Positions 1-64,000 of a DNA stretch of 64,000 nt are shown piece by piece (the first letter of the stretch is position 1; every line of letters begins with the position of its first letter). Below the pieces are notes generated by a model, which made no database searches, was not told the origin of the DNA, and was given only the letters and a program-made list of their open reading frames with translations. Origin of the DNA: Ruminococcaceae bacterium R-25 (lineage in GTDB: Bacteria; Bacillota; Clostridia; Saccharofermentanales; Saccharofermentanaceae). The translations under genes and the position numbers were made by a program. The stretch spans positions 1,302,001 to 1,366,000 of the forward strand of contig QGFZ01000001.1 of NCBI GenBank assembly GCA_003149065.1, read 5' to 3'.

Positions 1-874
1 TAAAGTAAGATTTGCCATCTGCTCCAGCATAAACATTATTAATATCACCAAGAGCATCAAGATCCAGCCATTCATAATCTTTTGCATCCAAAGCTTTGAC
101 AATACTCTCATTAAGATCTACTTCATAGAATCTGTTGTCTTTTTCTGTGACAGCACAAACGAGAACTTTGCTTTCGTTAATCGGTACAATGAACGGTATA
201 TCCTGATAGTTGACACCGGCCTCTTTGAGTTCAATAGTAGTGTGTTTATCTTCGCCAGGAGATTGAACGTATAATTTGCACCGTCCAATGTTATTGTTAT
301 CGATAAATAAATAAGCTCCGATTAAAAATTCACCCAGTTTAAAGCGGCGGGAATAGGTAAAATCGGTTGTTCCCTTTGAATTAAGGATCTTTCCTGAATC
401 TAAATCGATCTCAGTTAACAGCAGATTCGAATTGAATGTCTTGGGGTCGTAATGGTTTACTGTCAGCGAGAGTATGCCGTCTTTATAAGATGTATCATTA
501 ATAAAGTCTGTGGCTGTAAATTCGTTTGAAAGGTCTATTTTCTTTACCTGTTTGGTTGCCTGATCGAAAACGGAAACAAGAACAAAATTCTCGGCTTTAT
601 CATAGTCGTCCGATCCGTCATCGGCTCTGTAAGAACCGCTTGCTACGATCACTATATTCTTTTCATCAGCGCCGGCCATGTTGATCAGGTAGCCGCCCAG
701 CATCCTGGAGGTATCTAATCCCAGATCAACTTTTGTTACTTCACTGTCAAACCACGGATCATCTTCGTTTATTATCTCAGCATTTTTCTTTTTGCCGTTT
801 CTGCATGATGCAACAGACATTGCCATTGCGAAAACCAGAACCAATGCAACGAATCTGAATAATATCTTTTTCAT
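1..874 (-). CDS. Putative lipoprotein, C-terminus beyond the left edge
   Basis: The frame stays open from an ATG at 874 to the left edge, giving about 291 residues with no stop. The N-terminus has two lysines, a hydrophobic stretch and a lipobox-like VASC ending near residue 24, so a lipid-anchored surface protein is likely. The rest is polar, with repeated short beta-like segments (for example SVFDQATKQVKKIDL and LLLTEIDLDSGKIL). These suggest a beta-propeller or TolB-like fold, but this is inference from periodicity alone. I recognise no family and assign no function. It is the last gene readable at this edge and is followed on its 5' side by a small basic protein gene on the same strand. 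Confidence 0.7.
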   Translation of the reverse strand, partial: MKKILFRFVALVLVFAMAMSVASCRNGKKKNAEIINEDDPWFDSEVTKVDLGLDTSRMLGGYLINMAGADEKNIVIVASGSYRADDGSDDYDKAENFVLVSVFDQATKQVKKIDLSNEFTATDFINDTSYKDGILSLTVNHYDPKTFNSNLLLTEIDLDSGKILNSKGTTDFTYSRRFKLGEFLIGAYLFIDNNNIGRCKLYVQSPGEDKHTTIELKEAGVNYQDIPFIVPINESKVLVCAVTEKDNRFYEVDLNESIVKALDAKDYEWLDLDALGDINNVYAGADGKSYF

Positions 875-1011
875 AAAGTATTTAGATATCCAGCCTTCCC
901 GGATTTTCACTTATCTTACACATTCTGGCCGAGTTCAATCACTAAATAGCCTTATCCTATATATCTTTGTGAATAAGTTCCCGTAATCAATGCATAGGTT
1001 TTCTTAAAGCG

Positions 1012-1284
1012 TTATCCAATATTTACCTGCTTTCCATCCGAATCAACCAATACAGGTGCCTTTTTGTTCTTGTCATATACGGCCAGCGGCTTTTTACAAA
1101 CTTTAGCTTTTCTCTTTGCGTTGCTGACAGCCTGCCTAGCTCTTTTATCCATATCTGCATCATCGGGAGAAAGAATTCCTGACTCAATCAACTTAGCGCT
1201 AGTAACACGCTTCTTGGCGACTTTGACTTCCATATTATCTATCTTCACAACATGCTTAATTACTTTTTTCTCTTCATCACCCAT
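1012..1284 (-). CDS. Small basic hypothetical protein (90 aa)
   Basis: A 90-residue, lysine-rich soluble protein with no signal peptide or membrane segment. The C-terminal half (residues about 55-90) is arginine/lysine-rich and then has a short beta-hairpin-like tail (AVYDKNKKAPVLVDSDGKQV). I chose this strand over the equally long overlapping frame on the other strand because an AAAGGAAG ribosome site lies about 8 bases before this ATG. The tail resembles small antitoxin-like or nucleic-acid-associated proteins only in general character. No partner toxin gene is adjacent, so no function is claimed. Confidence 0.6.
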   Translation of the reverse strand: MGDEEKKVIKHVVKIDNMEVKVAKKRVTSAKLIESGILSPDDADMDKRARQAVSNAKRKAKVCKKPLAVYDKNKKAPVLVDSDGKQVNIG

Positions 1285-1402
1285 GAGTAAGTACTTCCTT
1301 TCGTATTTTTGTATTATTTTAACTCAAAATGCGTAAAAATGTCCTGAAAGAAGTTTTTGGGTTTATCCTCCTATGAAAAGAAAGAACACCACTTTATCTT
1401 GC

Positions 1403-1485
1403 GAGTTCCGCAGGTATTTTCCTCAATCAGCTGCGGTCTGCTTTTAGAAAAATAGAAAAACCACCTGTGATACGAGTTCCGCAGG
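1403..1485. repeat. Two copies of GAGTTCCGCAGG, 71 bp apart
   Basis: GAGTTCCGCAGG occurs at 1403-1414 and 1474-1485. Flanking bases are loosely similar in the two copies (a CACCACTT/ACCACCTG-like run before each), which suggests an old duplication of a hairpin unit. The second copy lies inside the large hairpin at 1452-1533. The first forms a weaker hairpin with CTGCGG/CCGCAG arms. Confidence 0.5.
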
Positions 1486-1533
1486 CGCTTTAGCGCCGAG
1501 GACCTGTTTGAAGTATCACAGGTGGTTTTCTAT
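1452..1533 (-). terminator. Large branched terminator hairpin after tRNA-Arg
   Basis: Arms at 1452-1473 and 1513-1533 are complementary over about 21 bases with one extra A in a run. The inner 39 bases hold a second small hairpin, GGCGC-TTTA-GCGCC. Read on the minus strand the outer stem ends in T-rich sequence (TTTTTCTATTTTT), so it can act as an intrinsic terminator for tRNA-Arg and for read-through from the Rnf-like operon. The long stem and nested inner hairpin are larger than a usual terminator. Confidence 0.7.
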
Positions 1534-1538
1534 GACTT

Positions 1539-1615
1539 TGGTGATCGTGAGCGGATTCGAACCGCTGGCCTACCGCTTAGGAGGCGGTCGCTCTATCCAG
1601 CTGAGCTACACAATC
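1539..1615 (-). tRNA. tRNA-Arg (anticodon CCT), CCA encoded
   Basis: Read on the minus strand, a seven-base acceptor stem GATTGTG pairs with CACGATC (one T-G wobble). The D arm is GCTC-AGCTGGATA-GAGC. The anticodon stem ACCGC/GCGGT encloses loop CTCCTAA, giving anticodon CCT for AGG codons. The T arm is AGCGG-TTCGAAT-CCGCT, the discriminator is A, and CCA is encoded. It lies between the Rnf-like operon (17 bases downstream of its last stop) and a strong hairpin terminator. Confidence 0.95.
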
Positions 1616-1632
1616 AGGCGAACGAGATTATA

Positions 1633-2781
1633 TCACAAACCCGGGATACTATAAAGACACGTCTCTGCCAACATTATGACTAATGAGATGAGGATCAGGT
1701 AAAAAGGCAGACCGTCTATATATTTGGACTTGGACACGAAGATAAGTCTTCGTCTGATAACTGAAAGAAGTCCCGTCATGATGATATCCGAGCAGATAAT
1801 AAGAGCCAGGGCGACCAAAAGGTGCCAGACCTTCGGAAAACCGGGATTTGCAAGAAATATAACCGAAATAAATGCAGCAGCCATGGATACTTCACTGATG
1901 AAGTAACGAAGGCCGAAGATCGAGCTTCTGTAATTATGCCTTGCAGCATAGACCATTATCGAGCCTGAGAGGAGTGCGATTACCGCACAAACAGGTATTG
2001 CAGAGAGCCTGAAAAGCTCGCTGTCAGTAAAGATCTTTAAAACATAAAGAGAGGCCATGCACAAAAGACATACAACGGCAAATTCGCCCCTGGCGCTTAA
2101 GAATCTGCGAAGCTCGGAAACGTTGGCTACGGGAATATCCCAGAATTCCGTAAGTTTTTTGGAAGTAGCGCATCTCGGAGCACCGGTGATCCTTGAAATT
2201 ACCCAGCTCATAACGATAAGGAACATTACTGATGCAAGAAGAGAAACAAATACGAATCGCTTCTCGAAAATAAAGGTCATAAGGGTTCCGAATATTGAGC
2301 AGACGAGGGCTATGGCATAAGGGAGCATTACTTCCCTGCCAAACGCAGGCCTCGTGAACTTATCGTTATCGTCGTCCTTAAATCTTGCTACAGACATGAT
2401 TCCGATTGCCATTGGAATAAACCCAGCTATGGCATATGGCACGCATAAACCGAGCTGGTAGGAGTATTCTCCTGCTGCGACAAAGAGCGCTAATACAAAC
2501 GCAAATGTAATTACCGACAGGTTTCTCGGCATGAAGAATCTTAATGTTATTGCCCATGCAAAAAGACAGACAAATGAACATGCGGCAGGCCACCAAATGA
2601 CATTTCCCGAGATCATGAACTCGAGGCAGAGAGATACCATTGTATAGCCTAAAAGGAGTGAGGCTCTGGTCGACAGGTATCTTGCGGGTCTGACGTGGGA
2701 AGCCGTGAACTTTTCTTCCACGGGTCTTCTCATCTGCTCGTTATCGAACGGCGTATTGTATTTCTCAGTAAACAGGCCCAT
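1633..2781 (-). CDS. Unrecognised polytopic membrane protein of the Rnf-like locus
   Basis: About 382 residues with roughly ten hydrophobic segments and a short charged cytoplasmic-looking N-terminus. The ATG at 2781 is preferred over upstream in-frame starts: it overlaps the preceding stop as TAATG and has GGAAGG seven bases before it. The charged loop FKDDDNDKF and a hydrophilic stretch (ATSKKLTEFWDIPVANVSELRRF) separate two hydrophobic halves. It lacks the conserved cysteine motifs of RnfA and RnfE, so it is not simply one of those subunits. Translational coupling to the FMN-binding gene suggests it belongs to the same complex, perhaps as membrane anchor or quinone/ion-handling subunit; that is inference. 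Confidence 0.75.
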   Translation of the reverse strand: MGLFTEKYNTPFDNEQMRRPVEEKFTASHVRPARYLSTRASLLLGYTMVSLCLEFMISGNVIWWPAACSFVCLFAWAITLRFFMPRNLSVITFAFVLALFVAAGEYSYQLGLCVPYAIAGFIPMAIGIMSVARFKDDDNDKFTRPAFGREVMLPYAIALVCSIFGTLMTFIFEKRFVFVSLLASVMFLIVMSWVISRITGAPRCATSKKLTEFWDIPVANVSELRRFLSARGEFAVVCLLCMASLYVLKIFTDSELFRLSAIPVCAVIALLSGSIMVYAARHNYRSSIFGLRYFISEVSMAAAFISVIFLANPGFPKVWHLLVALALIICSDIIMTGLLSVIRRRLIFVSKSKYIDGLPFYLILISLVIMLAETCLYSIPGL

Positions 2782-4139
2782 TATGTTACCTTCCAGTTCA
2801 GATATTCCTTGAGGAATTTGTAGCATGTGTTGCAAGCCTTGACTACCGTTCTTGTCTGGTCGTAGCGGTTCGGAACAGGCTCAATGAACGACGCCATTTC
2901 GGTCATGGGGAGGTCGTCCAAGCTGTTCGTGATTATCTGGTCGTCGAAAGATTTGCCGGAGTTCAATCCGTCTTCGGTGGAATCGTAATCGACAGTACTC
3001 TTTTTGCTGTTATTATCGGTGTCTGTCTTCTTTTCGGGTTCGGTGTTGCTGTTAGGAATGGTCTGGCCGCGAAGCTTTGCTTCAATCTGCATAACGCCCA
3101 TATATCCTATAGCAACTTCGTCTTCATTGTAGATAGTATATATCTCAGGAGTTTTCTCAAATGAGAATACGACGTGCTTGTCATCGTTAAGGTATTCCAG
3201 GTCTTCCGCATCTTTCTGATAAAGGTGCAGGAGAATAAGATCAAGGCCGATCATGTATTTATCTTTGTCGTAGCCGGCACGGGAATTTTCGATGCACTCC
3301 ATCGCAAGCTCTACAAAAGGCCTGATATCGCATGTAACGCCCTTGACGATGTCCGTGGTACCGTCTGATTTCATCGCAAGCCTGTCGGGATCCTGGCACT
3401 CAAGGAGCGCGTGGCAGACATTATAGGACTGCGTAGCCCAGTCAAGACCGGAGATAACATAAGCACCCTTCAGAGAAGCTTCGCTCCTGTCCTGGTTTGT
3501 CTTATCAGTACTGAAGGCATCCCACTTAACCTTTGTAATAACACCGTTCTTTATTTCCATCTCGACATAGTCGATGTAACGGTTCCTGTCGTCGTACAGT
3601 CTCTGGGCATAGTAAACACCGTCGTTTAAGCCCGGAACGGTAATCTTTTCGTTATTGTTATCGTCAGTCTTCTGCTCTTCCTTTACGAAAGCTACAGGGA
3701 TCTGCTTGCCGATAAGTTTATCTTTTATAAGGTCCATATCACTGTCGCTTATAACGAATGCGTTATCTTCTTCGTTCTTATTGAGTGAAAGTCCCTTGAT
3801 CCTGGTGTTCTCGTAATCGAGTGATACGAGCATGCTCAGATCCTGTCCGTATAAAGACTTAACTGTCAGATCTAGCACATAGCCTGTCGGCGTACCGTCA
3901 GCATCGTAGCCGATATAGAAACCCTTGATCTCAGGATAGCTGTTTAAAGCCTTGGAGTTGACCTTTTCATAAGTTGCGGCTTCCATTACCACGTCGAACC
4001 TGCTGTGATAAAGGCTCTGCATGCGCTTATTGGCATTCTCGGAAGAGATGAAATACCCTCCGATGACAAGAGCAACGCTTAAGATAAAAAGCAGGACCGC
4101 CTCAGTAATAAGCTGCTTGAGCTGTGTATGCGTCATCAT
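2781..4139 (-). CDS. RnfG-like FMN-binding membrane-anchored protein
   Basis: A 452-residue protein with one N-terminal membrane segment (about residues 13-31) and a large outer region. Residues about 70-120 resemble the RnfG/NqrC FMN-binding fold (GFYIGYDADGTPTGYVLDL). A second unit (about 165-290) begins VPGLNDGVYYAQ and contains DIVKGVTCDI, which aligns by eye with the flavin-attachment motif D-x-x-S/T-G-A-T of flavinylated proteins and keeps the final threonine. An Asn/Lys/Thr-rich low-complexity linker follows, then a C-terminal ACNTC motif. Canonical RnfG is about 200 residues, so this is twice the usual size. It overlaps the RnfD-like gene by four bases (ATGA). Confidence 0.7.
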   Translation of the reverse strand: MMTHTQLKQLITEAVLLFILSVALVIGGYFISSENANKRMQSLYHSRFDVVMEAATYEKVNSKALNSYPEIKGFYIGYDADGTPTGYVLDLTVKSLYGQDLSMLVSLDYENTRIKGLSLNKNEEDNAFVISDSDMDLIKDKLIGKQIPVAFVKEEQKTDDNNNEKITVPGLNDGVYYAQRLYDDRNRYIDYVEMEIKNGVITKVKWDAFSTDKTNQDRSEASLKGAYVISGLDWATQSYNVCHALLECQDPDRLAMKSDGTTDIVKGVTCDIRPFVELAMECIENSRAGYDKDKYMIGLDLILLHLYQKDAEDLEYLNDDKHVVFSFEKTPEIYTIYNEDEVAIGYMGVMQIEAKLRGQTIPNSNTEPEKKTDTDNNSKKSTVDYDSTEDGLNSGKSFDDQIITNSLDDLPMTEMASFIEPVPNRYDQTRTVVKACNTCYKFLKEYLNWKVT

Positions 4140-5119
4140 GATACATCCACCTCCCTGGAATGGATCTTTCTTCTTGAAAGAGTTTTCGAGAAGAAATCCA
4201 ATACGAAAGATAAGAAATTAACTGCCATTACGGGCGCTAAGAGCGACACCATGGGTGATACGAACGGTTTTGTAACGAGCGTCAGGATGCCGCATGCGAT
4301 GCCTGCAAATACTCCCGCTGCAAACCTCGAAGGCATTGTGGTCATGTCTCCTAAAAGGAATACTGCAACAAATACCGCACCTGATGACATGACATATACG
4401 ATGAGCCCGTCGAAAGAAAATTCTCCTGATTCGAGAATAGTTGCGACAGGATAAAAGACAAATAAAGTGAGCACATAGGATACCGGAGAATAAAGTCTCA
4501 TGGTGCCCTTAAGTGTAAGAAAAAGACCTCCGACCAGAATACAGATGAAGCATGCGGTGCCGATCATGCCGGGATAGTTTCCGCTTAAAAGTTCTGTAAA
4601 CGAGAGGTTCGTAAGGTCAGGCAGAGCGCCGGGCTTTTTCTGTACGATAAGGCTCATCAGCTGGAGCCTGGAATTATCTTCTCCATAAGACAGGCCCTGG
4701 GTTCCGCTGGGCATAACGAGCTCGATAAATAGTCTGCCTGCACATGCAGGATTAATGATGTTGCTTCCTGCGCCGCCGAAGACCTGCTTGGTAACAATGG
4801 ATGCAAACAATACAGCCGCAAGAGCCGTAACAAGCGTTGTATCAGGGGGCAGCATGAGAGCGATAAGAAGACCTTCCACAAGGGAACTTAAGTCAAAGTA
4901 ATCGCCGCCTGATCTCCTTCCTGTTACCCTCACACAGAGATTATCGATCAAGGTGAAGGCTGCCATGGAGAACAGCATCAGTATAAGCGCCCTCAAGCCG
5001 TAATAGAAAATGCCGCAAACGATACAAGGCACCAGAGATACCAGGATCGTGATATAGATATACGGAGCGTTTTTCTCCGTATGGATAAAGGGCGCAAGCT
5101 GTCTATTATCAGAACTCAT
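4136..5119 (-). CDS. RnfD/NqrB-family membrane subunit, divergent
   Basis: A 327-residue polytopic protein matching the RnfD/NqrB family: an N-terminal RQLAPFIHTEKNAPYIY segment, the conserved GGAGSNIINPACAGRLFIE region and the later GNYPGMIGTACFICILVGG segment. In RnfD and NqrB a threonine in an SGAT-type motif between these two segments carries covalent FMN. Here that place reads YGEDNSRLQLMSL, with no threonine in register, so covalent flavin may be absent or displaced. It overlaps RnfC (ATGA) and the next gene (ATGA), so all are translated as a coupled set. Expected to sit in the inner membrane and move electrons or ions; direction is not deducible. Confidence 0.85.
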   Translation of the reverse strand: MSSDNRQLAPFIHTEKNAPYIYITILVSLVPCIVCGIFYYGLRALILMLFSMAAFTLIDNLCVRVTGRRSGGDYFDLSSLVEGLLIALMLPPDTTLVTALAAVLFASIVTKQVFGGAGSNIINPACAGRLFIELVMPSGTQGLSYGEDNSRLQLMSLIVQKKPGALPDLTNLSFTELLSGNYPGMIGTACFICILVGGLFLTLKGTMRLYSPVSYVLTLFVFYPVATILESGEFSFDGLIVYVMSSGAVFVAVFLLGDMTTMPSRFAAGVFAGIACGILTLVTKPFVSPMVSLLAPVMAVNFLSFVLDFFSKTLSRRKIHSREVDVS

Positions 5120-6636
5120 ACTTCTTTATCCCTCTCAAAAGGCAGCGTAATAGTATCTGAAGACTTCTTGTTCTTATTATCATCGTCATCAGAATAGTCT
5201 TCAAGAAGCGATGTCCCGCCCAAAGCAGGTGCCTCATAATTGTCATAAGTCATGTCTTCTAAGCCGCTGTTATCCAAAAGCGAATTGACTTCGATGATCC
5301 TGCCCTCACCCGCAAAGCTTGCGATAGCGGTAGTAAGATTAATGCCTGCAGGACATACATAGGAACAGGAACCGCATGCGATGCAGTCTCTCGCGCCCTC
5401 TTCAGACGCCTTCTGTCTTAAACCCTGGTTGAGCATCTCATAGATAGTATTAGGGGATAAGTTCATCGGGCAGCATTCAGAGCAAAGACCGCAATGGATA
5501 CAAGGGGTCTTCGGAACTTCTGCTCTTCTGACAGCTGAGATTACGGAAGTAGTCTTAACTACAGGCGTATGCTCAGGATCTTTTATCTCGATTCCCGTAA
5601 GGCAGTTGCCCCAGATTATCCTGTCGCTTCCGTTTCTTACATCCTGAGCATTTGAAAGGAGCTCTGATACGGGTGTTCCGATAGGAACGAGCATATTGTG
5701 TCCGCCTGAAGCGTCTCCAGTTACGGATACGATCCTGCTCATCATCGGGATATTATCTGATAATGCTTCCCAGCAGGCAAGCATTGTAGAACAGTTAAAG
5801 AGCACTGCCCTGCAAGACTTTTCGAGCGTCTCGCCAAGGACAAGGTTCTTGCCGTAAAGGGCTCTTGCAACGAGCCTGTAATAGCCCTGCGGGAAACGCT
5901 CCCTGAAAAGCTTTATGTCAAATTCCAGATCCTTAAAATCTGACTTGATCTTGTCGATTGAATTGGAAAGTGCCTTTCTCTGTTCCTTTCTGTTTTCGGA
6001 AATAAGGAAAACACACCTTGATGCTCCTACGGCTCTGGCGCACGCGCAGGCGCCCATAACAACATAATCGGGATATTCCGTAATCGCTACGAGATCGCAT
6101 GTAGAATAAGGCTCACTCTGAAGGCAGTTGACCAGGAAATCTTTTACGATCTCATTTCTTGCTCTTTTGAGCTTTGCTGCAGTCGGGATTCCTTCTCCGC
6201 CCATTCCGCAGATGCCTGCATCTCTGATAATGTTTATTGTCTCGGTAGCGCTGATCTTAAAGCCTGATCTGGGTTTGATCGAATCAAGCCTCGTTCTCTT
6301 CATGTCGTTAACGATGGTAACAGCAGGCGTAATTATTCCGTTAGGAAGCCTTATCTCGGAAATGTCGGAAACTTTACCGGATATTCCGCTGTGAACAGGA
6401 ACGGAGAACGCGCCTTTCTGAGGAACGCCGACGCACTGGCCGATCCTGACATAATCACCTGTCTTAACTGCAGGGACTGCCGGAACGCCGTAATGCATCT
6501 TCATTGGAAGGATTATCTTCGAAGGATAGATCCTCTCGAACATGATCTCCTTGACAAAAGGGGAACGCTTTGAAAAATTCAAAACGTCCCCTGTAAATAG
6601 TCCTCTGTAAAATGAATATCGTCTTCGGTCTGCCAC
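5116..6636 (-). CDS. RnfC-like iron-sulfur electron-transfer subunit
   Basis: A 506-residue RnfC-family protein. Two ferredoxin-type clusters are clear: CIHCGLCSECCP and CIACGSCSYVCP at about residues 385 and 425. The Rossmann-like region has CGMGGEGIPTAAKL, matching the family GMGGAGFPT motif. The usual GAECEP and PQGGEKQ signatures are replaced by CLQSEP and PQGYYRL, so NADH/FMN handling may differ from standard RnfC. The C-terminus is a short acidic and basic tail rather than the long repeat tail of proteobacterial RnfC. It starts at a GTG, 45 bases after rpoD, and overlaps the RnfD-like gene by four bases. Confidence 0.85.
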   Translation of the reverse strand: MADRRRYSFYRGLFTGDVLNFSKRSPFVKEIMFERIYPSKIILPMKMHYGVPAVPAVKTGDYVRIGQCVGVPQKGAFSVPVHSGISGKVSDISEIRLPNGIITPAVTIVNDMKRTRLDSIKPRSGFKISATETINIIRDAGICGMGGEGIPTAAKLKRARNEIVKDFLVNCLQSEPYSTCDLVAITEYPDYVVMGACACARAVGASRCVFLISENRKEQRKALSNSIDKIKSDFKDLEFDIKLFRERFPQGYYRLVARALYGKNLVLGETLEKSCRAVLFNCSTMLACWEALSDNIPMMSRIVSVTGDASGGHNMLVPIGTPVSELLSNAQDVRNGSDRIIWGNCLTGIEIKDPEHTPVVKTTSVISAVRRAEVPKTPCIHCGLCSECCPMNLSPNTIYEMLNQGLRQKASEEGARDCIACGSCSYVCPAGINLTTAIASFAGEGRIIEVNSLLDNSGLEDMTYDNYEAPALGGTSLLEDYSDDDDNKNKKSSDTITLPFERDKEV

Positions 6637-6681
6637 TATAAATTATCCCCAAAAGGAAGGTTACTTAAGCTGACAGGCTAA

Positions 6682-7734
6682 TCAGTCGGAATAACCTTCG
6701 AGCTTCTTTGACTTAGGCGATCTGTTGAGCTTTCTGATGGCTTTTGCCTCGATCTGTCTGATACGCTCACGTGTAACGCCGAGCTTCTTACCGACCTGCT
6801 CGAGTGTCATCGGAACGCCGTCCTTAAGACCGAATCTTAATTCGATAACTCTTCTTTCTCTGTCTGTTAAGCCGTTCAAAGCCTGGATCAAGTCTTCCTT
6901 CAAAAGGATCCTTGCAACCTCTTCTTCAGGTGCAGCGAGCTCATCGTTGGAGATAAAGTCAACCAGGTGGCTGTCCTCTTCCTCACCTACAGGCTTATCG
7001 ATGGAGATAGGATCCTGTGAGATCTTCTGGATCTCTCTGATCTTTGCAACTTCCATGCCCATAGCTTCAGCAAGTTCTTCTGTAGTAGGCTCTCTGCCTA
7101 AATCCTGAACGAGCTGGCGCTGAACTCTTGTAAGCTTATTGATAGTCTCAACCATATGAACAGGGATTCTGATCGTTCTTGCCTGGTCAGCGATAGCTCT
7201 CGTGATTGCCTGGCGGATCCACCATGTTGCATATGTGGAGAACTTAAATCCCTTTGTGTAATCGAACTTATCAACAGCCTTGATAAGACCGATGTTACCT
7301 TCCTGAATAAGGTCAAGGAGTGAGAGACCACGGTTCATGTACTTCTTAGCAATAGAAACAACGAGTCTCAGGTTGGAGTTGATAAGGAGCACCTTTGCTT
7401 CCTCATCGCCCTTTGCCATTCTCTGGGCGATATCCTTCTCCTGCTCTGCATCCAAAAGTTCGATCTTACCGATCTCCTTGAGATACATCTTCACGGAGTC
7501 ATCTACGACATTGGCATCCTCGCCGTCGCTGTCGAGATCTGTATCGTCGTTATCAAGATCGGGATCGCTGATCTTAACGCCGCCGTTTTCGAGCTCAGCT
7601 CTGAGATTGATCATCTCATCGGGTTCGATCTTATATGAATCTGTGATTGCTTCGAACTCTGTCTCAGTAATCTGATTCTCATTCTTCTCTGCAAATTTCT
7701 TTGCCTGTGCCAGTGCTTTCTCAAAATCTGTCAT
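6682..7734 (-). CDS. rpoD: Primary RNA polymerase sigma factor (RpoD/SigA)
   Basis: A 350-residue housekeeping sigma factor that directs RNA polymerase to -35/-10 promoters. Region 1.2-2 is clear ([16 protein letters not shown], then [27 protein letters not shown] and [17 protein letters not shown]). Region 3 has [13 protein letters not shown] and region 4 ends with the helix-turn-helix [20 protein letters not shown]. The acidic N-terminus is short, as in Gram-positive SigA. Ribosome site GAGG lies ten bases before ATG. Unusually, dnaG is not adjacent; instead a zinc-ribbon membrane protein lies upstream and the Rnf-like operon follows after 45 bases on the same strand. Confidence 0.97.
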
Positions 7735-7809
7735 TGATAGAAAACCTCATAGATCGTCAATTGTAATTGTCCAAAACCAAATCTGGCCGTAAGTTCCGGC
7801 CGGAAAAGA

Positions 7810-8562
7810 TTACTTGCTGGGTACGGGTGTAGGTGTTGAGATCTTTACTGATTCCTGAACATCCGTCTTTAAGCCGTCTTTGGATACAGAGATTATTGTG
7901 CCGGGTGTGTAAATGTACATCTCGACATCGTCAGATTCAAAACCGCGCTTTGCAGCACGAAGATTCATGTAATTCGTATAGAACTGCTGTGCTTCGCCCT
8001 CAGTAATGTCTTCTGAAAGACCGATCTTAATGTACTGACATGAAAGTCCGTAGATATTGATCTGCTTGTAATCAAAATTTCTCTCTGTATCGTTCGTAGC
8101 AAAGATCATGTCAACTTCTGAAGTGATCGCTTCATTCAGTGACTTGCGTGAAAAATAGAGCGGGAAAGCGATAGCGAGGATTATTGCTACTACTAAGACA
8201 AATCCTCCGATCATTCCGATCATAAGCTTTTTAGGAGCTTTTACGTCGTTAGGAGAGATCTCAAACTCATTGGGCTTGAGCTTTGCTTCTGCTGTCTGTG
8301 TCTTGGAAGTCTTTTCTCTCTGAACTGCCTTCTCAACAACATCCGGCATTACCGGGTTGGAATAATAGTGCTTGGTGCCTGAAGTGGTATTCTTCTCAAA
8401 CTTCTCGTTCTTGAACTCATATCCGTCAGGATTCTCGAGGATCTTAACTGCTTCTTCTGAAGGGAAAACGCAATTACAGAATACGCACTCACAAAGTTCG
8501 TCTCTGTCATCAAACATAACGAGCGAACCACAGTTCTTGCACATACCTTGTTTAGTCGCCAT
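7810..8562 (-). CDS. Zinc-ribbon, single-pass membrane protein
   Basis: A 250-residue protein with an N-terminal zinc ribbon (CKNCG near residue 8 and CVFCN near 27), a polar linker, one membrane helix at about residues 115-137 (MIGMIGGFVLVVAIILAIAF) and an outer domain of about 110 residues ending in a Thr/Pro tail. The architecture is a cytoplasmic metal-bound sensor or scaffold linked through the membrane to an external domain, but no family is recognised. It heads the run leading to rpoD and has a good minus-strand promoter upstream. A second zinc-ribbon/membrane protein at 46345-47907 has a similar plan. Confidence 0.8.
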   Translation of the reverse strand: MATKQGMCKNCGSLVMFDDRDELCECVFCNCVFPSEEAVKILENPDGYEFKNEKFEKNTTSGTKHYYSNPVMPDVVEKAVQREKTSKTQTAEAKLKPNEFEISPNDVKAPKKLMIGMIGGFVLVVAIILAIAFPLYFSRKSLNEAITSEVDMIFATNDTERNFDYKQINIYGLSCQYIKIGLSEDITEGEAQQFYTNYMNLRAAKRGFESDDVEMYIYTPGTIISVSKDGLKTDVQESVKISTPTPVPSK

Positions 8563-8701
8563 TAAAAAAATCGTCCTTTTGTGTTGAAGTATGCGCTTTA
8601 AGCAAACCGGCGCCGACTATTATTCAGGGATAATGTTGAAAACCGGCCGTAAATACGGCATTCCCTCTGCGTAGGCATAGTTCTACTTATAGCAATCGTA
8701 A

Positions 8702-8730
8702 ATTATAATATGCTTATGTTATATCGTCAA
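8702..8730 (-). promoter_or_regulatory. Sigma-A promoter for the zinc-ribbon/rpoD run
   Basis: On the minus strand TTGACG (8730-8725), a 17-base spacer and TATAAT (8707-8702), close to consensus. The predicted start lies about 130 bases before the zinc-ribbon gene. Its -35 box lies 18 bases from that of the divergent tadA promoter. Confidence 0.7.
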
Positions 8731-8748
8731 GAACAATTTTCGTTAGTC

Positions 8749-8778
8749 TTGACACTTTCCGTTTCCGCTCTGTATTAT
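8749..8778 (+). promoter_or_regulatory. Sigma-A promoter for tadA
   Basis: TTGACA (8749-8754), an 18-base spacer and TATTAT (8773-8778). The predicted start near 8785 leaves a leader of about 28 bases to the TTG start codon, consistent with that start. Confidence 0.65.
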
Positions 8779-8812
8779 CAGTCCCATAAGACATTTTACG
8801 AGGTTTTCCAAG

Positions 8813-9340
8813 TTGCCAAGATCCAGATCAAAGCTTTATCCTGACTTTAAGCCCTCCTCAGACAAGGAGCGCTTTATGCTCGAAGCCATAAAGGAGGCCG
8901 AAAAGGCCATAGATCTCGGCGAATGTCCCATTGGCTGCGTCATTGTCAAAGACGGCAAAGTCTTCGTAAGAGCACATAACTTAAGGCTTACCAGGGGTAA
9001 TGCCATAGCTCATGCCGAAGTCATCGCTATCGACAAGGCATGCAGAAAACTCGGCGACTGGCGGTTGGAAGACATGGACATGTATGTCACGTTAGAGCCC
9101 TGCACCATGTGCTCCGGAGCAATCATCCAGTCCCGGATCAGAAAAGTCTATTTCGGAGCTTATGAGCCCAAAAGCGGCGCCGTTGTATCCTGCAATGACA
9201 TTTTCGAAGTATCACACGGCCACAACCACAAGGTCGAGTTCGAAGGCGGCATCATGGAAAAGGAATGCTCTCAAATGATGCTCGATTTCTTCCGTGCTAT
9301 CAGGAAAAGAGACGCCGGCAAGAAGCGTTCCAAGCCTTAA
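8813..9340 (+). CDS. tadA: tRNA-specific adenosine deaminase TadA
   Basis: This enzyme converts adenosine to inosine at the wobble position of tRNA-Arg(ACG). The 175-residue frame has the cytidine/deoxycytidylate deaminase signature: HAEVIAI (zinc histidine and catalytic glutamate) and PCTMCSGAI (zinc cysteines). The first start is TTG at 8813 with GAGG nine bases upstream. An ATG at 8876 has a stronger AAGGAG at ideal spacing, but it would remove the KERFM segment that matches the family N-terminus, so I prefer TTG. The stop codon shares TTAA with the convergent addA stop. Confidence 0.92.
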   Translation: MPRSRSKLYPDFKPSSDKERFMLEAIKEAEKAIDLGECPIGCVIVKDGKVFVRAHNLRLTRGNAIAHAEVIAIDKACRKLGDWRLEDMDMYVTLEPCTMCSGAIIQSRIRKVYFGAYEPKSGAVVSCNDIFEVSHGHNHKVEFEGGIMEKECSQMMLDFFRAIRKRDAGKKRSKP

Positions 9341-12300
9341 ACCTCAACAAATTCACCGTAACGCACAAGATACAAAAGCTTATGACAGACCTTAAGGCCG
9401 TCTTTTTCGCATGCAGCCGCGTAGCTGTTCAGCTGGAAAGCGTGCCTCTCAAGTGCTTCCTTTGCGCGCTCTTCAGGAGTTGCTCCTCCTAAGCGGTCGG
9501 TCTTAAAATCCAGTATCGTATAACCTTCATCTGTCTTGTAGATCAGGTCGATGATACCTTGTACCAGTGCCGTATCTCCTTTGTCTCCTTCCGTAAAGAC
9601 GCCGAAAACAATAGGTTTCTCAGATCTGGCGGTACCATCTGCAAAGCTCTTTATAATGTCCTCACACCTTAAGTCATTACAGAAAGCCAGTATTCCGTTC
9701 TTAAATTCGCCTGCAACTTCCCTGGCATTATCATCAGAACAGATATTGAGATATCCGCCCTTTATCAGTGAATCTATCTCATCTTCAAATGTTATCTTTC
9801 CTGTCCTTAAGCCCTCAAGATCAATGAATCTCATTATCCTGTGAAGGATCGTACCCTTTGCAGCAGATGTAAGGAGCGATACATTGTCGCTCTCAAAATC
9901 ATCAACACTCCTTATCGCAAGGTCAACATGGGTCGTATCTGAAGGCTTTCCGTCACCGGCAATTCCAGTTACCGACACCTTGAAAGGGATATCAACGCTG
10001 TCTTTGTACTTATATTCGGGCAGCAACAGTTTCCCTTCAGAATCAAATTCGGGCTTTTTCCCACCTTCTTCAGCTTTTTTCTCAGCTTCTGTGATCTCTT
10101 CTGCCTGCTCTTTCGAAGCGGCATAAATTTCAGCGAGCTTATCGCCCTTCATCTCCAAAACTTCAAAACCTTTGGTTTCAGAACCGTCCAAATCAGTAAA
10201 TGTAACAATGTTACATTCCTTAAGATCGCCTGTTTCAGCGATTTCTCTCAGCTTAGCGCCGTCTACACTTCTCGCCAGGGCACTGAAAAGGCAATAAGGA
10301 AGTTTCATGTCGCCCGTAAGCCAGTGTCTTCTGTCAAACTGCCTGTTTTTGTAATCTGTTGCCTGCGTAAAAGCCTTTCTCATAGGGCTCTGCTTCGTCT
10401 TGTCGTCGATGTCACAGGTCGTGATCACAGACAGGTCTTCTTCTGCTCTCGTAAGCGCTACATAAAGGAGTCTGCATGTTTCGGCATTGCTCTCAAGTCT
10501 CATCTTCATCTTGTAGATATACTGCTCAAAAGAATGGCTCCTGGTGATATCTTCAAAATTGAAATCTTCAGTAAGGAAGCCGTCATCCCTATCGAACATG
10601 ATGCTCGACAGAGTATCTTTCCGCTCATCCATACCGCCCGTCGCAATGAGAATTACGAACGGGAACTCAAGGCCCTTACTCTTGTGTACGGTCATAGTGG
10701 TGATCTTGTTCTTGTTGGCATCGGTAACTTCGATATCAGCCTTCTTGATCTGGATCTTCATCTGTTCCAGTTCAGCAGCAATTCCCGAAATATCGGAACC
10801 TCTCAATTTGAAGCTTTCAGACAGCCAGTCCTTAAAGACGTCGAACTTGTTGCTGTCGCCTTCCCTTGATTCCAAAGTTGCCTTGATCCCGGTCTCTCTG
10901 TAGATCATTTCGATTATGTCATCAATATCAGAGACCATCGAACTCATTCTTATCCTGTCGAACGTATCGACAAAATTCTTAACGCGGACAGATAATTCAT
11001 CACTGCATTTTTCGATATAGACACGAAGCCTTAACATCAAAGGCTCTTTTTCTATCGAATCGCCGCTTAATTCATGGATAAACGCCTGAACAGACGCAAG
11101 TTCTGCCACCGTGAAATTCGAGAACTTGTAATTAGACAGCATGACGCCCGCAAGATACTCATCCCTGTACTCGTTGCCAAGACAGATAAGGAAATTGATT
11201 ATCCTGTGGATATCCAGGTCTTCGAAAACATCGGTCGTAAATCTTCCGGATGCTTCTATCTTTCTGCCGTCGCTTAAGGTGCAGCCGTTAAGGTATCTTG
11301 CAACGGTCTCTGCCTGGTTATTTGAAGCTGTCAGGATGCAGATATCCTTAAATTCGGTCTTGCTTCCGTCAACTCTGGTGCAGTTTTCAAGATATCTTCT
11401 GACTTCGCTCTCAACGGCCGCAAGAACGGCTCTTCTTTCAGGTTTTACCTTATCGCCGTCATCTCCTGCAGGAACAGCACTGTCAGCAACGATTATCCTG
11501 GGGATATTACCGTGAGGCGTTTCAGCTGCCTTGCTTAATCTCTGGCTCTTATCGTATTCGATCTCAGAAGCCTTTTCGCTCATTATCTGATCGAAGATGT
11601 AGTTAGCAAATGAAAGTATCTCGCAGGTGCTTCTGTGGTTTTCCTTGAGATAAAAGACTTCGCCTTTCTTTGACCCGGTCTCGTATTCTTTCATCCTTGC
11701 ACCGAAGATCTTCGGATCTGCAAAACGGAATTTGTAGATACTCTGCTTGATATCGCCTACACGGAAAACATTGCCTTCCGGATTTTCGAACTTTTCGATT
11801 ATCTTATCCTGGAGCCTGGTGTTGTCCTGATACTCATCGACAAAGATCTCAGAAAACTTCTCACGGTAGAAAGCTGCCGCTTCGTCATTTTTCAGAATCT
11901 CATATGCAGTATGCTCGAGATCTGAATAATCCATGCCGTGCATGTTATTCTTAACTCTTGCATAATACTCGTCAGTCTTTTTCAAGAGATCGACAAATGC
12001 CCTGCAGGCTTTAGTTCCCTCTTTCTGGTTCAAAAGGACCTGTTCTTCCGTAAAGCCCAAAAGGCTGCTGTATTCTTCGGGAAGGTCGTAAGGATTATCG
12101 TATTTTGAATCAGTCCACTTATCAGGTGTCAGGAAGTGCCTTAAGGTTACGATCGCAAGAAGCGGCCTGTCATCGCCTTTAAGATCCGCACCTCTGAAAA
12201 ATGATTTGAATTTCAGATCTCCGATATCCTTAAGCGGCGCAAGACAGCTGAAGAAATCAGCTCCTTTATGAGTCTTATAGTGCTCGATCACATTATCAAT

Positions 12301-13131
12301 CCTGCTCTTAATAAGGCTTATGAATTCGTCATTCGAATATTCTTCTACAATCTGATAAGACTCGTGATCAGCAAGAACCGAAGCAAGATCGCTGTCATCA
12401 AGCATTGATCTCACATTCGCTAAATATTCGGTGATAACTAACGGTATTTCGTTCTCTTTTTCGAAATACATTATCTTCCCGTTCTTATCACGTTCCTCAC
12501 GCGCTTTTACAAAGCCTTCGCAGACATCAAGATAATCCGGAAGACTTCGCAAAGTCTTATAAGTGCCGGTTACGATACCAGCCAAAGAATTGTCATTCCT
12601 GCCGTCACCGAACCTTCTCGTAAATCTAACGAAGTTATCTTCTTCTGATGTACAGGATTCATACATTGCTTTGAACGCATAATCTACCGCAGTCTGAAGC
12701 AGAACTCCCTGCTCGCTGTCACTTAGGATCCTGCAGGAAGGGTCGGTAAAATCAGCCATCGGACCTGCTTCTAAAAGATAGCCCTTCTCCTTGATAACAC
12801 GCGAACAAAAGCCGTGCATAGTCTGAATATATGCATTGGGAAGGAGATCTATCTGATCGGATAATCTTGCCGCCATCTTTGTATCGCCTGAAAGAACAGC
12901 ATCGTTACGGAGGCTTCTTAATTTCTCTTCGATCTTGTCCGCCATATGCGCAGCTGCATCTTCCGTAAAAGTTACAACGAGCATCCTGTCGACAGAAAGA
13001 GTGCCGTTCATTATCTCTTCGCCGATCCTGGCTGTTAATACCGTTGTCTTACCAGAACCTGCAGAAGCGGAAACGAGGTTGTTATTAAGTTCCGCATTGA
13101 TTATCTTTTCCTGTTCAGCCGAAAACTTCAT
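9337..13131 (-). CDS. addA: ATP-dependent helicase/nuclease subunit A (AddA)
   Basis: A 1264-residue UvrD-type helicase with a C-terminal nuclease domain, one half of the AddAB enzyme that resects double-strand breaks for recombination. Walker A is SASAGSGKTTVL near residue 20, the DEYQD helicase motif II is FVDEYQDNTRLQDK, and motif VI has LLYVALTRAEEDL. The nuclease core is YTILDFKTDRL near the C-terminus, with the metal-binding Asp and Lys. Length is normal for the family. It starts three bases after the addB stop, so the two are co-translated. Confidence 0.96.
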   Translation of the reverse strand: MKFSAEQEKIINAELNNNLVSASAGSGKTTVLTARIGEEIMNGTLSVDRMLVVTFTEDAAAHMADKIEEKLRSLRNDAVLSGDTKMAARLSDQIDLLPNAYIQTMHGFCSRVIKEKGYLLEAGPMADFTDPSCRILSDSEQGVLLQTAVDYAFKAMYESCTSEEDNFVRFTRRFGDGRNDNSLAGIVTGTYKTLRSLPDYLDVCEGFVKAREERDKNGKIMYFEKENEIPLVITEYLANVRSMLDDSDLASVLADHESYQIVEEYSNDEFISLIKSRIDNVIEHYKTHKGADFFSCLAPLKDIGDLKFKSFFRGADLKGDDRPLLAIVTLRHFLTPDKWTDSKYDNPYDLPEEYSSLLGFTEEQVLLNQKEGTKACRAFVDLLKKTDEYYARVKNNMHGMDYSDLEHTAYEILKNDEAAAFYREKFSEIFVDEYQDNTRLQDKIIEKFENPEGNVFRVGDIKQSIYKFRFADPKIFGARMKEYETGSKKGEVFYLKENHRSTCEILSFANYIFDQIMSEKASEIEYDKSQRLSKAAETPHGNIPRIIVADSAVPAGDDGDKVKPERRAVLAAVESEVRRYLENCTRVDGSKTEFKDICILTASNNQAETVARYLNGCTLSDGRKIEASGRFTTDVFEDLDIHRIINFLICLGNEYRDEYLAGVMLSNYKFSNFTVAELASVQAFIHELSGDSIEKEPLMLRLRVYIEKCSDELSVRVKNFVDTFDRIRMSSMVSDIDDIIEMIYRETGIKATLESREGDSNKFDVFKDWLSESFKLRGSDISGIAAELEQMKIQIKKADIEVTDANKNKITTMTVHKSKGLEFPFVILIATGGMDERKDTLSSIMFDRDDGFLTEDFNFEDITRSHSFEQYIYKMKMRLESNAETCRLLYVALTRAEEDLSVITTCDIDDKTKQSPMRKAFTQATDYKNRQFDRRHWLTGDMKLPYCLFSALARSVDGAKLREIAETGDLKECNIVTFTDLDGSETKGFEVLEMKGDKLAEIYAASKEQAEEITEAEKKAEEGGKKPEFDSEGKLLLPEYKYKDSVDIPFKVSVTGIAGDGKPSDTTHVDLAIRSVDDFESDNVSLLTSAAKGTILHRIMRFIDLEGLRTGKITFEDEIDSLIKGGYLNICSDDNAREVAGEFKNGILAFCNDLRCEDIIKSFADGTARSEKPIVFGVFTEGDKGDTALVQGIIDLIYKTDEGYTILDFKTDRLGGATPEERAKEALERHAFQLNSYAAACEKDGLKVCHKLLYLVRYGEFVEV

Positions 13132-13134
13132 AAC

Positions 13135-16100
13135 TCATTCCTCCTTTCCTTTTTCATCTGTGCCTTCAAGAATGTCTTTCATTCCTAGGATCGCTATCCT
13201 GTCGGCTTTCTTCATGTTCTTATCGGCACCTATCTTCTTGGTGACTTCATCATAACCCGGGTCGGCTTTTGCCTTGCCGGATTTTGCGGGTTTAGCAAAT
13301 GCCTCGCAGTTTGCGACCATCACACCGTATTTTCCTGAACTGCTGAGATCCAATTGTTCCCTGAACTTGGGTGCCTGCGGGTCATTTCCGCAATAGCCCT
13401 TATAACTGCAGTAGTTACAGAGCTTGAGCTTAGGCTCTGCCACAACCGCATCAGCTTTTCCTGAAGTTATCTCATCAACGCTTTCCTTTATTACGTGCTT
13501 CGAGAAATCTATCGCAATATTCATTGCTTCCTCATCGTAGCCCGAGAGCTTCGGCGCACAGGTCAGAGGCTCACCCTTGTCGTCCGCCTTAAGTCCGACC
13601 TGGACATAACCGTAATCGTCGATCACGGCATCGCCTTCTTTGGAATACTTATCCAGGATCGCGCCCGAATATACCGGCAGCTGAATCTGAGTGCCGTTAA
13701 TAAGCGACTGGGCATCCACATCTTTTTCAAAGCTCTTGTAGTCAATGGTCCTAAGATGGATCTTACCTGCTTCATCACGCTTTATATCAAACCTGTCGAT
13801 GAAGCCTGTGAACTTCAGATCCACTCCTTCGTACGGAATATTAAGTTCAAACTCTCTTGATCCGATTTTTTCTTCAATTCCTTCAGGAACAAAACCTGTC
13901 GCAACCGAATCTTCAAGAACGCCCCTGAACATCTTGGTAAACATTCTTCTGAGCTTGGCATAGGTATCCATCTCAAAGACTCTGTCTGTCGGCATTCCGG
14001 CCTCATCAACGGAGCCGAAGACAGCCCTCTCGGATGCTGCCTTTCTTAAGCAGATATCGGCATATTGATTATAATTGTCTTCGTTTTCGAGAAGCTTCTT
14101 TGCAATGGAAACAAACCTTTCAGGATCTCTTTCACAAGCATCTCTTAAGCCCCTGTAAGCTTCTTCAAACATACTGTGGATAAGGGTTCCGAAAGAATTA
14201 GCCTGAATCTTCGTATTATCTTCTCTGGGCGATATACGGAGCTGTCTCTGGAGCATGTACTGGAACGGACATTCCTTAAAGCTCTCGATCGAAGAAACGC
14301 TCGCATAGATAGCCCTGCCCTTCGTGCCGTCTGTTTTAACAGTCGTAAGGAGCCTGTCCATAACGTCTGAGGGTATCTTTGCTTCTTCGGCATTATGTCT
14401 GAACTTAACAGCCTCACCCGCTATAGGATTTCTGAACGTGTTTACTATGTGGTGCTCTTCAGGAACAAAGCTCTCAAGATATTCGAAAACACGGCTCTTC
14501 GGCTTGCCGTATTCATGAACCATGTAGAGGATATCCGTTGCCGAACCCAATGTAAGACAGCAGGTAACGAATTCTTCCCTCATCTTGTTCTGAGCCTTGT
14601 CAGGAAGTTCGATCCTGTCCGTGGAAGACGAAAGATTCTTAAGTTCTGTTCCGCTCAAAAGGCCTTCCCTCATTCTTACATAAGGAAAATTATCTTTCTG
14701 TGCACCTACGATAAACAGCACTTTGCATGGCGTAACAAAAGCATGCTCGGGAGTCGTTATCTCAATAGAATCGACCTTCAGAGGAATAGTACCTTCCGTA
14801 CGGTTCCTCATGTCAGTCCTGATCATGGAGAGGAAGTCTTTCTGGCTTATCTCACAATCGTTCATCTCGTGTGTCGAACACATAAGAAGGCTTATAAGTT
14901 CGTCATAACCTCTGACCAGAGCTATGGCAGCTGAATCATCGCCTCTGGAAAGGAATTCGTCTCTCAAAGGTTCTATAAAACCGCGCATGCTGTTAAAGAA
15001 TTCCAGGCTCTTTCTTGCTTTGCCGGATAAGGTCTTCTCGTTATAGATCGATTCGCAGGCTTTCTTAAGCGGTACAAGAGATCTCGTGACAACATATTCA
15101 TAAAAGAACTTTCCGCTGTCGACAAAGCCTTCATCAAGTCCAGGTACAGTTCCGCCGATTATCCAGAATTTCAGCTTTTTCCTGTGTTCTCCGTCATCGG
15201 CATCAACATAGGCTTTTTCATCGAAAAGCCTGCCGTAATCAGTTATGTTCTTTGCATAACAGTAGTTTTCGAAGCCGTCTGCAATATAAGGAGGGATCCT
15301 CAGCATTCCGGAGCGCATAGCCTTCATTATGAGCTCTAAAGTATACCCGACTCTGGGGAGCTCTAATATTATCTGCATCATGTAAGGAACGACAGTTCCG
15401 CCCAATGCGATCTTACGGTCGATAAAGACATCCAGGCCGTAAAGCTCAGCCGTGCTTCTCATCCTGGAAGTGATATCTTCGTTACAGCAAACGATCCTTA
15501 TATCACGGTATCTGTAGCCATGATTTCTGGTAAGGTCTATGACCTCATTAAATATATAGCCCACCCTGTCATCGATACCTGAAAGCTCAGCAAGTCTTAC
15601 CTCGCCGTCACACTTGATACCTTCAGGCTTCGAATCAGATGCAAATCCGTTAACGATAAGGCTCAAGATGTCTTTGTTATCGGCAATCTCAAGCTTAGAG
15701 CAGGAAGCGCCCAGGCCTTCGAGCATACCGGAAAAATCTTCACCTGCTTTGAAGACAGAAGAAAATGAAGATCCGCTGCCGCCTGAGATAACATTAAACT
15801 CAATATCACACCCTAATTCAGACAGGAGCGATACCAGTTTGATCTCTTTGGGTGTAAGCATTCGCGTAGCGCCGAATCCGACAAAAACTATCCTGGAATT
15901 TAAAAGAGCCTTAAGACCGCTCGCCCTTCTCGTCGAGAGGCTGGAAGGATCAATAGATGACAGCTTATCGCATGCAAGCGCAATGGGCTCTCTCAAAAGA
16001 TTTAAGCCGTATTTGGAATTCATCTGCTCTAATTCCGTCATGATCAGATGAAGATCCTTAAGCTTGTTAATAAAAGCTACTGAAGAAGATGAATTATCGA

Positions 16101-16578
16101 GGGCCTTGACTGCCTCATCGATCTCGTCGATCCCCACGCCGTATCTGGAGAAGTCACCTAAAAGGGCAATCATCATGTTGATATAGTCGATGCGGGATGA
16201 GAGCGTGCCGAATGCATTGAGCCTTGCTTTGTTATTGGCGAGGATGTTATAGATTGCATTGCGGAGCATGATCTCACCGCCTTCGGCGACATAATTGGTG
16301 CCTAAGTCATCTAAGATATTTCCTGCAAGCTTTCTGAAACTTATGACATCGCCTGATACAAGCGAAGATGACAGAGTAAGAATGCCGTCACCCGTATCGA
16401 TAGTGCCGTTTCCTTTTGATATCTGTTCCTTGACGGCCAACACTTCGCGCTCGATCTGTGCCTTTGAAAACTCAGGCGCAACAAAGATCAGCTCTCTGCC
16501 GTCGGAATTCTTTACCGCTTCTGCTATAACTTCCTGTGAAACAGGCCTTATAGCGCTATATGTCTTAAACCTTATCAT
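13135..16578 (-). CDS. addB: ATP-dependent nuclease subunit B (AddB)
   Basis: A 1147-residue partner of AddA. The C-terminal RecB-type nuclease is seen as LRTIDYKSFEK, and the iron-sulfur cysteines are split as in AddB: one in SFKECPFQYML and three in LCNYCSYKGYCG. The N-terminal region where Bacillus AddB has a GxxGxGKT ATP loop reads YSAIRPVSQEVIAEAV, so the ATP-binding loop is missing; this subunit is not the main motor in the family. The gene precedes addA in the standard order. A short leader follows the convergence-free upstream region. Confidence 0.92.
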   Translation of the reverse strand: MIRFKTYSAIRPVSQEVIAEAVKNSDGRELIFVAPEFSKAQIEREVLAVKEQISKGNGTIDTGDGILTLSSSLVSGDVISFRKLAGNILDDLGTNYVAEGGEIMLRNAIYNILANNKARLNAFGTLSSRIDYINMMIALLGDFSRYGVGIDEIDEAVKALDNSSSSVAFINKLKDLHLIMTELEQMNSKYGLNLLREPIALACDKLSSIDPSSLSTRRASGLKALLNSRIVFVGFGATRMLTPKEIKLVSLLSELGCDIEFNVISGGSGSSFSSVFKAGEDFSGMLEGLGASCSKLEIADNKDILSLIVNGFASDSKPEGIKCDGEVRLAELSGIDDRVGYIFNEVIDLTRNHGYRYRDIRIVCCNEDITSRMRSTAELYGLDVFIDRKIALGGTVVPYMMQIILELPRVGYTLELIMKAMRSGMLRIPPYIADGFENYCYAKNITDYGRLFDEKAYVDADDGEHRKKLKFWIIGGTVPGLDEGFVDSGKFFYEYVVTRSLVPLKKACESIYNEKTLSGKARKSLEFFNSMRGFIEPLRDEFLSRGDDSAAIALVRGYDELISLLMCSTHEMNDCEISQKDFLSMIRTDMRNRTEGTIPLKVDSIEITTPEHAFVTPCKVLFIVGAQKDNFPYVRMREGLLSGTELKNLSSSTDRIELPDKAQNKMREEFVTCCLTLGSATDILYMVHEYGKPKSRVFEYLESFVPEEHHIVNTFRNPIAGEAVKFRHNAEEAKIPSDVMDRLLTTVKTDGTKGRAIYASVSSIESFKECPFQYMLQRQLRISPREDNTKIQANSFGTLIHSMFEEAYRGLRDACERDPERFVSIAKKLLENEDNYNQYADICLRKAASERAVFGSVDEAGMPTDRVFEMDTYAKLRRMFTKMFRGVLEDSVATGFVPEGIEEKIGSREFELNIPYEGVDLKFTGFIDRFDIKRDEAGKIHLRTIDYKSFEKDVDAQSLINGTQIQLPVYSGAILDKYSKEGDAVIDDYGYVQVGLKADDKGEPLTCAPKLSGYDEEAMNIAIDFSKHVIKESVDEITSGKADAVVAEPKLKLCNYCSYKGYCGNDPQAPKFREQLDLSSSGKYGVMVANCEAFAKPAKSGKAKADPGYDEVTKKIGADKNMKKADRIAILGMKDILEGTDEKGKEE

Positions 16579-16660
16579 GCAAATACCTCAAAATCATTCT
16601 GACCTAATTTTAAGGTTTTACGAAGCTTTTTAAAAGCCGATTAATGGGACAGTTTAGCAG

Positions 16661-17458
16661 TTAGAAACTCTTCTCTGCACTCTCGGTAGTCAGGCGCCTT
16701 TTTTCTAGTGTCTTTTCAAAAAGCAGATCCGCCGTCTTGGGGAATCCCTCATATACAACCTTTGTGCCCTCTTCGGTTATACCGCCTTTTGTGGCAACTC
16801 TTGTAACGACATCTTCAAATGACATCTCTTTTTGAAGCATCAGGTCGCCTGTGGCGCTCATTGTGCTGAGGACCATCTTTACTATCTGCTCTTTGGGGAT
16901 TGCTGTATGTCCTTCTGCAGACTTGCAGATGACATCGAAGATCGATGCGATAAAACCCGGCATGCAGCTTACGAGTTCTGATCCCATACCCATTTCATTT
17001 TCGGGCAGCTCTATTACATCACCGATGCAGGAGAGGAGATTTTTAAGAGTATCCTTGTCTGTTACCTTGTCATTGAAACACACGAGAGTCTGGGATCTTC
17101 CGATCTCGGCAGTAAGACTCGGAATGACCTTTGCTGTCTTAATATCTATTACTTTGCGGATCGTTTCGAAGGAAACACTTCCGTTAAGTGATACGAGCAG
17201 AGCGTCCGGATTTATTGAATCCTTTATATCTTCAAGTACAGCCTTAAGATCAACGGGGCGCACGCAGACAAAGACGATATCGCACAAAGAGGCTAATTCT
17301 TTGCTTTTTACCGCATTAGCTATGTTCTTCGCTTCTTCAAGCTTTGATTCTGTCCTGTTTGAAACAAAAAGGTCCTGTTTATCTATGTTTCCTGCTTCTG
17401 AGAACTTCCAGAGCAGCATCTTTCCCATACTTCCATAGCCTATGATTCCGACACGCAT
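16661..17458 (-). CDS. Pyrroline-5-carboxylate reductase family protein (ProC/ComER-like)
   Basis: A 265-residue NAD(P)-dependent reductase. The N-terminus has the Rossmann motif VGIIGYGSMGKML, and the C-terminal dimerisation domain ends with VATKGGITEEGTKV, the counterpart of the ProC PGGTT-AG signature. ProC makes proline from pyrroline-5-carboxylate; the altered signature is closer to ComER-type paralogues, so proline synthesis is possible but not certain. The ATG at 17458 is chosen over an upstream in-frame start because AGAGGAG lies at good distance. That ribosome site is also the 3' arm of a terminator-like hairpin. Confidence 0.8.
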   Translation of the reverse strand: MRVGIIGYGSMGKMLLWKFSEAGNIDKQDLFVSNRTESKLEEAKNIANAVKSKELASLCDIVFVCVRPVDLKAVLEDIKDSINPDALLVSLNGSVSFETIRKVIDIKTAKVIPSLTAEIGRSQTLVCFNDKVTDKDTLKNLLSCIGDVIELPENEMGMGSELVSCMPGFIASIFDVICKSAEGHTAIPKEQIVKMVLSTMSATGDLMLQKEMSFEDVVTRVATKGGITEEGTKVVYEGFPKTADLLFEKTLEKRRLTTESAEKSF

Positions 17459-17509
17459 AAAAAGCATCTCCTCTAAATGATTTCACTCATTATAACAAAG
17501 AGGAGATGC
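17459..17509 (-). terminator. Terminator hairpin whose 3' arm is the next gene's ribosome site
   Basis: Arms AGAGGAGATGC (17499-17509) and GCATCTCCTCT (17464-17474), both on the plus strand, are perfectly complementary over 11 bases with a 24-base loop. On the minus strand the stem is followed by TTTTT, as in an intrinsic terminator for the XRE gene. The 3' arm, read AGAGGAG, is the Shine-Dalgarno for the ProC-like ATG at 17458. Confidence 0.7.
17489..17497 (-). promoter_or_regulatory. Extended -10 promoter in the hairpin loop
   Basis: On the minus strand TGTTATAAT gives an extended -10 box (TATAAT at 17494-17489); no good -35 is visible. Transcription would start near 17482, downstream of the hairpin's 5' arm, so such a transcript could not form the hairpin that hides the ribosome site. 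Confidence 0.45.
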
Positions 17510-17539
17510 CTTATTTACTTTGTTCTATTCCTATTACCC

Positions 17540-17989
17540 TTATACTACTTTCCAGTGCTTAAGCTCTGAGAGCCATCCGTCGTACTGGGCACGTCTGTCG
17601 CTGTCTGATAAGTTCTCAGGATTCGGCATGTGCTCTATAAGGAAATCCAAAAGGTCGTCCTTGCTCTCATAGACGAAGTCGCCATCTGAGTAGCACCATT
17701 TGCAGTAATCTTCGTTGAAGTCTCCGTTAGGCTCCCTGCTGATATTGAGGTCTTCGTTAAGCGGCATTCCGCAGCACTGGCAGTAAAGCTGTCTGGGGCT
17801 TCCAAGAAGCGTATTGATCGACACATTGAACTCTCTTGATAAGATCTTCAGAGTCTCTGTGTTAGGCTGTGTCTCGCCTGTCTCCCAGCGACTTACAGCC
17901 TGTCTTGTAACCAATACTCTTTCTGCAAATTCTTCCTGTGTGAGATTATTTTCTTCACGGATCTTTTTCAATACATCTTTAGTTTCCAT
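17540..17989 (-). CDS. XRE-family regulator with C-terminal zinc ribbon
   Basis: A 149-residue protein. The N-terminal helix-turn-helix is of the XRE/Cro type (NLTQEEFAERVLVTRQAVSRWETG, in two parts: the recognition helix is TRQAVSRWE). The C-terminal half is the putative zinc-ribbon family with YCQCCGMPL and DYCKWCYSDGDF, giving two CxxC pairs. The start at 17989 is chosen over upstream ATGs because AAAGGAG lies seven bases before it. Such proteins act as small transcription regulators; targets are not known. It is followed by the hairpin that controls the ProC-like gene. Confidence 0.85.
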   Translation of the reverse strand: METKDVLKKIREENNLTQEEFAERVLVTRQAVSRWETGETQPNTETLKILSREFNVSINTLLGSPRQLYCQCCGMPLNEDLNISREPNGDFNEDYCKWCYSDGDFVYESKDDLLDFLIEHMPNPENLSDSDRRAQYDGWLSELKHWKVV

Positions 17990-18076
17990 ACCATTATCTC
18001 CTTTGCTTTGGTTTGATAGCTCCATTATGAGATTGCCCTTGCGCGAAAACAAGAAACGCGCTGTTGCGTCACTTAA

Positions 18077-18709
18077 TCAGAACTTATCTGTTGGCTTTCC
18101 ATGACCATAGTAGTATGTTCTTTTGCCGAATGAACGGATCTTTTCGACTGTCTTTTTCTCAGCTTCGAGATCAGTATAAAGATGAGCCGTTGCCGGCCTG
18201 ATCCAGTTATCGAGAGCGTCTCCGACAAGCATTGCATCATCAGATACCAGAAGTCCTATCGAACCATTTGAATGACCGGGCAGCTCAACGACTTTAATAT
18301 CAGGGAATCCGTAGTCCGCAAGAGTGTCGCCTTCCTTAACAAAGAAACGGTTTTCAGGACGTATAACCTTTGTCTGGCTTAAGACTTTCAGAGATGCCTT
18401 GAGCACAACAAAACCCACAATACCGTATGAATACAAAGGCTGTGAATTATAGTCGTCGAAGATGCCGTCATCTGCCTCGTTATAGGCTACAGGAACATTG
18501 AACTTCTTAGACAGCGCATCGGCATTTTCCGCATGGTCGAAATGAGGGTGTGATAACACGATAAGTTTCAGATCATATTTACCGCATTCATCTATGACCT
18601 GCTGAAGGTATTCACCGCTTGCAGTATCAAAAAGCACTGCATTCTTTCCGTCTGAAACAAGATAGCAGTTATCCGTTCCGCCTTTGATGTGTGTAATGGT
18701 GTATTTCAT
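18077..18709 (-). CDS. Metallo-beta-lactamase-fold hydrolase
   Basis: A 210-residue single-domain hydrolase. The metal site is complete: HPHFDHAEN (HxHxDH), PGHSNGS (third histidine), GDALDN (bridging aspartate) and YGHGKPT (last histidine). The family includes glyoxalase II-type thioesterases and related hydrolases; the substrate cannot be told from sequence. It follows the PlsC-like gene by nine bases and so is probably co-transcribed with it. Confidence 0.85.
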   Translation of the reverse strand: MKYTITHIKGGTDNCYLVSDGKNAVLFDTASGEYLQQVIDECGKYDLKLIVLSHPHFDHAENADALSKKFNVPVAYNEADDGIFDDYNSQPLYSYGIVGFVVLKASLKVLSQTKVIRPENRFFVKEGDTLADYGFPDIKVVELPGHSNGSIGLLVSDDAMLVGDALDNWIRPATAHLYTDLEAEKKTVEKIRSFGKRTYYYGHGKPTDKF

Positions 18710-18718
18710 TATGTTTCC

Positions 18719-19597
18719 TTACCACGAACCTTTATATCCGACACCATATTCGGTCGTATAGTAATCGATACGTTTCGAGTCGTTGAATTCAGGTTCGTAA
18801 ATGTTTTTATCGGGATCGATACCTACAAGCGCACAAACCGCTTTGTTTGCACGTATTGTAAGGTCCTTCTCTCGTTCTTTAGGGTTTAATGACTTATCAG
18901 GAAATATCGGTTCACCGATATGGAGCGTGAAGCATGCGATCTGCTTAAAGATATGCTTTCTTATCCAGCCCGGCTCGCGGTATGAATAACCCAACGGGAT
19001 TATCGGCTTATCGTTGCTGACTGCAATAAGCGATGCGCCGCGCTTAAAAGGCCTTATCGGCCGGTAGTATTCCCACATGCTGCCTTCAGCATAGATGTGA
19101 AGCCAGCCGTGCTCATTAAGAAGTCCGCCAATTGCCTTAAGGAAAACCTTCTGTCCTGCGACAGTATTTTCAGGGATTGGTATACCGCCTACCATGCGGA
19201 TAAGAGTTCCGTTCTCACCGTTTATATTCGGCGCCCATGCAAGGAGCCCGGATCTTCTGGGACGTATACCCTTCATTACACCGATGTAATCCCACATATG
19301 CACGTGATTGCAGACGGAAACAACTCCGCCGTCAATAACGTCTTTGTATTTCTTGAGATTCTCTCTTCCTTCGATCTTAAGGCCCAGACGTATTGTTGCC
19401 ACAGGGAATACGATCACATTAAGGAAAATGCGGGCCATGTTCTGCTTGAACCTGAACCATCCTGACTTATCGATATACGGATAGGTTGCATCAAAGACAA
19501 GCCCCCTGTCCTTATGGATCTCAAGGTAGTGACGGTCTGTCTCTATCGGATACGGATACTTGTTCGTCTTCGGATCAAACATAACCAAACTCTGCAT
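18719..19597 (-). CDS. PlsC-like 1-acylglycerol-3-phosphate acyltransferase family protein
   Basis: A 292-residue lysophospholipid acyltransferase-family protein, expected to acylate a lipid or glycerol-phosphate acceptor at the membrane. The catalytic NHxxxxD motif is NHVHMWD, and the acceptor-binding motif is YAEGSMWEY. A hydrophobic segment (RIFLNVIVFPVATIRLGL) precedes the catalytic motif. The presence of an extra 40-50 residues at each end compared with minimal PlsC leaves the exact acceptor open. The upstream ATG is kept because GGAAAG precedes it, though at short spacing. Confidence 0.8.
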   Translation of the reverse strand: MQSLVMFDPKTNKYPYPIETDRHYLEIHKDRGLVFDATYPYIDKSGWFRFKQNMARIFLNVIVFPVATIRLGLKIEGRENLKKYKDVIDGGVVSVCNHVHMWDYIGVMKGIRPRRSGLLAWAPNINGENGTLIRMVGGIPIPENTVAGQKVFLKAIGGLLNEHGWLHIYAEGSMWEYYRPIRPFKRGASLIAVSNDKPIIPLGYSYREPGWIRKHIFKQIACFTLHIGEPIFPDKSLNPKEREKDLTIRANKAVCALVGIDPDKNIYEPEFNDSKRIDYYTTEYGVGYKGSW

Positions 19598-19634
19598 TTC
19601 TTTCCAAGTCTGGTCTTATTATAACCCAACAGTT

Positions 19635-20234
19635 TTATTTCTTTGTTATCACCGCTACGGCGCAGGGCATCCTGCCGTCAACGACATAGTACTTAATATC
19701 TTTGAAGCCCTTTTCCTCAAAGAACTTCTTATAAGAATCGATATCAAACTGTCTCTTGAAATCAGCGCCCATTTTCTTTATGACGCTGACAGCGATACCG
19801 GACGATTTTTTGAGCATGTTTATATATGTTGGGATAATCACTTTACCGCCCGGCTTAACAACCCTTAAGAGCTCATTCAGGGCCTTTTCAGGTTCAGGCA
19901 AAAGATGGATAACGTTACCTGCAACGACCTTGTCAAAGCTGTTATCAGCACTCTTAATATCCGTAATGTCTTCCTGCCTGAAAGAAACATTGCTGTACTT
20001 CCTGCACTTTTGGGAAGCACGCTTTAACATTCCTTCTGCAAAGTCCGTAGCTAATACCTTTTGAGCCTTCTTAGCGATTTCTTCTGTTATCGCGCCCGTT
20101 CCGCAAGCGCATTCAAGAACGCTGTCGGTCTCATCTATGAACTCTGCGACCTTTATTCCCGTGCCCTTATAAACTTTCCGGTTGTATACATTTTCGAAAA
20201 GGTCATATACGGGCGATATCTTATTCCAGAACAT
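19635..20234 (-). CDS. Class I SAM-dependent methyltransferase
   Basis: A 199-residue methyltransferase with the SAM-binding motif VLECACGTGAITEEI, an acidic strand end VLATDFAEGML, and motif IV VVAGNVIHLL. The family resembles UbiE/phospholipid or small-molecule methyltransferases; the substrate is unknown. It begins four bases after the zinc/cadmium ATPase stop, with AGGTAAC as ribosome site, so it may be the last gene of the metal-efflux operon or link it to the acyltransferase gene downstream. Confidence 0.85.
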   Translation of the reverse strand: MFWNKISPVYDLFENVYNRKVYKGTGIKVAEFIDETDSVLECACGTGAITEEIAKKAQKVLATDFAEGMLKRASQKCRKYSNVSFRQEDITDIKSADNSFDKVVAGNVIHLLPEPEKALNELLRVVKPGGKVIIPTYINMLKKSSGIAVSVIKKMGADFKRQFDIDSYKKFFEEKGFKDIKYYVVDGRMPCAVAVITKK

Positions 20235-20238
20235 ACTG

Positions 20239-22131
20239 TTACCTGTTAAGCTTTCTCATGCACCTCATGGCATTGAGGATAGCGATGATGAGGACGCCTA
20301 CGTCGCCGAATACAGCGAGCCACATGTTTGCGATACCGAGTGCGCCGAGCACGAGTATTACAGCCTTTACGCCGAGCGCGAAAATGATGTTCTCCCAAAC
20401 GATCCTCATCGTCTTTCTCGCGATCTTTATGGCATCTGCGATCTTCGACGGCTTATCATCCATTAAGACTACATCAGCCGATTCGATTGCAGCATCAGAA
20501 CCCATTGCGCCCATTGCGATTCCGCAGTCTGCACGCATGAGAACCGGAGCATCGTTTATTCCGTCACCGACGAATGCCAGTCTGCCTTTACTGTTCTTTA
20601 AGAGCTCCTCAACTTTAGATACCTTATCGGCAGGCAGGAGTTCTGCAAAGAAGCCTGTCAGACCGAGCTTGCCGGCAACATTCTCAGCAACACTCTTCTT
20701 GTCGCCAGTAAGCATTACGAGACGCTTAACACCGGCATTCTTAAGGCTCTTTATCGCCTCTTCGGAATCTTCCTTGATCTGATCGTTGATAACTATATGG
20801 CCCAAATACTCACACTTGCCGTCATCTTCGCGTGCGATGTGGATTATCGTTCCTGTCAGGTGACAGTCATGCCAGTCTGCTCCGCAGATCTCCATGAGCT
20901 GTCCGTTGCCGCAATAGTATGTCTTGCCTTCTACAACGGCTTTTACGCCTTTTCCGGCTATCTCCGTAACTTCGCCTATCAAGGACTTATCGATATGGCC
21001 CTCGTGGGCTCTTACGATCGACTGTGCAACAGGATGGCTCGAGAAGCTCTCGCAGCAGGCTGCGATATCCAGAAGTTCAGCCTTGCTGATCAGGTTGGGA
21101 TGAACATCATCTACCGCAAACACGCCCTTTGTAAGCGTTCCGGTCTTATCGAAGACAACAGTATCGATCTTGGACAATACTTCCATATATCCGGCACCCT
21201 TGATGAGTATACCATCCTTGGAAGCGCCGCCGATACCGCCGAAGAAAGACAGCGGAACCGATACGACAAGTGCGCAGGGGCAGGATACTACGAGAAATAC
21301 GCAGGCTCTCGTAAGCCATTCTTTCCAGATATCCCAGCTTCCGATGCCGAGGAATAACGGAGGAACCACACCAAGTACCAGCGCTGCAATAACAACGGCA
21401 GGCGTATAGTATCTTGCAAATTTGGTAATGAAATTTTCAACCTTGGCCTTCTTGTCAGAAGCATTCTCAACAAGCTCCAATATCTTAGATACGGTGCTCT
21501 GTCCGAATGTCGATGTTGTCCTGATCTTGATAACACCCGTAAGATTCAGAGTTCCGGAAATGACATTATCACTTAATGCCTTATCAACAGGTGCTGATTC
21601 ACCTGTAAGAGCAGCCTGGTTAACAGAGCTCTCGCCTTCAATGATGACACCATCGAGCGGGATCTTCTCGCCGGGCTTTACGATTATTACTTCGTCCACC
21701 TGAACATCTTCAGGAGATACTTCGAGTTCTTCGCCATCACGGATAACGGTCGCGCTGTCAGGCCTGATATCCATGAGCTTTGCAATGGATTTTCTGGATC
21801 TTCCGACCGCAATGCTCTGGAAAAGTTCTCCTATTTGATAAAAGAGCATTACGAAAGTAGCTTCAGGATACTCACCGGTCACAATCGCTCCTACTGTGGC
21901 AACCATCATGAGGAACTTCTCATCAAAGATCTGACCGTGAATAAGATTGATAAACGCTGTCTTGAGAACATCGTAGCCTGCAATTACATAAGGGATCATA
22001 TAAAGCACAAGCTCAGCCCACCACGGAACTTCAACAAAATGAAGCGTCACAGCGGTCACAGCTAACAGAGCAATAGCTATTATTATCCTGTTGCGCATCT
22101 TCTTTTGTTTTTTCGTAAGCTTGTACTTCAT
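20239..22131 (-). CDS. Zn/Cd-type heavy-metal P-type ATPase
   Basis: A 630-residue P1B-type ATPase that exports divalent metal using ATP. It has the transmembrane CPC metal site (SCPCALVVS), phosphorylation site DKTGTLTKG, the actuator TGES and the hinge GDGINDAP. The later membrane segments carry a lysine (LGVKAVILVLG) and an aspartate (FGDVGVLII), typical of the Zn/Cd/Pb subgroup rather than the copper one. It has no N-terminal metal-binding domain; that domain is encoded by the separate 72-residue gene just upstream. ArsR-type regulator, HMA protein and ATPase form one operon. Confidence 0.93.
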   Translation of the reverse strand: MKYKLTKKQKKMRNRIIIAIALLAVTAVTLHFVEVPWWAELVLYMIPYVIAGYDVLKTAFINLIHGQIFDEKFLMMVATVGAIVTGEYPEATFVMLFYQIGELFQSIAVGRSRKSIAKLMDIRPDSATVIRDGEELEVSPEDVQVDEVIIVKPGEKIPLDGVIIEGESSVNQAALTGESAPVDKALSDNVISGTLNLTGVIKIRTTSTFGQSTVSKILELVENASDKKAKVENFITKFARYYTPAVVIAALVLGVVPPLFLGIGSWDIWKEWLTRACVFLVVSCPCALVVSVPLSFFGGIGGASKDGILIKGAGYMEVLSKIDTVVFDKTGTLTKGVFAVDDVHPNLISKAELLDIAACCESFSSHPVAQSIVRAHEGHIDKSLIGEVTEIAGKGVKAVVEGKTYYCGNGQLMEICGADWHDCHLTGTIIHIAREDDGKCEYLGHIVINDQIKEDSEEAIKSLKNAGVKRLVMLTGDKKSVAENVAGKLGLTGFFAELLPADKVSKVEELLKNSKGRLAFVGDGINDAPVLMRADCGIAMGAMGSDAAIESADVVLMDDKPSKIADAIKIARKTMRIVWENIIFALGVKAVILVLGALGIANMWLAVFGDVGVLIIAILNAMRCMRKLNR

Positions 22132-22181
22132 AATAATTCCCTCTTTAAAAAGCCGCAGTTTTTAGGCTGCGGCACATTTGA

Positions 22182-22400
22182 TTAAAGTAATACTGTGCAA
22201 TCGGGCTCGACCTTTGCGATTGCCTTTACTGCGAGCTTTACGATCTTGTCGAAATCGGCATCATCAGCTTCCAATGTCATCTTCTGCTTCATGAAGCTTA
22301 CTTCGCAGTCTTTAACACCCGGGATCTTTTTGACAGCTTCCTGCATCTTCATGGCGCAGTTAGCGCAATCAAGATCTTCCAACTCAAATGTCTTTTTCAT
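22182..22400 (-). CDS. Free heavy-metal-associated (HMA) domain protein
   Basis: A 72-residue HMA-fold protein with the metal-binding motif LDCANC (CxxC) near residues 10-16. Ribosome site AAGGAG lies eight bases before ATG. It sits between the ArsR-type regulator and the ATPase, and most likely replaces the missing N-terminal HMA domain of that ATPase, delivering or sensing metal. The motif has DLDCANC in place of the GMTCxxC seen in copper chaperones, which fits a zinc or cadmium role. Confidence 0.88.
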   Translation of the reverse strand: MKKTFELEDLDCANCAMKMQEAVKKIPGVKDCEVSFMKQKMTLEADDADFDKIVKLAVKAIAKVEPDCTVLL

Positions 22401-22423
22401 AGGTATATCTCCTTCTAATTAGA

Positions 22424-22753
22424 TTACTCTGTAATGTGCTCATATCCCTGAGCGATGATTGATTTAACGTGTTCATCAGCCAGACGGTAGTAAATTGTCT
22501 TGCCTGCTCTTCTTGTTGTGACGAGATTTGCTGCCTTTAAGACCTTCAACTGATGGGAAATAGCTGACTGTGTCATTCCGAGGAGATCAGCGATCGCGCA
22601 TACGCACATCTCGTCTTCGTGAAGCGCATACATTATCTTGATCCTGGTTGTGTCTCCGAAAACCTTGAAAAGGTCACCCAGATCCTGCAAAAGCTCGTCT
22701 TTGGGCATTTCAGCTTTAACATGCTCTAAAAGTTCCTCGTGATTGTGCGGCAT
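22424..22753 (-). CDS. ArsR/SmtB-family metal-sensing repressor
   Basis: A 109-residue winged-helix regulator. The helix-turn-helix is LLGMTQSAISHQLKVLKAAN and the wing is TTRRAGKTIYYRL. The helix before it has EMCVCAIAD, matching the paired cysteines of CadC-type metal sites; histidines in the N-terminus (MPHNHEELLEH) and C-terminus could add ligands. It should release its operator when zinc, cadmium or lead binds. A 9-base inverted repeat immediately upstream is the likely operator. Confidence 0.92.
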   Translation of the reverse strand: MPHNHEELLEHVKAEMPKDELLQDLGDLFKVFGDTTRIKIMYALHEDEMCVCAIADLLGMTQSAISHQLKVLKAANLVTTRRAGKTIYYRLADEHVKSIIAQGYEHITE

Positions 22754-22773
22754 ATCAGCTTCTCCTTCCGCAT

Positions 22774-22799
22774 AACATATGAACGATTGCTCATATGTT
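22774..22799. promoter_or_regulatory. Operator palindrome for the ArsR-type repressor
   Basis: AACATATGA (22774-22782) and TCATATGTT (22791-22799) form a perfect inverted repeat with an 8-base spacer. This matches SmtB/CzrA-type operators with ATATGAxC half sites. It lies 21 bases before the repressor start and just downstream of the -10 box, placing it over the transcription start. Confidence 0.75.
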
Positions 22800-22808
22800 C
22801 ATTTGTTC

Positions 22809-22840
22809 ATTATACTATCACACGATTTTAGGGGCGTCAA
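22809..22840 (-). promoter_or_regulatory. Promoter of the zinc/cadmium efflux operon
   Basis: On the minus strand TTGACG (22840-22835). The -10 is TAGTAT at 17-base spacing or the better TATAAT (22814-22809) at 20-base spacing. Both place the start inside or next to the operator. Confidence 0.55.
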
Positions 22841-22928
22841 CCCCTTATAAATAGGGCGTAATAATGTTACAAATCCCTAAAAATAAGGCTTTTTAGCTAA
22901 TTTTCTTTCCAAAAAGCCTCAAATTCTC

Positions 22929-22957
22929 TTGTTTTTAATGTCAAAGAACTTTATAAT
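22929..22957 (+). promoter_or_regulatory. Sigma-A promoter for HU
   Basis: TTGTTT (22929-22934), a 17-base spacer and TATAAT (22952-22957). The leader of about 65 bases includes a GC-rich hairpin-like run and ends with GGGAGGA before ATG. Confidence 0.65.
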
Positions 22958-23027
22958 ATCGGCATTGTCGGCGCCGAAAGGCCCTCCGGCAAAGTAATTA
23001 ACCCATATTCCAAGGGAGGAATTAATA

Positions 23028-23327
23028 ATGAACAGAACAGAATTAGTTGATGCAATCGCTGTTAAGGCTGACATCTCCAAGAAGGATGCTGACGCTGCAG
23101 TTAAGGCTTTCATCGAAGTAGTTTCTGATGAGCTCCAGAACAAGGGTAAGGTTCAGCTCGTTGGTTTCGGTACATTCGAGACATCCGAGAGAGCTGCTAG
23201 AACTGGCCGTAATCCTCAGACAGGCGCTGCTACAAAGATCAAGGCTTGCACAGCTCCTAAGTTCAAGGCTGGTAAGGCACTCAAGGATAAGGTTAACACA
23301 AAGCCTTCTAAGAAGTGCAAGAAGTAA
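23028..23327 (+). CDS. hup: DNA-binding protein HU
   Basis: A 99-residue nucleoid protein. The N-terminus [21 protein letters not shown] is dimer-forming, residues 40-63 match [12 protein letters not shown], and the arm has [13 protein letters not shown]. The C-terminal tail is lysine-rich (TKPSKKCKK), a little longer than Bacillus HU. It has its own promoter, a strong ribosome site and a strong terminator, so it is a single-gene unit. Codon use looks biased to frequent codons, as expected for a highly expressed protein. Confidence 0.97.
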
Positions 23328-23353
23328 TTCTTATCAACTGATTTGCTAAATAG

Positions 23354-23390
23354 AAGAGGTTGTCCAAACGGACAACCTCTTTTAATTTTT
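23354..23390 (+). terminator. Terminator of HU
   Basis: A perfect 12-base stem AAGAGGTTGTCC/GGACAACCTCTT with loop AAAC, followed by TTTAATTTTTT. The stem is symmetric, with A-rich sequence on the other side, so it may also stop the convergent protease transcript. Confidence 0.92.
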
Positions 23391-23432
23391 TGTTTATTCT
23401 CTCCGGCTGATTTGTACGTCAAAGTCCGTTAT

Positions 23433-24671
23433 TTAAGGGAAGAACAGTGCCAATATGTCAGGCAGGTATGTATTTGCGAACAGAAGCAGTGCCAAAGCGA
23501 AGAATACCCACATCGTTACACTGTGCGTCATGGTATGAAGGATCGTTTTTCTTGGGAGCTCCCCTACTATCGGCATGAGCTTAAACCTCTTGCGTCTGAC
23601 GATAACAAGGATAAGACCGGAGACCTGAAGTCCTCCAAGAACAAGGAGCCAAACGAGTATCAGAAGCACGATCGGAAGAATGGACTTAGCCATAGCATCG
23701 TAATCGATATTGGGATCTATAGTTCCACTGCTCATGTCCAGGCCCATGCGCTTCATCAGTTCAGACAGAAGTTCGACAGTAACAGAAGAAGTGATAAGAT
23801 TGAGGCTTCCATGGAGGATCATGGTGTAGATGATCCTTCCTGTACGGATATAAACAAACGCGAACAAAACTCCTAAGAAGAATGCGAAGAAGAACTGCTG
23901 GAAGTTACCGTGCCAGATACCGAACATGATTCCCGACAGAGCGCAGCTTAAAAACTCGCCATGACGGAGTGTACGGTCGATCATGAACTTTCTGAATAAG
24001 AGTTCCTCAAAGATCGCAGGAAGGATACCTACTGTCAGGATCCTGATAAAGCTGTCGGAACCGAGTATCATGCTGTTCTTAAGATTGCTCATTGCTTCTT
24101 CTGCTGAAGCGTCCCTGAAATATGTGACAGCTGTCAGCGCACCATGGATCGGCATGCCCATCATCGATCCTGCAAGGCCCAGACCATATACCATCAGAAT
24201 AAGAAGCAGGATCTGTCCGAAAGTAAGATTTCTCTTCTCGATCTTTACCGAAGGAAGCGCTTTGAGGGAAAGTCCCAGAACAAGGCATCCGACTACGCTT
24301 ACATTGAACGAATTCATGAGAAGATATATCGTTGCGAAATGAGCCTTGTAAAACTCCGGGAAGAAAAGCTCCCAGGCAGTTGACGCAAACCTTATGAGGA
24401 ATATGAAACACCAGCCCCATATAGCATATCTGGATGCTATGGCAGCTACCGTCTCTTCAACGGTATCAGTGCTGTTGCAGCGGCGTGCGAGAACTACTAA
24501 AACGGTTAAAAGCATTATTCCGAAAGCGGCGATAAAAGGCATGCCGTATATTTTCACATGATCGCCGTAAACAATGCCGTTAGCATTATTAAAACTTATC
24601 AAGAGCGCGGATATTACGGTAAGTATTATCGCTGCTACCGATAAACCCTTACGCAAAGCCTTATCTTCCAT
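23433..24671 (-). CDS. CPBP-family intramembrane metalloprotease
   Basis: A 412-residue polytopic membrane protein with the CAAX protease/bacteriocin-processing signature: EELLFRKF (EExxxR), GIWHGNFQQF (motif 2 histidine) and LHGSLNLI (motif 3 HxxxN). It is longer than the usual 250-300 residues because of extra membrane segments in the N-terminal half. The start at 24671 is chosen because GGAGG lies five bases before ATG. Substrate unknown; the family processes prenylated or membrane peptides and confers bacteriocin self-immunity in some species. It converges with HU. Confidence 0.88.
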   Translation of the reverse strand: MEDKALRKGLSVAAIILTVISALLISFNNANGIVYGDHVKIYGMPFIAAFGIMLLTVLVVLARRCNSTDTVEETVAAIASRYAIWGWCFIFLIRFASTAWELFFPEFYKAHFATIYLLMNSFNVSVVGCLVLGLSLKALPSVKIEKRNLTFGQILLLILMVYGLGLAGSMMGMPIHGALTAVTYFRDASAEEAMSNLKNSMILGSDSFIRILTVGILPAIFEELLFRKFMIDRTLRHGEFLSCALSGIMFGIWHGNFQQFFFAFFLGVLFAFVYIRTGRIIYTMILHGSLNLITSSVTVELLSELMKRMGLDMSSGTIDPNIDYDAMAKSILPIVLLILVWLLVLGGLQVSGLILVIVRRKRFKLMPIVGELPRKTILHTMTHSVTMWVFFALALLLFANTYLPDILALFFP

Positions 24672-24862
24672 AAATCCCTCCAAAATCCCTTTTGCGGCCA
24701 AAACCTAAAGTAATCTCACTAAAATAATACTTACTTTTCATTAATAGCAACCAAACTGCACCTTAACATTACCTTAATTATTTTACTGGTTGATGTATAT
24801 ATCTTTCAGGCAAAATACGTGTATACTGTCGTAGTTATCTTTATGAAAAGAGGGAAAATTCT

Positions 24863-25975
24863 ATGTCAGAATCAAAAGTATTCAGGATATTCGTAGTAAA
24901 TCCTGGCAGCACGTCAACCAAAGTCGAGTTTTTCGAGAACGAGAAAAGCGTACTCGAAGGCAATGTATTCCACGATTCAGCGATTCTAAAGAATTTTCCC
25001 ACGATTAACGACCAGCTGGATTACCGCATGGAATATGTAAAGAAATGGCTAAACGACAACAATATCGATCTGACCGGTGTTGATGCCATCGTCGGCAGAG
25101 GCGGCGCATGCTACCCCATCGAAGGCGGCACTTATGAAGTAGATGACAGGCTCGTTAATGATATCCGTGAAGCAAAGGGCGGTGTTTACCACTCCAGCAT
25201 GCTCGGCGTCCAAATGGCCAAGCAGCTTCATGACGAATTCGGCGGAAGACTCCTTATGGTCGACCCCATTGTCGTTGACGAATATCAGGACGTAGCAAGG
25301 ATCACAGGCGTTAAGGGCATTTACAGAACATCTGCAACACACGCACTTAACCTCCGCGCAACAGCTCACAAGTACGCTAAGAGCGTAGGCAAAAAATATA
25401 ACGAGATGAATCTTATCGTCTGCCACATCGACGGCGGTATCACTATCACCGCTCACCAGCACGGCAGAATGATCGATGCAAATGACGGCAGCGGCGGTGA
25501 CGGCCCTATGACTCCTACGAGAATGGGAACAATGGCAGTTACTGACGTTCTCACAAAGCTGATGGACAGACCCAAAGAAGAGATCAGGAGCCTCTGCCTT
25601 GCTACAGGCGGTCTTTCTTCCTGGTTCGGCACATCAAACTCAGATACGATCCACGATTTGGTCGAAGCGGGCGATGCCAAGGCTACTCTTATCTGGAATG
25701 CCATGATATATCAGATCACAAAGTGGATCGGTTCCATGGCTTGCGTTCTTCACGGAAAAGTTGACGGTATCGTCTTAACAGGCGGCCTTATGCGTTTCCA
25801 GGATGTTTACGACGGCATCAACGAAGCTTGCGGCTGGATCGCACCTGTTGCATCTTACCCGGGCGAACTTGAGCATGAGGCTATGAGAGCTGCGGCACTC
25901 AGAGTATTAAGAGGCGAAGAACAGGCTAAGACATATCCCGGTAAGCCGAGATTTGAAGGATTCGATTATCTTTAA
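24863..25975 (+). CDS. buk: Butyrate kinase-type acyl-phosphate kinase (Buk family)
   Basis: A 370-residue ASKHA-fold kinase of the butyrate kinase family, which makes ATP from an acyl-phosphate. N-terminal phosphate loop is VNPGSTSTKVEFF; GRGGACYPIEGGTYEV and HIDGGITI follow; the adenosine loop is LTGGLMRF. The family signature points to butyrate kinase rather than the longer acetate kinase. It lies 11 bases before a phosphate acetyltransferase, not a phosphotransbutyrylase, so it may act on acetyl-phosphate or on several acyl-phosphates in this organism. Ribosome site AGAGGG precedes the ATG. Confidence 0.85.
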   Translation: MSESKVFRIFVVNPGSTSTKVEFFENEKSVLEGNVFHDSAILKNFPTINDQLDYRMEYVKKWLNDNNIDLTGVDAIVGRGGACYPIEGGTYEVDDRLVNDIREAKGGVYHSSMLGVQMAKQLHDEFGGRLLMVDPIVVDEYQDVARITGVKGIYRTSATHALNLRATAHKYAKSVGKKYNEMNLIVCHIDGGITITAHQHGRMIDANDGSGGDGPMTPTRMGTMAVTDVLTKLMDRPKEEIRSLCLATGGLSSWFGTSNSDTIHDLVEAGDAKATLIWNAMIYQITKWIGSMACVLHGKVDGIVLTGGLMRFQDVYDGINEACGWIAPVASYPGELEHEAMRAAALRVLRGEEQAKTYPGKPRFEGFDYL

Positions 25976-25986
25976 GGAGAATTAAT

Positions 25987-26997
25987 ATGAGCTTTATCGA
26001 GACAATAAAAGCAAGAGCAAGAAGTGACGTTAAGACTATCGTTCTTCCCGAATCTGAAGACGACAGAACAATACTCGCAGCTGCTAAAGTTTTAGCAGAA
26101 AAGACAGCACAGCCCATCATCATCGGAACCGAAGAAGAAGTCATGGGTTCTGCAGCAAGGCTCGGTGCTGACCTTACAGGCGTACAGATCCTTGATCACA
26201 CAAAGTCAACCGAGATCGATAAGTATGCAACACTTTTAGCTGAGATCAGAGCCAAGAAAGGCATGACCTTTGAAATGGCAAAGAGCCTCATCGAAAGCGA
26301 CAAGCTCACTTTCGGAATCATGATGGTGAAAGCAGGCGATGCTGACGGTCTTGTATCCGGCGCATGCCATACATCAGCAGACATGCTCCGCCCTGCTCTT
26401 CAGATCATTAAGACAGCACCTGAAAGAAAGATCGCATCTATCGCTTTCATGTTCGATATTCCCGATAAGTCAATCGGCGAAGACGGAATCATCCTCTGCG
26501 CTGACTGTGCTCTGATGCAGGATCCGAATCCTGAGGAATTAGCTGAGATCGGTGCTGAGTCTGCTGCTTCTTTCGAAGCCCTCATCGGTAAAAAGGCAAA
26601 GGTCGCTTTCCTCTGCCACTCAACAAAGGGTTCAGCAAATCACCCCTTCGTTGATAAGGTTGTTGAAGCAGTTAAGATCGCTAAGGAAAAGTATCCTGAT
26701 GTCCTCTTGGACGGCGAATTACAGCTCGATGCAGCGATCATTCCTGAGATCGGCGCTTCCAAAGCTCCCGGCTCACCCGTTGCAGGTCAGGCAAACGTTC
26801 TCATCTTCCCTAACCTTGAAGCCGGAAACATCGGATATAAGCTCATCCAGAGAATCGGCAAGGCTGAAGCTTACAGCTTCCTCCAGGGTCTTGCAGCCCC
26901 TGTTAATGACCTCTCAAGAGGATGCAGCGTAGAAGAGCTCGCAGGAGTTATCTGCATTACCGCTGTACAAGCACAGCAGATGGCAGCTGCTAAATAA
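25987..26997 (+). CDS. pta: Phosphate acetyltransferase
   Basis: A 336-residue enzyme that turns acetyl-CoA and phosphate into acetyl-phosphate and CoA. Family segments: TIVLPESEDDRTILAAAK, GLVSGACHTSADMLRPALQ, FLCHSTKGSANHP and GNIGYKLIQRIG. Length fits the short Pta class without regulatory domains. AAGGAG precedes ATG. It is co-transcribed with the butyrate kinase-type gene and is followed by a strong terminator, so the two form a complete substrate-level phosphorylation unit. Confidence 0.9.
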   Translation: MSFIETIKARARSDVKTIVLPESEDDRTILAAAKVLAEKTAQPIIIGTEEEVMGSAARLGADLTGVQILDHTKSTEIDKYATLLAEIRAKKGMTFEMAKSLIESDKLTFGIMMVKAGDADGLVSGACHTSADMLRPALQIIKTAPERKIASIAFMFDIPDKSIGEDGIILCADCALMQDPNPEELAEIGAESAASFEALIGKKAKVAFLCHSTKGSANHPFVDKVVEAVKIAKEKYPDVLLDGELQLDAAIIPEIGASKAPGSPVAGQANVLIFPNLEAGNIGYKLIQRIGKAEAYSFLQGLAAPVNDLSRGCSVEELAGVICITAVQAQQMAAAK

Positions 26998-27024
26998 TAG
27001 AAATTCAAAAAACTAATGTAAAAT

Positions 27025-27057
27025 AAAAGAAGCGTTGATATTCAGCGCTTCTTTTTT
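27025..27057 (+). terminator. Terminator of the buk-pta operon
   Basis: A stem of about 14 pairs with one G-T (AAAAGAAGCGTTGA against TCAGCGCTTCTTTT) ending in TTTTTT. Confidence 0.88.
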
Positions 27058-27086
27058 AATTCTATGTCGCAAAGGTGCTCTTTATT

Positions 27087-28055
27087 ATGTGGAACGGACT
27101 TAAGATATCTGAAGTATTTTTCGAAGAATACGGCCTTCCGATGCTCGAAAAGGATTTCGCCGAGTATAAAGACCAAATAGCGGCAGGACTTGCCGGCCAG
27201 ACATCAGAATGTTTCGGTTACGATGACTATATCTCGAGAGACCACGACTACGCACCTGGCTTCTGCTTATGGCTTCCCGAAGATCTCAAAAAGAAGATCG
27301 GAGACGATCTCCAAAAAGCATACGATGACCTTCCCGTTCAGGAATTCATCTTAAATCACAGAAGCGATGTCGGAATGGCTGAACCGAGCAATATAATGAC
27401 CGGCGCGAGGAGCCACCGTGTAGGAGTCCACAGCATAGAAGAATTCTTTTACGAACATACAGGAATGACACATGCGCCTGTAACGACTGAAGACTGGCTC
27501 GCTACGCCCCAAATGCATTTAGCCGAAGCAGTCAACGGAAAAGTATTCCGTGACCCTTCGGCCAAGTTTAGTTCTATTAGAAATGTATGGGCCGGATTCT
27601 ATCCGGAAGATGTAATGAAGAAGAAAGTCGCTGCAGACCTTGCCATGGCGGGTAAAACCGGGCAATTCAACTATATTCGCTCTATAAAACGTGGTGACGT
27701 AGGGGCCGCTTATTGTTGCGTTACAGAATTCATATACAAGATAACTGCGGCATTGTTCCTTCTTAACGGCCGGTATATGCCATATTACAAATGGCGTTTC
27801 AGAGCGATGAATGAGTTTACCACCTTGAGTAGCGTGATTGAGCCGCTTTTAAGGCTTTCTCAAATGAGCGAAGAAGAAAGTTCGGGTAAGGTTGAACTAA
27901 TAGAGAGAATAAGCGGCGAGATTGTCAAGGAACTGGTTAAACGCGGTTGGTCTTCGGGCTACAGCGACTATCTTCTCGACAATGCAAAACTCATTATGAA
28001 GACCATAAGTGATACAGAGATTGCATCCTGGAATGTTTTTGTCGGTGAAGATTAA
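27087..28055 (+). CDS. DUF4037-family protein (nucleotidyltransferase-like)
   Basis: About 322 residues. The N-terminal half carries SECFGYDDYISRDHDYAPGF, whose DHD-type acidic cluster is the family mark of DUF4037 proteins and resembles minimal nucleotidyltransferases; the C-terminal half is alpha-helical. The biochemical role is not established. ATG at 27087 is preferred over the GTG at 27075, which lies inside the AAAGGTG ribosome site. Codons and sequence look ordinary for the region. Confidence 0.75.
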   Translation: MWNGLKISEVFFEEYGLPMLEKDFAEYKDQIAAGLAGQTSECFGYDDYISRDHDYAPGFCLWLPEDLKKKIGDDLQKAYDDLPVQEFILNHRSDVGMAEPSNIMTGARSHRVGVHSIEEFFYEHTGMTHAPVTTEDWLATPQMHLAEAVNGKVFRDPSAKFSSIRNVWAGFYPEDVMKKKVAADLAMAGKTGQFNYIRSIKRGDVGAAYCCVTEFIYKITAALFLLNGRYMPYYKWRFRAMNEFTTLSSVIEPLLRLSQMSEEESSGKVELIERISGEIVKELVKRGWSSGYSDYLLDNAKLIMKTISDTEIASWNVFVGED

Positions 28056-28060
28056 CTAAC

Positions 28061-28294
28061 TTAATCTGCTTCAGGTATTACTACAGTAACGCGTCCTGAA
28101 TTATCGATCGTTGTTTCTATCTTGGGCTTGTCATCGTCCATGCGGTAAGAAGCACTGTTCTTTACTCCGTTCCAACGTGCAAAGACCATAACGAACACCA
28201 TAGTGATTGCGAGCAGAAAGCCCGCAATCACAACAAATCCGCTCCCCATATTTGCGGCAATGTTTTTTACTTTTATAGCTAGATCAGGAAACAT
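28061..28294 (-). CDS. Small single-pass membrane protein
   Basis: A 77-residue protein with one membrane helix (about residues 18-41, GFVVIAGFLLAITMVFVMVF) and a short hydrophilic C-terminus. The ATG at 28294 is chosen over one two codons earlier because AAAGGAG then has eight-base spacing. It ends five bases from the convergent DUF4037 gene and lies downstream of the two-component operon, possibly as its last gene. No family recognised. Confidence 0.65.
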   Translation of the reverse strand: MFPDLAIKVKNIAANMGSGFVVIAGFLLAITMVFVMVFARWNGVKNSASYRMDDDKPKIETTIDNSGRVTVVIPEAD

Positions 28295-28393
28295 TTTCAT
28301 TTCTCCTTTGCTTAACTTCTGAGCTTATTATGGCAAAGGAAAAAATCAAAAAAGTACTAAATCGGCATCAAAACGGCATCAATTACGAAACAA

Positions 28394-29131
28394 TCAGAAG
28401 GCTTCGATCGTACCGTTATAGTATCCGACGTTTACAGTTACCTGGAATGTATAGTTTTTCGCATCCCTGAATACGAGCCTGTATCCTACTGACATATCCA
28501 GGGGCTGTTCCAAAACCATATGGTATGTAACGAGCTTTGCAGAGAGCTGTCTCTGATAATGATTATATAAAGCGTTGCTGTATCTCTCAGCTATCGATTT
28601 TGCAGGATCAGAATAGGTCTGTGAGCCTTCGACAAAGCTGCTCCATGCATCGGGATTTCCGTACATCTCGCAATGCAGGATCGCACCGGTCCTGTCATCA
28701 ACATAACACTGGATGCTCCAGTTTTCGCTGATAAGGCAGTCAACGACCCAAATAACTATTGTGCCTCTGTTGTTTGCAAGGTTTAAAAGTACCGGCTTTG
28801 AATTTGCGCCATAAGCAGCAGAAAATCTTAATCCCGTAAAGTCGGTCATGAATTCAGTCATTATGCGGTCGATGTCTTCTTTCTGGTTAAAGACACCTTT
28901 ATCGAGTTCAATGGAACTCGATATCATGTATTCATAGCTTACTATGTTGATCTTCTGGTTCATCGCAAGGTCGTCCCTGTATGAGAGGTTGATCTTCTCG
29001 ATATCCAGTTTCTGATGTTTTCCTTCAGCTAATTTATCTTCAACATTAAATGTGGCCAAAGGTATAAACCAGCCCAAAGCCGCTGCCATGAGGAAAAAGA
29101 CCGCTGTAATGAAAGTGCTTATCTTTTTCAT
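28394..29131 (-). CDS. Secreted or membrane-anchored accessory protein of the two-component system
   Basis: A 245-residue protein with a signal or anchor segment (residues 5-24, TFITAVFFLMAAALGWFIPL) and an outer domain. It overlaps the histidine kinase stop by four bases (ATGA), so it is translated together with the kinase. The fold is not recognised, though the size, position and topology are like YycH/YycI-type kinase modulators, which is only an analogy. A role in tuning the kinase from outside is the simplest inference. Confidence 0.72.
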   Translation of the reverse strand: MKKISTFITAVFFLMAAALGWFIPLATFNVEDKLAEGKHQKLDIEKINLSYRDDLAMNQKINIVSYEYMISSSIELDKGVFNQKEDIDRIMTEFMTDFTGLRFSAAYGANSKPVLLNLANNRGTIVIWVVDCLISENWSIQCYVDDRTGAILHCEMYGNPDAWSSFVEGSQTYSDPAKSIAERYSNALYNHYQRQLSAKLVTYHMVLEQPLDMSVGYRLVFRDAKNYTFQVTVNVGYYNGTIEAF

Positions 29132-30504
29132 AACGTGGCCTCCCTAATTGTAACGGTAACGCATGTTCCGTTTCCTTCTCTCGAAGCAAATGCGATCGTT
29201 CCGCCGTGAAGCTCGATGACTTCCTTACAGAGCGTTAAACCGAGGCCTGCACCGCCCTGCGCTCTCGAACGCGATTTATCGACACGGTAGAAAGCCTCGG
29301 TAATATGCTTGATAGCTTCTTCCGGCATACCTCTTCCGTTATCGTAAACACGGATCCTGTAAAATCCCTGGACACGCTCACCGACGATCATGATATTTCC
29401 GCCGTTATCTATCGCCTTTCTGGCATTATCCAGAAGGTTCGTAAGAACGGAACTGAAAAGATCCGGCTCTGCATAGCAAATACAACGCTCACAACGGCTC
29501 TGGAGCATAATTCCTTTTTTCGTATATACAGGCTGCAGATGCATCGTAAGATTGTCTATCATCTGCTTCATATCAACAGGAATAAGCTTAATGCTCTCTT
29601 TCTTCATCATGAGAAGATCCAAAAGTTTAAGCGAGAGCGATTCGAGTCTCTTTCCTTCAGAGAAAATATAGTTTGCAGCTTCCTGCGCTTCTTCGCCCGT
29701 CAGCGACTGGCTTCGTAAAAGATCCGCATAACCGATGATCGAAGTCATAGGAGTCTTTAATTCATGCGCAAAGCTTCCCATAAACTGGTCCTGGTGTTCC
29801 ATCGTGAGCTTAAGCTCATTGATGTTGTCAGCTAATCTGTCAGCCATGTTATCGAAGTCTGAACCTAACTGACCTATCTCATCTAAAACCTTAGGATTGA
29901 CTCTGGCATCGAGATTTCCTGAAGCCAGGTCACGCGCCGTTTTCGATACATTAGCCAGAGGCTTGGTCATGAGATATGTGGTGATCCACGCAGTAAATCC
30001 TCCGATAACGATCATCAAAAGAAAGATCTGGTGGTAGGTTCTGACCTGTTCATCTCTTGCAGCATACACGGGAGTAATATCGTATAAGATTATCAACTTG
30101 AGCGGCGTATTGTCAGTGTTAACGCTTCCGCTTATCTGATAGAAATATCTCGCATCTCTCGAAAACATCAACGATTCGAATTCTTCCTGGCTGTCGTAAT
30201 CGGTAATAGTCTCACCGGTCTGATACAAGACAGTATCGCCCTTCATGAGCTTTATTCCGACGATACTGTCGGATGTGTTCATTTTTTCGAGCGTATTACT
30301 GATACTTGAAAAGTCCTGCTGGATATCAACGAAGTTAACCAGCTGTACAGACTGAAGGATCATCTCGTAAGATTCTTCATTGTTCTTCTTGATCTGGCTT
30401 AATGTACTCTTAAAATTCTGCCTGATCAGAAAAACACCGCCCACACCGTAACTCAATGTGAGCAGCCAAACCATTACGAGAAGCATCTTCTGCCTGAATC
30501 GCAT
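29128..30504 (-). CDS. Membrane sensor histidine kinase
   Basis: A 458-residue kinase. Two membrane segments (about 8-27 and 155-178) flank an outer sensor region; a HAMP linker follows (TYLMTKPLANVSKTARDLA). The phospho-acceptor box is FAHELKTPMTSIIGY, the N box is LLDNARKAI, and the ATP-binding glycine boxes are DNGRGMPEE and GGAGLGLTLCKEV. It overlaps the response-regulator stop by one base (TAATG). The signal is unknown; an accessory outer protein is encoded immediately after it. Confidence 0.93.
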   Translation of the reverse strand: MRFRQKMLLVMVWLLTLSYGVGGVFLIRQNFKSTLSQIKKNNEESYEMILQSVQLVNFVDIQQDFSSISNTLEKMNTSDSIVGIKLMKGDTVLYQTGETITDYDSQEEFESLMFSRDARYFYQISGSVNTDNTPLKLIILYDITPVYAARDEQVRTYHQIFLLMIVIGGFTAWITTYLMTKPLANVSKTARDLASGNLDARVNPKVLDEIGQLGSDFDNMADRLADNINELKLTMEHQDQFMGSFAHELKTPMTSIIGYADLLRSQSLTGEEAQEAANYIFSEGKRLESLSLKLLDLLMMKKESIKLIPVDMKQMIDNLTMHLQPVYTKKGIMLQSRCERCICYAEPDLFSSVLTNLLDNARKAIDNGGNIMIVGERVQGFYRIRVYDNGRGMPEEAIKHITEAFYRVDKSRSRAQGGAGLGLTLCKEVIELHGGTIAFASREGNGTCVTVTIREATL

Positions 30505-31160
30505 TAATCGGCCTCCAGCCTGTATCCCACCTTAGGCACGGCATGAATGACATCTTCCCAGCCGAGTTTTTTACGAAGTCTTTGAATATGGAGATCGACA
30601 GTCTTGCTTCCGTATGGGAACGGTTCGTTCCAAACGCGCTCATAGATCGTTTCCCTGTACATGGCAATTCCCGGATTCCTCGCGAAAAGAAGAAGCAGTT
30701 CATACTCCTTAGGTGTAAGCGGGATTTGATAGCCGTTCTTATAAACGATCATGGCCTTGGTATCTATGGTAAGACCGGCAATAGTGATCTCTGTATCAGT
30801 CTTGTTATAACGGCGCAAAACAACATTTACCCTGGCTAAGAGCTCAATGATCTCAAAAGGCTTCGCAAGGTAATCTTCAGCACCCAATTCAAGTCCCTTA
30901 ACTCTGTCCTCAACCATGTTTTTGGCGGTAAGGAAAATTACAGGAACCTTCATCGGGCGAATATACTGCATCAAAGAAAATCCGTCTATCTTCGGGATCA
31001 TTACGTCAAGAAGGATAAGGTCAAAAACGTTATTCATGACCATATCCAGAGCCTGTTCGCCGTCATATGCGCACATGCATGAATAGCCTGCTTTTGTAAG
31101 GCTCATCCTGATAAGATTTGATATCGGTTTCTCGTCTTCAACAATTAATATATGTATCAT
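30504..31160 (-). CDS. OmpR-family response regulator
   Basis: A 218-residue regulator. The receiver has acidic pocket EDEKP, phospho-acceptor LLDVMIPKIDG and the conserved lysine in FLTAKN. The C-terminal winged helix has LTPKEYELLLLFARNPG and TVDLHIQRLRKKLG. The ATG at 31160 is chosen over GTG at 31169 because the GAGGTG ribosome site fits it. First gene of the three-gene kinase operon, whose targets are not known. Confidence 0.94.
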   Translation of the reverse strand: MIHILIVEDEKPISNLIRMSLTKAGYSCMCAYDGEQALDMVMNNVFDLILLDVMIPKIDGFSLMQYIRPMKVPVIFLTAKNMVEDRVKGLELGAEDYLAKPFEIIELLARVNVVLRRYNKTDTEITIAGLTIDTKAMIVYKNGYQIPLTPKEYELLLLFARNPGIAMYRETIYERVWNEPFPYGSKTVDLHIQRLRKKLGWEDVIHAVPKVGYRLEAD

Positions 31161-31230
31161 AGTCCCCACCTCGTACCATATAATTATACAATACGGGAAG
31201 GTGTAATTACCGATAATTCTTTTTTGAGGA

Positions 31231-31440
31231 TTATTCGATACCCGTTACCTTAAAATCTTTATCCTCAACAGCCTTAGTAAGAACTTCATTCGCAACATCT
31301 TTTTCGAGTGTTACGACAGCTGTTCCCTTGTCGTGAGATACATCAGCTGAGATAACGCCGTCTAAGGCCTCCAGAGCCTTCTTAACGGATGCTTCGCAGT
31401 GTCCGCACATCATGCCTTCGATCTTGATCGTCTTTTCCAT
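31231..31440 (-). CDS. Possible internal CopZ-like copper chaperone start within copA
   Basis: An in-frame ATG at 31440 would give a 69-residue free HMA protein (MEKTIKIEGMMCGHC, then ASVKKALEALDG). AAAAGGAGA lies about eight bases upstream, inside the codons for Lys-Asn-Glu-Lys-Glu. This is the form of a normal copZ gene, so either a copA-copZ fusion kept its old ribosome site or two products are made. E. coli is known to make a copper chaperone from copA by a frameshift; here the mechanism would be internal initiation. Not proven by sequence. Confidence 0.5.
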   Translation of the reverse strand: MEKTIKIEGMMCGHCEASVKKALEALDGVISADVSHDKGTAVVTLEKDVANEVLTKAVEDKDFKVTGIE

Positions 31441-33774
31441 AGTGTTTATCTCCTTTTCATTTTTGATTTCTAAATCTTTAAGTCTGTTCCTGATATCACT
31501 TTTGGCCTTGTCACGCTTTGTATCGTATGGCTTTACAAGATTTAACCTTAACGCGTTCATACATACCGTAAAGCTCGAAAGACTCATTGCAGCAGCACCG
31601 AACATAGGAGTCATGGTAACGCCCAAAGCCGCATAAGCACCTGCTGCAACAGGGATCAGCGCAACGTTATAGACGAATGCCCAGAAGAGATTTTCATGGA
31701 TATTCCTTATCGTCCTTCTGGAAATCCTTATAGCCGCTGCAGCATCCTTGAGACTCGATTTCATGAGCACAACATCCGCCGCGTCGATTGCTATATCGGT
31801 GCCTGCTCCAATCGCGATTCCGATGTCAGCAGAGGTAAGCGCAGGTGCATCGTTAATGCCGTCACCGACCATTATTACCTTGCCGTATTCCTTAAGCTTT
31901 TTGACTATGTTTTCCTTGTCGCCGGGAAGGACATCAGCAACGGTCATATCAACTCCGGAGAGCTTACCAATGCTTTCTGCTGTCCTTTTGTTATCGCCCG
32001 TCAGCATTACCGTATAAAGGCCGAGATCCTTCAATTCACTTATGGCTTCAGAAGAGTCTTCCCTTATCGTATCAGCAACGGCGATGATGCCCGTAAGCTT
32101 GCCGTCAGTCTCAAAAAATAACGGTGTCTTTCCTTCTGTTGCAAGTGCCTTTGCCTTGTCTTCGAAAACCTTGCCGGCACTTGTTATAAACTTGAGATTT
32201 CCTCCTCTTAAGATCCTTCCTTCAAGAGTTCCTTCCAGACCGTTTCCTGTATGAACCTTAAAGTTTTCTATCTTCTTTAGTTCGATACCATGCTCTTTGC
32301 AGTATTCTGTTACTGCCTTGCCGAGAGGATGCTCGCTGGCATTCTCCAGCGCGTAAGCAGCTTTGAGAAGCTCTGCCTCGTCATTTACCGGGATTACATC
32401 AGTTACCACGGGAACACCGCTTGTAATGGTTCCTGTCTTATCGAGAACGATTATCTCCGCTTTGCCTGTCTGTTCCAGTGAAGTGGACGTCTTAAAGAGA
32501 ATTCCGTTCTTTGCAGCGACACCATTACCAACCATTATCGCAACAGGCGTTGCAAGACCTAAAGCGCAGGGGCAGCTTACAACAAGCACTGATATTGCTC
32601 TCGTAAGCGAATATCCGATATCTGCGCCAGTTATAAGCCAGATGACCAAAACCAATGCAGCAATGATTAAAACTGCAGGAACGAAAATGCCTGATACCTT
32701 ATCTGCGATCCTTGCGATCGGAGCTTTTGAACCTGAGGATTCGCTCACCATCTTAATGATCTGCGCAAGCGTCGTATCTTCGCCGACTTTTTCCGCTCTG
32801 CACGTAATAAAGCCTGAACGGTTTATAGTTCCTGCTGAGACCTTATCTCCTGATGCTTTATCAACAGGAACCGATTCTCCTGTAAGTGCAGATTCATCAA
32901 CGGCACATTCGCCTTCTTTGATAATGCCGTCAACAGGGATAGCGCCGCCCGGTCTTACCACGAATATATCTCCCGCCATGACCTCTTCAACAGGCACCGT
33001 GACTTCTTTTGAATCTCTTATAAGAACAGCAGTCTTCGGCTGGAGATTTAACAGGCCCTTGAGAGCATTTGTGGTGCGTCCCTTTGATATGGCTTCTAAG
33101 AGTTTTCCTATCGTTATCAAGGTCACGATCATGGCTGCGGACTCGAAATACAGATCGTTCATCATCTCCATCTGAACCTCGTGAGAGCCCGCCGTTGTCA
33201 TGTGTAACAATGTTACAAAGCTATAAATGAACGAAATACCCGATCCCATCGCAACCAGAGTATCCATATTCGTGCTCTTATGTATGAGCGCCTTAAATCC
33301 GTTTACAAAAAACTTCTTATTGATCACCATAACAATGCCAGAAAGAAGCATCTCGATGATCCCTATTCCCACCATATTGTGTTCTAGTAACTCCGTAGCA
33401 GGCCAGTTCCACATTGACACGCCCATCGAGAAATACATAAGCACAAGCAGGAATATAGCCGAACTGATGAGCCTGTTCCTGAGAACAGGGATCTCTTTAT
33501 TCTCCAGCTGTTCTTCCATGCCCGCAAAAAGCTGCCCTTTGGCTTTGCCTTCTGATCTTTCAGGTGATGCTCCATAGCCGGCATCTTCGACAGCCTTGAT
33601 TATCGCAGCTTCATTGGCAGTTCCGGTAACATTCATGGAATTCGTAAGCAGTGACACGCTGCAGGATTCCACGCCTTTAACACCATTTACAGCCTTTTCG
33701 ACGTGTGCCTGGCATGCCGCACAGCTCATGCCTGTCACCAGATACTTTTCAGTTTTAACTTCTTTGTTTTCCAT
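31231..33774 (-). CDS. copA: Copper P-type ATPase CopA fused to a C-terminal CopZ-like domain
   Basis: An 847-residue P1B copper exporter. The N-terminal HMA domain has GMSCAAC; the membrane metal site is SCPCALGLA, phosphorylation site DKTGTITSG, hinge GDGINDAP. The last membrane segments have FVYNVALIP and AMSLSSFTV, matching the YN and MSxS copper-site residues. After the core, a Lys/Glu linker leads to a second HMA domain with GMMCGHC, unusual because most CopA proteins carry HMA domains only at the N-terminus. A complete internal ribosome site and ATG precede that last domain. The gene follows csoR by 27 bases and is probably under copper control. Confidence 0.94.
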   Translation of the reverse strand: MENKEVKTEKYLVTGMSCAACQAHVEKAVNGVKGVESCSVSLLTNSMNVTGTANEAAIIKAVEDAGYGASPERSEGKAKGQLFAGMEEQLENKEIPVLRNRLISSAIFLLVLMYFSMGVSMWNWPATELLEHNMVGIGIIEMLLSGIVMVINKKFFVNGFKALIHKSTNMDTLVAMGSGISFIYSFVTLLHMTTAGSHEVQMEMMNDLYFESAAMIVTLITIGKLLEAISKGRTTNALKGLLNLQPKTAVLIRDSKEVTVPVEEVMAGDIFVVRPGGAIPVDGIIKEGECAVDESALTGESVPVDKASGDKVSAGTINRSGFITCRAEKVGEDTTLAQIIKMVSESSGSKAPIARIADKVSGIFVPAVLIIAALVLVIWLITGADIGYSLTRAISVLVVSCPCALGLATPVAIMVGNGVAAKNGILFKTSTSLEQTGKAEIIVLDKTGTITSGVPVVTDVIPVNDEAELLKAAYALENASEHPLGKAVTEYCKEHGIELKKIENFKVHTGNGLEGTLEGRILRGGNLKFITSAGKVFEDKAKALATEGKTPLFFETDGKLTGIIAVADTIREDSSEAISELKDLGLYTVMLTGDNKRTAESIGKLSGVDMTVADVLPGDKENIVKKLKEYGKVIMVGDGINDAPALTSADIGIAIGAGTDIAIDAADVVLMKSSLKDAAAAIRISRRTIRNIHENLFWAFVYNVALIPVAAGAYAALGVTMTPMFGAAAMSLSSFTVCMNALRLNLVKPYDTKRDKAKSDIRNRLKDLEIKNEKEINTMEKTIKIEGMMCGHCEASVKKALEALDGVISADVSHDKGTAVVTLEKDVANEVLTKAVEDKDFKVTGIE

Positions 33775-33801
33775 CAAGAATACGCATTCTAAGGTTGATG
33801 T

Positions 33802-34104
33802 TTATTTCATAAGTTTCTGCAAGAGCTCAACCAGCTCTTCAGTCTTCTCGTCAGAACCGTTCCTTATATCTTCAGCAACGCAAGTCCTAATATGGTTACC
33901 CAAAAGAACCTTAGAAAAGCTGTTCAAAGAACACTTCGCAGCGCTCACCTGGGTAAGCACATCAACACAGTAAGCATCTTCTTCCACCATCTTGCGGATG
34001 CCCCTGATCTGGCCTTCGATACGGTTAAGTCTTGTGATCAGGTCCTTAACTTCCTGCTCTGATCTGTTCTTTGTTCTGCAATGCGGGCACTTCTTTTCTG
34101 CCAT
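33802..34104 (-). CDS. csoR: CsoR-family copper-sensing repressor
   Basis: A 100-residue all-helical repressor. The Cu(I) ligands of the family are present: cysteine in DAYCVDVL and His-Cys in NHIRTCV. An extra N-terminal CPHC motif is seen. Helix 1 has LITRLNRIEGQIRGI. Copper binding should release DNA and switch on the downstream copA. Two G-tract operator copies lie just upstream, one within the promoter. Confidence 0.94.
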   Translation of the reverse strand: MAEKKCPHCRTKNRSEQEVKDLITRLNRIEGQIRGIRKMVEEDAYCVDVLTQVSAAKCSLNSFSKVLLGNHIRTCVAEDIRNGSDEKTEELVELLQKLMK

Positions 34105-34121
34105 GATGCTACCTCCTGTGA

Positions 34122-34140
34122 TATACCCCCTACGGGTATA
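34122..34140. promoter_or_regulatory. CsoR operator 1
   Basis: TATACCCCCTACGGGTATA is a near-perfect inverted repeat with the C-tract/G-tract centre typical of CsoR sites. It lies in the leader between the predicted start and the csoR ribosome site. Confidence 0.8.
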
Positions 34141-34152
34141 TTAACCACATGT

Positions 34153-34181
34153 ATGATATACCCCTACAGGGTATGTGTCAA
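34153..34181 (-). promoter_or_regulatory. csoR-copA promoter with CsoR operator 2
   Basis: On the minus strand TTGACA (34181-34176), a 17-base spacer and TATCAT (34158-34153). The operator ATACCCCTACAGGGTAT (34158-34174) fills the spacer, so bound CsoR should block RNA polymerase directly. Confidence 0.82.
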
Positions 34182-34219
34182 GTGAAGACATCTGTGTGTT
34201 TCAGAGCATCTGTTTAGGT

Positions 34220-34227
34220 GCTATAAT
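34220..34227 (+). promoter_or_regulatory. Extended -10 box directly upstream of an ATG
   Basis: TG-C-TATAAT (TATAAT at 34222-34227). Seven bases downstream is the A of the ATG at 34234, so a leaderless transcript is possible. The -35 region (TTTCAG) is poor. Confidence 0.5.
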
Positions 34228-34233
34228 TTAAAA

Positions 34234-35739
34234 ATGCAGATTGTGAAAAAGCCTTTATCTTTTATAGAAACTGTAGCTTTAGGATATCTTTATATCCCGA
34301 TCATTATATTTATGCTTTCATGGCTCAAGTTATGGTTATCCATACCTGTGGCTCTCTTAGTTTTATTCTCACTGTACAAGATCCTGTTCGACAAAGAACT
34401 GTCGGCAGACTCTTCAAGAATAAAGATGACTCCTTCTGTGATCCTCTATTCGGTTATCAGCTTTGCGGTAATTCTGATAATGTCCTATCTGCTCGGTATT
34501 GGCGGTTTTACAGAACAACCATACGATGCGACCAAACACAACTTTATTCTCAAAGACCTTATCGAACATCACTGGCCCGTCCGTTTTGAGGCTAACGGCA
34601 CTAAAGGTGTTTTATGCTATTACATTGCAGGATATATAGTTCCCGCGCTTTTCGGGAAGATGACTTCAAGGTTTGAGGCTGCATCGGACTTTTCTGTCAT
34701 ATGGTATGCGGCAGGTCTTCTTCTTGCCGTTTTGATCCTTTATAAAACGCTGGCAAACAAAAACGGTAAAGGCAAACCCTTATATATACTTATCCTGTTG
34801 TTTGTAGTTCTCTTGTTTGCTCCTTTTAATGCATTGATGCAGTTCATCTGCATTTATCTTTATCCGGACCAGCCGATAGCATCCGTACACTGGATTTCCG
34901 ATAATATAAACGTCTCGTTTGTATCGAATCTGACGTCTCTTCGTTATGTCTATCCGCAGTTTGTTCCTTCTTTGATAGTAACCGCACTGTTATTCAGGCT
35001 GCGCAGGAACTATAAGTTCTGGGCCTTTTTAGTTGCCCCGTTAATAGCGTTCTCCGTTTTCTCGTTTATCGGCATGACAGGACTTATGCTGATTCTTTTC
35101 ATATTGGATCTGATCAAGGAAAAGAGCGTAAAAACGTCTCTGAGAAGCATAATAAGCATCGAAAACATATCGGGTATCATATCAGCTATATTGTTCTTGC
35201 TCTATCTGGCCGGAAACATAATGCAGACCAAACCTGCAAGCGCAAAGATTGGTCTGAGCCTCGTTGATTACGGACAATTTCCTTTAGTATTACTGCTGCA
35301 GGAACTCTCCTGGGGATTATGGATCTTATTCCTTTTTAAAGCGAACAAAAAAGAACCGATCCTGTATGCCGCTTCAATATGTCTGTTTGTGTTCCCGTTC
35401 CTTGAATTAGGACGGTTTAACGATCTGTGTTCGAGAGGCAGCATGCCGGCTCTGATCTGCCTTTGCATCCTTGTGGGCAAGACACTGATTGACGTTCTCG
35501 GGCGCACACAAAAACGCATCCTTTCCTTAACCGCATTAATCATAGCTCTGTTATTGTCAGGCACCTTCTTTGTGTCCGCCGAGATACATCTTCCTGATAC
35601 CGGCAAAGGAATAATGACTCCGGAATACAACTGGTGGGGCATTGATTCTTCCATTGATTTTTACACCATGAACGATTGGACCAGGTACCAATACGTAAAC
35701 TGGGAAGAGAACAGTCTCAGCAACTTCATTCTTAATTAA
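34234..35739 (+). CDS. Polytopic membrane protein, GT-C-like, possibly leaderless
   Basis: A 501-residue protein with about 11-12 membrane segments and few charged loops. An early outer loop has TKHNFILKDLIEHHWP and a short tail ends EYNWWGIDSSIDFYTMNDW. The layout resembles GT-C type membrane glycosyltransferases or similar lipid-linked transferases, but I see no certain motif, so the call stays open. The ATG at 34234 has no ribosome site; an extended -10 box (TGCTATAAT) ends seven bases upstream, which would place the transcript start on or next to the ATG. Confidence 0.7.
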   Translation: MQIVKKPLSFIETVALGYLYIPIIIFMLSWLKLWLSIPVALLVLFSLYKILFDKELSADSSRIKMTPSVILYSVISFAVILIMSYLLGIGGFTEQPYDATKHNFILKDLIEHHWPVRFEANGTKGVLCYYIAGYIVPALFGKMTSRFEAASDFSVIWYAAGLLLAVLILYKTLANKNGKGKPLYILILLFVVLLFAPFNALMQFICIYLYPDQPIASVHWISDNINVSFVSNLTSLRYVYPQFVPSLIVTALLFRLRRNYKFWAFLVAPLIAFSVFSFIGMTGLMLILFILDLIKEKSVKTSLRSIISIENISGIISAILFLLYLAGNIMQTKPASAKIGLSLVDYGQFPLVLLLQELSWGLWILFLFKANKKEPILYAASICLFVFPFLELGRFNDLCSRGSMPALICLCILVGKTLIDVLGRTQKRILSLTALIIALLLSGTFFVSAEIHLPDTGKGIMTPEYNWWGIDSSIDFYTMNDWTRYQYVNWEENSLSNFILN

Positions 35740-35811
35740 GCACAATTCAGCAGATTTCTTGCAAAACCCACTCTATTAATATATATTTCTCTTGCTAAAA
35801 GAGAGGTATAT

Positions 35812-36723
35812 ATGCGCCGTACTACACCAAAGGGAATAATCTTGCTTCTTATCACAGCCATCATCTGGGGCTCGTCTTTTGTTGCCCAGTCGATCGGCAT
35901 GCAGAGCATCGACGCATTCACATTCACGGGAATAAGGACCACGCTCGGAATGCTCTTTCTTCTTCCCTTCACGCTCATAATCAATAAGGGTTTTGACTTA
36001 AGCAAAGAAACTCTTAAAAAGGGTCTTATCCTCGGTATCGTCTTCTCATTCGCACAGAACTTCCAGCAGTTCGCATTCTACTATTCGACATCAGGCAAGA
36101 TCGCGTTCATCACCGCGTTCTATATGTTCTTCGTTCCGCTCTTCTCGGTCATGTTCTTAAAGAAAAAGATCGCTGTGCTTACATGGGTCTCTATCTTCAT
36201 CGGACTTATCGGTCTGTTCTTTCTCTGCATCAATCCGGCTGAACTCACGAACATCAATCTCGGCGATATCCTGGCGCTCATCTGCGCCATCTTCTATGCA
36301 GTTCAGATAATGCTCATAGACAAGTTCGTCGAAGACGGAAAGACCAGCGGCGTGCAGCTGTCGTTCATGCAGTTCTTCGTTGCTGCGATCATATCCATTG
36401 TCGCGATGTTCATTTTCGAGCGCCCTGTAATAGCAGATATAAAAACCGCAGCCCCTTCCCTTTTGTATTCGGGAATAATGAGCTGCGGCATTGCGTATAC
36501 TCTTCAGATACTGGGACAGAAAAAAGCAAGTCCCGTTGTTGCCTCTCTTTTAATGTGCCTCGAGTCGGTTTTCGCAGTCATTTCCGCTGCGATAATCCTT
36601 CACGAGAACATGCTGCCAAGAGAGCTGGCAGGGTGCCTTATCATGTTCGGCGCGATCATTCTTTCTCAGGTGTCGGAGTCGCTTTCTTCGAAGAAGCAGA
36701 ATCAGAAGCAACATCAGTCGTAG
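35812..36723 (+). CDS. EamA/DMT-family transporter
   Basis: A 303-residue drug/metabolite transporter-type permease with ten membrane segments in two repeats. The first repeat starts LLLITAIIWGSSFVAQ and contains FTGIRTTLGMLFLLP; the second starts GDILALICAIFYAVQ and ends PVVASLLMCLESVFAVISA. The substrate is unknown. GAGAGG precedes ATG. Its last 68 bases overlap the 3' end of the convergent NhaC-type gene, so both proteins use the same DNA for their C-terminal tails. Confidence 0.88.
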   Translation: MRRTTPKGIILLLITAIIWGSSFVAQSIGMQSIDAFTFTGIRTTLGMLFLLPFTLIINKGFDLSKETLKKGLILGIVFSFAQNFQQFAFYYSTSGKIAFITAFYMFFVPLFSVMFLKKKIAVLTWVSIFIGLIGLFFLCINPAELTNINLGDILALICAIFYAVQIMLIDKFVEDGKTSGVQLSFMQFFVAAIISIVAMFIFERPVIADIKTAAPSLLYSGIMSCGIAYTLQILGQKKASPVVASLLMCLESVFAVISAAIILHENMLPRELAGCLIMFGAIILSQVSESLSSKKQNQKQHQS

Positions 36724-38296
36724 GGAAGACATATTTCAGAAGGATAACCATTCCTACCATCAAGGCGATTCCGATAAAGAGCGAGAGGAAAGCGTTCTTG
36801 GCGAAACCTGCAACCAGATATGTAATGAATGACACAGCTGCGCAGGTAAGCGCGTAAGGAAGCTGTGTGGATACGTGAGCGATGTGGTTGCACTGTGCAC
36901 CTGCAGAGCTCATGATGGTCGTATCAGAGATCGGTGAGCAGTGATCGCCGCAAACAGCACCTGCCATACATGCGGATACGCAGATAACAGCAAGTGTTGC
37001 CTTTGCCGGATCGGGATCCGTAAGCTTGAATACTTCAAGCGTGATAGGAATGAGGATACCGAATGTACCCCATGATGTACCTGTCGCAAATGAAAGGCCG
37101 CAGGCAATGAGGAATATGATCGCAGGAAGCAGCATATTAAAGTCACCCTTGGATGCTTCTACGATACCTGCTACAAATTCTGCTGCGCCCAAAGATTCGG
37201 TCATAGCCTTCAAAGACCATGCGAGTGTAAGGATAGTGATAGGAGCGACCATTGCCTTGAATCCCTCTTCAACGCCGGCCATGCAGTCCTTGAATTTAAG
37301 AACTCTTCTGCAGAGATAGAAGATGACTGTGAAAACGATGCCGCCGAACGAACCGTAAGCAAGACCTACGGAAGCGTCACTGTTAGCGAATGCTTCAACG
37401 AATCTCTCAAAGAAATTGCCCTGTAATTCAGTACCGTAGAATCCTCCGGTATAGAGCATTCCGATTACGCAGCAGATGATAAGGACAACGACAGGAAGAA
37501 CGAGGTCAATAACCTTGCCCCTCTTCTCGATATTCTCTTCCGCCTTCTGAATGGGCGGTTCTACAGTAAAAAGATCGCCGTTCTTGGCGTTCTTCTCATG
37601 ACGTGCCATAGGTCCGAATTCGATCTTGAAAACAACCATGAGGACCATCATAAGGATTGTAAGCAAAGCATAGTAATTATAAGGGATCGCTCTGATAAAG
37701 AGCATGAGTCCGTTTGTGCCTTCCGGAGCGAAGCCTGATACTGCAGCAGCCCATGAGGATACAGGTGCAATGATGCAGACAGGAGCAGCAGTAGCATCGA
37801 TAAGATATGCGAGCTTTGCACGTGAGATCTTCTGTCTGTCAGTAACAGGTCTCATAACTGAACCGACTGTCAGGCAGTTAAAGTAGTCATCGATAAAGAT
37901 CAATACGCCCAGACCGATCGTAGCAAGCTGGGAACCTACTCTGGACTTTACGTGAGTGGAAGCCCAGTTGCCGAACGCGGCAGAACCGCCCGCCTTATTC
38001 ATCAAGGAAACGATTATTCCAAGGAATACAAGGAATACCAGGATTCCAACATTATAAGGATCGGAAAGCGAACCTATGATACCTTTCTGGAAAACATGTT
38101 CCAATGCGCCTACAGGATTTATAGCGATCCTGCCTGATGCCGTATAAGTCAGCGAATAAAGAACACCGCCGACTGAGATTCCGACAAAGAGAGAACTGTA
38201 AACCTCTTTGGTGATAAGCGCCAGAACAATCGCAACAAGCGGCGGAACAAGCGCCCAAAAGGTGTTGAACAAAAAAGGAACAAATTCAGCGTCCAT
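36656..38296 (-). CDS. NhaC-family Na+/H+ antiporter
   Basis: About 546 residues with 11-13 membrane segments. Family segments: ALVPPLVAIVLALITKEVYSS, GVLIFIDDYFNCLTVGSVMRP (charged transport site), FATGTSWGTFGI and GDHCSPISDTTIMSSAGA. The family includes sodium/proton and lysine/malate exchangers, so the substrate is not certain. ATG at 38296 is chosen because GGAGG lies five bases upstream. The C-terminus (Ser/Lys/Pro-rich) is encoded in the region that overlaps the EamA-type gene. Confidence 0.88.
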   Translation of the reverse strand: MDAEFVPFLFNTFWALVPPLVAIVLALITKEVYSSLFVGISVGGVLYSLTYTASGRIAINPVGALEHVFQKGIIGSLSDPYNVGILVFLVFLGIIVSLMNKAGGSAAFGNWASTHVKSRVGSQLATIGLGVLIFIDDYFNCLTVGSVMRPVTDRQKISRAKLAYLIDATAAPVCIIAPVSSWAAAVSGFAPEGTNGLMLFIRAIPYNYYALLTILMMVLMVVFKIEFGPMARHEKNAKNGDLFTVEPPIQKAEENIEKRGKVIDLVLPVVVLIICCVIGMLYTGGFYGTELQGNFFERFVEAFANSDASVGLAYGSFGGIVFTVIFYLCRRVLKFKDCMAGVEEGFKAMVAPITILTLAWSLKAMTESLGAAEFVAGIVEASKGDFNMLLPAIIFLIACGLSFATGTSWGTFGILIPITLEVFKLTDPDPAKATLAVICVSACMAGAVCGDHCSPISDTTIMSSAGAQCNHIAHVSTQLPYALTCAAVSFITYLVAGFAKNAFLSLFIGIALMVGMVILLKYVFPTTDVASDSASSKKATPTPEKE

Positions 38297-38417
38297 AAAA
38301 ACCTCCGAGGATAAGGATAAATCCATAATAGCACTGGATTTTTGCCGCCTCAAACCGCAAAAGCAATAAAATAAGTCCTCTCAAAAAGTCATTCTGACAT
38401 TTGACGGCCTTTGAAAA

Positions 38418-38448
38418 TGAAAAGCCCCCGAAGAAAAACTCCGGGGGC
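38418..38448 (-). terminator. Terminator of the GGGtGRT operon
   Basis: On the minus strand GCCCCCGG-AGTTTTTCTT-CGGGGGC followed by TTTTC. It lies 28 bases after the GGGtGRT stop. Confidence 0.88.
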
Positions 38449-38475
38449 AATATCATCAAATGATTATTCTTAAGA

Positions 38476-39498
38476 TCAGAACTTGCCTGCCTTAGCAGCT
38501 TCCTCAACGGATACTGCTGTGGAAACAGTCATACCAACCATCGGGTTGTTACCTGCACCGATAAGACCCATCATCTCAACGTGAGCCGGAACTGAAGAAG
38601 AACCTGCGAACTGAGCGTCAGAGTGCATACGGCCCATAGTATCTGTCATACCATAGGAAGCAGGACCTGCAGCCATGTTATCAGGGTGAAGTGTACGGCC
38701 TGTACCACCGCCGGAAGCAACGGAGAAGTACTTCTTGCCTGCCTCGAGGCGCTCCTTCTTATATGTACCTGCAACAGGGTGCTGGAATCTTGTAGGATTT
38801 GTGGAGTTACCTGTGATGGAAACGTCAACGTTCTCCTTCCAGAGGATTGCAACGCCTTCCTGAACATCGTCTGCACCATAGCAGTTAACCTTAGCTCTAG
38901 GAGAATCAGGATTCTTGGAGTAGCATGTTCTGGAGAGCTCCTTGAGCTCGCCTGTCTTATAGTCATACTCTGTCTCAACATATGTGAAGCCGTTGATTCT
39001 GGAGATGATCTTTGCAGCGTCCTTTCCGAGACCGTCAAGGATAACTCTGAGAGGCTTCTGACGAACACGGTTAGCCTTCTCAGCGATACCGATAGCGCCC
39101 TCAGCTGCTGCGAATGACTCGTGACCAGCTAAGAATGCGAAGCACTCTGTGTCCTCTTCGAGGAGCATCTTACCGAGGTTACCGTGACCAAGACCTACCT
39201 TACGTCTGTCAGCAACGGAACCGGGAATGCAGAAAGCCTGGAGGCCTTCACCGATAGCTGCAGCAGCATCGGAAGCCTTACGGCAGTTCTTCTTGATTGC
39301 AATTGCAGCGCCTACTGTGTAAGCCCACTTAGCATTCTCGAAGCAGATAGGCTGAATGCCTTCGATGAGGTGATAAACATCAAGACCTGCATCTTTTGTG
39401 ATCTTCTCAGCTTCTTCGATGGAAGCGATTCCATATTCAGCAAGCTTAGCGTTGATCTGGGGGAGTCTTCTCTCGTATGATTCAAATAAATCTGCCAT
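38476..39498 (-). CDS. GGGtGRT-family protein
   Basis: A 340-residue protein of the family named for its motif, seen here as SGGGTGRTLHPDNMAAG. Other conserved-looking runs include KVGLGHGNLGKMLL and VAGTYKKERLEAG. The family is widespread in anaerobes and almost always next to an iron-sulfur scaffold-like protein, as here, but its reaction is not known to me. The gene starts with ATG and follows the NifU-like gene by 13 bases, with GGAGG before it. A terminator follows, so the pair forms a two-gene operon. Confidence 0.88.
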   Translation of the reverse strand: MADLFESYERRLPQINAKLAEYGIASIEEAEKITKDAGLDVYHLIEGIQPICFENAKWAYTVGAAIAIKKNCRKASDAAAAIGEGLQAFCIPGSVADRRKVGLGHGNLGKMLLEEDTECFAFLAGHESFAAAEGAIGIAEKANRVRQKPLRVILDGLGKDAAKIISRINGFTYVETEYDYKTGELKELSRTCYSKNPDSPRAKVNCYGADDVQEGVAILWKENVDVSITGNSTNPTRFQHPVAGTYKKERLEAGKKYFSVASGGGTGRTLHPDNMAAGPASYGMTDTMGRMHSDAQFAGSSSVPAHVEMMGLIGAGNNPMVGMTVSTAVSVEEAAKAGKF

Positions 39499-39511
39499 TT
39501 GTCATTCCTCC

Positions 39512-40204
39512 TTATTCCTTGCGGGGGTCGATGAACTTAACAGCGTCATCAACACGTCCATACTTGCCGGAAGCCTTCTGAAGAGCTGTAGCGGCATCGT
39601 CACCCTTCTTGATGAAGTCCATCATCTTACCGAAGTTAACGAACTTGTAGCCGATGATCTCGTCATTCTCATCGATAGCGAGGTCTGTGATATAACCGTC
39701 TGTGAGCTCGAGGTAACGGGGACCCTTAGCGAGTGTACCGTATGTTGTACCTACCATTGAACGAGCGCCCTTACCGAGGTCCTCGAGGCCAGCGCCGATC
39801 TGGAGACCGTCCTCAGAGAAAGCACTCTGTGTTCTGCCGTAAACGATCTGGAGGAAGAGCTCTCTCATTGCTGTGTTGATAGCATCGCAAACGAGGTCTG
39901 TGTTAAGAGCCTCAAGGATTGTGAGTCCGGGAAGGATCTCAGATGCCATAGCAGCGGAGTGTGTCATACCGGAGCAGCCGATTGTCTCAACCAATGCCTC
40001 CTGGATGATACCGTCCTTAACGTTGAGTGAGAGCTTGCAAGCGCCCTGCTGAGGTGCACACCAGCCGATACCGTGTGTGTAACCGGAGATGTCCTTGATC
40101 TCCTTGGAGCTTACCCACTTTGCTTCCTCAGGGATCGGTGCAGCACCGTGATGAACACCCTGATGAACAGAGCACATGTTCTTGATCTCTGTTGAATAAA
40201 TCAT
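39512..40204 (-). CDS. NifU/IscU-like iron-sulfur scaffold protein paired with GGGtGRT
   Basis: A 230-residue protein whose middle resembles the NifU N-terminal scaffold: KLSLNVKDGIIQEA, ETIGCSGMTHSAAMASEIL and LEALNTDLV. Cysteines at APQQGACKL and GCSGM could bind a cluster. The C-terminal part (KFVNFGKMMDFIKKGDDAATALQ) is not in classic NifU. The ATG at 40204 is chosen over upstream frames because AAAGGAG lies eight bases before it. It leads the operon, with a near-consensus promoter. Likely to bind or deliver iron-sulfur clusters for the GGGtGRT partner; this is inference from pairing. Confidence 0.85.
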   Translation of the reverse strand: MIYSTEIKNMCSVHQGVHHGAAPIPEEAKWVSSKEIKDISGYTHGIGWCAPQQGACKLSLNVKDGIIQEALVETIGCSGMTHSAAMASEILPGLTILEALNTDLVCDAINTAMRELFLQIVYGRTQSAFSEDGLQIGAGLEDLGKGARSMVGTTYGTLAKGPRYLELTDGYITDLAIDENDEIIGYKFVNFGKMMDFIKKGDDAATALQKASGKYGRVDDAVKFIDPRKE

Positions 40205-40267
40205 GTCTATTTCTCCTTTCCTTTCAAGGAATTTGTTGGTGGAATGAAATAAAGTTTCCGAGTTGTT

Positions 40268-40296
40268 ATTATATAAAAATAAGGGGGGCTTTTCAA
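40268..40296 (-). promoter_or_regulatory. Strong promoter of the NifU-like/GGGtGRT operon
   Basis: On the minus strand TTGAAA (40296-40291), a 17-base spacer and TATAAT (40273-40268). The leader of about 57 bases ends in AAAGGAG before the ATG. Confidence 0.75.
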
Positions 40297-40434
40297 TCAA
40301 AAGAAACCAATCTTATAATGACATTCTGCAATGTATCCGCAAAAACACTTAATACGCAATTTTTTATTGTTCTTTTCCCGCCTGCCCCTTATAATTTAGA
40401 TATTAATTTATTTTGAGTTTTAGCGAGGCTGCCA

Positions 40435-41532
40435 GTGATTACTGATTATATTACGAAAAACTGGGCACTTATCCTTGTTCTTTTGGGATTTACCGTGTCC
40501 CTCATATCAACAGTATTTCTGGATAAAAAGACGATCATGCGCATGTATGCCCTGATCGTTGAGGTCTTGCTCCTCTCAATCCTGGTATTTGCCGAGTTTT
40601 ATATGGCAGACCATAATGCTCACAGGATGGTAAGAACCATACTTATTGCCATCAGATACAGTGCCACGCCTTTTCTTTTCGCCCAGATCATCATTACGAT
40701 AAACAAAAGACTGCGGTGGTTAATTTTCATTCCGGCATTTATCTTGGCTGTGATCGATTTTATTTCGATCCCTACAGGCATCGTATTTACAGTCAGAGAT
40801 GACGGCAAGATGATAAGAGGTCCGCTCGGTCTTCTGCCTTATTTTGTAGTCGGTCTGTATTGTGTTTTCCTGATCTATCTCATGATCAAGCACAGCAAGA
40901 AGCAGACTACGGAAAGAATACCTATCATCTTTTTCTGTTTTGCCTTTTTCTCGGGACTCATATTGCCGTTCCTGATCGGAAGCGATTATTCAGAGCTTTT
41001 CTGTGCAACCATAGCAATTTCAATGTTCATCTACTATGTATTCTCGATCCTTCAGGTAACAAAACTGGATCCGCTCACGGGACTTTTGAACCGTCAGGCA
41101 TACTATTCCGACACATCCAGTGAACCTGAAGAAATATCTGCTCTCGTATCAATAGACATGAACGGCCTTAAAGCCATTAATGACAACGAAGGACATTTAG
41201 CAGGAGATAAGGCGATCTCAACACTTGCGAACTGCCTTATCCGTGCAGCCAAGCGCAAGCAGCCTGTTTACAGGGTCGGCGGAGATGAATTTGTTATCGT
41301 ATGCCACAAAACACCGGAAAATGAAGTAATCGAACTTACGAAGCGCATTCACAAGCTTGTATCTGAAACTCCCTACAGCTGTTCAGTCGGATATGGTTAT
41401 TCCAGCGACGGCAAAAAATCCATCGATGAACTTCTCAGTGAATCTGATGAGAACATGTATGCCGAGAAGGAACTGTATTACCAAAACAGCGGTATCCAGA
41501 GACATCGCACTGTCCCTAAGAAATCAGAGTAA
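40435..41532 (+). CDS. Membrane-bound diguanylate cyclase (GGDEF)
   Basis: A 365-residue protein with about seven membrane segments in residues 1-210, then a GGDEF domain that makes cyclic di-GMP. The entry motif is DPLTGLLNRQAYY and the active site is YRVGGDEFVIV, with the catalytic Asp and Glu. The product-inhibition RxxD motif just before it is missing (RKQP). Starts at a GTG with GAGG eight bases upstream. The membrane part resembles 7TM-type sensor domains and may bind a ligand. No c-di-GMP effector is seen nearby. Confidence 0.92.
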   Translation: MITDYITKNWALILVLLGFTVSLISTVFLDKKTIMRMYALIVEVLLLSILVFAEFYMADHNAHRMVRTILIAIRYSATPFLFAQIIITINKRLRWLIFIPAFILAVIDFISIPTGIVFTVRDDGKMIRGPLGLLPYFVVGLYCVFLIYLMIKHSKKQTTERIPIIFFCFAFFSGLILPFLIGSDYSELFCATIAISMFIYYVFSILQVTKLDPLTGLLNRQAYYSDTSSEPEEISALVSIDMNGLKAINDNEGHLAGDKAISTLANCLIRAAKRKQPVYRVGGDEFVIVCHKTPENEVIELTKRIHKLVSETPYSCSVGYGYSSDGKKSIDELLSESDENMYAEKELYYQNSGIQRHRTVPKKSE

Positions 41533-41548
41533 TAACACTCCCGTACTT

Positions 41549-42325
41549 TTATCTGATCGCACTTACCATTGACTTAACGTATTCACCTACATGAGCAGGT
41601 GCGTCTTTTCCATATTGTGCAACGATCTTAACGATCGCTGATCCTACGATTACGCCATCAGCACTCTTGGACATGTTTGCGGCCTGTTCAGGTGTGGATA
41701 TACCAAAGCCGATTGCACAAGGAACGTCCGTAGCTGCCTTAACAGCTGCGCAAAGTGAAGGAATATCTGTCGTGATATTGCTCCTGACGCCTGTTACGCC
41801 AAGGCTTGATACGATGTAGATGAAACCCGATGCCTCTTTCGCGATCATGGAGATGCGCTCGTGGGATGTGGGCGCGATAAGAGAGATCAGGTCGATGCCG
41901 TAATTCTTGCAGACAGAATCGAATTCCTCTTTCTCCTCATAAGGAACGTCAGGAAGGATGAAACCGTCGATTCCGACCTCCGAAGCCTTCCGACAGAATC
42001 TCTCGATGCCGTATGAGAATACGACATTTGCGTATGTCATGAAGACCATCGGTACTGTTACACCGAGTTCTGTTCTCAGGCGCTTAACCATATCGAAAAC
42101 CTTGTCTGTGGTGCATCCGCCTTCAAGAGCTCTCAAACTTGCTTCCATGATGACCGGACCTTCAGCGGTCGGGTCAGAAAACGGAATGCCGAGCTCGATA
42201 AGTGATGCTCCCGCCTTCTGCATCTCGACTACGCACTGAGCCGTAGTCTCAAGGTCAGGATCACCGCATGTGATAAAAGGAATGAACGCTTTGCCGTTCT
42301 CAAATGCTTTAGCTATATTACTCAT
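41549..42325 (-). CDS. trpA: Tryptophan synthase alpha subunit
   Basis: A 258-residue TIM-barrel enzyme that cleaves indole-3-glycerol phosphate to indole. Active-site runs: [17 protein letters not shown] (Glu general base) and [15 protein letters not shown] (Asp), then [10 protein letters not shown] and GFGISTPEQ in the phosphate site. It overlaps trpB by eight bases and is the last trp gene; no clear terminator follows. Confidence 0.96.
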
Positions 42326-43508
42326 TGATGTTCTCCCCTCTGTAACGTGCGATAGCAGCGCAGTCCTTGTCGCCTCTGCCGGAGATCGTGACGACCATGA
42401 TCTTATCCTTCGGGAGCGTAGGAGCGAGCTTTATCGCATGAGCTACCGCATGTGCTGATTCGATAGCCGGGATGATTCCTTCCATTCTGGACAGGTATTC
42501 GAAAGCATTAACTGCCTCTTCGTCAGTAACAGCAACATACTGCGCTCTGCCTGTATCGTGGAGGTTAGCGTGCTCAGGGCCGATGCCCGGATAATCAAGG
42601 CCTGCAGAGATCGAATAAACAGGTGCGATCTGGCCGTATTCGTCCTGGCAGAAGTAAGACTTCATGCCGTGGAAGATACCGAGCTTGCCCGTATTGATCG
42701 TAGCAGCCGTCTCGAAAGTATCGATGCCTCTTCCTGCTGCTTCACAGCCGATGAGGTTAACTTCCTTATTCTCGATGTAATGGTAGAAAGATCCGATGGC
42801 ATTTGAACCGCCGCCGCAGCATGCGAGAACGTAATCAGGAAGGCGGCCTTCCTTTTCGAGCATCTGCGCCTTGGATTCTCTTGAGATTACTGCCTGGAAA
42901 TCCCTTACGATAGTCGGGAAAGGATGAGGACCCATTACGGAACCTAAGCAGTAATGAGTATCGTCGATTCTTGTAGTCCATTCACGCATGCACTCGGATA
43001 CAGCATCCTTAAGAGTAGCAGTACCGGATGTTACCGGAACAACGTCAGCTCCAAGGAGCTTCATTCTGTATACGTTAAGTGCCTGTCTCTCGCAGTCGAC
43101 CTTGCCCATGAAGACAACGCATTCCATACCGAAAAGTGCTGCGGCAGTTGCTGTTGCAACACCGTGCTGGCCTGCGCCTGTCTCGGCGATGAGTCTTGTC
43201 TTGCCCATCTTCTTTGCGAGCAGGGCCTGTCCCAAAACATTGTTGATCTTGTGGGAACCTGTGTGGTTAAGATCTTCCCTCTTCAGGTAGATCTTTGCGC
43301 CGCCCAAGTCTTTTGTCATCTTCTTTGCATAGTAAAGATTTGACGGACGTCCAGCATATTCGTTCAATAACTCCATGAGTTCCTTATTGAACTCAGGATC
43401 GTTCTTATAATGGTTATAAGCCTCTTCAAGCTCGATTACAGCATTCATCAGAGTCTCGGGGATATACTGTCCACCGTGTATTCCGAATCTTCCTTTTGAA
43501 TCAGGCAT
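42318..43508 (-). CDS. trpB: Tryptophan synthase beta subunit
   Basis: A 396-residue PLP enzyme that joins indole and serine. The PLP lysine lies in [20 protein letters not shown] (HTGSHKxN); GAGQHG and the phosphate loop CGGGSNAIG are present. The ATG at 43508 is preferred because GGAGG lies five bases upstream; the longer GTG start sits in that site. It overlaps trpF and trpA by eight bases each. Confidence 0.97.
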
Positions 43509-44118
43509 ATCTACCTCCACGCTTAACTGCTTTTATAAACTTTTCTATTTTTTCTATATCTTTGATGCCATCTGTCTCAACGCCTGAACTGACATCGACC
43601 GCGAAAGGATTCAGTAATCTTATAGCTTCCTCCACGGATTCGGGATCAAGGCCTCCTGCGAGGAAATAATCCCTTTTAAAGTCCTTCAGGATGCTCCAGT
43701 CGAACTTCTTTCCCGTTCCGGCACCCGAGTCGATCATGACATAATCGGCATTGCTTAGAGCAGCCTTCCCGAGCGCACCTTCTTCAGATGCCTTGTAAGC
43801 CTTGATAACGGGACGTCCCAAAGTCCTTTTGACGTACTCGACGTATTCATCAGACTCGTGACCGTGAAGCTGGATCATCTCGACTCCGCTTATCCTTGCA
43901 GTAGAGATAACGCTGTCGATCGGCTCATCTAAGAAAACACCAACAGACTTTATATCAGACCTTAAGAGTTCTATCAACTCACCGGCTTTGTAGGAATCTA
44001 CGTAACGCTTCGATTTTTTATAGAAGACAAAGCCTGCGTAATCTGCACCGAACCTGTTGACGGCGATTACGTCTTCGAGTCTTTTAAGGCCGCAGATCTT
44101 GATACCGGTACCAAACAT
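43501..44118 (-). CDS. trpF: Phosphoribosylanthranilate isomerase
   Basis: A 205-residue TIM-barrel isomerase of tryptophan synthesis. Family motifs: [12 protein letters not shown] (catalytic Cys), [22 protein letters not shown] and [11 protein letters not shown]. Catalytic Asp is in [19 protein letters not shown] at 44118 overlaps the trpC stop by one base (TGATG) and has AAAGGA upstream. Confidence 0.95.
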
Positions 44119-44903
44119 CACGATATTCCTTTCAAAGTGTTTAAGAACGCTGTCTTGTCTTCAGCTCTCATCATAGATTCACCGATAAGGACCGCATCGA
44201 CACCGGAACGCTCTAATTCCGCTACATCTTCCCTGCACTTTACGCCGCTCTCGGCAACGAAAAGAGCCTTGTCTCCGACATAATCCCTGAGCCTTAAACA
44301 GTTTGTGGGATCCACCGTGAAGTCTCTCAAGTTGCGGTTATTAACTCCGATAACTCTTGCGCCTTCACCCAATGCCATGTCACATTCGTTCTTATCGTGT
44401 GCTTCGACAAGAGCCGTAAGCTCAAGTTCGTCGCAAAGCCTTATGTATTTGCCAAGTGTCTGCGAATCAAGTATCGAGCAGATAAGGAGGACTGCGGATG
44501 CCTTTCTCGCGCGGGCTTCGAAAATCATGTATTCATCGATCGTGAAGTCCTTTCTGAGGACCGGGATCTTAACCTCTGAAGCTATCTCTTCCAGATAATC
44601 AAGAGAGCCCATGAACCACTTGGGTTCTGTGAGGACCGAGATACAGGAAGCGCCTGCCTGCTCATAGCTTTTCGCGATATCAAGATATGGAAAATCAGGA
44701 GCGATGATGCCCTTGGAAGGCGACGCCTTCTTGCACTCGCAGATAAAGCTCATACCATCTTCTTTAAGCTTCTTCTCGAATGCAAAACCGGTGCCGGACG
44801 CGGCATATGCCATATCCATCATTTTCGAGAGCGATACATCAAGCTTCCTTTCAAGATATATCATTCTGTTATGTTCAGCGATCTGTTCGAGAATGTCTGA
44901 CAT
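44118..44903 (-). CDS. trpC: Indole-3-glycerol-phosphate synthase
   Basis: A 261-residue TIM-barrel enzyme that closes the indole ring. The catalytic Lys lies in ICECKKASPSKG; further motifs are SVLTEPKWFMGS, PVLRKDFTIDEY, GVNNRNL and VAESGVK. It follows trpD by 18 bases and overlaps trpF by one base. Confidence 0.96.
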   Translation of the reverse strand: MSDILEQIAEHNRMIYLERKLDVSLSKMMDMAYAASGTGFAFEKKLKEDGMSFICECKKASPSKGIIAPDFPYLDIAKSYEQAGASCISVLTEPKWFMGSLDYLEEIASEVKIPVLRKDFTIDEYMIFEARARKASAVLLICSILDSQTLGKYIRLCDELELTALVEAHDKNECDMALGEGARVIGVNNRNLRDFTVDPTNCLRLRDYVGDKALFVAESGVKCREDVAELERSGVDAVLIGESMMRAEDKTAFLNTLKGIS

Positions 44904-44921
44904 GGGTTATCCTTCCGAAAA

Positions 44922-45947
44922 TTACTTATTTGATGCTTCAACAAACTGGTTGAGCTTCTCCAGTGCCTCGCCGCTCTCGATGAGGTGCTTAGCCTGGCCG
45001 ACACCTTCTTCGATCGTCTTAGCCTTGCCTGCCGCGTAGATCGCAGCGCCTGCGTTCATGCATACAACGCTCTTTCTTACGTCAGTGATCTTGCCTTCGA
45101 GAATGCCTCTTGTAACTTCAGCGTTCTCTGCAGGTGTACCGCCGACGATGTCTTCCTTTGTACCTCTTGCGAAGCCGAAATCCTCAGGCTTGATCTCATA
45201 TGTCGAGATTGTTCCGTCAGCCTTGAGTTCAGCTACGAATGTTTCTGAAGATACGGAGATCTCATCTAACTTATCTTCACCGTATACGACCAGAGCGCGC
45301 TTTGCACCCAGAGACTTTAATACATGAGCGATGGGTTCTGCAAGATACTGGTCGTAAACTCCTAAGAGATAGAAATCCGGTGTTGCAGGGTTTGTCAAAG
45401 GTCCTAAGATATTAAATACTGTTCTGAATCCAAGTTCCTTACGGATAGGTCCGACATACTTCATTGATGTGTGATACTTCTGCGCGAAAAAGAAGCAGAA
45501 GCCGACTTCCTTAAGAAGCTCAACACACTTCTCGGGTTCAAGATTGATATTTGCTCCGAGAGCTTCGAGACAGTCAGCAGTGCCTGACTTGGAAGATGCA
45601 GCGCGGTTGCCGTGCTTAGCGATCTTGATGCCTGCTGAAGCTGCAACGAATGCAGATGTTGTGGAGATGTTAAAGCTTCCTGCCCTGTCTCCGCCTGTTC
45701 CTACGATCTCAAGGACTTCCATGCCGCCCTTGTCGACCTTAAGAGCATGTTCACGCATTGCTGCAGCGCATCCCGTGATCTCATCGATGGTCTCAAATCC
45801 TGCGCTCTTTGTTGACAGTGCAGCGAGGAATGCAGCGTTCTGTGTCGATGTTGACATACCGCTCATAATCTCGTTCATTGTCTCGTACGCCTCATCGTAT
45901 GTGAGGTCCTGCTTGTTTACGATCTTTTCGATTGCCGCCTTAATCAT
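44922..45947 (-). CDS. trpD: Anthranilate phosphoribosyltransferase
   Basis: A 341-residue enzyme joining anthranilate and PRPP. Phosphate-binding [15 protein letters not shown] and [20 protein letters not shown] (in two parts) are the family motifs. It is the first gene behind the T-box leader. trpE and trpG do not precede it, so anthranilate synthase must be encoded elsewhere or anthranilate taken up. AAGGAG lies before the ATG. Confidence 0.96.
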
Positions 45948-45961
45948 TTTTTCTTTCTCCT

Positions 45962-46249
45962 TCCGGTTGGTTCTGCCGGAAATAAAAAATCCCCAGCAGG
46001 AATTATAGTGTTCCTGCCGGGGACGAATTAAATACTAATAATCCGCGGTGCCACCCTGGCTTTGCGTTTGTGAGACGCACACTTAAGGATACCAACATAT
46101 CCCGGACTACTTACGCGAGTCTGACGTTGCACATTTAATGCACCCTCCGCGGTCCATTTGATAATCCGGTTCCAGCTTCACTCTCAGCAACGGAAGCTCT
46201 CTGTATGGCCTGTTACTATCTTTATCTCCGCATCAACGGTTTGATTGTT
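45962..46249 (-). ncRNA. Tryptophan T-box leader
   Basis: Read on the minus strand, the T-box sequence GGGTGGCACCGCGG (46056-46043) is intact. It is followed by terminator stem TCCCCGGCAGGAA/TTCCTGCTGGGGA and TTTTTT. In stem I, UGG at 46156-46154, followed by A and the closing helix, is the specifier codon, so uncharged tRNA-Trp is the ligand. Binding would favour the antiterminator and transcription of trpDCFBA. This explains the long stretch without a gene between 45948 and 46344. Confidence 0.95.
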
Positions 46250-46255
46250 ATGACA

Positions 46256-46284
46256 AAAATAATACTTGTTGCAAAAAAAGTCAA
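46256..46284 (-). promoter_or_regulatory. Promoter of the T-box/trp operon
   Basis: On the minus strand TTGACT (46284-46279), a 17-base spacer and TATTTT (46261-46256), a good -35 with an imperfect -10. Confidence 0.55.
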
Positions 46285-46344
46285 CTGTTTTTTGCCGTGC
46301 CCGGCAACAGCGTAATTCTTCATTTGCGAAATATATGCCGTTTG

Positions 46345-47907
46345 TCAGCCCAGTTTGTAAGTATCCCTTACCATCTCATAAGATGCTTTATCGGATTCAA
46401 AATACTCAACTGTGATGTAATGGAACTTATTGTTATTGTCCAGGAACAGCCAGAGGTTCACATACATTCCGTCTGTAGCCTTGCCGGAGATCTCATATGC
46501 GTCAAAACCTCCGATCGTCGTTGTTTTCATATCGATATTGGAATAACCGCTCGTTTGCATACCGGTCTTCAGGGAATCCGCGATCTGCTTGAGCGCAGTG
46601 CTGTTATAAGTATTCTTATAAACGCAGAGATTGATTATCGTCTGTGTTTCCCTGTTTCTCCTGCTCTGTACGGAATCGAAATTGGATCCTGAAAGAACTG
46701 CATCATTCCAAATATCCCACTTGCCCTGAGTCAGGGTAACTGTTCCCGTGATGCTGTCACCCATTGTCTGAGCATCGGGATCTGCTTCGGTAACTGTAGC
46801 CTCAGTAGTTGAATCAGTTGTGGGCTCTGTAGTTGTCGGATCGATCTGGTCCTTGATCTTTTCGTAATCATCTTCCTGAATGAATGAGAGCTTGATATCC
46901 GTGCTCATATCGATCAGGAGCAGGCTCGGATCAGGACTTGTTACGAGGAAACCATAGCACGCTGTCTCCCATTCCTTATCCTTGATGTTCTCTCCGTCAA
47001 CCCACTGACCGTCATTTTCGAAAACTATAAGGACAAAGTTATCTTCCTTAAATGCGCTGTTATCAGACATCAGTTGCTGGACGTCACTCTTTTTCACGCC
47101 ATAGCTCTTGTATGACGAAGTCAGCATGTCAATTGCCTTATCACCGGTAAAGATCCTGTAGTTACCGGAAATATAGTTATCATCAAGATCTTCATAGCTG
47201 ACAAAATACTTAAATGACTTATCCTTTTTGAATTCCATGCATGAAGCATCTTCTATTGAAACCCAGCGGCTTGCAACGATCTTCTTAACATACTTGTTTG
47301 AATAATCTGTCTGTTTGTCTGTAGCCTCATCCAGAGTATCGATCAGCTCCATTGGATTAGTGATATTGCCTCTTTCGAACTCTTTCTGAACATCTGCCCA
47401 TACCATAGGCAGCGATATAGCCAGGCTGAAGATCAGGACACCTGAAAGAATAAGGCCGGCAATAGCTTTGCCCCTGCCGGGCTGCCTCTTCTTGGATGAA
47501 ACGATCAGGCCTATGAGCGAAAACAATAATCCGAACGGTGCGGTAATACCCATCGTACACCAGCCGATGATCGACAATGCGAGACCTGCATTACACCATC
47601 CGTTTGACTTCGGTCTGTTAGCCCTGTTCTGAACAGGCTGCGTAATAGGCTGTGCATAAACAGGCTGAGCAGGCGCGATCGGAATCGGCTGTTCAGCAGG
47701 TGTAACCGGTACAGACTCGCTTGAAGGTCGCGTCCAATACTGTTGCTGAGGATTCGGGATCTGAACTGCCTCAGGCTGTGCCTGCTGGACAGGCTGCTGC
47801 ACGGGCTGCTGTTGAACGGGCTGTGCTACCGGAAGCGGACCTCCACAGCTGGTACAAAACTTTGCTCCGTCATAATTTTGTGCTCCGCAATTAGGACATA
47901 CTGCCAT
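46345..47907 (-). CDS. Zinc-ribbon, multi-segment membrane protein with outer domain
   Basis: A 520-residue protein. Zinc ribbon CPNCG/CTSCGG at residues 4-23, then a Gln/Pro/Val-rich low-complexity stretch (about 25-95), two membrane segments (about 107-165, with NAGLALSIIGWCTMGITAPFG) and a third near the end of that block. The outer region contains a Thr-rich spacer (TTTEPTTDSTTEATVTEA) between two folded parts. The N-terminal plan (zinc ribbon + Q/P linker + DUF4190-like membrane pair) is common in Clostridia. Function unknown. It shares its zinc-ribbon/membrane plan with 7810-8562. Confidence 0.78.
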   Translation of the reverse strand: MAVCPNCGAQNYDGAKFCTSCGGPLPVAQPVQQQPVQQPVQQAQPEAVQIPNPQQQYWTRPSSESVPVTPAEQPIPIAPAQPVYAQPITQPVQNRANRPKSNGWCNAGLALSIIGWCTMGITAPFGLLFSLIGLIVSSKKRQPGRGKAIAGLILSGVLIFSLAISLPMVWADVQKEFERGNITNPMELIDTLDEATDKQTDYSNKYVKKIVASRWVSIEDASCMEFKKDKSFKYFVSYEDLDDNYISGNYRIFTGDKAIDMLTSSYKSYGVKKSDVQQLMSDNSAFKEDNFVLIVFENDGQWVDGENIKDKEWETACYGFLVTSPDPSLLLIDMSTDIKLSFIQEDDYEKIKDQIDPTTTEPTTDSTTEATVTEADPDAQTMGDSITGTVTLTQGKWDIWNDAVLSGSNFDSVQSRRNRETQTIINLCVYKNTYNSTALKQIADSLKTGMQTSGYSNIDMKTTTIGGFDAYEISGKATDGMYVNLWLFLDNNNKFHYITVEYFESDKASYEMVRDTYKLG

Positions 47908-47992
47908 ACTAAATCTCCTTATCCACTTATTCTAAACGACCCGCCATTATGACGGATCGTTCTTAACGACTTCTTTATCTTCAGTCTTGTAT

Positions 47993-49183
47993 TTATTCTT
48001 TTTCATTTTCTCTTTTGTTTGCTTCCTCTTCGTCCTTGACCTTCTTTCTTTGAGCAAGCCACGGGACAGCAATCTCTCTATAGATGTACGAGAGTATTGC
48101 CGCAAGCGGGATAGCTAAGAGCACTCCGGGTACGCCCCACAGCTTTCCGCCTACAACGAGGAATACGAGAACAAGGAATGCCGGAACCTTGAGTGCGGAA
48201 CCGAACAGCCTCGGCTTGATGACGTAGCCGTCGATAAGCTGCAAAGCGAGCGTAAATATAAGGAACGGAATAACAGATTCCGGATGTGCCAAAAGCAAGA
48301 TAACCGCACAGATAAATGCGCCGACGAAAGGACCGAATGTCGGAGCGAGGTTCGTAAGCGCTACGACTACCGAGCAGAAGACTGCATAAGGCATGTGCAT
48401 CGAGAACATAAACAGGCAGTTAACGGCACCTACGATCAAAGCATCAACAAGCTCGCAGACAATGAATCTTGAGAAGATCGAATTAAATCTCTTCCAGACA
48501 TTTCTGCAGTTTTCATAATGCTTGGAAGGAATTACGAGGAAGAAGAATTCAGACAGTATCTCAACGAGTTTCTTTTTTCCGATAAGGAAATAGAAAGAAA
48601 GGATAATTCCGATAAGAAAATTAAATGCACCGGAACCTAAAGAAGCTGAGAACTTGATCACACCTGTAGCAGTAATGTCATTTCCGAGAGCAAACTTTCT
48701 GATAACAGTAGTAAGGTTTGACTGCTCCTTGATAAAGTCGACCAGCGTATGCTTGAAATCTTCATCCAATTCAGAGGCCGTAACAAGTGCCTTAAGGCTG
48801 TTCATATACCCTGAAAGGCCCATAGCGAAGTTCGTGATATTTTCCACGAGCATAGGGGTAATGATGATAAGAAGGCCGACAAGAAGGCCGATAATAAAGA
48901 CAAGCGATACTACAGCCGAGATGATCCATGCCGCATCTTCATTTTTCTTGAAGAGCTTCTTGACTCTCTTGTAAATGAAAACTGCAAGCGGATTAACTGT
49001 GTAAGCTATAACCGCACCGATAATGACCGTGGAAGTGATGGTAAGGAAAGAATTGAAAAATCCCTTAATGCTTCCGATATGAGATAACAGCATGTAGAAC
49101 ACAACAACGATACACAAAGATATCGTGAGTCCTGACCATCTGTTCTTTTCTGTTTTGTTGAAACGCTGCTTGTAATTAACCAT
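47993..49183 (-). CDS. AI-2E family (PerM/YtvI-like) transporter
   Basis: A 396-residue polytopic protein. N-terminal pair of membrane segments, a long hydrophilic middle (NLTTVIRKFALGNDITATG), and the family-typical C-terminal NLAPTFGPFVGAFICAVILL and LVVGGKLWGVPGVLLAIPLAA. The family exports small molecules or ions, and its AI-2 name comes from one E. coli member. Substrate unknown here. C-terminal tail is charged. Confidence 0.88.
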   Translation of the reverse strand: MVNYKQRFNKTEKNRWSGLTISLCIVVVFYMLLSHIGSIKGFFNSFLTITSTVIIGAVIAYTVNPLAVFIYKRVKKLFKKNEDAAWIISAVVSLVFIIGLLVGLLIIITPMLVENITNFAMGLSGYMNSLKALVTASELDEDFKHTLVDFIKEQSNLTTVIRKFALGNDITATGVIKFSASLGSGAFNFLIGIILSFYFLIGKKKLVEILSEFFFLVIPSKHYENCRNVWKRFNSIFSRFIVCELVDALIVGAVNCLFMFSMHMPYAVFCSVVVALTNLAPTFGPFVGAFICAVILLLAHPESVIPFLIFTLALQLIDGYVIKPRLFGSALKVPAFLVLVFLVVGGKLWGVPGVLLAIPLAAILSYIYREIAVPWLAQRKKVKDEEEANKRENEKE

Positions 49184-49281
49184 GCGCTAATTATATCAGC
49201 ATAGTTATGAGAAATCACTTTAAATGTAATTAAGAAAGCCTTAATTATTCGAGTTTATTATTTGCTGCTGTTCCTGCCCGT

Positions 49282-49311
49282 AAAAATACTCCCGCAGCTT
49301 GGTGCGGGAGT
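49282..49311 (-). terminator. Terminator of the 21-codon transcript
   Basis: ACTCCCGCA and TGCGGGAGT (9-base stem) with a six-base loop; TATTTTTA follows on the minus strand. It lies 95 bases after the small reading frame's stop, before the AI-2E gene. Confidence 0.85.
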
Positions 49312-49405
49312 GGGCTTATATGTTACAAATAATATTCAGATGTAATTCCAAGTTCGATTGATCTCTTGATTCTAGTTTTGAGAATAACTCAAATTTAAGT
49401 AAAAC

Positions 49406-49471
49406 TTACTTGGAGGAAACGGTTGAACCAAGCAAGACCAATCGTCTGCTTGATTGTGTTTCACTTCCCAT
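49406..49471 (-). CDS. Candidate 21-residue peptide gene
   Basis: An ATG at 49471 begins a 21-codon frame ending TAA (MGSETQSSRRLVLLG then STVSSK). AAGGAGG lies eight bases before the ATG, one of the best ribosome sites in the window. An extended -10 promoter lies about 50 bases upstream and a terminator 95 bases downstream, so a transcript of about 220 bases stands alone. The peptide has a basic pair and a short hydrophobic core, with no cysteine. It might be a short peptide, a leader, or part of a dual-function RNA. No homologue is claimed. Confidence 0.5.
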   Translation of the reverse strand: MGSETQSSRRLVLLGSTVSSK

Positions 49472-49519
49472 TGGTCTCACCTCCTTAGAACTTTTTGAGT
49501 TCCTTTTCTTGATGGCTTG

Positions 49520-49528
49520 AGTATAGCA
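49520..49528 (-). promoter_or_regulatory. Extended -10 promoter of the small peptide transcript
   Basis: On the minus strand TGCTATACT, with TATACT at 49525-49520 and TG one base before it. The -35 region is A-rich and poor. The predicted start gives a leader of about 40 bases before ATG. Confidence 0.5.
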
Positions 49529-49659
49529 CAATCCAGGTCAGATTTTGTTACAAAAAAGTGAACGTTTTCTGACATCGGGATATCGCGAACACCCGGCATA
49601 AAATATGCGTAAAAACACACAAAGCCTCTATAAACCGCCGCCCGGTCTATGCGAAAAAT

Positions 49660-49945
49660 CGGGCAAAAGTCGGGCACTGCCCGATTGCCTGCATGATTAC
49701 TTATCGTTACTCAATATAAAATACGTCAAAAAATCCGGCGCTGCCTGATATTTGCAAGATTTATGAGCGAATAGCCGTTCCTGCTGCCGGACCTTATGAC
49801 GTTTTTGATCATTACGGCATCTGATACGGCTATAGCCTTATTGGCTGCCGTATTTTCTGCTGTTTTCGGGCCATAATATGGCATCTGATACGGCTATAGC
49901 CGTACCGGTTGCCGTATCCGGTTTTAGCCGGGAATAAACAAGCAG
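49660..49945. other. Gene-free, hairpin-rich intergenic stretch
   Basis: I see no convincing reading frame here. It holds a hairpin AATCGGGCA/TGCCCGATT near 49660-49690, a repeated 64-bp hairpin unit and several GC-rich inverted segments. It lies between the small peptide transcript and the U32 gene terminator. Confidence 0.6.
49816..49918. repeat. Two 64-bp-spaced copies of a hairpin repeat
   Basis: The 22 bases starting GGCATCTGATACGG occur at 49816-49837 and 49880-49901. Each copy starts a hairpin with arms ATACGGC/GCCGTAT, at 49824-49830/49847-49853 and 49888-49894/49911-49917. Left and right arms are both displaced by exactly 64 bases, so the whole unit is duplicated while the loops have drifted. 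Too few copies for a CRISPR array. A small palindromic element family is possible. Confidence 0.6.
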
Positions 49946-49968
49946 CAAAAAGAGCGGCACCGCCGCTC
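49946..49968 (-). terminator. Terminator of the U32 peptidase gene
   Basis: On the minus strand GAGCGGC-GGT-GCCGCTC followed by TTTTT, 26 bases after the stop. Confidence 0.88.
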
Positions 49969-49994
49969 AAACCGTCAATCTTCAAAGCACTTAT

Positions 49995-51284
49995 TTACTG
50001 GGGTGCAGGAATACCGAAGTCCTTGTCGCCGTCACGGGACAGGAATGTCATGGGCGGGAGCTCGACAACTGAACCGTCAGCTGAAGATACCGCCTTCATG
50101 TAGAAGGTCATTTCAGGGTGCGGGCAGGAATCGACTGGATTCATCTTGCCGTCGTAGAGCTCTGATACGACTACCGGAGCTACATAACCTTCAGGCATGA
50201 GAACATTAAGCGTATCGCCCTTATAGAGCTTATTCTTCTGGGTGACCTTGATAAGTCCTGAATCCTTATCAAAGTTCTCTGTAACGCCTACCACAAAAGC
50301 AGGCTTGTTATAAGACTTGTCAGGATCGATTTTGGCATCGTCTGCAGGGCTATCGAAAAAGAATCCCGTATCATAATCCCTGTGAACGACCTTATCGAGA
50401 ATAACCTTCCAGCGGGGATCAACACGATAGTTCTCAGGATCAAGGCAGCAGAGATCGACTGCTTCCCTGTAGACCTTGGTTACGGCTGCAGCATAATAAG
50501 CACCCTTGATACGGCCTTCGATTTTGAAAGAATTGATGTCGGCATCTAAAAGCTCGGGAATATGGTCGATCATGCAGATGTCACGGCTGCCGAAGATATA
50601 TGTACCGCGCCGGTCTTCTTCAACAGGAAGCGGGATGTCGGGACGCTTTTCTTCGACAACATAATAACCCCATCTGCATGGCTGTGCGCATGCACCGCCG
50701 TTGGATCTTCTGCCTGTGAAGTAGTTGGACAAAAGGCATCTGCCAGAATAAGAAACGCACATAGCACCGTGAACAAAGCATTCGAGTTCGACATCAGAAG
50801 GGATTGCCGCACGGATCTTTTTGATCTGTTCAAGAGAGACCTCACGTGCGAGGACTATTCTTTTCGCGCCCTGTTTGGCCCAGAAATTACACGCAGCACT
50901 GTTTGTTATGCTCGCCTGTGTTGAGATATGGATCTCTAAATCAGGGCATAATGTGCGAGCCATTGTAAAGACACCGGGATCGGAGATCAACACTGCGTCA
51001 GCACCGCTCTCCAGACCGACGAACTTGATGGCATGCTCAAGGCCTGCTAAGTCTTCTTCGGTCGGCATGACATTAAGGGTAACGTAACACTTGACCCCAT
51101 GTTCATGCGCATAGGCGATACCCGCCTTCATTTCTTCTTCGTTGAAGTTATCTGAAAAAGCCCTGAGGCCGTAACTCTGGCCTGAAAGGTAGACCGCATC
51201 GGCACCGTAAGCTACTGCGGCACGGAGCTTATCCGGATTTCCGGCAGGGCTTAAAATCTCAAAACGCGAACGGTCGTAACCCAT
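49995..51284 (-). CDS. U32-family peptidase / RNA hydroxylation-type protein
   Basis: A 429-residue U32 protein. The family core is present: FEILSPAGNPDKLRAAVAYG, ADAVYLSGQSYGLRAF and ECFVHGAMCVSYSGRCLLSN (in two parts). GGACAQPCRW and the SRDIC cysteines give the four-cysteine set conserved in members linked to RNA hydroxylation (RlhA/TrhP). The biochemical role of this member is therefore more likely RNA modification than proteolysis, but this is not certain. ATG at 51284 is chosen because AAGGA lies eight bases before it. Confidence 0.85.
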   Translation of the reverse strand: MGYDRSRFEILSPAGNPDKLRAAVAYGADAVYLSGQSYGLRAFSDNFNEEEMKAGIAYAHEHGVKCYVTLNVMPTEEDLAGLEHAIKFVGLESGADAVLISDPGVFTMARTLCPDLEIHISTQASITNSAACNFWAKQGAKRIVLAREVSLEQIKKIRAAIPSDVELECFVHGAMCVSYSGRCLLSNYFTGRRSNGGACAQPCRWGYYVVEEKRPDIPLPVEEDRRGTYIFGSRDICMIDHIPELLDADINSFKIEGRIKGAYYAAAVTKVYREAVDLCCLDPENYRVDPRWKVILDKVVHRDYDTGFFFDSPADDAKIDPDKSYNKPAFVVGVTENFDKDSGLIKVTQKNKLYKGDTLNVLMPEGYVAPVVVSELYDGKMNPVDSCPHPEMTFYMKAVSSADGSVVELPPMTFLSRDGDKDFGIPAPQ

Positions 51285-51307
51285 ATTCAAAATCCTTGAA
51301 AAGACTG

Positions 51308-52510
51308 TCAGTTATCGAGCACTTTAAGGCCGGAACTCTCGGTAGGTGTGGGAGTTGCGGAAGGCTCGGGTTCATTAACCTTTGACCAGTTATCCTTATA
51401 CTTTTCAACGTTCTTGTTATGATCTTTGAGCGTTGTGGCAAATGCAGTACCGCCATCGATACCTGTTGCGCAGAAATAAAGATAATTGCAGTTCGGCTCA
51501 GGATAAAGAGCTGCAGAGATAGCGTCGCTTCCCGGCATGCAGATAGGTCCCGGCGGAAGTCCCTTGTTTGTGTATGTGTTATAAGGGCTGTCTATGCCGA
51601 GTTCATCGTCTGAATGAAGCAGTGATGTCTTGCCGCCGCGCATCTCGATGAGATAGTTGATCGTGGCAGACGAACCAAGATAATGCATGGACTCATCCTT
51701 ATGCTTCAGTCTGTTATGGAAAACGGCGGAAACAAGCATCATGTCAGCAGGCTTACCGGTCTCCATCTGGATAACGGATGCCATGGTAATAACCTCGTCC
51801 ATCGTCATGCCGAGCTTCTTTGCTCTTGCATAGTACTCATCGTAAAGATTGTTCTGCATGTTGTTTAAGAATCTTCTGATGATGCTTTCAGGACTTGCAT
51901 TGATGTCGAAATAATAAGTATCGGGATAGAGATATCCTGCGAGGATGAAGTCTCTGCCTTCCTTGATCTCGATCTGTGAAACAAATTCATAGTCGACAAA
52001 AAGGTTAGGAGAATTCATGCACTTGTCGAATTCGGCATCATCGAAATTAAGGCCTGCATCGTGGAGGATCTTCTTGATCTCATAATATGTGGATCCTTCG
52101 GGGATCGTTACCTTAACCGCATCCGGTTCAAGTGTCAGGAAATACATGAGCTCGTCATAAGTAAAGCCCTTAAGGAGGTAATGGGTACCGGCTACATATG
52201 CGCCGTCAAAACCGTTGAGCTTGCTTATGATCGAGAAAAGGCCCTTATTCGTTATAAGGCCTTTCTCGTATAGTTTGTCTGCAATATCTGATGTGGAATC
52301 ACCGCTCTTGATTACGACGGTAACTGCGCCTTCAGTATCAGCTTTGATGTTGTACTTGCCCTTTTCGATATCGGCTTTCAAAGTGTTAAAACGCTTGTCC
52401 TGTGAGATGACATAGTTATAACCAACGTAAACGCCTGATACTGCGAATCCGAATAAAAGTACAATAACGATCAATATTCTGAGAGCGACTCTGACTTTGT
52501 TAGATAACAT
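51308..52510 (-). CDS. mltG: Endolytic murein transglycosylase MltG family
   Basis: A 400-residue protein with a membrane anchor (residues 9-30, ALRILIVIVLLFGFAVSGVY) and an outer YceG/MltG domain that cuts nascent peptidoglycan. Family segments: VTIPEGSTYYEI, LAGYLYPDTYYF, MASVIQMETGKPADMMLVSAVFHNRL (in two parts) and NTYTNKGLPPGPICMPG. The usual (I/V)EKE motif reads IQMET, keeping only the second glutamate. The Ser/Pro/Thr-rich tail is short. It lies upstream of the U32 gene. Confidence 0.88.
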   Translation of the reverse strand: MLSNKVRVALRILIVIVLLFGFAVSGVYVGYNYVISQDKRFNTLKADIEKGKYNIKADTEGAVTVVIKSGDSTSDIADKLYEKGLITNKGLFSIISKLNGFDGAYVAGTHYLLKGFTYDELMYFLTLEPDAVKVTIPEGSTYYEIKKILHDAGLNFDDAEFDKCMNSPNLFVDYEFVSQIEIKEGRDFILAGYLYPDTYYFDINASPESIIRRFLNNMQNNLYDEYYARAKKLGMTMDEVITMASVIQMETGKPADMMLVSAVFHNRLKHKDESMHYLGSSATINYLIEMRGGKTSLLHSDDELGIDSPYNTYTNKGLPPGPICMPGSDAISAALYPEPNCNYLYFCATGIDGGTAFATTLKDHNKNVEKYKDNWSKVNEPEPSATPTPTESSGLKVLDN

Positions 52511-52543
52511 AAGTTAAAGGCTACCCCCGTAAATTTCTAAATT

Positions 52544-54394
52544 TTATGCGTCCCTCTTTGCCTTTGCAAGTGTCTTGGCACGCAGGTCATTATTCAATAT
52601 CTTCTTGCGAAGTCTGATGCTCTGGGGAGTTACCTCGCAAAGCTCATCATCTTCGACAAATTCCAGGCACTGTTCAAGGGAGTAAACCAGCGGAGGTGTA
52701 AGACGCATAGCATCGTCAGCACCTGCTGAACGCATGTTGGTTACATGCTTCTTTTTGCAGACATTAACGGTAATGTCATCAGGCTTAGGGTTGATACCAA
52801 CGATCATGCCTTCGTATACCGGTGTGCCTGCTCCAATGAAGAGTGCACCTCTATCCTGAGCATTGTACAATCCGTAGGTTACTGCCGTTCCGGTCTCGAA
52901 AGCAACGAGAACGCCCTGACTTCTGGTCTCGATCTCACCTGCGAAGGGTTCAAAGCCCGAGATAATGCTGTTCATTATACCATTGCCCTTAGTGTCGGTC
53001 AAAAACTCGGTACGGTATCCGAGAAGGCCTCTGGACGGGATCTTGAACTCAAGACGCGTATATCCCTTGGTAGGAGGAAGCATGTTTAAGAGCTCTCCCT
53101 TACGCTTTCCGATCTTCTCCATGACAGGGCCGACGAATTCCTCAGGAACATCGATAACGAGGTCTTCCACAGGTTCTGAGAGAACACCGTCGATCTCCTT
53201 CATGATAACCTTCGGCTTGCTTACCTGGAACTCATATCCTTCACGGCGCATTGTCTCGATCAGGACTGAGAGATGGAGCTCTCCTCTGCCCTTTACGATG
53301 AATGCTTCTGTTGTATCTGTCTCTTCGACTCTCATGGAAACGTTTGTCTCGATTTCCTTGAAAAGTCTGTCTCTTAAGTGACGTGATGTAACGAACTTGC
53401 CTTCCTGTCCTGCGAAGGGGCTGTCGTTAACGGAGAATGTCATAGCGATCGTAGGCTCGTCGATCTTAACGAACGGAAGCGGCTCGGGATTAAGAGCATC
53501 GCAGAGAGTATCACCGATGTTGATGTCAGCAATACCGGCAACGCATACAATCTCACCGATGGAAGCTTCTGATACTTCCTCACGGCCCAGATTGTGGAAT
53601 CTCATGAGCTTAACGACTCTTGCATTACGCTTGCCGTCTTCACCGTAAGTAACGAGGGCAACGTTCTCACCCTGCTTGATAGTACCTCTCTCGACTCTTC
53701 CTACGCCGATTCTGCCGATATAAGGGTCAGAGTCGATGTTGGATACGAGAAGCTGCATGGGGCCTTCAGGATCACCTACAGGGCAAGGTGTGTACTTAAC
53801 TACTGTATCAAGGAGAGGTGTGAAATCGAGTTCCTTGCCTTCCTCATATTCCTTGAGGTCAAGTGTAGCGATGCATGTCTTACCGGACGTATAAACAACG
53901 GGGAATTCGAGCTGTTCGTCATCAGCACCGAGTTCGATGAAGAGATCCAATACCATGTCAACGACTTCAAGAGGTCTTGCATCAGGACGGTCGATCTTGT
54001 TGATGCATACGATAGGCTTAAGACCTAACTCAAGAGCCTTGTGAAGAACGAATCTTGTCTGGGGCATCGGTCCGTCGAAAGCATCTACAACGAGGAGAAC
54101 GGAGTCAACCATCTTAAGAACACGCTCAACCTCACCGCCGAAGTCAGCGTGGCCGGGAGTATCTACGACATTGATACGGATACCCTTGTAGTCGATAGCC
54201 GTATTCTTTGCGAGGATCGTGATGCCTCTCTCTCGCTCCAGGTCGTTAGAGTCCATTACCTGCTCTACTACCGTCTCATTCTCACGGTAAACGCCTGCCT
54301 GCTTGAGCATGGAGTCTACGATAGTTGTCTTACCGTGGTCGACGTGAGCAATGATTGCGATGTTTCTTAAGTTCTCGATAGTTGTGACTGCCAT
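52544..54394 (-). CDS. typA: GTP-binding protein TypA/BipA
   Basis: A 616-residue translational GTPase related to EF-G that helps 50S ribosome assembly and stress adaptation. G motifs: [34 protein letters not shown] and the family C-terminus [14 protein letters not shown] and [13 protein letters not shown]. The ATG at 54394 is preferred over the longer frame because GGGAGA precedes it. Single-gene unit between mltG and der. Confidence 0.96.
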
Positions 54395-54526
54395 AAATGA
54401 TTTCTCCCAAGTTAATAGATCGGGCACCTGGCCCAAAGCTGATACTTCTAATAATTATTAATTTAAACCGAGTAATATTTTGCTACTGAAACCTGGTTAT
54501 TTGTGACTGTGATATTTCACAAAATA

Positions 54527-55858
54527 TCAGTCTTCTTCGCCATTCTTATTACGCAAAAGGAGACGGATAGGAACACCTTCGAAGCCGAAGTTTCTTCTAA
54601 GCTGGTTTTCGAGATAACGCTCATAGGAAAAATGCGACAATTCCTTGTCGTTTACGAAAAGTGCGATCGTAGGCGGCTGCACGGATACCTGTGTGCCATA
54701 GTAGATACGGAGATGTCTTCCCTTGTCCTGAGGAGTCGGGACCTGTGTTACAGCCTCCGAGATCATCTTATTAAGAACGCTTGTGGTAAGGCGTTTTCTG
54801 GAATTGTCATATGCCATCTTGATCAAGGGGTAGATTTTATCTACACGCTGGCCCGTCTTAGCCGAGATAAAGAGTACAGGCGCATAATCCATAAAAGGAA
54901 GACGGTCTTTTACGATCTTTTCCATGGTCTCCAATGTACCTGTCTGCTTATCGATAAGATCCCACTTGTTTATAACGATCACGGAAGCCTTGCCGTTATC
55001 GTGGGCTAGGCCTGCGATCCTTGCATCCTGCTCTGTGACACCCGCTTCGGCATCGATCAGGATCACACATACATCTGCCCTGTCTACTGCTGCTAAGGCT
55101 CTTACCATCGAATAACGCTCAATGACGTCTTCGATCTTGCCCTTTTTGCGCATGCCGGCAGTATCCACGATCGTAAATGAACCATATTCATTCTCAATCA
55201 GGGAGTCTATTGTGTCTCTTGTAGTTCCGGCAATATCGGAAACGATGCTCCTCTCGGCGCCTGCAAGCTTGTTACACAAAGAAGACTTGCCTGCATTAGG
55301 TCTGCCGATGATTGCGACTCTGATCGTCTCGTCCTTGCCTTCAGTCTCATCTGCCGGAGGGAACTTTGATACGACCATATCGAGCATCTCGCCCAAGCCG
55401 AGCTTGTGAGCTGCCGAAATAGCGCATACATCCTCTAATCCCAGGTTATAGAACTCATAGAATTCCGGCGGAGGATCGCCTACATAGTCTGATTTGTTTA
55501 CGCAGACGACAACGGGACGTCCCGCTTTACGGAGCATTACGGCGATCTCCTCATCAGCTGCCGTAAGGCCGCTCTTAAGGTCGCACATAAAAAGGATGAC
55601 ATCTGCAGTCTCGATCGCAATCTCAGCCTGGATGCGCATCTGCTGCAAAATAATGTCATCTCCCGTGTCAGGCTCAATACCGCCCGTATCGATCATAATG
55701 AAGTCTCTGCCGCACCAGGAAGTCTCAGCATAGATACGGTCTCTGGTGACACCTGGGGTGTCATGAACGATGGAGATACGCTCTCCATAGATTGTGTTGA
55801 ATAGAGAGGATTTACCTACATTAGGTCTTCCTACTATTGCCACGACCGGTTTGCTCAT
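54527..55858 (-). CDS. der: Ribosome-assembly GTPase Der (EngA)
   Basis: A 443-residue protein with two GTPase domains in tandem, as only Der has: GRPNVGKSSLFN with DTPGVTRDR and VNKSD, then GRPNAGKSSLCN with DTAGMRKKG and INKWD. The C-terminal KH-like domain ends the protein (KGRHLRIYYGTQ). It acts in 50S subunit maturation. A terminator hairpin lies just upstream of its start, separating it from rpmF. Confidence 0.97.
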   Translation of the reverse strand: MSKPVVAIVGRPNVGKSSLFNTIYGERISIVHDTPGVTRDRIYAETSWCGRDFIMIDTGGIEPDTGDDIILQQMRIQAEIAIETADVILFMCDLKSGLTAADEEIAVMLRKAGRPVVVCVNKSDYVGDPPPEFYEFYNLGLEDVCAISAAHKLGLGEMLDMVVSKFPPADETEGKDETIRVAIIGRPNAGKSSLCNKLAGAERSIVSDIAGTTRDTIDSLIENEYGSFTIVDTAGMRKKGKIEDVIERYSMVRALAAVDRADVCVILIDAEAGVTEQDARIAGLAHDNGKASVIVINKWDLIDKQTGTLETMEKIVKDRLPFMDYAPVLFISAKTGQRVDKIYPLIKMAYDNSRKRLTTSVLNKMISEAVTQVPTPQDKGRHLRIYYGTQVSVQPPTIALFVNDKELSHFSYERYLENQLRRNFGFEGVPIRLLLRNKNGEED

Positions 55859-55881
55859 GCCTATGCCTTTCCTTCCTTTGC

Positions 55882-55921
55882 AAAAATAAGAGGCAGTGCC
55901 TTAATTCCATAACACTGCCTC
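55882..55921 (-). terminator. Terminator after rpmF
   Basis: GAGGCAGTG and CACTGCCTC (9-base stem) with a 14-base loop; on the minus strand TTATTTTT follows. It lies between rpmF and der. Confidence 0.85.
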
Positions 55922-55945
55922 GTTAAAAATACTTCGTTAAATTGA

Positions 55946-56131
55946 TCAAATGTCTTCGTCGACCTTGATAACCTGTTTTCCATCCAGGTAACCGCAGTTC
56001 TTGCAGACCGTGCGGCGAAGCATCTTAGCATGACACTGGGGACATTCAACGAGACCCGGCATGTTAAGTTTCCATGCGCTTCTGTGACGAGCTGTCCTTG
56101 CCTTCGACCATTTACGCTTCGGATGTGCCAT
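55946..56131 (-). CDS. rpmF: Ribosomal protein bL32
   Basis: A 61-residue protein with the family start MAHPKRKWSKARTARHRS and a zinc ribbon CPQC...CKNC (zinc-binding form). It is preceded by a short gap from the DUF1934 gene and followed by its own terminator. The usual neighbour yceD (DUF177) is absent here. Confidence 0.97.
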   Translation of the reverse strand: MAHPKRKWSKARTARHRSAWKLNMPGLVECPQCHAKMLRRTVCKNCGYLDGKQVIKVDEDI

Positions 56132-56175
56132 TCATCTTCACCTCTTTCTTTTCACAAATGCTTGAAGATAATACC

Positions 56176-56604
56176 TTATATTTCTTCGTTTTGCAAGAGC
56201 CTTTTTATGGAAAATAAATTCCTTATCGGTTCTCCGCTGTCCGGATCGAGTGTATAACTGATCTCAGCCCCGTCAATTAAGCCTCCCGGAAAGTTAATAT
56301 AATCAGTGTCTATAACGACTTCTATGGGTCCGAAAGTCGTATTCATAGTGCTTGTTGTCTTCTTTCCGGTCTCGAAAACCATTCTCGAAGTAACGTCTCC
56401 GTTTCTTACTACTATGGCTTTTGATTCTTCTTTAATAAGAGTCATTACAAAATGAGTCTCTTTTTCCTGCTCGCTGTGCTTTTCGGTCCAGTCGTAGATC
56501 GTCCTGCTGCCTTCAACTGTCTTTGTGCCCTTAGTCGTAAGGGGATCGCCGTACATTCCGGACCTGATCACGAACAGGCATTTTTCTTCATTTACAGATT
56601 CCAT
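56176..56604 (-). CDS. DUF1934 family protein
   Basis: A 142-residue protein of the DUF1934 (YwiB-like) beta-barrel family, with KGTKTVEGSRTIYDWTEKH and the later MVFETGKKTTSTMNTTFGPIEV. The function is unknown. The ATG overlaps the murI stop (TGATG), so the two are co-translated. Likely part of the run CPBP protease-rluA-like-murI-DUF1934-rpmF. Confidence 0.8.
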   Translation of the reverse strand: MESVNEEKCLFVIRSGMYGDPLTTKGTKTVEGSRTIYDWTEKHSEQEKETHFVMTLIKEESKAIVVRNGDVTSRMVFETGKKTTSTMNTTFGPIEVVIDTDYINFPGGLIDGAEISYTLDPDSGEPIRNLFSIKRLLQNEEI

Positions 56605-57443
56605 CAGACGGTCACCTCATATTTGTCTGTCGTAAAATGTTTTGTACCGGAAGGCAGTCCTTCGCCGAGGAAAGGCGTTGCAACCTGCTCAAAAAGTTCC
56701 GGCTCGTCGCTCGTATAAAATTCCCTCACAGGGCTCTGGTTTCCTTCGGAAGTCGTTCCTTCGCTGCTTAAGAGCTCTTTTACGACCTTTGCCGTAGCCT
56801 CTCCTGTATTTACGAGGACTACGCCGTCTCCCATTACTTCCTGTATCACTTTGGAAAGCAGCGGATAGTGCGTGCATGCCATGACGAGGGTGTCGACACC
56901 GGCTTCTTTTAAAGGCTTTAAGTATTCTTCGGCAGTGAGTCTCGTTACTTCCTTATCCCACCAGCCTTCTTCTGCCAGGGATACGAAAAGAGGACAAGCC
57001 TGCTGATATATCTCAATATTCTTAAGGCCAAGCTCTTCTGCTCTCTTCTCTACGGCAGCCTTATAAACGCCTGTGGAAATAGTACCTTTGGTAGCGATGA
57101 TGCCTATCTTTCCGTTTTTAGTCGCACGGCAGGCTACATCGGCGCCAGGCGTTACCACCTCTACTACAGGGACATCTGCCCTCTTTTTAAGCTCTTCGTA
57201 TGCATAAGCACTGGCGGTATTGCAGGCAATGACGATCATCTTAACGTCCTTGCTCTCCAGGAATTTCATATTCTGAAGTGAATAACGGATTATCGTGCTT
57301 CTGGACTTTGTTCCGTAAGGAGATCTCGAGTTATCACCAAAATAGATGGTGCTCTCATTTGGCACCGCTTCCCAGATCTCACGAAGGACCGTAAGTCCTC
57401 CGATACCTGAATCGAAAACTCCGATCGGTCTTACATCAGTCAT
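56604..57443 (-). CDS. murI: Glutamate racemase
   Basis: A 279-residue enzyme that makes D-glutamate for peptidoglycan. Family motifs: GVFDSGIGGLTVLRE, YFGDNSRSPYGTKS, VIACNTASAYAYEEL (catalytic Cys) and LVMACTHYPLLS (second catalytic Cys and His). It lies five bases after the RluA-type gene. Confidence 0.96.
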   Translation of the reverse strand: MTDVRPIGVFDSGIGGLTVLREIWEAVPNESTIYFGDNSRSPYGTKSRSTIIRYSLQNMKFLESKDVKMIVIACNTASAYAYEELKKRADVPVVEVVTPGADVACRATKNGKIGIIATKGTISTGVYKAAVEKRAEELGLKNIEIYQQACPLFVSLAEEGWWDKEVTRLTAEEYLKPLKEAGVDTLVMACTHYPLLSKVIQEVMGDGVVLVNTGEATAKVVKELLSSEGTTSEGNQSPVREFYTSDEPELFEQVATPFLGEGLPSGTKHFTTDKYEVTV

Positions 57444-57448
57444 TTATA

Positions 57449-58435
57449 TCAATCTCCCTTAATAAGGCGGACATTATAATCTGGTCCTATTTTAAAGGTT
57501 TTACCCGACACGTCAACGTGCATATTGTTCTTCGGGATCCTGCCGAACAGGATCTGGCATGAAAACAACTGCTGGTATCTGACCTTCTTGCCGTCTTTGG
57601 TCTCAAAATGCATATTGACCTTATTTCTGCCGTAGTTGCCGTCTCCTAAAACGGGATGTCCCAAATGGGCAAACTGCGCCCTGATCTGGTGTGTTCTTCC
57701 AGTTACGAGCTCCAATTCGAGGTCTGAAACGCTCTCACCGTCAGGTCCCACGTGTTCGAAAGTCTTTAATATGCGGTATTTAGTAGCAATATCGAGGTCA
57801 CCCGGCTGCTTTTCGTCATGAATATAGACTTTGCCGGCCTTTGTCTTTTCGAGAAAGCCCTTAACTTCCTTATAAAGCGTACCATCTTCGCCTACAGCAG
57901 GCTCGCCGGCATGGGGTTCGCCCAAAACGAGCGCCCTGTATCTTTTGGTTACGAGGTCATTTTTGAAAAGCTCGACGCAGTCTGCCAGAGCCGCCTTATT
58001 CTTAGCGATAAGGACAAGGCCGCCTGTATTCATATCGATCCTGTGGCAGAGTTCAGCATCCTTGAACTTGGTGTTATTCCTGATCTGGTCAATCAGGGTG
58101 TCATCTATGTCGCTCTTTCCGGAATGGACCGCAATTCCCTGGAATTTATTTACGATGAGAAGCCCCTTTGTCTCAGCGACGATCTCATACATCTTCTCAG
58201 GCTGTTTTGCAGGGACCTTTTTCGCGGTATCGAAAAGCTCGTCCGGGAGCCATATTTCAACTACATTTCCGGTCTTTACGGCAATATCTTTATTAATCTT
58301 CTTGCCGTCGATCCTGATGTCACGCCTTTTGAGCGCGTGGAAAAGATCGGAGGATTTGAGTTGAGGAAAAGCTTCCTGGGATGCCTTTACGACATGAAGC
58401 CCGTCCTGGGATTTATTTACTGTAAAATCACGCAT
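57449..58435 (-). CDS. RluA-family pseudouridine synthase with S4 domain
   Basis: A 328-residue enzyme that converts uridine to pseudouridine in rRNA or tRNA. An S4 RNA-binding part (residues about 15-70, LFHALKRRDIRIDGKKINKD) precedes the catalytic core with LCHRIDMNTGGLVLIAKNKAAL (catalytic Asp in HRIDMNTGG) and ELVTGRTHQIRAQFAHLGHP (in two parts). The family cannot be narrowed to RluC or RluD by eye. ATG at 58435 overlaps the CPBP stop by eight bases. Confidence 0.9.
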   Translation of the reverse strand: MRDFTVNKSQDGLHVVKASQEAFPQLKSSDLFHALKRRDIRIDGKKINKDIAVKTGNVVEIWLPDELFDTAKKVPAKQPEKMYEIVAETKGLLIVNKFQGIAVHSGKSDIDDTLIDQIRNNTKFKDAELCHRIDMNTGGLVLIAKNKAALADCVELFKNDLVTKRYRALVLGEPHAGEPAVGEDGTLYKEVKGFLEKTKAGKVYIHDEKQPGDLDIATKYRILKTFEHVGPDGESVSDLELELVTGRTHQIRAQFAHLGHPVLGDGNYGRNKVNMHFETKDGKKVRYQQLFSCQILFGRIPKNNMHVDVSGKTFKIGPDYNVRLIKGD

Positions 58436-59573
58436 CTGCTGCCTCTTTTGCTTTCTTCTTCGATCTGTATTCTTTTGCAAAAATGAAAAGTCCGAAGAAG
58501 ATGAAATCTAAGAACAATACCTCTACGAGATAGAGCCATTCGATATGCTGGTTCCTAAGGACATCACCGGAGAATGTGCCGGTGATGATCGCAATAAGAT
58601 TATTATTCAGAAAATGCATTGCAACGGGAACCCAGATATTGTTCGTCTTAAGATATGCATATCCGAAGAATATTCCCATAGTTACGCATACGATCATCTG
58701 GCCTATTATCATCTGGGGGATCGAATCCTCGGTATAGTACATCGTATCAACAGGAATGTGCCAAAGACCCCATACGAATCCCAAAAGGAGAACGCCTGCT
58801 TTCATGCCGAACTTCTTCTGCATGATGGGCATTAGGAAATATCTCCAGCCGTATTCTTCGCCTAAGAATGCGATTATGGTAAGTAAATAATTAATAGGAA
58901 GACTTATCAGCGACAGTATAAACAGCGGGTTTTTGATAAGGTCCGAATACTGCTGCTGGTATATAGGCATCGTCTTGTTAAAAAGGCCATCCAGCATGAG
59001 AGGTCCGATATTTCTTACAAGATAAAGCACTATGAACAATAAGACTAAAATGATACCGATACCCTCTTTATTTCTAGAGAGTCCAGCGAACTTACGTCCC
59101 TCTTTGCGCGCAACAAAATAGCCGATCCAGAGAAGAACCGAACATATGATCAGGACATACTGGCCGATAAGAGTGTAGATCTGCGATAACTGCAATGTTG
59201 TCTGGGCGCCTGTAAGCTGTGCTGTATCACCTGATGAACCGGCTAATTTGGCGAGATCAATGACATCATCAGGTCCAAAGGGATTAGCGAAAACGCTTAA
59301 AAGACCCAGAATGATCTGTAACACGTAATTTACGATAAGAACGCCCATGAACATCTTCGGGACGCGCTTTTCGCCCTTATAGCAGACAAGAAATCCCAAA
59401 GCTACGCCCGCAGCAGGCGAACACATCTGGGCATTTACGATCTGGGTCAGATCTATACCCTTCTGCTTTCCGATATACATCGGGATCATCATTAAGAATG
59501 AAACACAGTAAGCGATTACTATGAATATGAGCAAACGTTTCTTTTCTACAGATTTAGTATCAGCTGTATCCAT
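58428..59573 (-). CDS. CPBP-family intramembrane metalloprotease (second copy)
   Basis: A 381-residue polytopic protein with EEYGWRYFLMP, GFVWGLWHIPVD and AMHFLNNNLIAI, the three CAAX-protease/CPBP motifs. It differs in sequence and layout from the one at 23433-24671, so the two are not recent duplicates. The ATG at 59573 is chosen because GGGAGG lies six bases upstream. The substrate is unknown. Confidence 0.88.
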   Translation of the reverse strand: MDTADTKSVEKKRLLIFIVIAYCVSFLMMIPMYIGKQKGIDLTQIVNAQMCSPAAGVALGFLVCYKGEKRVPKMFMGVLIVNYVLQIILGLLSVFANPFGPDDVIDLAKLAGSSGDTAQLTGAQTTLQLSQIYTLIGQYVLIICSVLLWIGYFVARKEGRKFAGLSRNKEGIGIILVLLFIVLYLVRNIGPLMLDGLFNKTMPIYQQQYSDLIKNPLFILSLISLPINYLLTIIAFLGEEYGWRYFLMPIMQKKFGMKAGVLLLGFVWGLWHIPVDTMYYTEDSIPQMIIGQMIVCVTMGIFFGYAYLKTNNIWVPVAMHFLNNNLIAIITGTFSGDVLRNQHIEWLYLVEVLFLDFIFFGLFIFAKEYRSKKKAKEAADA

Positions 59574-59715
59574 GATCAACCTCCCGAAATATATTGGATG
59601 CGGTATCCTGCCAATTATTTATGTTATTTTACCATAATTATATATAGGCCTTTTCTCGTCATTTCGTTCATTACGGATTAGACCGTTAAAAAAAAATCGT
59701 GATATTATTGCTCAT

Positions 59716-60543
59716 ATGAAAAAGATCGAAATGAAAAAAGGATTTGCAAAAAAAGCCGTAAGCTTGCTGCTTACCGCTTCTTTGTGCGCATCGGTATCTT
59801 CCTGTAAGACCGGACCTGATGAGAGCACCACTTCCGAGAGTCCTGTTACTGTTACCACGACTTCTGAAACGACTACGGTCACCACGGCCACAGAGACAAC
59901 AGAGGCGACTACAACAGAAACCGAACCCACGGGTCCTTTTTCAAAAAGCGTTGCCTACAGGCTCTTTGTCGGAAACCCTAACAGCATGACGATCGATATG
60001 AATGTCAATATCGATGACTATATTACAAAGGACGGCGACAAAGAGATCTTCGAGTTATACCGTCTGGCGTCCGATCTCGGCTGGCTCGAAAAAGGCGTAT
60101 ATTCATACGACGATTATTTAAAAGCCAATGAAGCTGATCCCAATCAGACCAACGTCGGCCATTCAAACTGGTTTGAATACAGGTATGGTGATCACAGAGT
60201 CGTATTTACCATCAGCGAATATATCGATAATGTTAAGGGCTTTGACAGTTCGCGTCAGGTCTCATGGATATCTTTCGAATACTTAAAGAATGACATAGGC
60301 ATGCCCTATTTTGACGATGCTTCAAGCAACTACGGGCACGCAAAAACGTTACTGGGCTTCCAAAAGCATTACGGAAAGCTCTGCTATTATGTCGGCAACC
60401 GCCACTGCGTGTGCTCCAGGGATGACGCGGTGATCATCGCTTACGGCTTATGGTACTTTACGATAAATCCTGATGACTCCACAGCTTATAAGCAGGATTT
60501 CGCAAAAAGATTCACATCCAGCAAGGGCATAACAATCATATAG
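59716..60543 (+). CDS. Putative lipoprotein with Thr/Glu-rich linker
   Basis: A 275-residue protein. A basic N-terminus, hydrophobic stretch and lipobox VSSC end near residue 30. A Thr/Ser/Glu-rich linker (about 32-78) is followed by a folded domain of about 195 residues. The domain is not recognised. There is no clear ribosome site; a TATTAT box ends seven bases before ATG, so it may also be leaderless. It ends overlapping the DUF1295 gene by eight bases on the other strand. Confidence 0.75.
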   Translation: MKKIEMKKGFAKKAVSLLLTASLCASVSSCKTGPDESTTSESPVTVTTTSETTTVTTATETTEATTTETEPTGPFSKSVAYRLFVGNPNSMTIDMNVNIDDYITKDGDKEIFELYRLASDLGWLEKGVYSYDDYLKANEADPNQTNVGHSNWFEYRYGDHRVVFTISEYIDNVKGFDSSRQVSWISFEYLKNDIGMPYFDDASSNYGHAKTLLGFQKHYGKLCYYVGNRHCVCSRDDAVIIAYGLWYFTINPDDSTAYKQDFAKRFTSSKGITII

Positions 60544-61405
60544 TTGCCTGCTTTTTTGGTAACGGCAAAAGACTCCTTGTAGCTTTCTTATATTCGGCAT
60601 AGCCGGGCTTTTGTGACTGTCTCTTATCTGCCAGAGGAATACTTACCGTAAAGAACATTATCGTATTGGATATAGCGCCTGCTATAAGCCACCAGCATTC
60701 CGGCATAACAGATACGGCCTGGATACTTACTCCCCACCACATCAGTATCTCGCCAAGATAATTAGGGTGCCTTGCATATTTCCAAAGGCCCGTGCGGATA
60801 AGTCCGTGCTCGCCGCTTTTTCTGTACTTCTGCATCTGGATGTCGGCTGTAAGCTGGAGGGTCGCTGCCAATATGCATACTGCAGCTCCTATATAGCTTC
60901 CTATGTTTGCGTTCATCTCATTCCTTATTACGAAAACGGCAGGAAGAGTACAAAGATAGACGATAAGTGTAGGCATCATGTGAATGCCCGTAAAGTTAAT
61001 GAACGGATAGAGCCTGCCCTTCTCATTTTCGAATTTGGTATAGCGCCAGTCCTGGCAGTTTAAGCCTCCGAAAGTATAAGCCCAGTTTCCGGTCAGTCTT
61101 ATTCCCCAATAGAATATCGATATAAGTAACAGGGCAGTTGCCGGAGTAATATTGTAATAGCATGCGAAATACATCACGATCACAACTGGCTGTACGCTCC
61201 AGTAAGGATCGTATACGGAAGCATTCTTGAAAAACATGCTGAATAAGAAAACAAATACTGTTGAGACAACGTCGGCGATCAGAAGATCAAGCCAGAAAGA
61301 AAAAGGAAGCAGTATATAAATACCGAGTCCCAAAAGCGCCGCCATCAGATAGATGCCGGTGATCACCAGTATGCTGAATGACTTGCTTTCCCTGACCGTA
61401 TCCAT
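60536..61405 (-). CDS. DUF1295 family membrane protein (steroid 5-alpha-reductase-like)
   Basis: A 289-residue polytopic protein with the family signature KYARHPNYLGEILMWWG and LAFYWGIRLTGNWAYTFGG-like segments (IFYWGIRLTGNWAYTFG). The family shares a fold with steroid reductases and isoprenylcysteine methyltransferases, and its own substrate is unknown. It starts two bases after the surE stop. Confidence 0.85.
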   Translation of the reverse strand: MDTVRESKSFSILVITGIYLMAALLGLGIYILLPFSFWLDLLIADVVSTVFVFLFSMFFKNASVYDPYWSVQPVVIVMYFACYYNITPATALLLISIFYWGIRLTGNWAYTFGGLNCQDWRYTKFENEKGRLYPFINFTGIHMMPTLIVYLCTLPAVFVIRNEMNANIGSYIGAAVCILAATLQLTADIQMQKYRKSGEHGLIRTGLWKYARHPNYLGEILMWWGVSIQAVSVMPECWWLIAGAISNTIMFFTVSIPLADKRQSQKPGYAEYKKATRSLLPLPKKQATI

Positions 61406-61407
61406 GA

Positions 61408-62121
61408 TCAGCTGAAATTCTTAACTTTCCCGACAGCCACATAGTTGTCGATAACGGCCCTTAAGTCCGTGCCTTCTTCGGCCTTCCAGACAGGTTCGTA
61501 ATTGATCATGTATGTGACCTTATCACCGTCTCTTTTTACGACATCGTAGCCGCCCGAGAAAAACTGCTCCTGGCATACAGCGCAGTCGTATTTAATACCT
61601 TTGCATTCATCTAATGTGCAGCCCGGGAAATTGATATTCCATATCTCATTTACACCGAGCGGCTTATCCAGCAAAACAGCAGTGATCTCTTCAATATACT
61701 TATCGGCAACTTCGTGAGTTCCTTCGTGGTTTTCGGAAAAAGCGATCGTGTGGCATCCCTGGTTTGCGGCCTCGAAAGCAGCTCCGCACGTACCGGAATA
61801 CTGAATTGAAGATGCGATGTTATAGCCTTTGTTAATACCGCAGAAAACGGCATCGGGCTTAAAAGGAAGAACTGCATTTAAAGCAACGCAAACGCAGTCG
61901 GAAGGTGTCCCTGATGTTGCATAGGCATGTACGCCTTCAATGGGAAAATCAACCGGCCACACATCTATAGGCGTCCAAAATGTAGCAGAGTGGGACATTG
62001 CGCTGTACTGCTTGCAAGGTGCTACAACCCACACTTCGCCAAATTTTGAAGCTGCTTCTGCGAGCCTTTTAATTCCCTCAGAATCTATTCCGTCGTCATT
62101 TGTGACCAGTATCTTTTTCAT
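61408..62121 (-). CDS. surE: 5'-nucleotidase SurE
   Basis: A 237-residue metal-dependent phosphatase for nucleoside monophosphates. Metal ligands are in MKKILVTNDDGIDSEGI and the APCKQYSAMSHSAT loop; GTPSDCV and FCGINKGYNIA follow. The motif set is complete. First gene of a surE-DUF1295 pair. Confidence 0.95.
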   Translation of the reverse strand: MKKILVTNDDGIDSEGIKRLAEAASKFGEVWVVAPCKQYSAMSHSATFWTPIDVWPVDFPIEGVHAYATSGTPSDCVCVALNAVLPFKPDAVFCGINKGYNIASSIQYSGTCGAAFEAANQGCHTIAFSENHEGTHEVADKYIEEITAVLLDKPLGVNEIWNINFPGCTLDECKGIKYDCAVCQEQFFSGGYDVVKRDGDKVTYMINYEPVWKAEEGTDLRAVIDNYVAVGKVKNFS

Positions 62122-62166
62122 AAATTACAATCCTTAGCAGGTTTTCAGTCTTCGCCTTTTACCTGT

Positions 62167-62937
62167 TTAGCCTTTCAATTTGTATACGGCATTGAGATTA
62201 AGTCTCTGGAAGTTGCCGTCATCAGGAGTGAGATTCCTTTCAAAAGCAATTCCCTTATGCTCCAAGCAGATATCCATAAAGAGCATGAAGATTCCTATAT
62301 CGATGCTCCCGAAATATGCGAGTCTGAACGGAGGGATAATGCCGTGCTTGCCGGGTCTCCTGTAACGGTATACATCAAGCGTTCCGTCACCCTTGTTTAC
62401 TACTTTCCACGGCTGAATATTACATGCCGTAGGAGTAAGCCTTACGACTTCTGTAATGCCATCTATCACAGGGCCTTCCCAGAATTCTTCAACGGGAACA
62501 CGGATAAACGTTGAAAGGTCACCGGGCTTTCTGAATTTAGAATCGTCATCGATCTTTCTTATGGCCATCATGATCACATATTCCAGGCCTTCGAACTTAC
62601 GCTCCTTGGTCCTTCCTACGCCGAACCAGAGAGGTCCTATTCCATTGCCTGTGAGATAGAGGTCTAACTGCTCGCCGATATAACCTATGTTCTGAAGATA
62701 TCCGGGTTTCTTTTCGCTGTAGATCAGGATGCAGTATTCTTCTCCCCTGTTGCAGCTCGTCTGTGCGCCGGGGACGATCTTGATCTTCGTCTTTATGCCT
62801 TCGAAAAGAGGTGTGAACTTATACCACATCTCAGATATCTCATTTAATTCTTCCTGAGTAATAGTCTTGCCGTCCGGCTCACCGTATCTGTGGAACGATT
62901 TACGTTTAAAGATCAAATCATAATATGAGCTGTCCAT
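62167..62937 (-). CDS. Nitroreductase-family flavoprotein (TM1586-like)
   Basis: A 256-residue FMN-dependent oxidoreductase. The N-terminus FKRKSFHRYGE and C-terminal half with VVRLTPTACNIQPWKVVNK match the TM1586-type nitroreductase family, which has two FMN-domain halves in one chain. Substrate unknown; NADPH-linked reduction of quinones or nitro compounds is the family range. Starts at ATG 62937. Confidence 0.85.
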   Translation of the reverse strand: MDSSYYDLIFKRKSFHRYGEPDGKTITQEELNEISEMWYKFTPLFEGIKTKIKIVPGAQTSCNRGEEYCILIYSEKKPGYLQNIGYIGEQLDLYLTGNGIGPLWFGVGRTKERKFEGLEYVIMMAIRKIDDDSKFRKPGDLSTFIRVPVEEFWEGPVIDGITEVVRLTPTACNIQPWKVVNKGDGTLDVYRYRRPGKHGIIPPFRLAYFGSIDIGIFMLFMDICLEHKGIAFERNLTPDDGNFQRLNLNAVYKLKG

Positions 62938-62984
62938 CAGAAGGGCCCCCTGACATGTGTTTACTGCAAGTATTTTAACATATT

Positions 62985-63024
62985 AAAAACAGGGCCTGCC
63001 CGGACAAAATCGAGGCAGACCCTG
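62985..63024 (-). terminator. Terminator of the GH9 gene
   Basis: On the minus strand CAGGGTCTGCC and GGGCAGGCCCTG form an 11-12-base stem, followed by TTTTTAA. It lies 22 bases after the GH9 stop. Confidence 0.88.
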
Positions 63025-63046
63025 AAATAATTAATTAAGTGAGATA

Positions 63047-64000
63047 TCAGCCCTTACTCTTAACGTAAGCGAACAGGAATACAACAGGTGAATTCCAGTA
63101 GATCGTTACTTCGTTCAGAGAGTAAGCCTGGTCGCTGTCTGCATAGCAAAGTGCGGCAGGTGCTTCCTTGATAACATTCTGTGCATAAGGATCTTCGAGG
63201 TTCTGGTTAGGGCCTCCTGCTACCATTCCCGGAACAGCAGTCTTTTTAGCCTGTGAAGGTCTGTGGTGAGGATGCTCAGGAGAGAGCGTGCCGTATCCTG
63301 TGAGGAAGCAGTAACCTGTTCCGTTCGTTCCGAGGATGTAGTTGAGCTGCTGTCTTGCAACCTTGTCACCTGCAGAAGCGCTCTGGATCTGATCATAGAG
63401 GAGAACATACATACCGTTATTAGCGACAGTCATGTTGCTGCCCCAAGGATAATCCTTAAGAGAACAATTATAAGCGTCAGCAGCTGCAGCCGATTCTACG
63501 TCAGCGATGCCGCTCTTAAAGCTTGTCAGAACTGCATCATAGGACATGCCCTTAGTCTTAGCTGAGAGGTAAGCATAACCTGCGTATGCACTTACGCCCT
63601 GCCAGCCGAGATCTGTTGCGCAGGAAGCACCGGAAGAAACAAGTGAGCCGAACTTTTCGTCATAAGCAGAATCGCCTGTTGCCTTGAAGAGTTCTGCATA
63701 AGCCCAGATTCTCTCGTCGGTATCCTTATCGTCACCATATTCACCAGTAACGATGTCCTTAGGATTCGTTGTACCTTCTACGCTCTTATGCTTTTCAAGA
63801 TAGTTTGCAGCTTTCTTTGCCGCATCAAGGCACTTAGCTGCATATGCAGAATCAACATCTGCATAAACATAAGATGCCATTGCCATAACTGCTGCAAAGT
63901 CTGCTGTAGCAGTCGTTGAAACAGGAGTTACGATAAGTTCATCGGTCTCTTCTTCAGGCATTACGAATGTCGGGAAGTTAGCGCATGTAACCTTGTGGTA
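63047..64000 (-). CDS. Glycoside hydrolase family 9 (cellulase-type), N-terminus beyond the right edge
   Basis: 317 residues are in the window, open to the right edge. GH9 enzymes cut beta-1,4-glucans; family signatures are YGTLSPEHPHHRPS (substrate-binding His) and YSLNEVTIYWNSP (catalytic acid Glu). A YHKVTCANFPTFVMPEE segment at the very edge matches the usual GH9 core. No dockerin or carbohydrate-binding module is present after the catalytic part, so the enzyme ends with the catalytic domain; any signal peptide or binding module must lie upstream, beyond the window. Fits a fibre-degrading lifestyle. Confidence 0.93.
   Translation of the reverse strand, partial: YHKVTCANFPTFVMPEEETDELIVTPVSTTATADFAAVMAMASYVYADVDSAYAAKCLDAAKKAANYLEKHKSVEGTTNPKDIVTGEYGDDKDTDERIWAYAELFKATGDSAYDEKFGSLVSSGASCATDLGWQGVSAYAGYAYLSAKTKGMSYDAVLTSFKSGIADVESAAAADAYNCSLKDYPWGSNMTVANNGMYVLLYDQIQSASAGDKVARQQLNYILGTNGTGYCFLTGYGTLSPEHPHHRPSQAKKTAVPGMVAGGPNQNLEDPYAQNVIKEAPAALCYADSDQAYSLNEVTIYWNSPVVFLFAYVKSKG

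Follow-up and report, generated by a model that had tools for sequence, protein, structure and literature searches.

A second Rnf-type gene cassette beside rpoD in one family of Clostridia from gut and rumen, probably with a new function

Introduction

The closest described relative of the locus considered here is the canonical Rnf complex, a ferredoxin:NAD oxidoreductase (RnfABCDEG; structures 7zc6, 8ahx and 9eri). For the roles of RnfD Thr156, Asn123 and Asp249 and of RnfG Thr185, the relevant parts of PMC11889175 are followed. The ion path in Rnf/Nqr coupling is disputed, with RnfA/E and RnfD as the contenders. Na+-NQR is, in a model outlined in PMC4014512, an Rnf descendant that arose by duplication of rnf and subsequent loss of rnfB. 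Further relatives are the Nqr/Rnf-like flavinylation systems, which, in passages of PMC8238504 and PMC11334425, appear to consist of two subunits, have PF00175 fused on, flavinylate their extracytosolic subunit and are associated with ApbE, and RsxABCDGE, a supposed SoxR-reducing Rnf homologue for which PMC12174285 reports ApbE motifs in RsxD and RsxG.

The present locus lies in a window of 64,000 nucleotides of DNA from Ruminococcaceae bacterium R-25. It had been described from the letters alone as a reduced Rnf-type locus with a gene combination not previously known. Both points held: the operon is rnfC-D-G-(EA) with RnfB missing, and no paper on this combination was found in literature searches. 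Like canonical Rnf, the cassette has counterparts of C, D, G, E and A, in the C-D-G-E-A order of the canonical loci read, and keeps the RnfC Fe-S motifs and the RnfD riboflavin residues. Unlike canonical Rnf, its operon lacks RnfB, its apparent E and A counterparts are fused and without cluster cysteines, neither D nor G has a covalent FMN motif, G carries an inserted domain, and its RnfC has a rebuilt NADH/FMN loop and falls on a separate 100/100 branch. The first steps proposed for Na+-NQR in the model cited (a duplicated rnf operon, rnfB lost, CDGEA order) are seen here as well, so that the proposed origin of Nqr now has a second example of its opening step. However, Nqr, as that source presents it, kept the membrane flavins and the iron centre and lost the RnfC/NqrA cofactors, whereas the cassette did the reverse.

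Genomic Setting and Distribution

As originally described, the operon consists of four open reading frames (ORFs) joined by overlaps, namely ATGA, ATGA and TAATG; all four are on the minus strand. Its conserved partner rpoD (6682..7734, minus strand) lies 45 bp upstream, and tRNA-Arg(CCT) (1539..1615, minus strand) follows immediately downstream. A comparison with related Clostridia found rpoD, rnfC, rnfD, rnfG and orf4 collinear on a single strand in 38/38 loci of named genomes, a count that includes loci with some genes cut by contig ends. This conserved order indicates that the operon is not a product of chance, and it rules out an origin of the locus in an assembly break. Among 24 loci from sister genera, rnfC', rnfD' and rnfG' were present in all, and rpoD and an ORF at the orf4 position in 23 each. 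There is no further gene in the operon, which bears out the claimed absence of RnfB from it. Since the polytopic protein is identified below as an RnfE-RnfA fusion, the operon corresponds to an Rnf core minus RnfB. Among the matches listed, the N-terminal region of RnfB (model about 4-96) occurred in 29/30 sister genomes and in 0 genomes of the window's genus, and the RnfB-profile matches of the latter were ferredoxin-type (model 89-178). The neighbouring genes, read as ORFs and in three cases by Pfam, gave no readable functional clue. Past the tRNA, a minus-strand ORF that runs off the window edge (2-910) encodes a lipoprotein-like product with signal-peptide-like features.

Neither PF02508 (the RnfA/E family) nor ApbE was found in the window's genome (3.07 Mb, 99.2% complete). 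The original observation that RnfA and RnfE are missing from the window stands for recognizable PF02508 genes, but not for the subunits themselves, as both are present as a decayed fusion in orf4. Across the genus, PF02508 was found in 0/85 genomes (0/35 in a smaller set) and ApbE in 3/85, while RnfD' was present in 83/85. PF02508 was found in 28/30 sister genomes. All 30 of these contain a low-scoring, cassette-type RnfD (189-248 bits), accompanied in 28 by a canonical RnfD (334-390 bits) on a different contig; G476 and G544 show the cassette-type RnfD only. The cassette is an Rnf paralogue: the sister genera hold canonical Rnf and, elsewhere, the cassette, and the window's genus retained the cassette alone.

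The trees agree with this. In the RnfC tree, 26 cassette rows were split from 21 canonical rows at 100/100, and the canonical RnfC of the same family was nested among its order-mates; in the RnfD tree, a 100/100 branch had all 22 canonical rows on the same side. The cassette proteins thus fall outside the canonical Rnf branches. An adjacent set of rnfA, rnfB and rnfE in relatives, which would have argued for an ordinary Rnf locus, was not found, given a genus without PF02508 and a canonical RnfD on another contig in the sister genera. As a warning, matches to RnfC and RnfD alone do not prove an Rnf pump, and rumen Saccharofermentans-type genomes are open to such misreading.

The RnfC-Like Subunit

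rnfC' (5116..6636, minus strand) encodes 506 aa from a GTG start and combines an RnfC-like NADH/FMN-type module and two [4Fe-4S] motifs with a C-terminal tail that is specific to the genus. Its proposed RnfC-like identity was confirmed by TIGR01945 (278.8 bits, cut-off 245.95) and by matches to 7zc6_C, 9eri_C and 8ahx_C. It is not NqrA-type, as the nqrA profile TIGR01936 gave 15.9 bits against a cut-off of 321.05 and the Fe-S cysteines are present. The two motifs (5353..5502, minus strand; residues 379-428) are intact, with 8/8 cysteines kept in 38/38 genus rows and 24/24 sister rows. The glycine-rich/NADH loop (6112..6207, minus strand; residues 144-175), in contrast to its canonical form, is rebuilt from GLGGAGFPT to GMGGEGIPT and from NGAECEP to NCLQSEP. 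A148E, E173Q and C174S occur in 38/38 genus rows, and A, E and C are retained in 21/21 canonical rows. The NADH/FMN loops are therefore altered, as had been noticed, and invariantly so in the genus rows examined, which suggests that binding of NADH or of FMN may be missing in RnfC'.

Across the genus, no other subunit of the cassette is as well conserved as RnfC'. Within its tail (SLLE ... ITLPFEGGK), S476, L477, L478, L498, P499 and F500 do not vary in 48/48 rows (near-duplicates counted), and canonical RnfC has none of them. Sister cassettes have no such tail; their RnfC' measures 443-451 aa in 23/24 cases (481 aa via an upstream start in the remaining one), and LPF near the C-terminal end was found in 0/24. 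Conservation of RnfC' and of the six tail residues would suit a reductase that is anchored in the membrane and acts on a protein of the cytosol, in which case RnfC' is the active end, the tail docks the partner and the rest is an anchor. RsxABCDGE, an Rnf homologue that supposedly acts on a protein (SoxR) and not as a pump, offers a parallel, albeit one that has A, B and E subunits by name and the ApbE motifs mentioned in PMC12174285. However, sister cassettes do without the tail, no partner gene is known, and with RnfC' as the sole working end there would be no reason for the retention of the riboflavin residues of RnfD'. Such a reductase is considered improbable.

The RnfD-Like Subunit

The RnfD-like membrane subunit rnfD' (4136..5119, minus strand; 327 aa) owes its confirmed identity to PF03116 (169 bits, cut-off 27.7), the sole Pfam match; no PF00175 NAD-binding domain was found, and TIGR01946 gave 108.2 bits, below its cut-off of 207.05. 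Alignment to 9eri_D and 7zc6_D showed that the riboflavin residues Asn123 and Asp258 are retained, Asn123 being replaced in 3/38 genus rows and 1/24 sister rows. The covalent FMN-threonine motif is present in 22/22 canonical rows, 0/38 genus rows and 1/24 sister rows. Judged by these residues, electrons may reach the riboflavin of RnfD', with no recognized carrier onward.

The locus had been grouped with flavinylation-linked extracytosolic redox systems. It does resemble the Nqr/Rnf-like complexes, as the two sources above describe them, in being a reduced set with an RnfD/NqrB-type domain that lacks the flavinylation site, but it differs in having neither PF00175 nor the motif, and its genome has no ApbE. 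The grouping was not upheld, with ApbE not found in 82/85 genus genomes and the motif seen in 0/39 genus and 0/24 sister RnfG' proteins and, for RnfD', in a single sister row.

The RnfG-Like Subunit

rnfG' (2781..4139, minus strand; 452 aa) had been taken for a double-size FMN-binding RnfG. A duplication of RnfG in which both copies have clear FMN sites was rejected: the N-terminal part and a C-terminal helix form one RnfG fold, and between them lies an unlike, FMN_bind-type domain (3240..3647, minus strand; residues about 165-300), neither of them with an ApbE motif. In VIA-align, the model of residues 1-450 matched 7zc6_G (Z 13.5, rmsd 10.5, 179 aligned) and 9eri_G (Z 13.4, rmsd 11.7, 182 aligned), and hhalign against canonical RnfG gave 4e-17 without the insert and 1.2e-13 with it. 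The insert is related to 2kzx (E 7.7e-18) and CPE2226 (3o6u, E 0.0026; 3o6u_D, Z 13.9, rmsd 2.0, 110 aligned). Both of these match PF04205 FMN_bind; the window's own insert gives no PF04205 match. Fold and insert contain many invariant residues. The threonine of GVT in the insert is invariant across 30 genus rows, and some sister rows have V, R, D, E, K or S at its position. In one genus protein (L059), the linker contains a stray TSGAT string, but the Asp that belongs to the motif is missing. Despite the lost covalent motifs, non-covalent flavins may be present in RnfD' or RnfG'.

It had also been suggested that the locus is a membrane electron-export unit. Electrons would then pass from NADH through RnfC and the RnfD riboflavin to non-covalent flavin in the RnfD FMN pocket and RnfG', and on to an extracytoplasmic acceptor, with orf4 as scaffold only. 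The retained RnfG fold and insert with their invariant residues fit this route, as might the lipoprotein-like ORF beyond the tRNA, and Nqr/Rnf-like complexes without the RnfD flavinylation site are likewise proposed in PMC11334425 to export electrons. However, the extracytosolic subunit of those complexes is flavinylated, whereas here ApbE was not found in most genomes of the genus, and 63/63 RnfG' proteins lack the complete motif. No acceptor was identified among the neighbours (viewed as ORFs, three by Pfam), and there is no recognizable carrier past the cytoplasmic half of RnfD', so that export appears rather unlikely.

The Polytopic Protein

orf4 (1633..2781, minus strand; 382 aa, 11 long predicted helices) had been called an unrecognized polytopic protein. 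Profile and hhalign matches identify it as a decayed single-chain RnfE-RnfA fusion that has lost the cluster cysteines, with an RnfE-like N-half (about residues 1-205) and an RnfA-like C-half (about 206-382). Pfam and NCBIfam gave no RnfA/E assignment, the homology being out of their reach. A profile built from 23 orf4 proteins of the sister genera, chosen by position, was searched against 297 ORFs of canonical loci and recovered 22/22 RnfE genes (E 2.4e-8 to 3.5e-3) and nothing else at E<=1. Against 329 polytopic ORFs, which include copies from overlapping loci, it matched 35/35 of the RnfE class and 0/139 of the RnfD class, and against reversed ORFs it had no match at E<=10. By hhalign, the N-half matched RnfE at 4.7e-8 (4.9e-6 minus two decayed rows) and the C-half matched RnfA, with genus and sister rows, at 1.7e-5 (2.5e-4 minus decayed rows).

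A genus-only orf4 profile recognized 6/24 sister loci, 2/22 RnfA genes and 1/11 RnfA-class ORFs; at genome scale it matched canonical RnfA in one genome (G448, locus L119, E 6.5e-4) of the 94 with PF02508. It finds no RnfE, and therefore the order of homology, RnfE followed by RnfA, rests for its RnfE half on the sister-genus orf4 counterparts only. Canonical RnfE and RnfA have two invariant cysteines each (11/11). No Cys column is common to genus (28) and sister (23) orf4, and all four iron-cluster cysteines are gone.

The woodii work in PMC11889175 assigns Na+ translocation to RnfA/E, which would suit a transporter in which the fused RnfE-RnfA acts as a single-chain alternating-access carrier, for Na+ or for some small solute, that is controlled by the redox state of RnfC-RnfD and does not take its drive from an internal iron cluster. 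It is one chain, and none of R39, R81, E150, R231, D332 and R344 varies among 28 genus rows. However, no transported substrate is indicated, and a fold search with the AlphaFold model (pLDDT 80.2, pTM 0.81) returned 0 solved structures at E<=0.001 and a best Z of 7.6, with RnfA/E not among the matches listed. This explanation is held to be unlikely.

Proposed Function and Selection

The reading preferred here, put as a whole at an even chance and with its step to function inferred, is that the paralogous RnfB-less core is a redox-switched or truncated membrane oxidoreductase and not a ferredoxin:NAD ion pump. On this reading, the core of RnfC, RnfD, RnfG and fused RnfE-RnfA arose before the genera of the family split, and RnfB is gone from it together with the redox centres for electron transfer across and outside the membrane. 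A cytosolic donor, which may be NADH or, given the rebuilt loop, another compound, would reduce RnfC', from whose Fe-S clusters electrons would pass to the RnfD' riboflavin on the cytoplasmic side and stop there. A small diffusible acceptor could take over from this state. Judged likelier is that the RnfG'-EA' half, retained as a mobile membrane module without cofactors, senses it as a signal in its conformation. It can be proposed tentatively, and with considerable doubt, that this is a second independent neofunctionalization of a duplicated RnfB-less Rnf core, in which RnfC and the cytoplasmic riboflavin were kept and all known transmembrane and extracytoplasmic redox centres dropped, yielding a redox-gated alternating-access carrier (the fused RnfE-RnfA) under NADH/redox control.

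The cassette amounts to a natural experiment in many related species, in which the membrane redox centres were removed and the subunits are still selected. Sister genera with both versions offer a handle on the roles of RnfA/E, RnfG and RnfD apart from electron transfer.

The dN/dS values were 0.044-0.080 in 9/12 comparisons with defined dS, although most dS exceeded 1, which makes the ratios rough; by this measure the cassette genes are under strong purifying selection. A decaying remnant that hitch-hikes with rpoD would account for the many lost cofactor sites and for the divergence across the genus, in which RnfG' and orf4 outpace RnfC'. It is very improbable, however, in view of the frames that remain open, the dN/dS of 0.04-0.08, the new invariant residues and the presence of RnfD' in nearly every genome of the genus and in 30/30 sister genomes. 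The loss of the known transmembrane electron-carrying sites under such selection indicates that this second Rnf copy beside rpoD probably does a new job.

Conservation of the Operon

The cassette is a minus-strand operon (window 1633-6636) of four genes, rnfC', rnfD', rnfG' and orf4 (the prime marks cassette versions), which overlap via ATGA, ATGA and TAATG. The rpoD gene lies upstream, with 45 bp between its stop and the operon start, and a tRNA-Arg follows the operon. The host genome is a 3.07 Mb assembly (99.2% complete) whose closest named relatives come from the gut or rumen. Most of these relatives are MAGs, and their labels include Saccharofermentans sp., Ruminococcaceae and Clostridiales. 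Pfam and NCBIfam recognise RnfC and RnfD of the window, and neither RnfG' nor orf4.

A tblastn search found the order rpoD-rnfC-rnfD-rnfG-orf4 on a single strand in 38/38 loci of named genomes (L031-L068, some cut by contig ends), with RnfD identity to the window falling from 92% to 36%. A single RnfD of 122-180 bits was present in 35/35 genomes of the genus in a first sample, against 298-392 bits for RnfD in other families of the order. In the whole-family search, the genus RnfD was detected in 83/85 genomes, the two negatives being 93% and 73% complete, and orf4 in 81/85; the sample behind these counts consists mostly of MAGs. An assembly break, against which the original prediction had to be checked, and contamination are both ruled out by the recurrence of the five-gene order in all 38 named loci and by the presence of the cassette in each of the family's five genera. 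The cassette genes are under purifying selection: dN/dS was 0.044-0.080 in the 9/12 pairs having a defined dS, with dS saturated in 3/12 pairs and mostly above 1.

Relationship to Canonical Rnf

The RnfA/E family (PF02508) was found in 28/30 genomes sampled from the four sister genera of the family, whereas it was found in 0/85 genomes of the window's genus. The absence of rnfA and rnfE noted for the window extends, for the recognisable family, to these genus genomes. A tally of the RnfB model TIGR01944 in 113/115 genomes was discarded as evidence for RnfB, since the model matches generic ferredoxins and did so in 12/14 control genomes; there was no RnfB in the genus among the matches listed.

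All 30 sister genomes carry a cassette-type RnfD (189-248 bits), and 28 carry a canonical RnfD (334-390 bits) on a contig separate from the cassette. For the genomes G476 and G544, the cassette-type RnfD alone was detected; G544 carries an RnfB-like N-terminal match, so its canonical locus may have been lost to a gap. Each of the 24 sister cassette loci read contains rnfC', rnfD' and rnfG', and rpoD adjoins them in 23/24. The orf4 position holds an ORF of 374-392 aa, again in 23/24.

In the RnfC tree, a 100/100 branch splits 26 cassette rows from all five genera from 21 canonical rows, seven of which come from the window's own family; the program flags the long inner branch between both groups as a meeting place of long branches. 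The 22 canonical rows of the RnfD tree are likewise separated at 100/100. With the root as drawn, one sister row, L121, falls with the canonical rows (93/75), yet outside the 100/100 canonical branch. A position of RnfC' and RnfD' inside the canonical branches is ruled out by these trees, in line with the original prediction. The trees argue that the cassette is a paralogue and not a broken Rnf. Together with the sister genera, which carry it beside canonical Rnf, they suggest that the cassette is older than the genus split. The window's genus would later have lost canonical Rnf and, nearly always, the flavin transferase ApbE, which is found in 3/85 genus genomes vs 29/30 sister genomes. The three ApbE-positive genus genomes are G488, G214 and G516, though the RnfA/E family was not found in the genus.

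Identity of Orf4

The orf4 product (1633-2781, 382 aa) had been taken for an unrecognised polytopic protein in a locus devoid of RnfA and RnfE. A profile of 23 sister orf4 proteins gave 22 matches at E ≤1 among 297 ORFs of canonical rnf loci, and these are the 22 RnfE genes. Run against 329 polytopic ORFs, it matched 35/35 RnfE-class ORFs plus the orf4s; the 139 RnfD-class, the 11 RnfA-class and the unclassed ORFs gave no match, nor did any reversed ORF. Profile-profile comparison of the sister proteins assigned residues 1-213 to RnfE (4.7e-8) and, more weakly, residues 174-375 to RnfA (1.7e-3). The genus-only profile matched 2/22 RnfA genes and no others among the 297 ORFs, and one canonical RnfA (locus L119 of genome G448) in a search of 188 genomes. 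When hhalign was given only the genus alignment, its matches were weak (RnfA, 4e-4 to 2e-3 for the whole or the C-half; RnfE, 0.3-0.9); mixing in the sister rows improved RnfA to 1.7e-5 and left RnfE not significant (0.08-0.28). It is the sister sequences that settle the RnfE assignment at the level of homology, and the window's own orf4 would be an RnfE homologue via its sister-genus counterparts. The cassette order C-D-G-(E-A) is that of the canonical loci read. Contrary to the earlier description, these profiles indicate that the polytopic protein is RnfE-RnfA. Canonical RnfE and RnfA have two invariant cysteines apiece (11/11), and no orf4 column is mostly Cys in both genus and sister rows.

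An identity as an unrelated transporter was rejected; nothing stood above the cut-off in Pfam/NCBIfam, and the PDB sequence search was empty. Foldseek with the orf4 model returned no structure at E ≤0.001, and the best VIA-align Z of 7.6, to parts of the model only, is not meaningful for helical bundles. RnfA/E chains were absent from these lists.

Cofactor Sites of RnfC' and RnfD'

A 48-row residue count took in near-duplicates from the same genomes (L021-L030 vs L031-L068). The RnfC and RnfD counts were repeated without L021-L030, identical rows and L036, where RnfC' and RnfD' stand in one 806-aa open frame (L036:4558-6978), a natural fusion or a MAG indel.

Both [4Fe-4S] motifs of RnfC, with their eight cysteines, are present in 38/38 genus, 24/24 sister and 21/21 canonical rows. 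Three loop positions, which we take from complex I NuoF to belong to the FMN/NADH site, are replaced in 38/38 genus rows: A148E (E in 21/24 sister rows), E173Q (23/24) and C174S (24/24). Lys155, Asn170 and Glu175 are unchanged, and the loop is rebuilt, not scrambled. The genus RnfC' also has a C-terminal tail (window 5116-5240; SLLE ... ITLPFEGGK, with SLL and LPF invariant) that is absent from canonical RnfC and sister RnfC' and looks like a docking peptide.

The FMN threonine of RnfD is Thr156 in A. woodii, and the riboflavin residues are Asn123 and Asp249, according to an excerpt of PMC11889175. A loose, custom-made pattern detected the FMN-threonine motif in 22/22 canonical, 0/38 genus and 1/24 sister rows. 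The riboflavin residues, mapped by alignment, are kept: Asn in 35/38 genus and 23/24 sister rows, and Asp in 37/38 (one Glu) and 24/24. The one sister RnfD' that keeps the FMN site, as DTISSATP (L120:1647-2657; G477, sister genus g234), is an early branch of the RnfD tree. Its motif looks like a leftover and may show the state before loss.

The Enlarged RnfG'

The AlphaFold model of RnfG' (pLDDT 75.4, pTM 0.45) aligns along its length with the RnfG subunit in Rnf structures of three species (Z 10.6-13.5, rmsd 9.5-11.7); the relative placing of its domains is not claimed because of rmsd values of 10.5-11.7 and this pTM. Residues about 170-292 match 3o6u (Z 13.9) and 2kzx (Z 12.3), both assigned to FMN_bind by Pfam, and the sequence profile of this inserted domain matches 2kzx at 7.7e-18. 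With the insert removed, RnfG' aligns with canonical RnfG across its length (4e-17, hhalign), and no match to canonical RnfG is obtained with the inserted domain by itself (E 0.14). The model suggests an RnfG fold with an inserted FMN_bind-type domain, an insertion backed also by the alignment without the insert.

The original prediction of a double-size FMN-binding RnfG is not confirmed: the protein is no doubled RnfG, and neither domain has the ApbE-type FMN motif. The full ApbE-type motif for covalent FMN attachment occurs in 0/39 genus and 0/24 sister rows, and one genus row has TSGAT in the linker. Where 2kzx has the motif DAISGAT, the inserted domain has DIVKGVT or a similar string; the T of this string is invariant in 30 genus rows, and some sister rows have V, R, D, E, K or S in its place. 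A change of the RnfG FMN threonine to an invariant proline (DSVDGLP vs DAISGAT) was dropped, as hhalign puts the SGAT region on the adjacent segment. A class-wide search for the two-domain RnfG' matched 86/391 genomes. Eleven matches are full-length, all in the window's genus, and the other 75 cover part of the model; sister genera are not among the matches listed.

Proposed Function and Comparison with Known Systems

The electron route of Rnf runs between RnfC, RnfD, RnfG and the RnfA/E iron centre, as an excerpt of PMC11889175 has it. In the cassette, RnfC and the RnfD riboflavin site are kept and the remainder of the chain is lost. Since these alone remain, electrons would reach the membrane but, by known carriers, not cross it. 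We infer a role as a truncated or redox-switched oxidoreductase, in which RnfG'-EA' would be kept as a moving module. RnfA-E have been compared with Na+/solute symporters (PMC12174285, in part).

The cassette is distinct from the Nqr/Rnf-like systems that have two subunits and are flavinylated, and its RnfC does not resemble NqrA. The origin model for NQR, in the portion of PMC4014512 available, comprises rnf duplication, rnfB loss and a kept CDGEA order. The cassette shares these opening moves, but the opposite cofactors were lost. No description of the cassette was found in titles and abstract openings of open-licence papers.

In a different family of the order, two genomes carry RnfB-less rnfCDGEA sets (L098:1669-6393 in G046; L101:2175-6650 in G058). 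All four cluster cysteines are replaced, an RnfB-like Fe-S ORF is absent from the fetched stretch, the RnfD FMN motif is kept and an ApbE gene is present. The simplified electron-export unit proposed for the window locus fits this set better: judged by its motifs, it would be the better candidate for a half-Rnf exporter. The RnfG-like protein of G046 (L098:4078-5160) has a low-complexity stretch of tandem 16-residue repeats that include the ApbE-type string DGQSGATP, and that of G058 has related repeats. These repeats may form a flexible arm flavinylated at several sites, or may be no more than low-complexity sequence.

Genomic Neighbourhood

The gene upstream of rpoD (window 7810-9340) encodes a CKNCGSLV protein with no Pfam match. 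It is also upstream of rpoD in four sister loci, and the next gene, for a deaminase, recurs in at least L116 and L117. Since both genes recur, the conserved block exceeds the cassette. On the other side, the stretch from the operon's tRNA-Arg to the next downstream ORF contains a putative hairpin, read by eye (window 1459-1527; arms AACCACCTGTGATAC / GTATCACAGGTGGTT). Beyond the tRNA, an ORF on the minus strand that continues past the window edge (window 2-910) has a lipoprotein-like start, with a signal-like stretch ending in SVASC.
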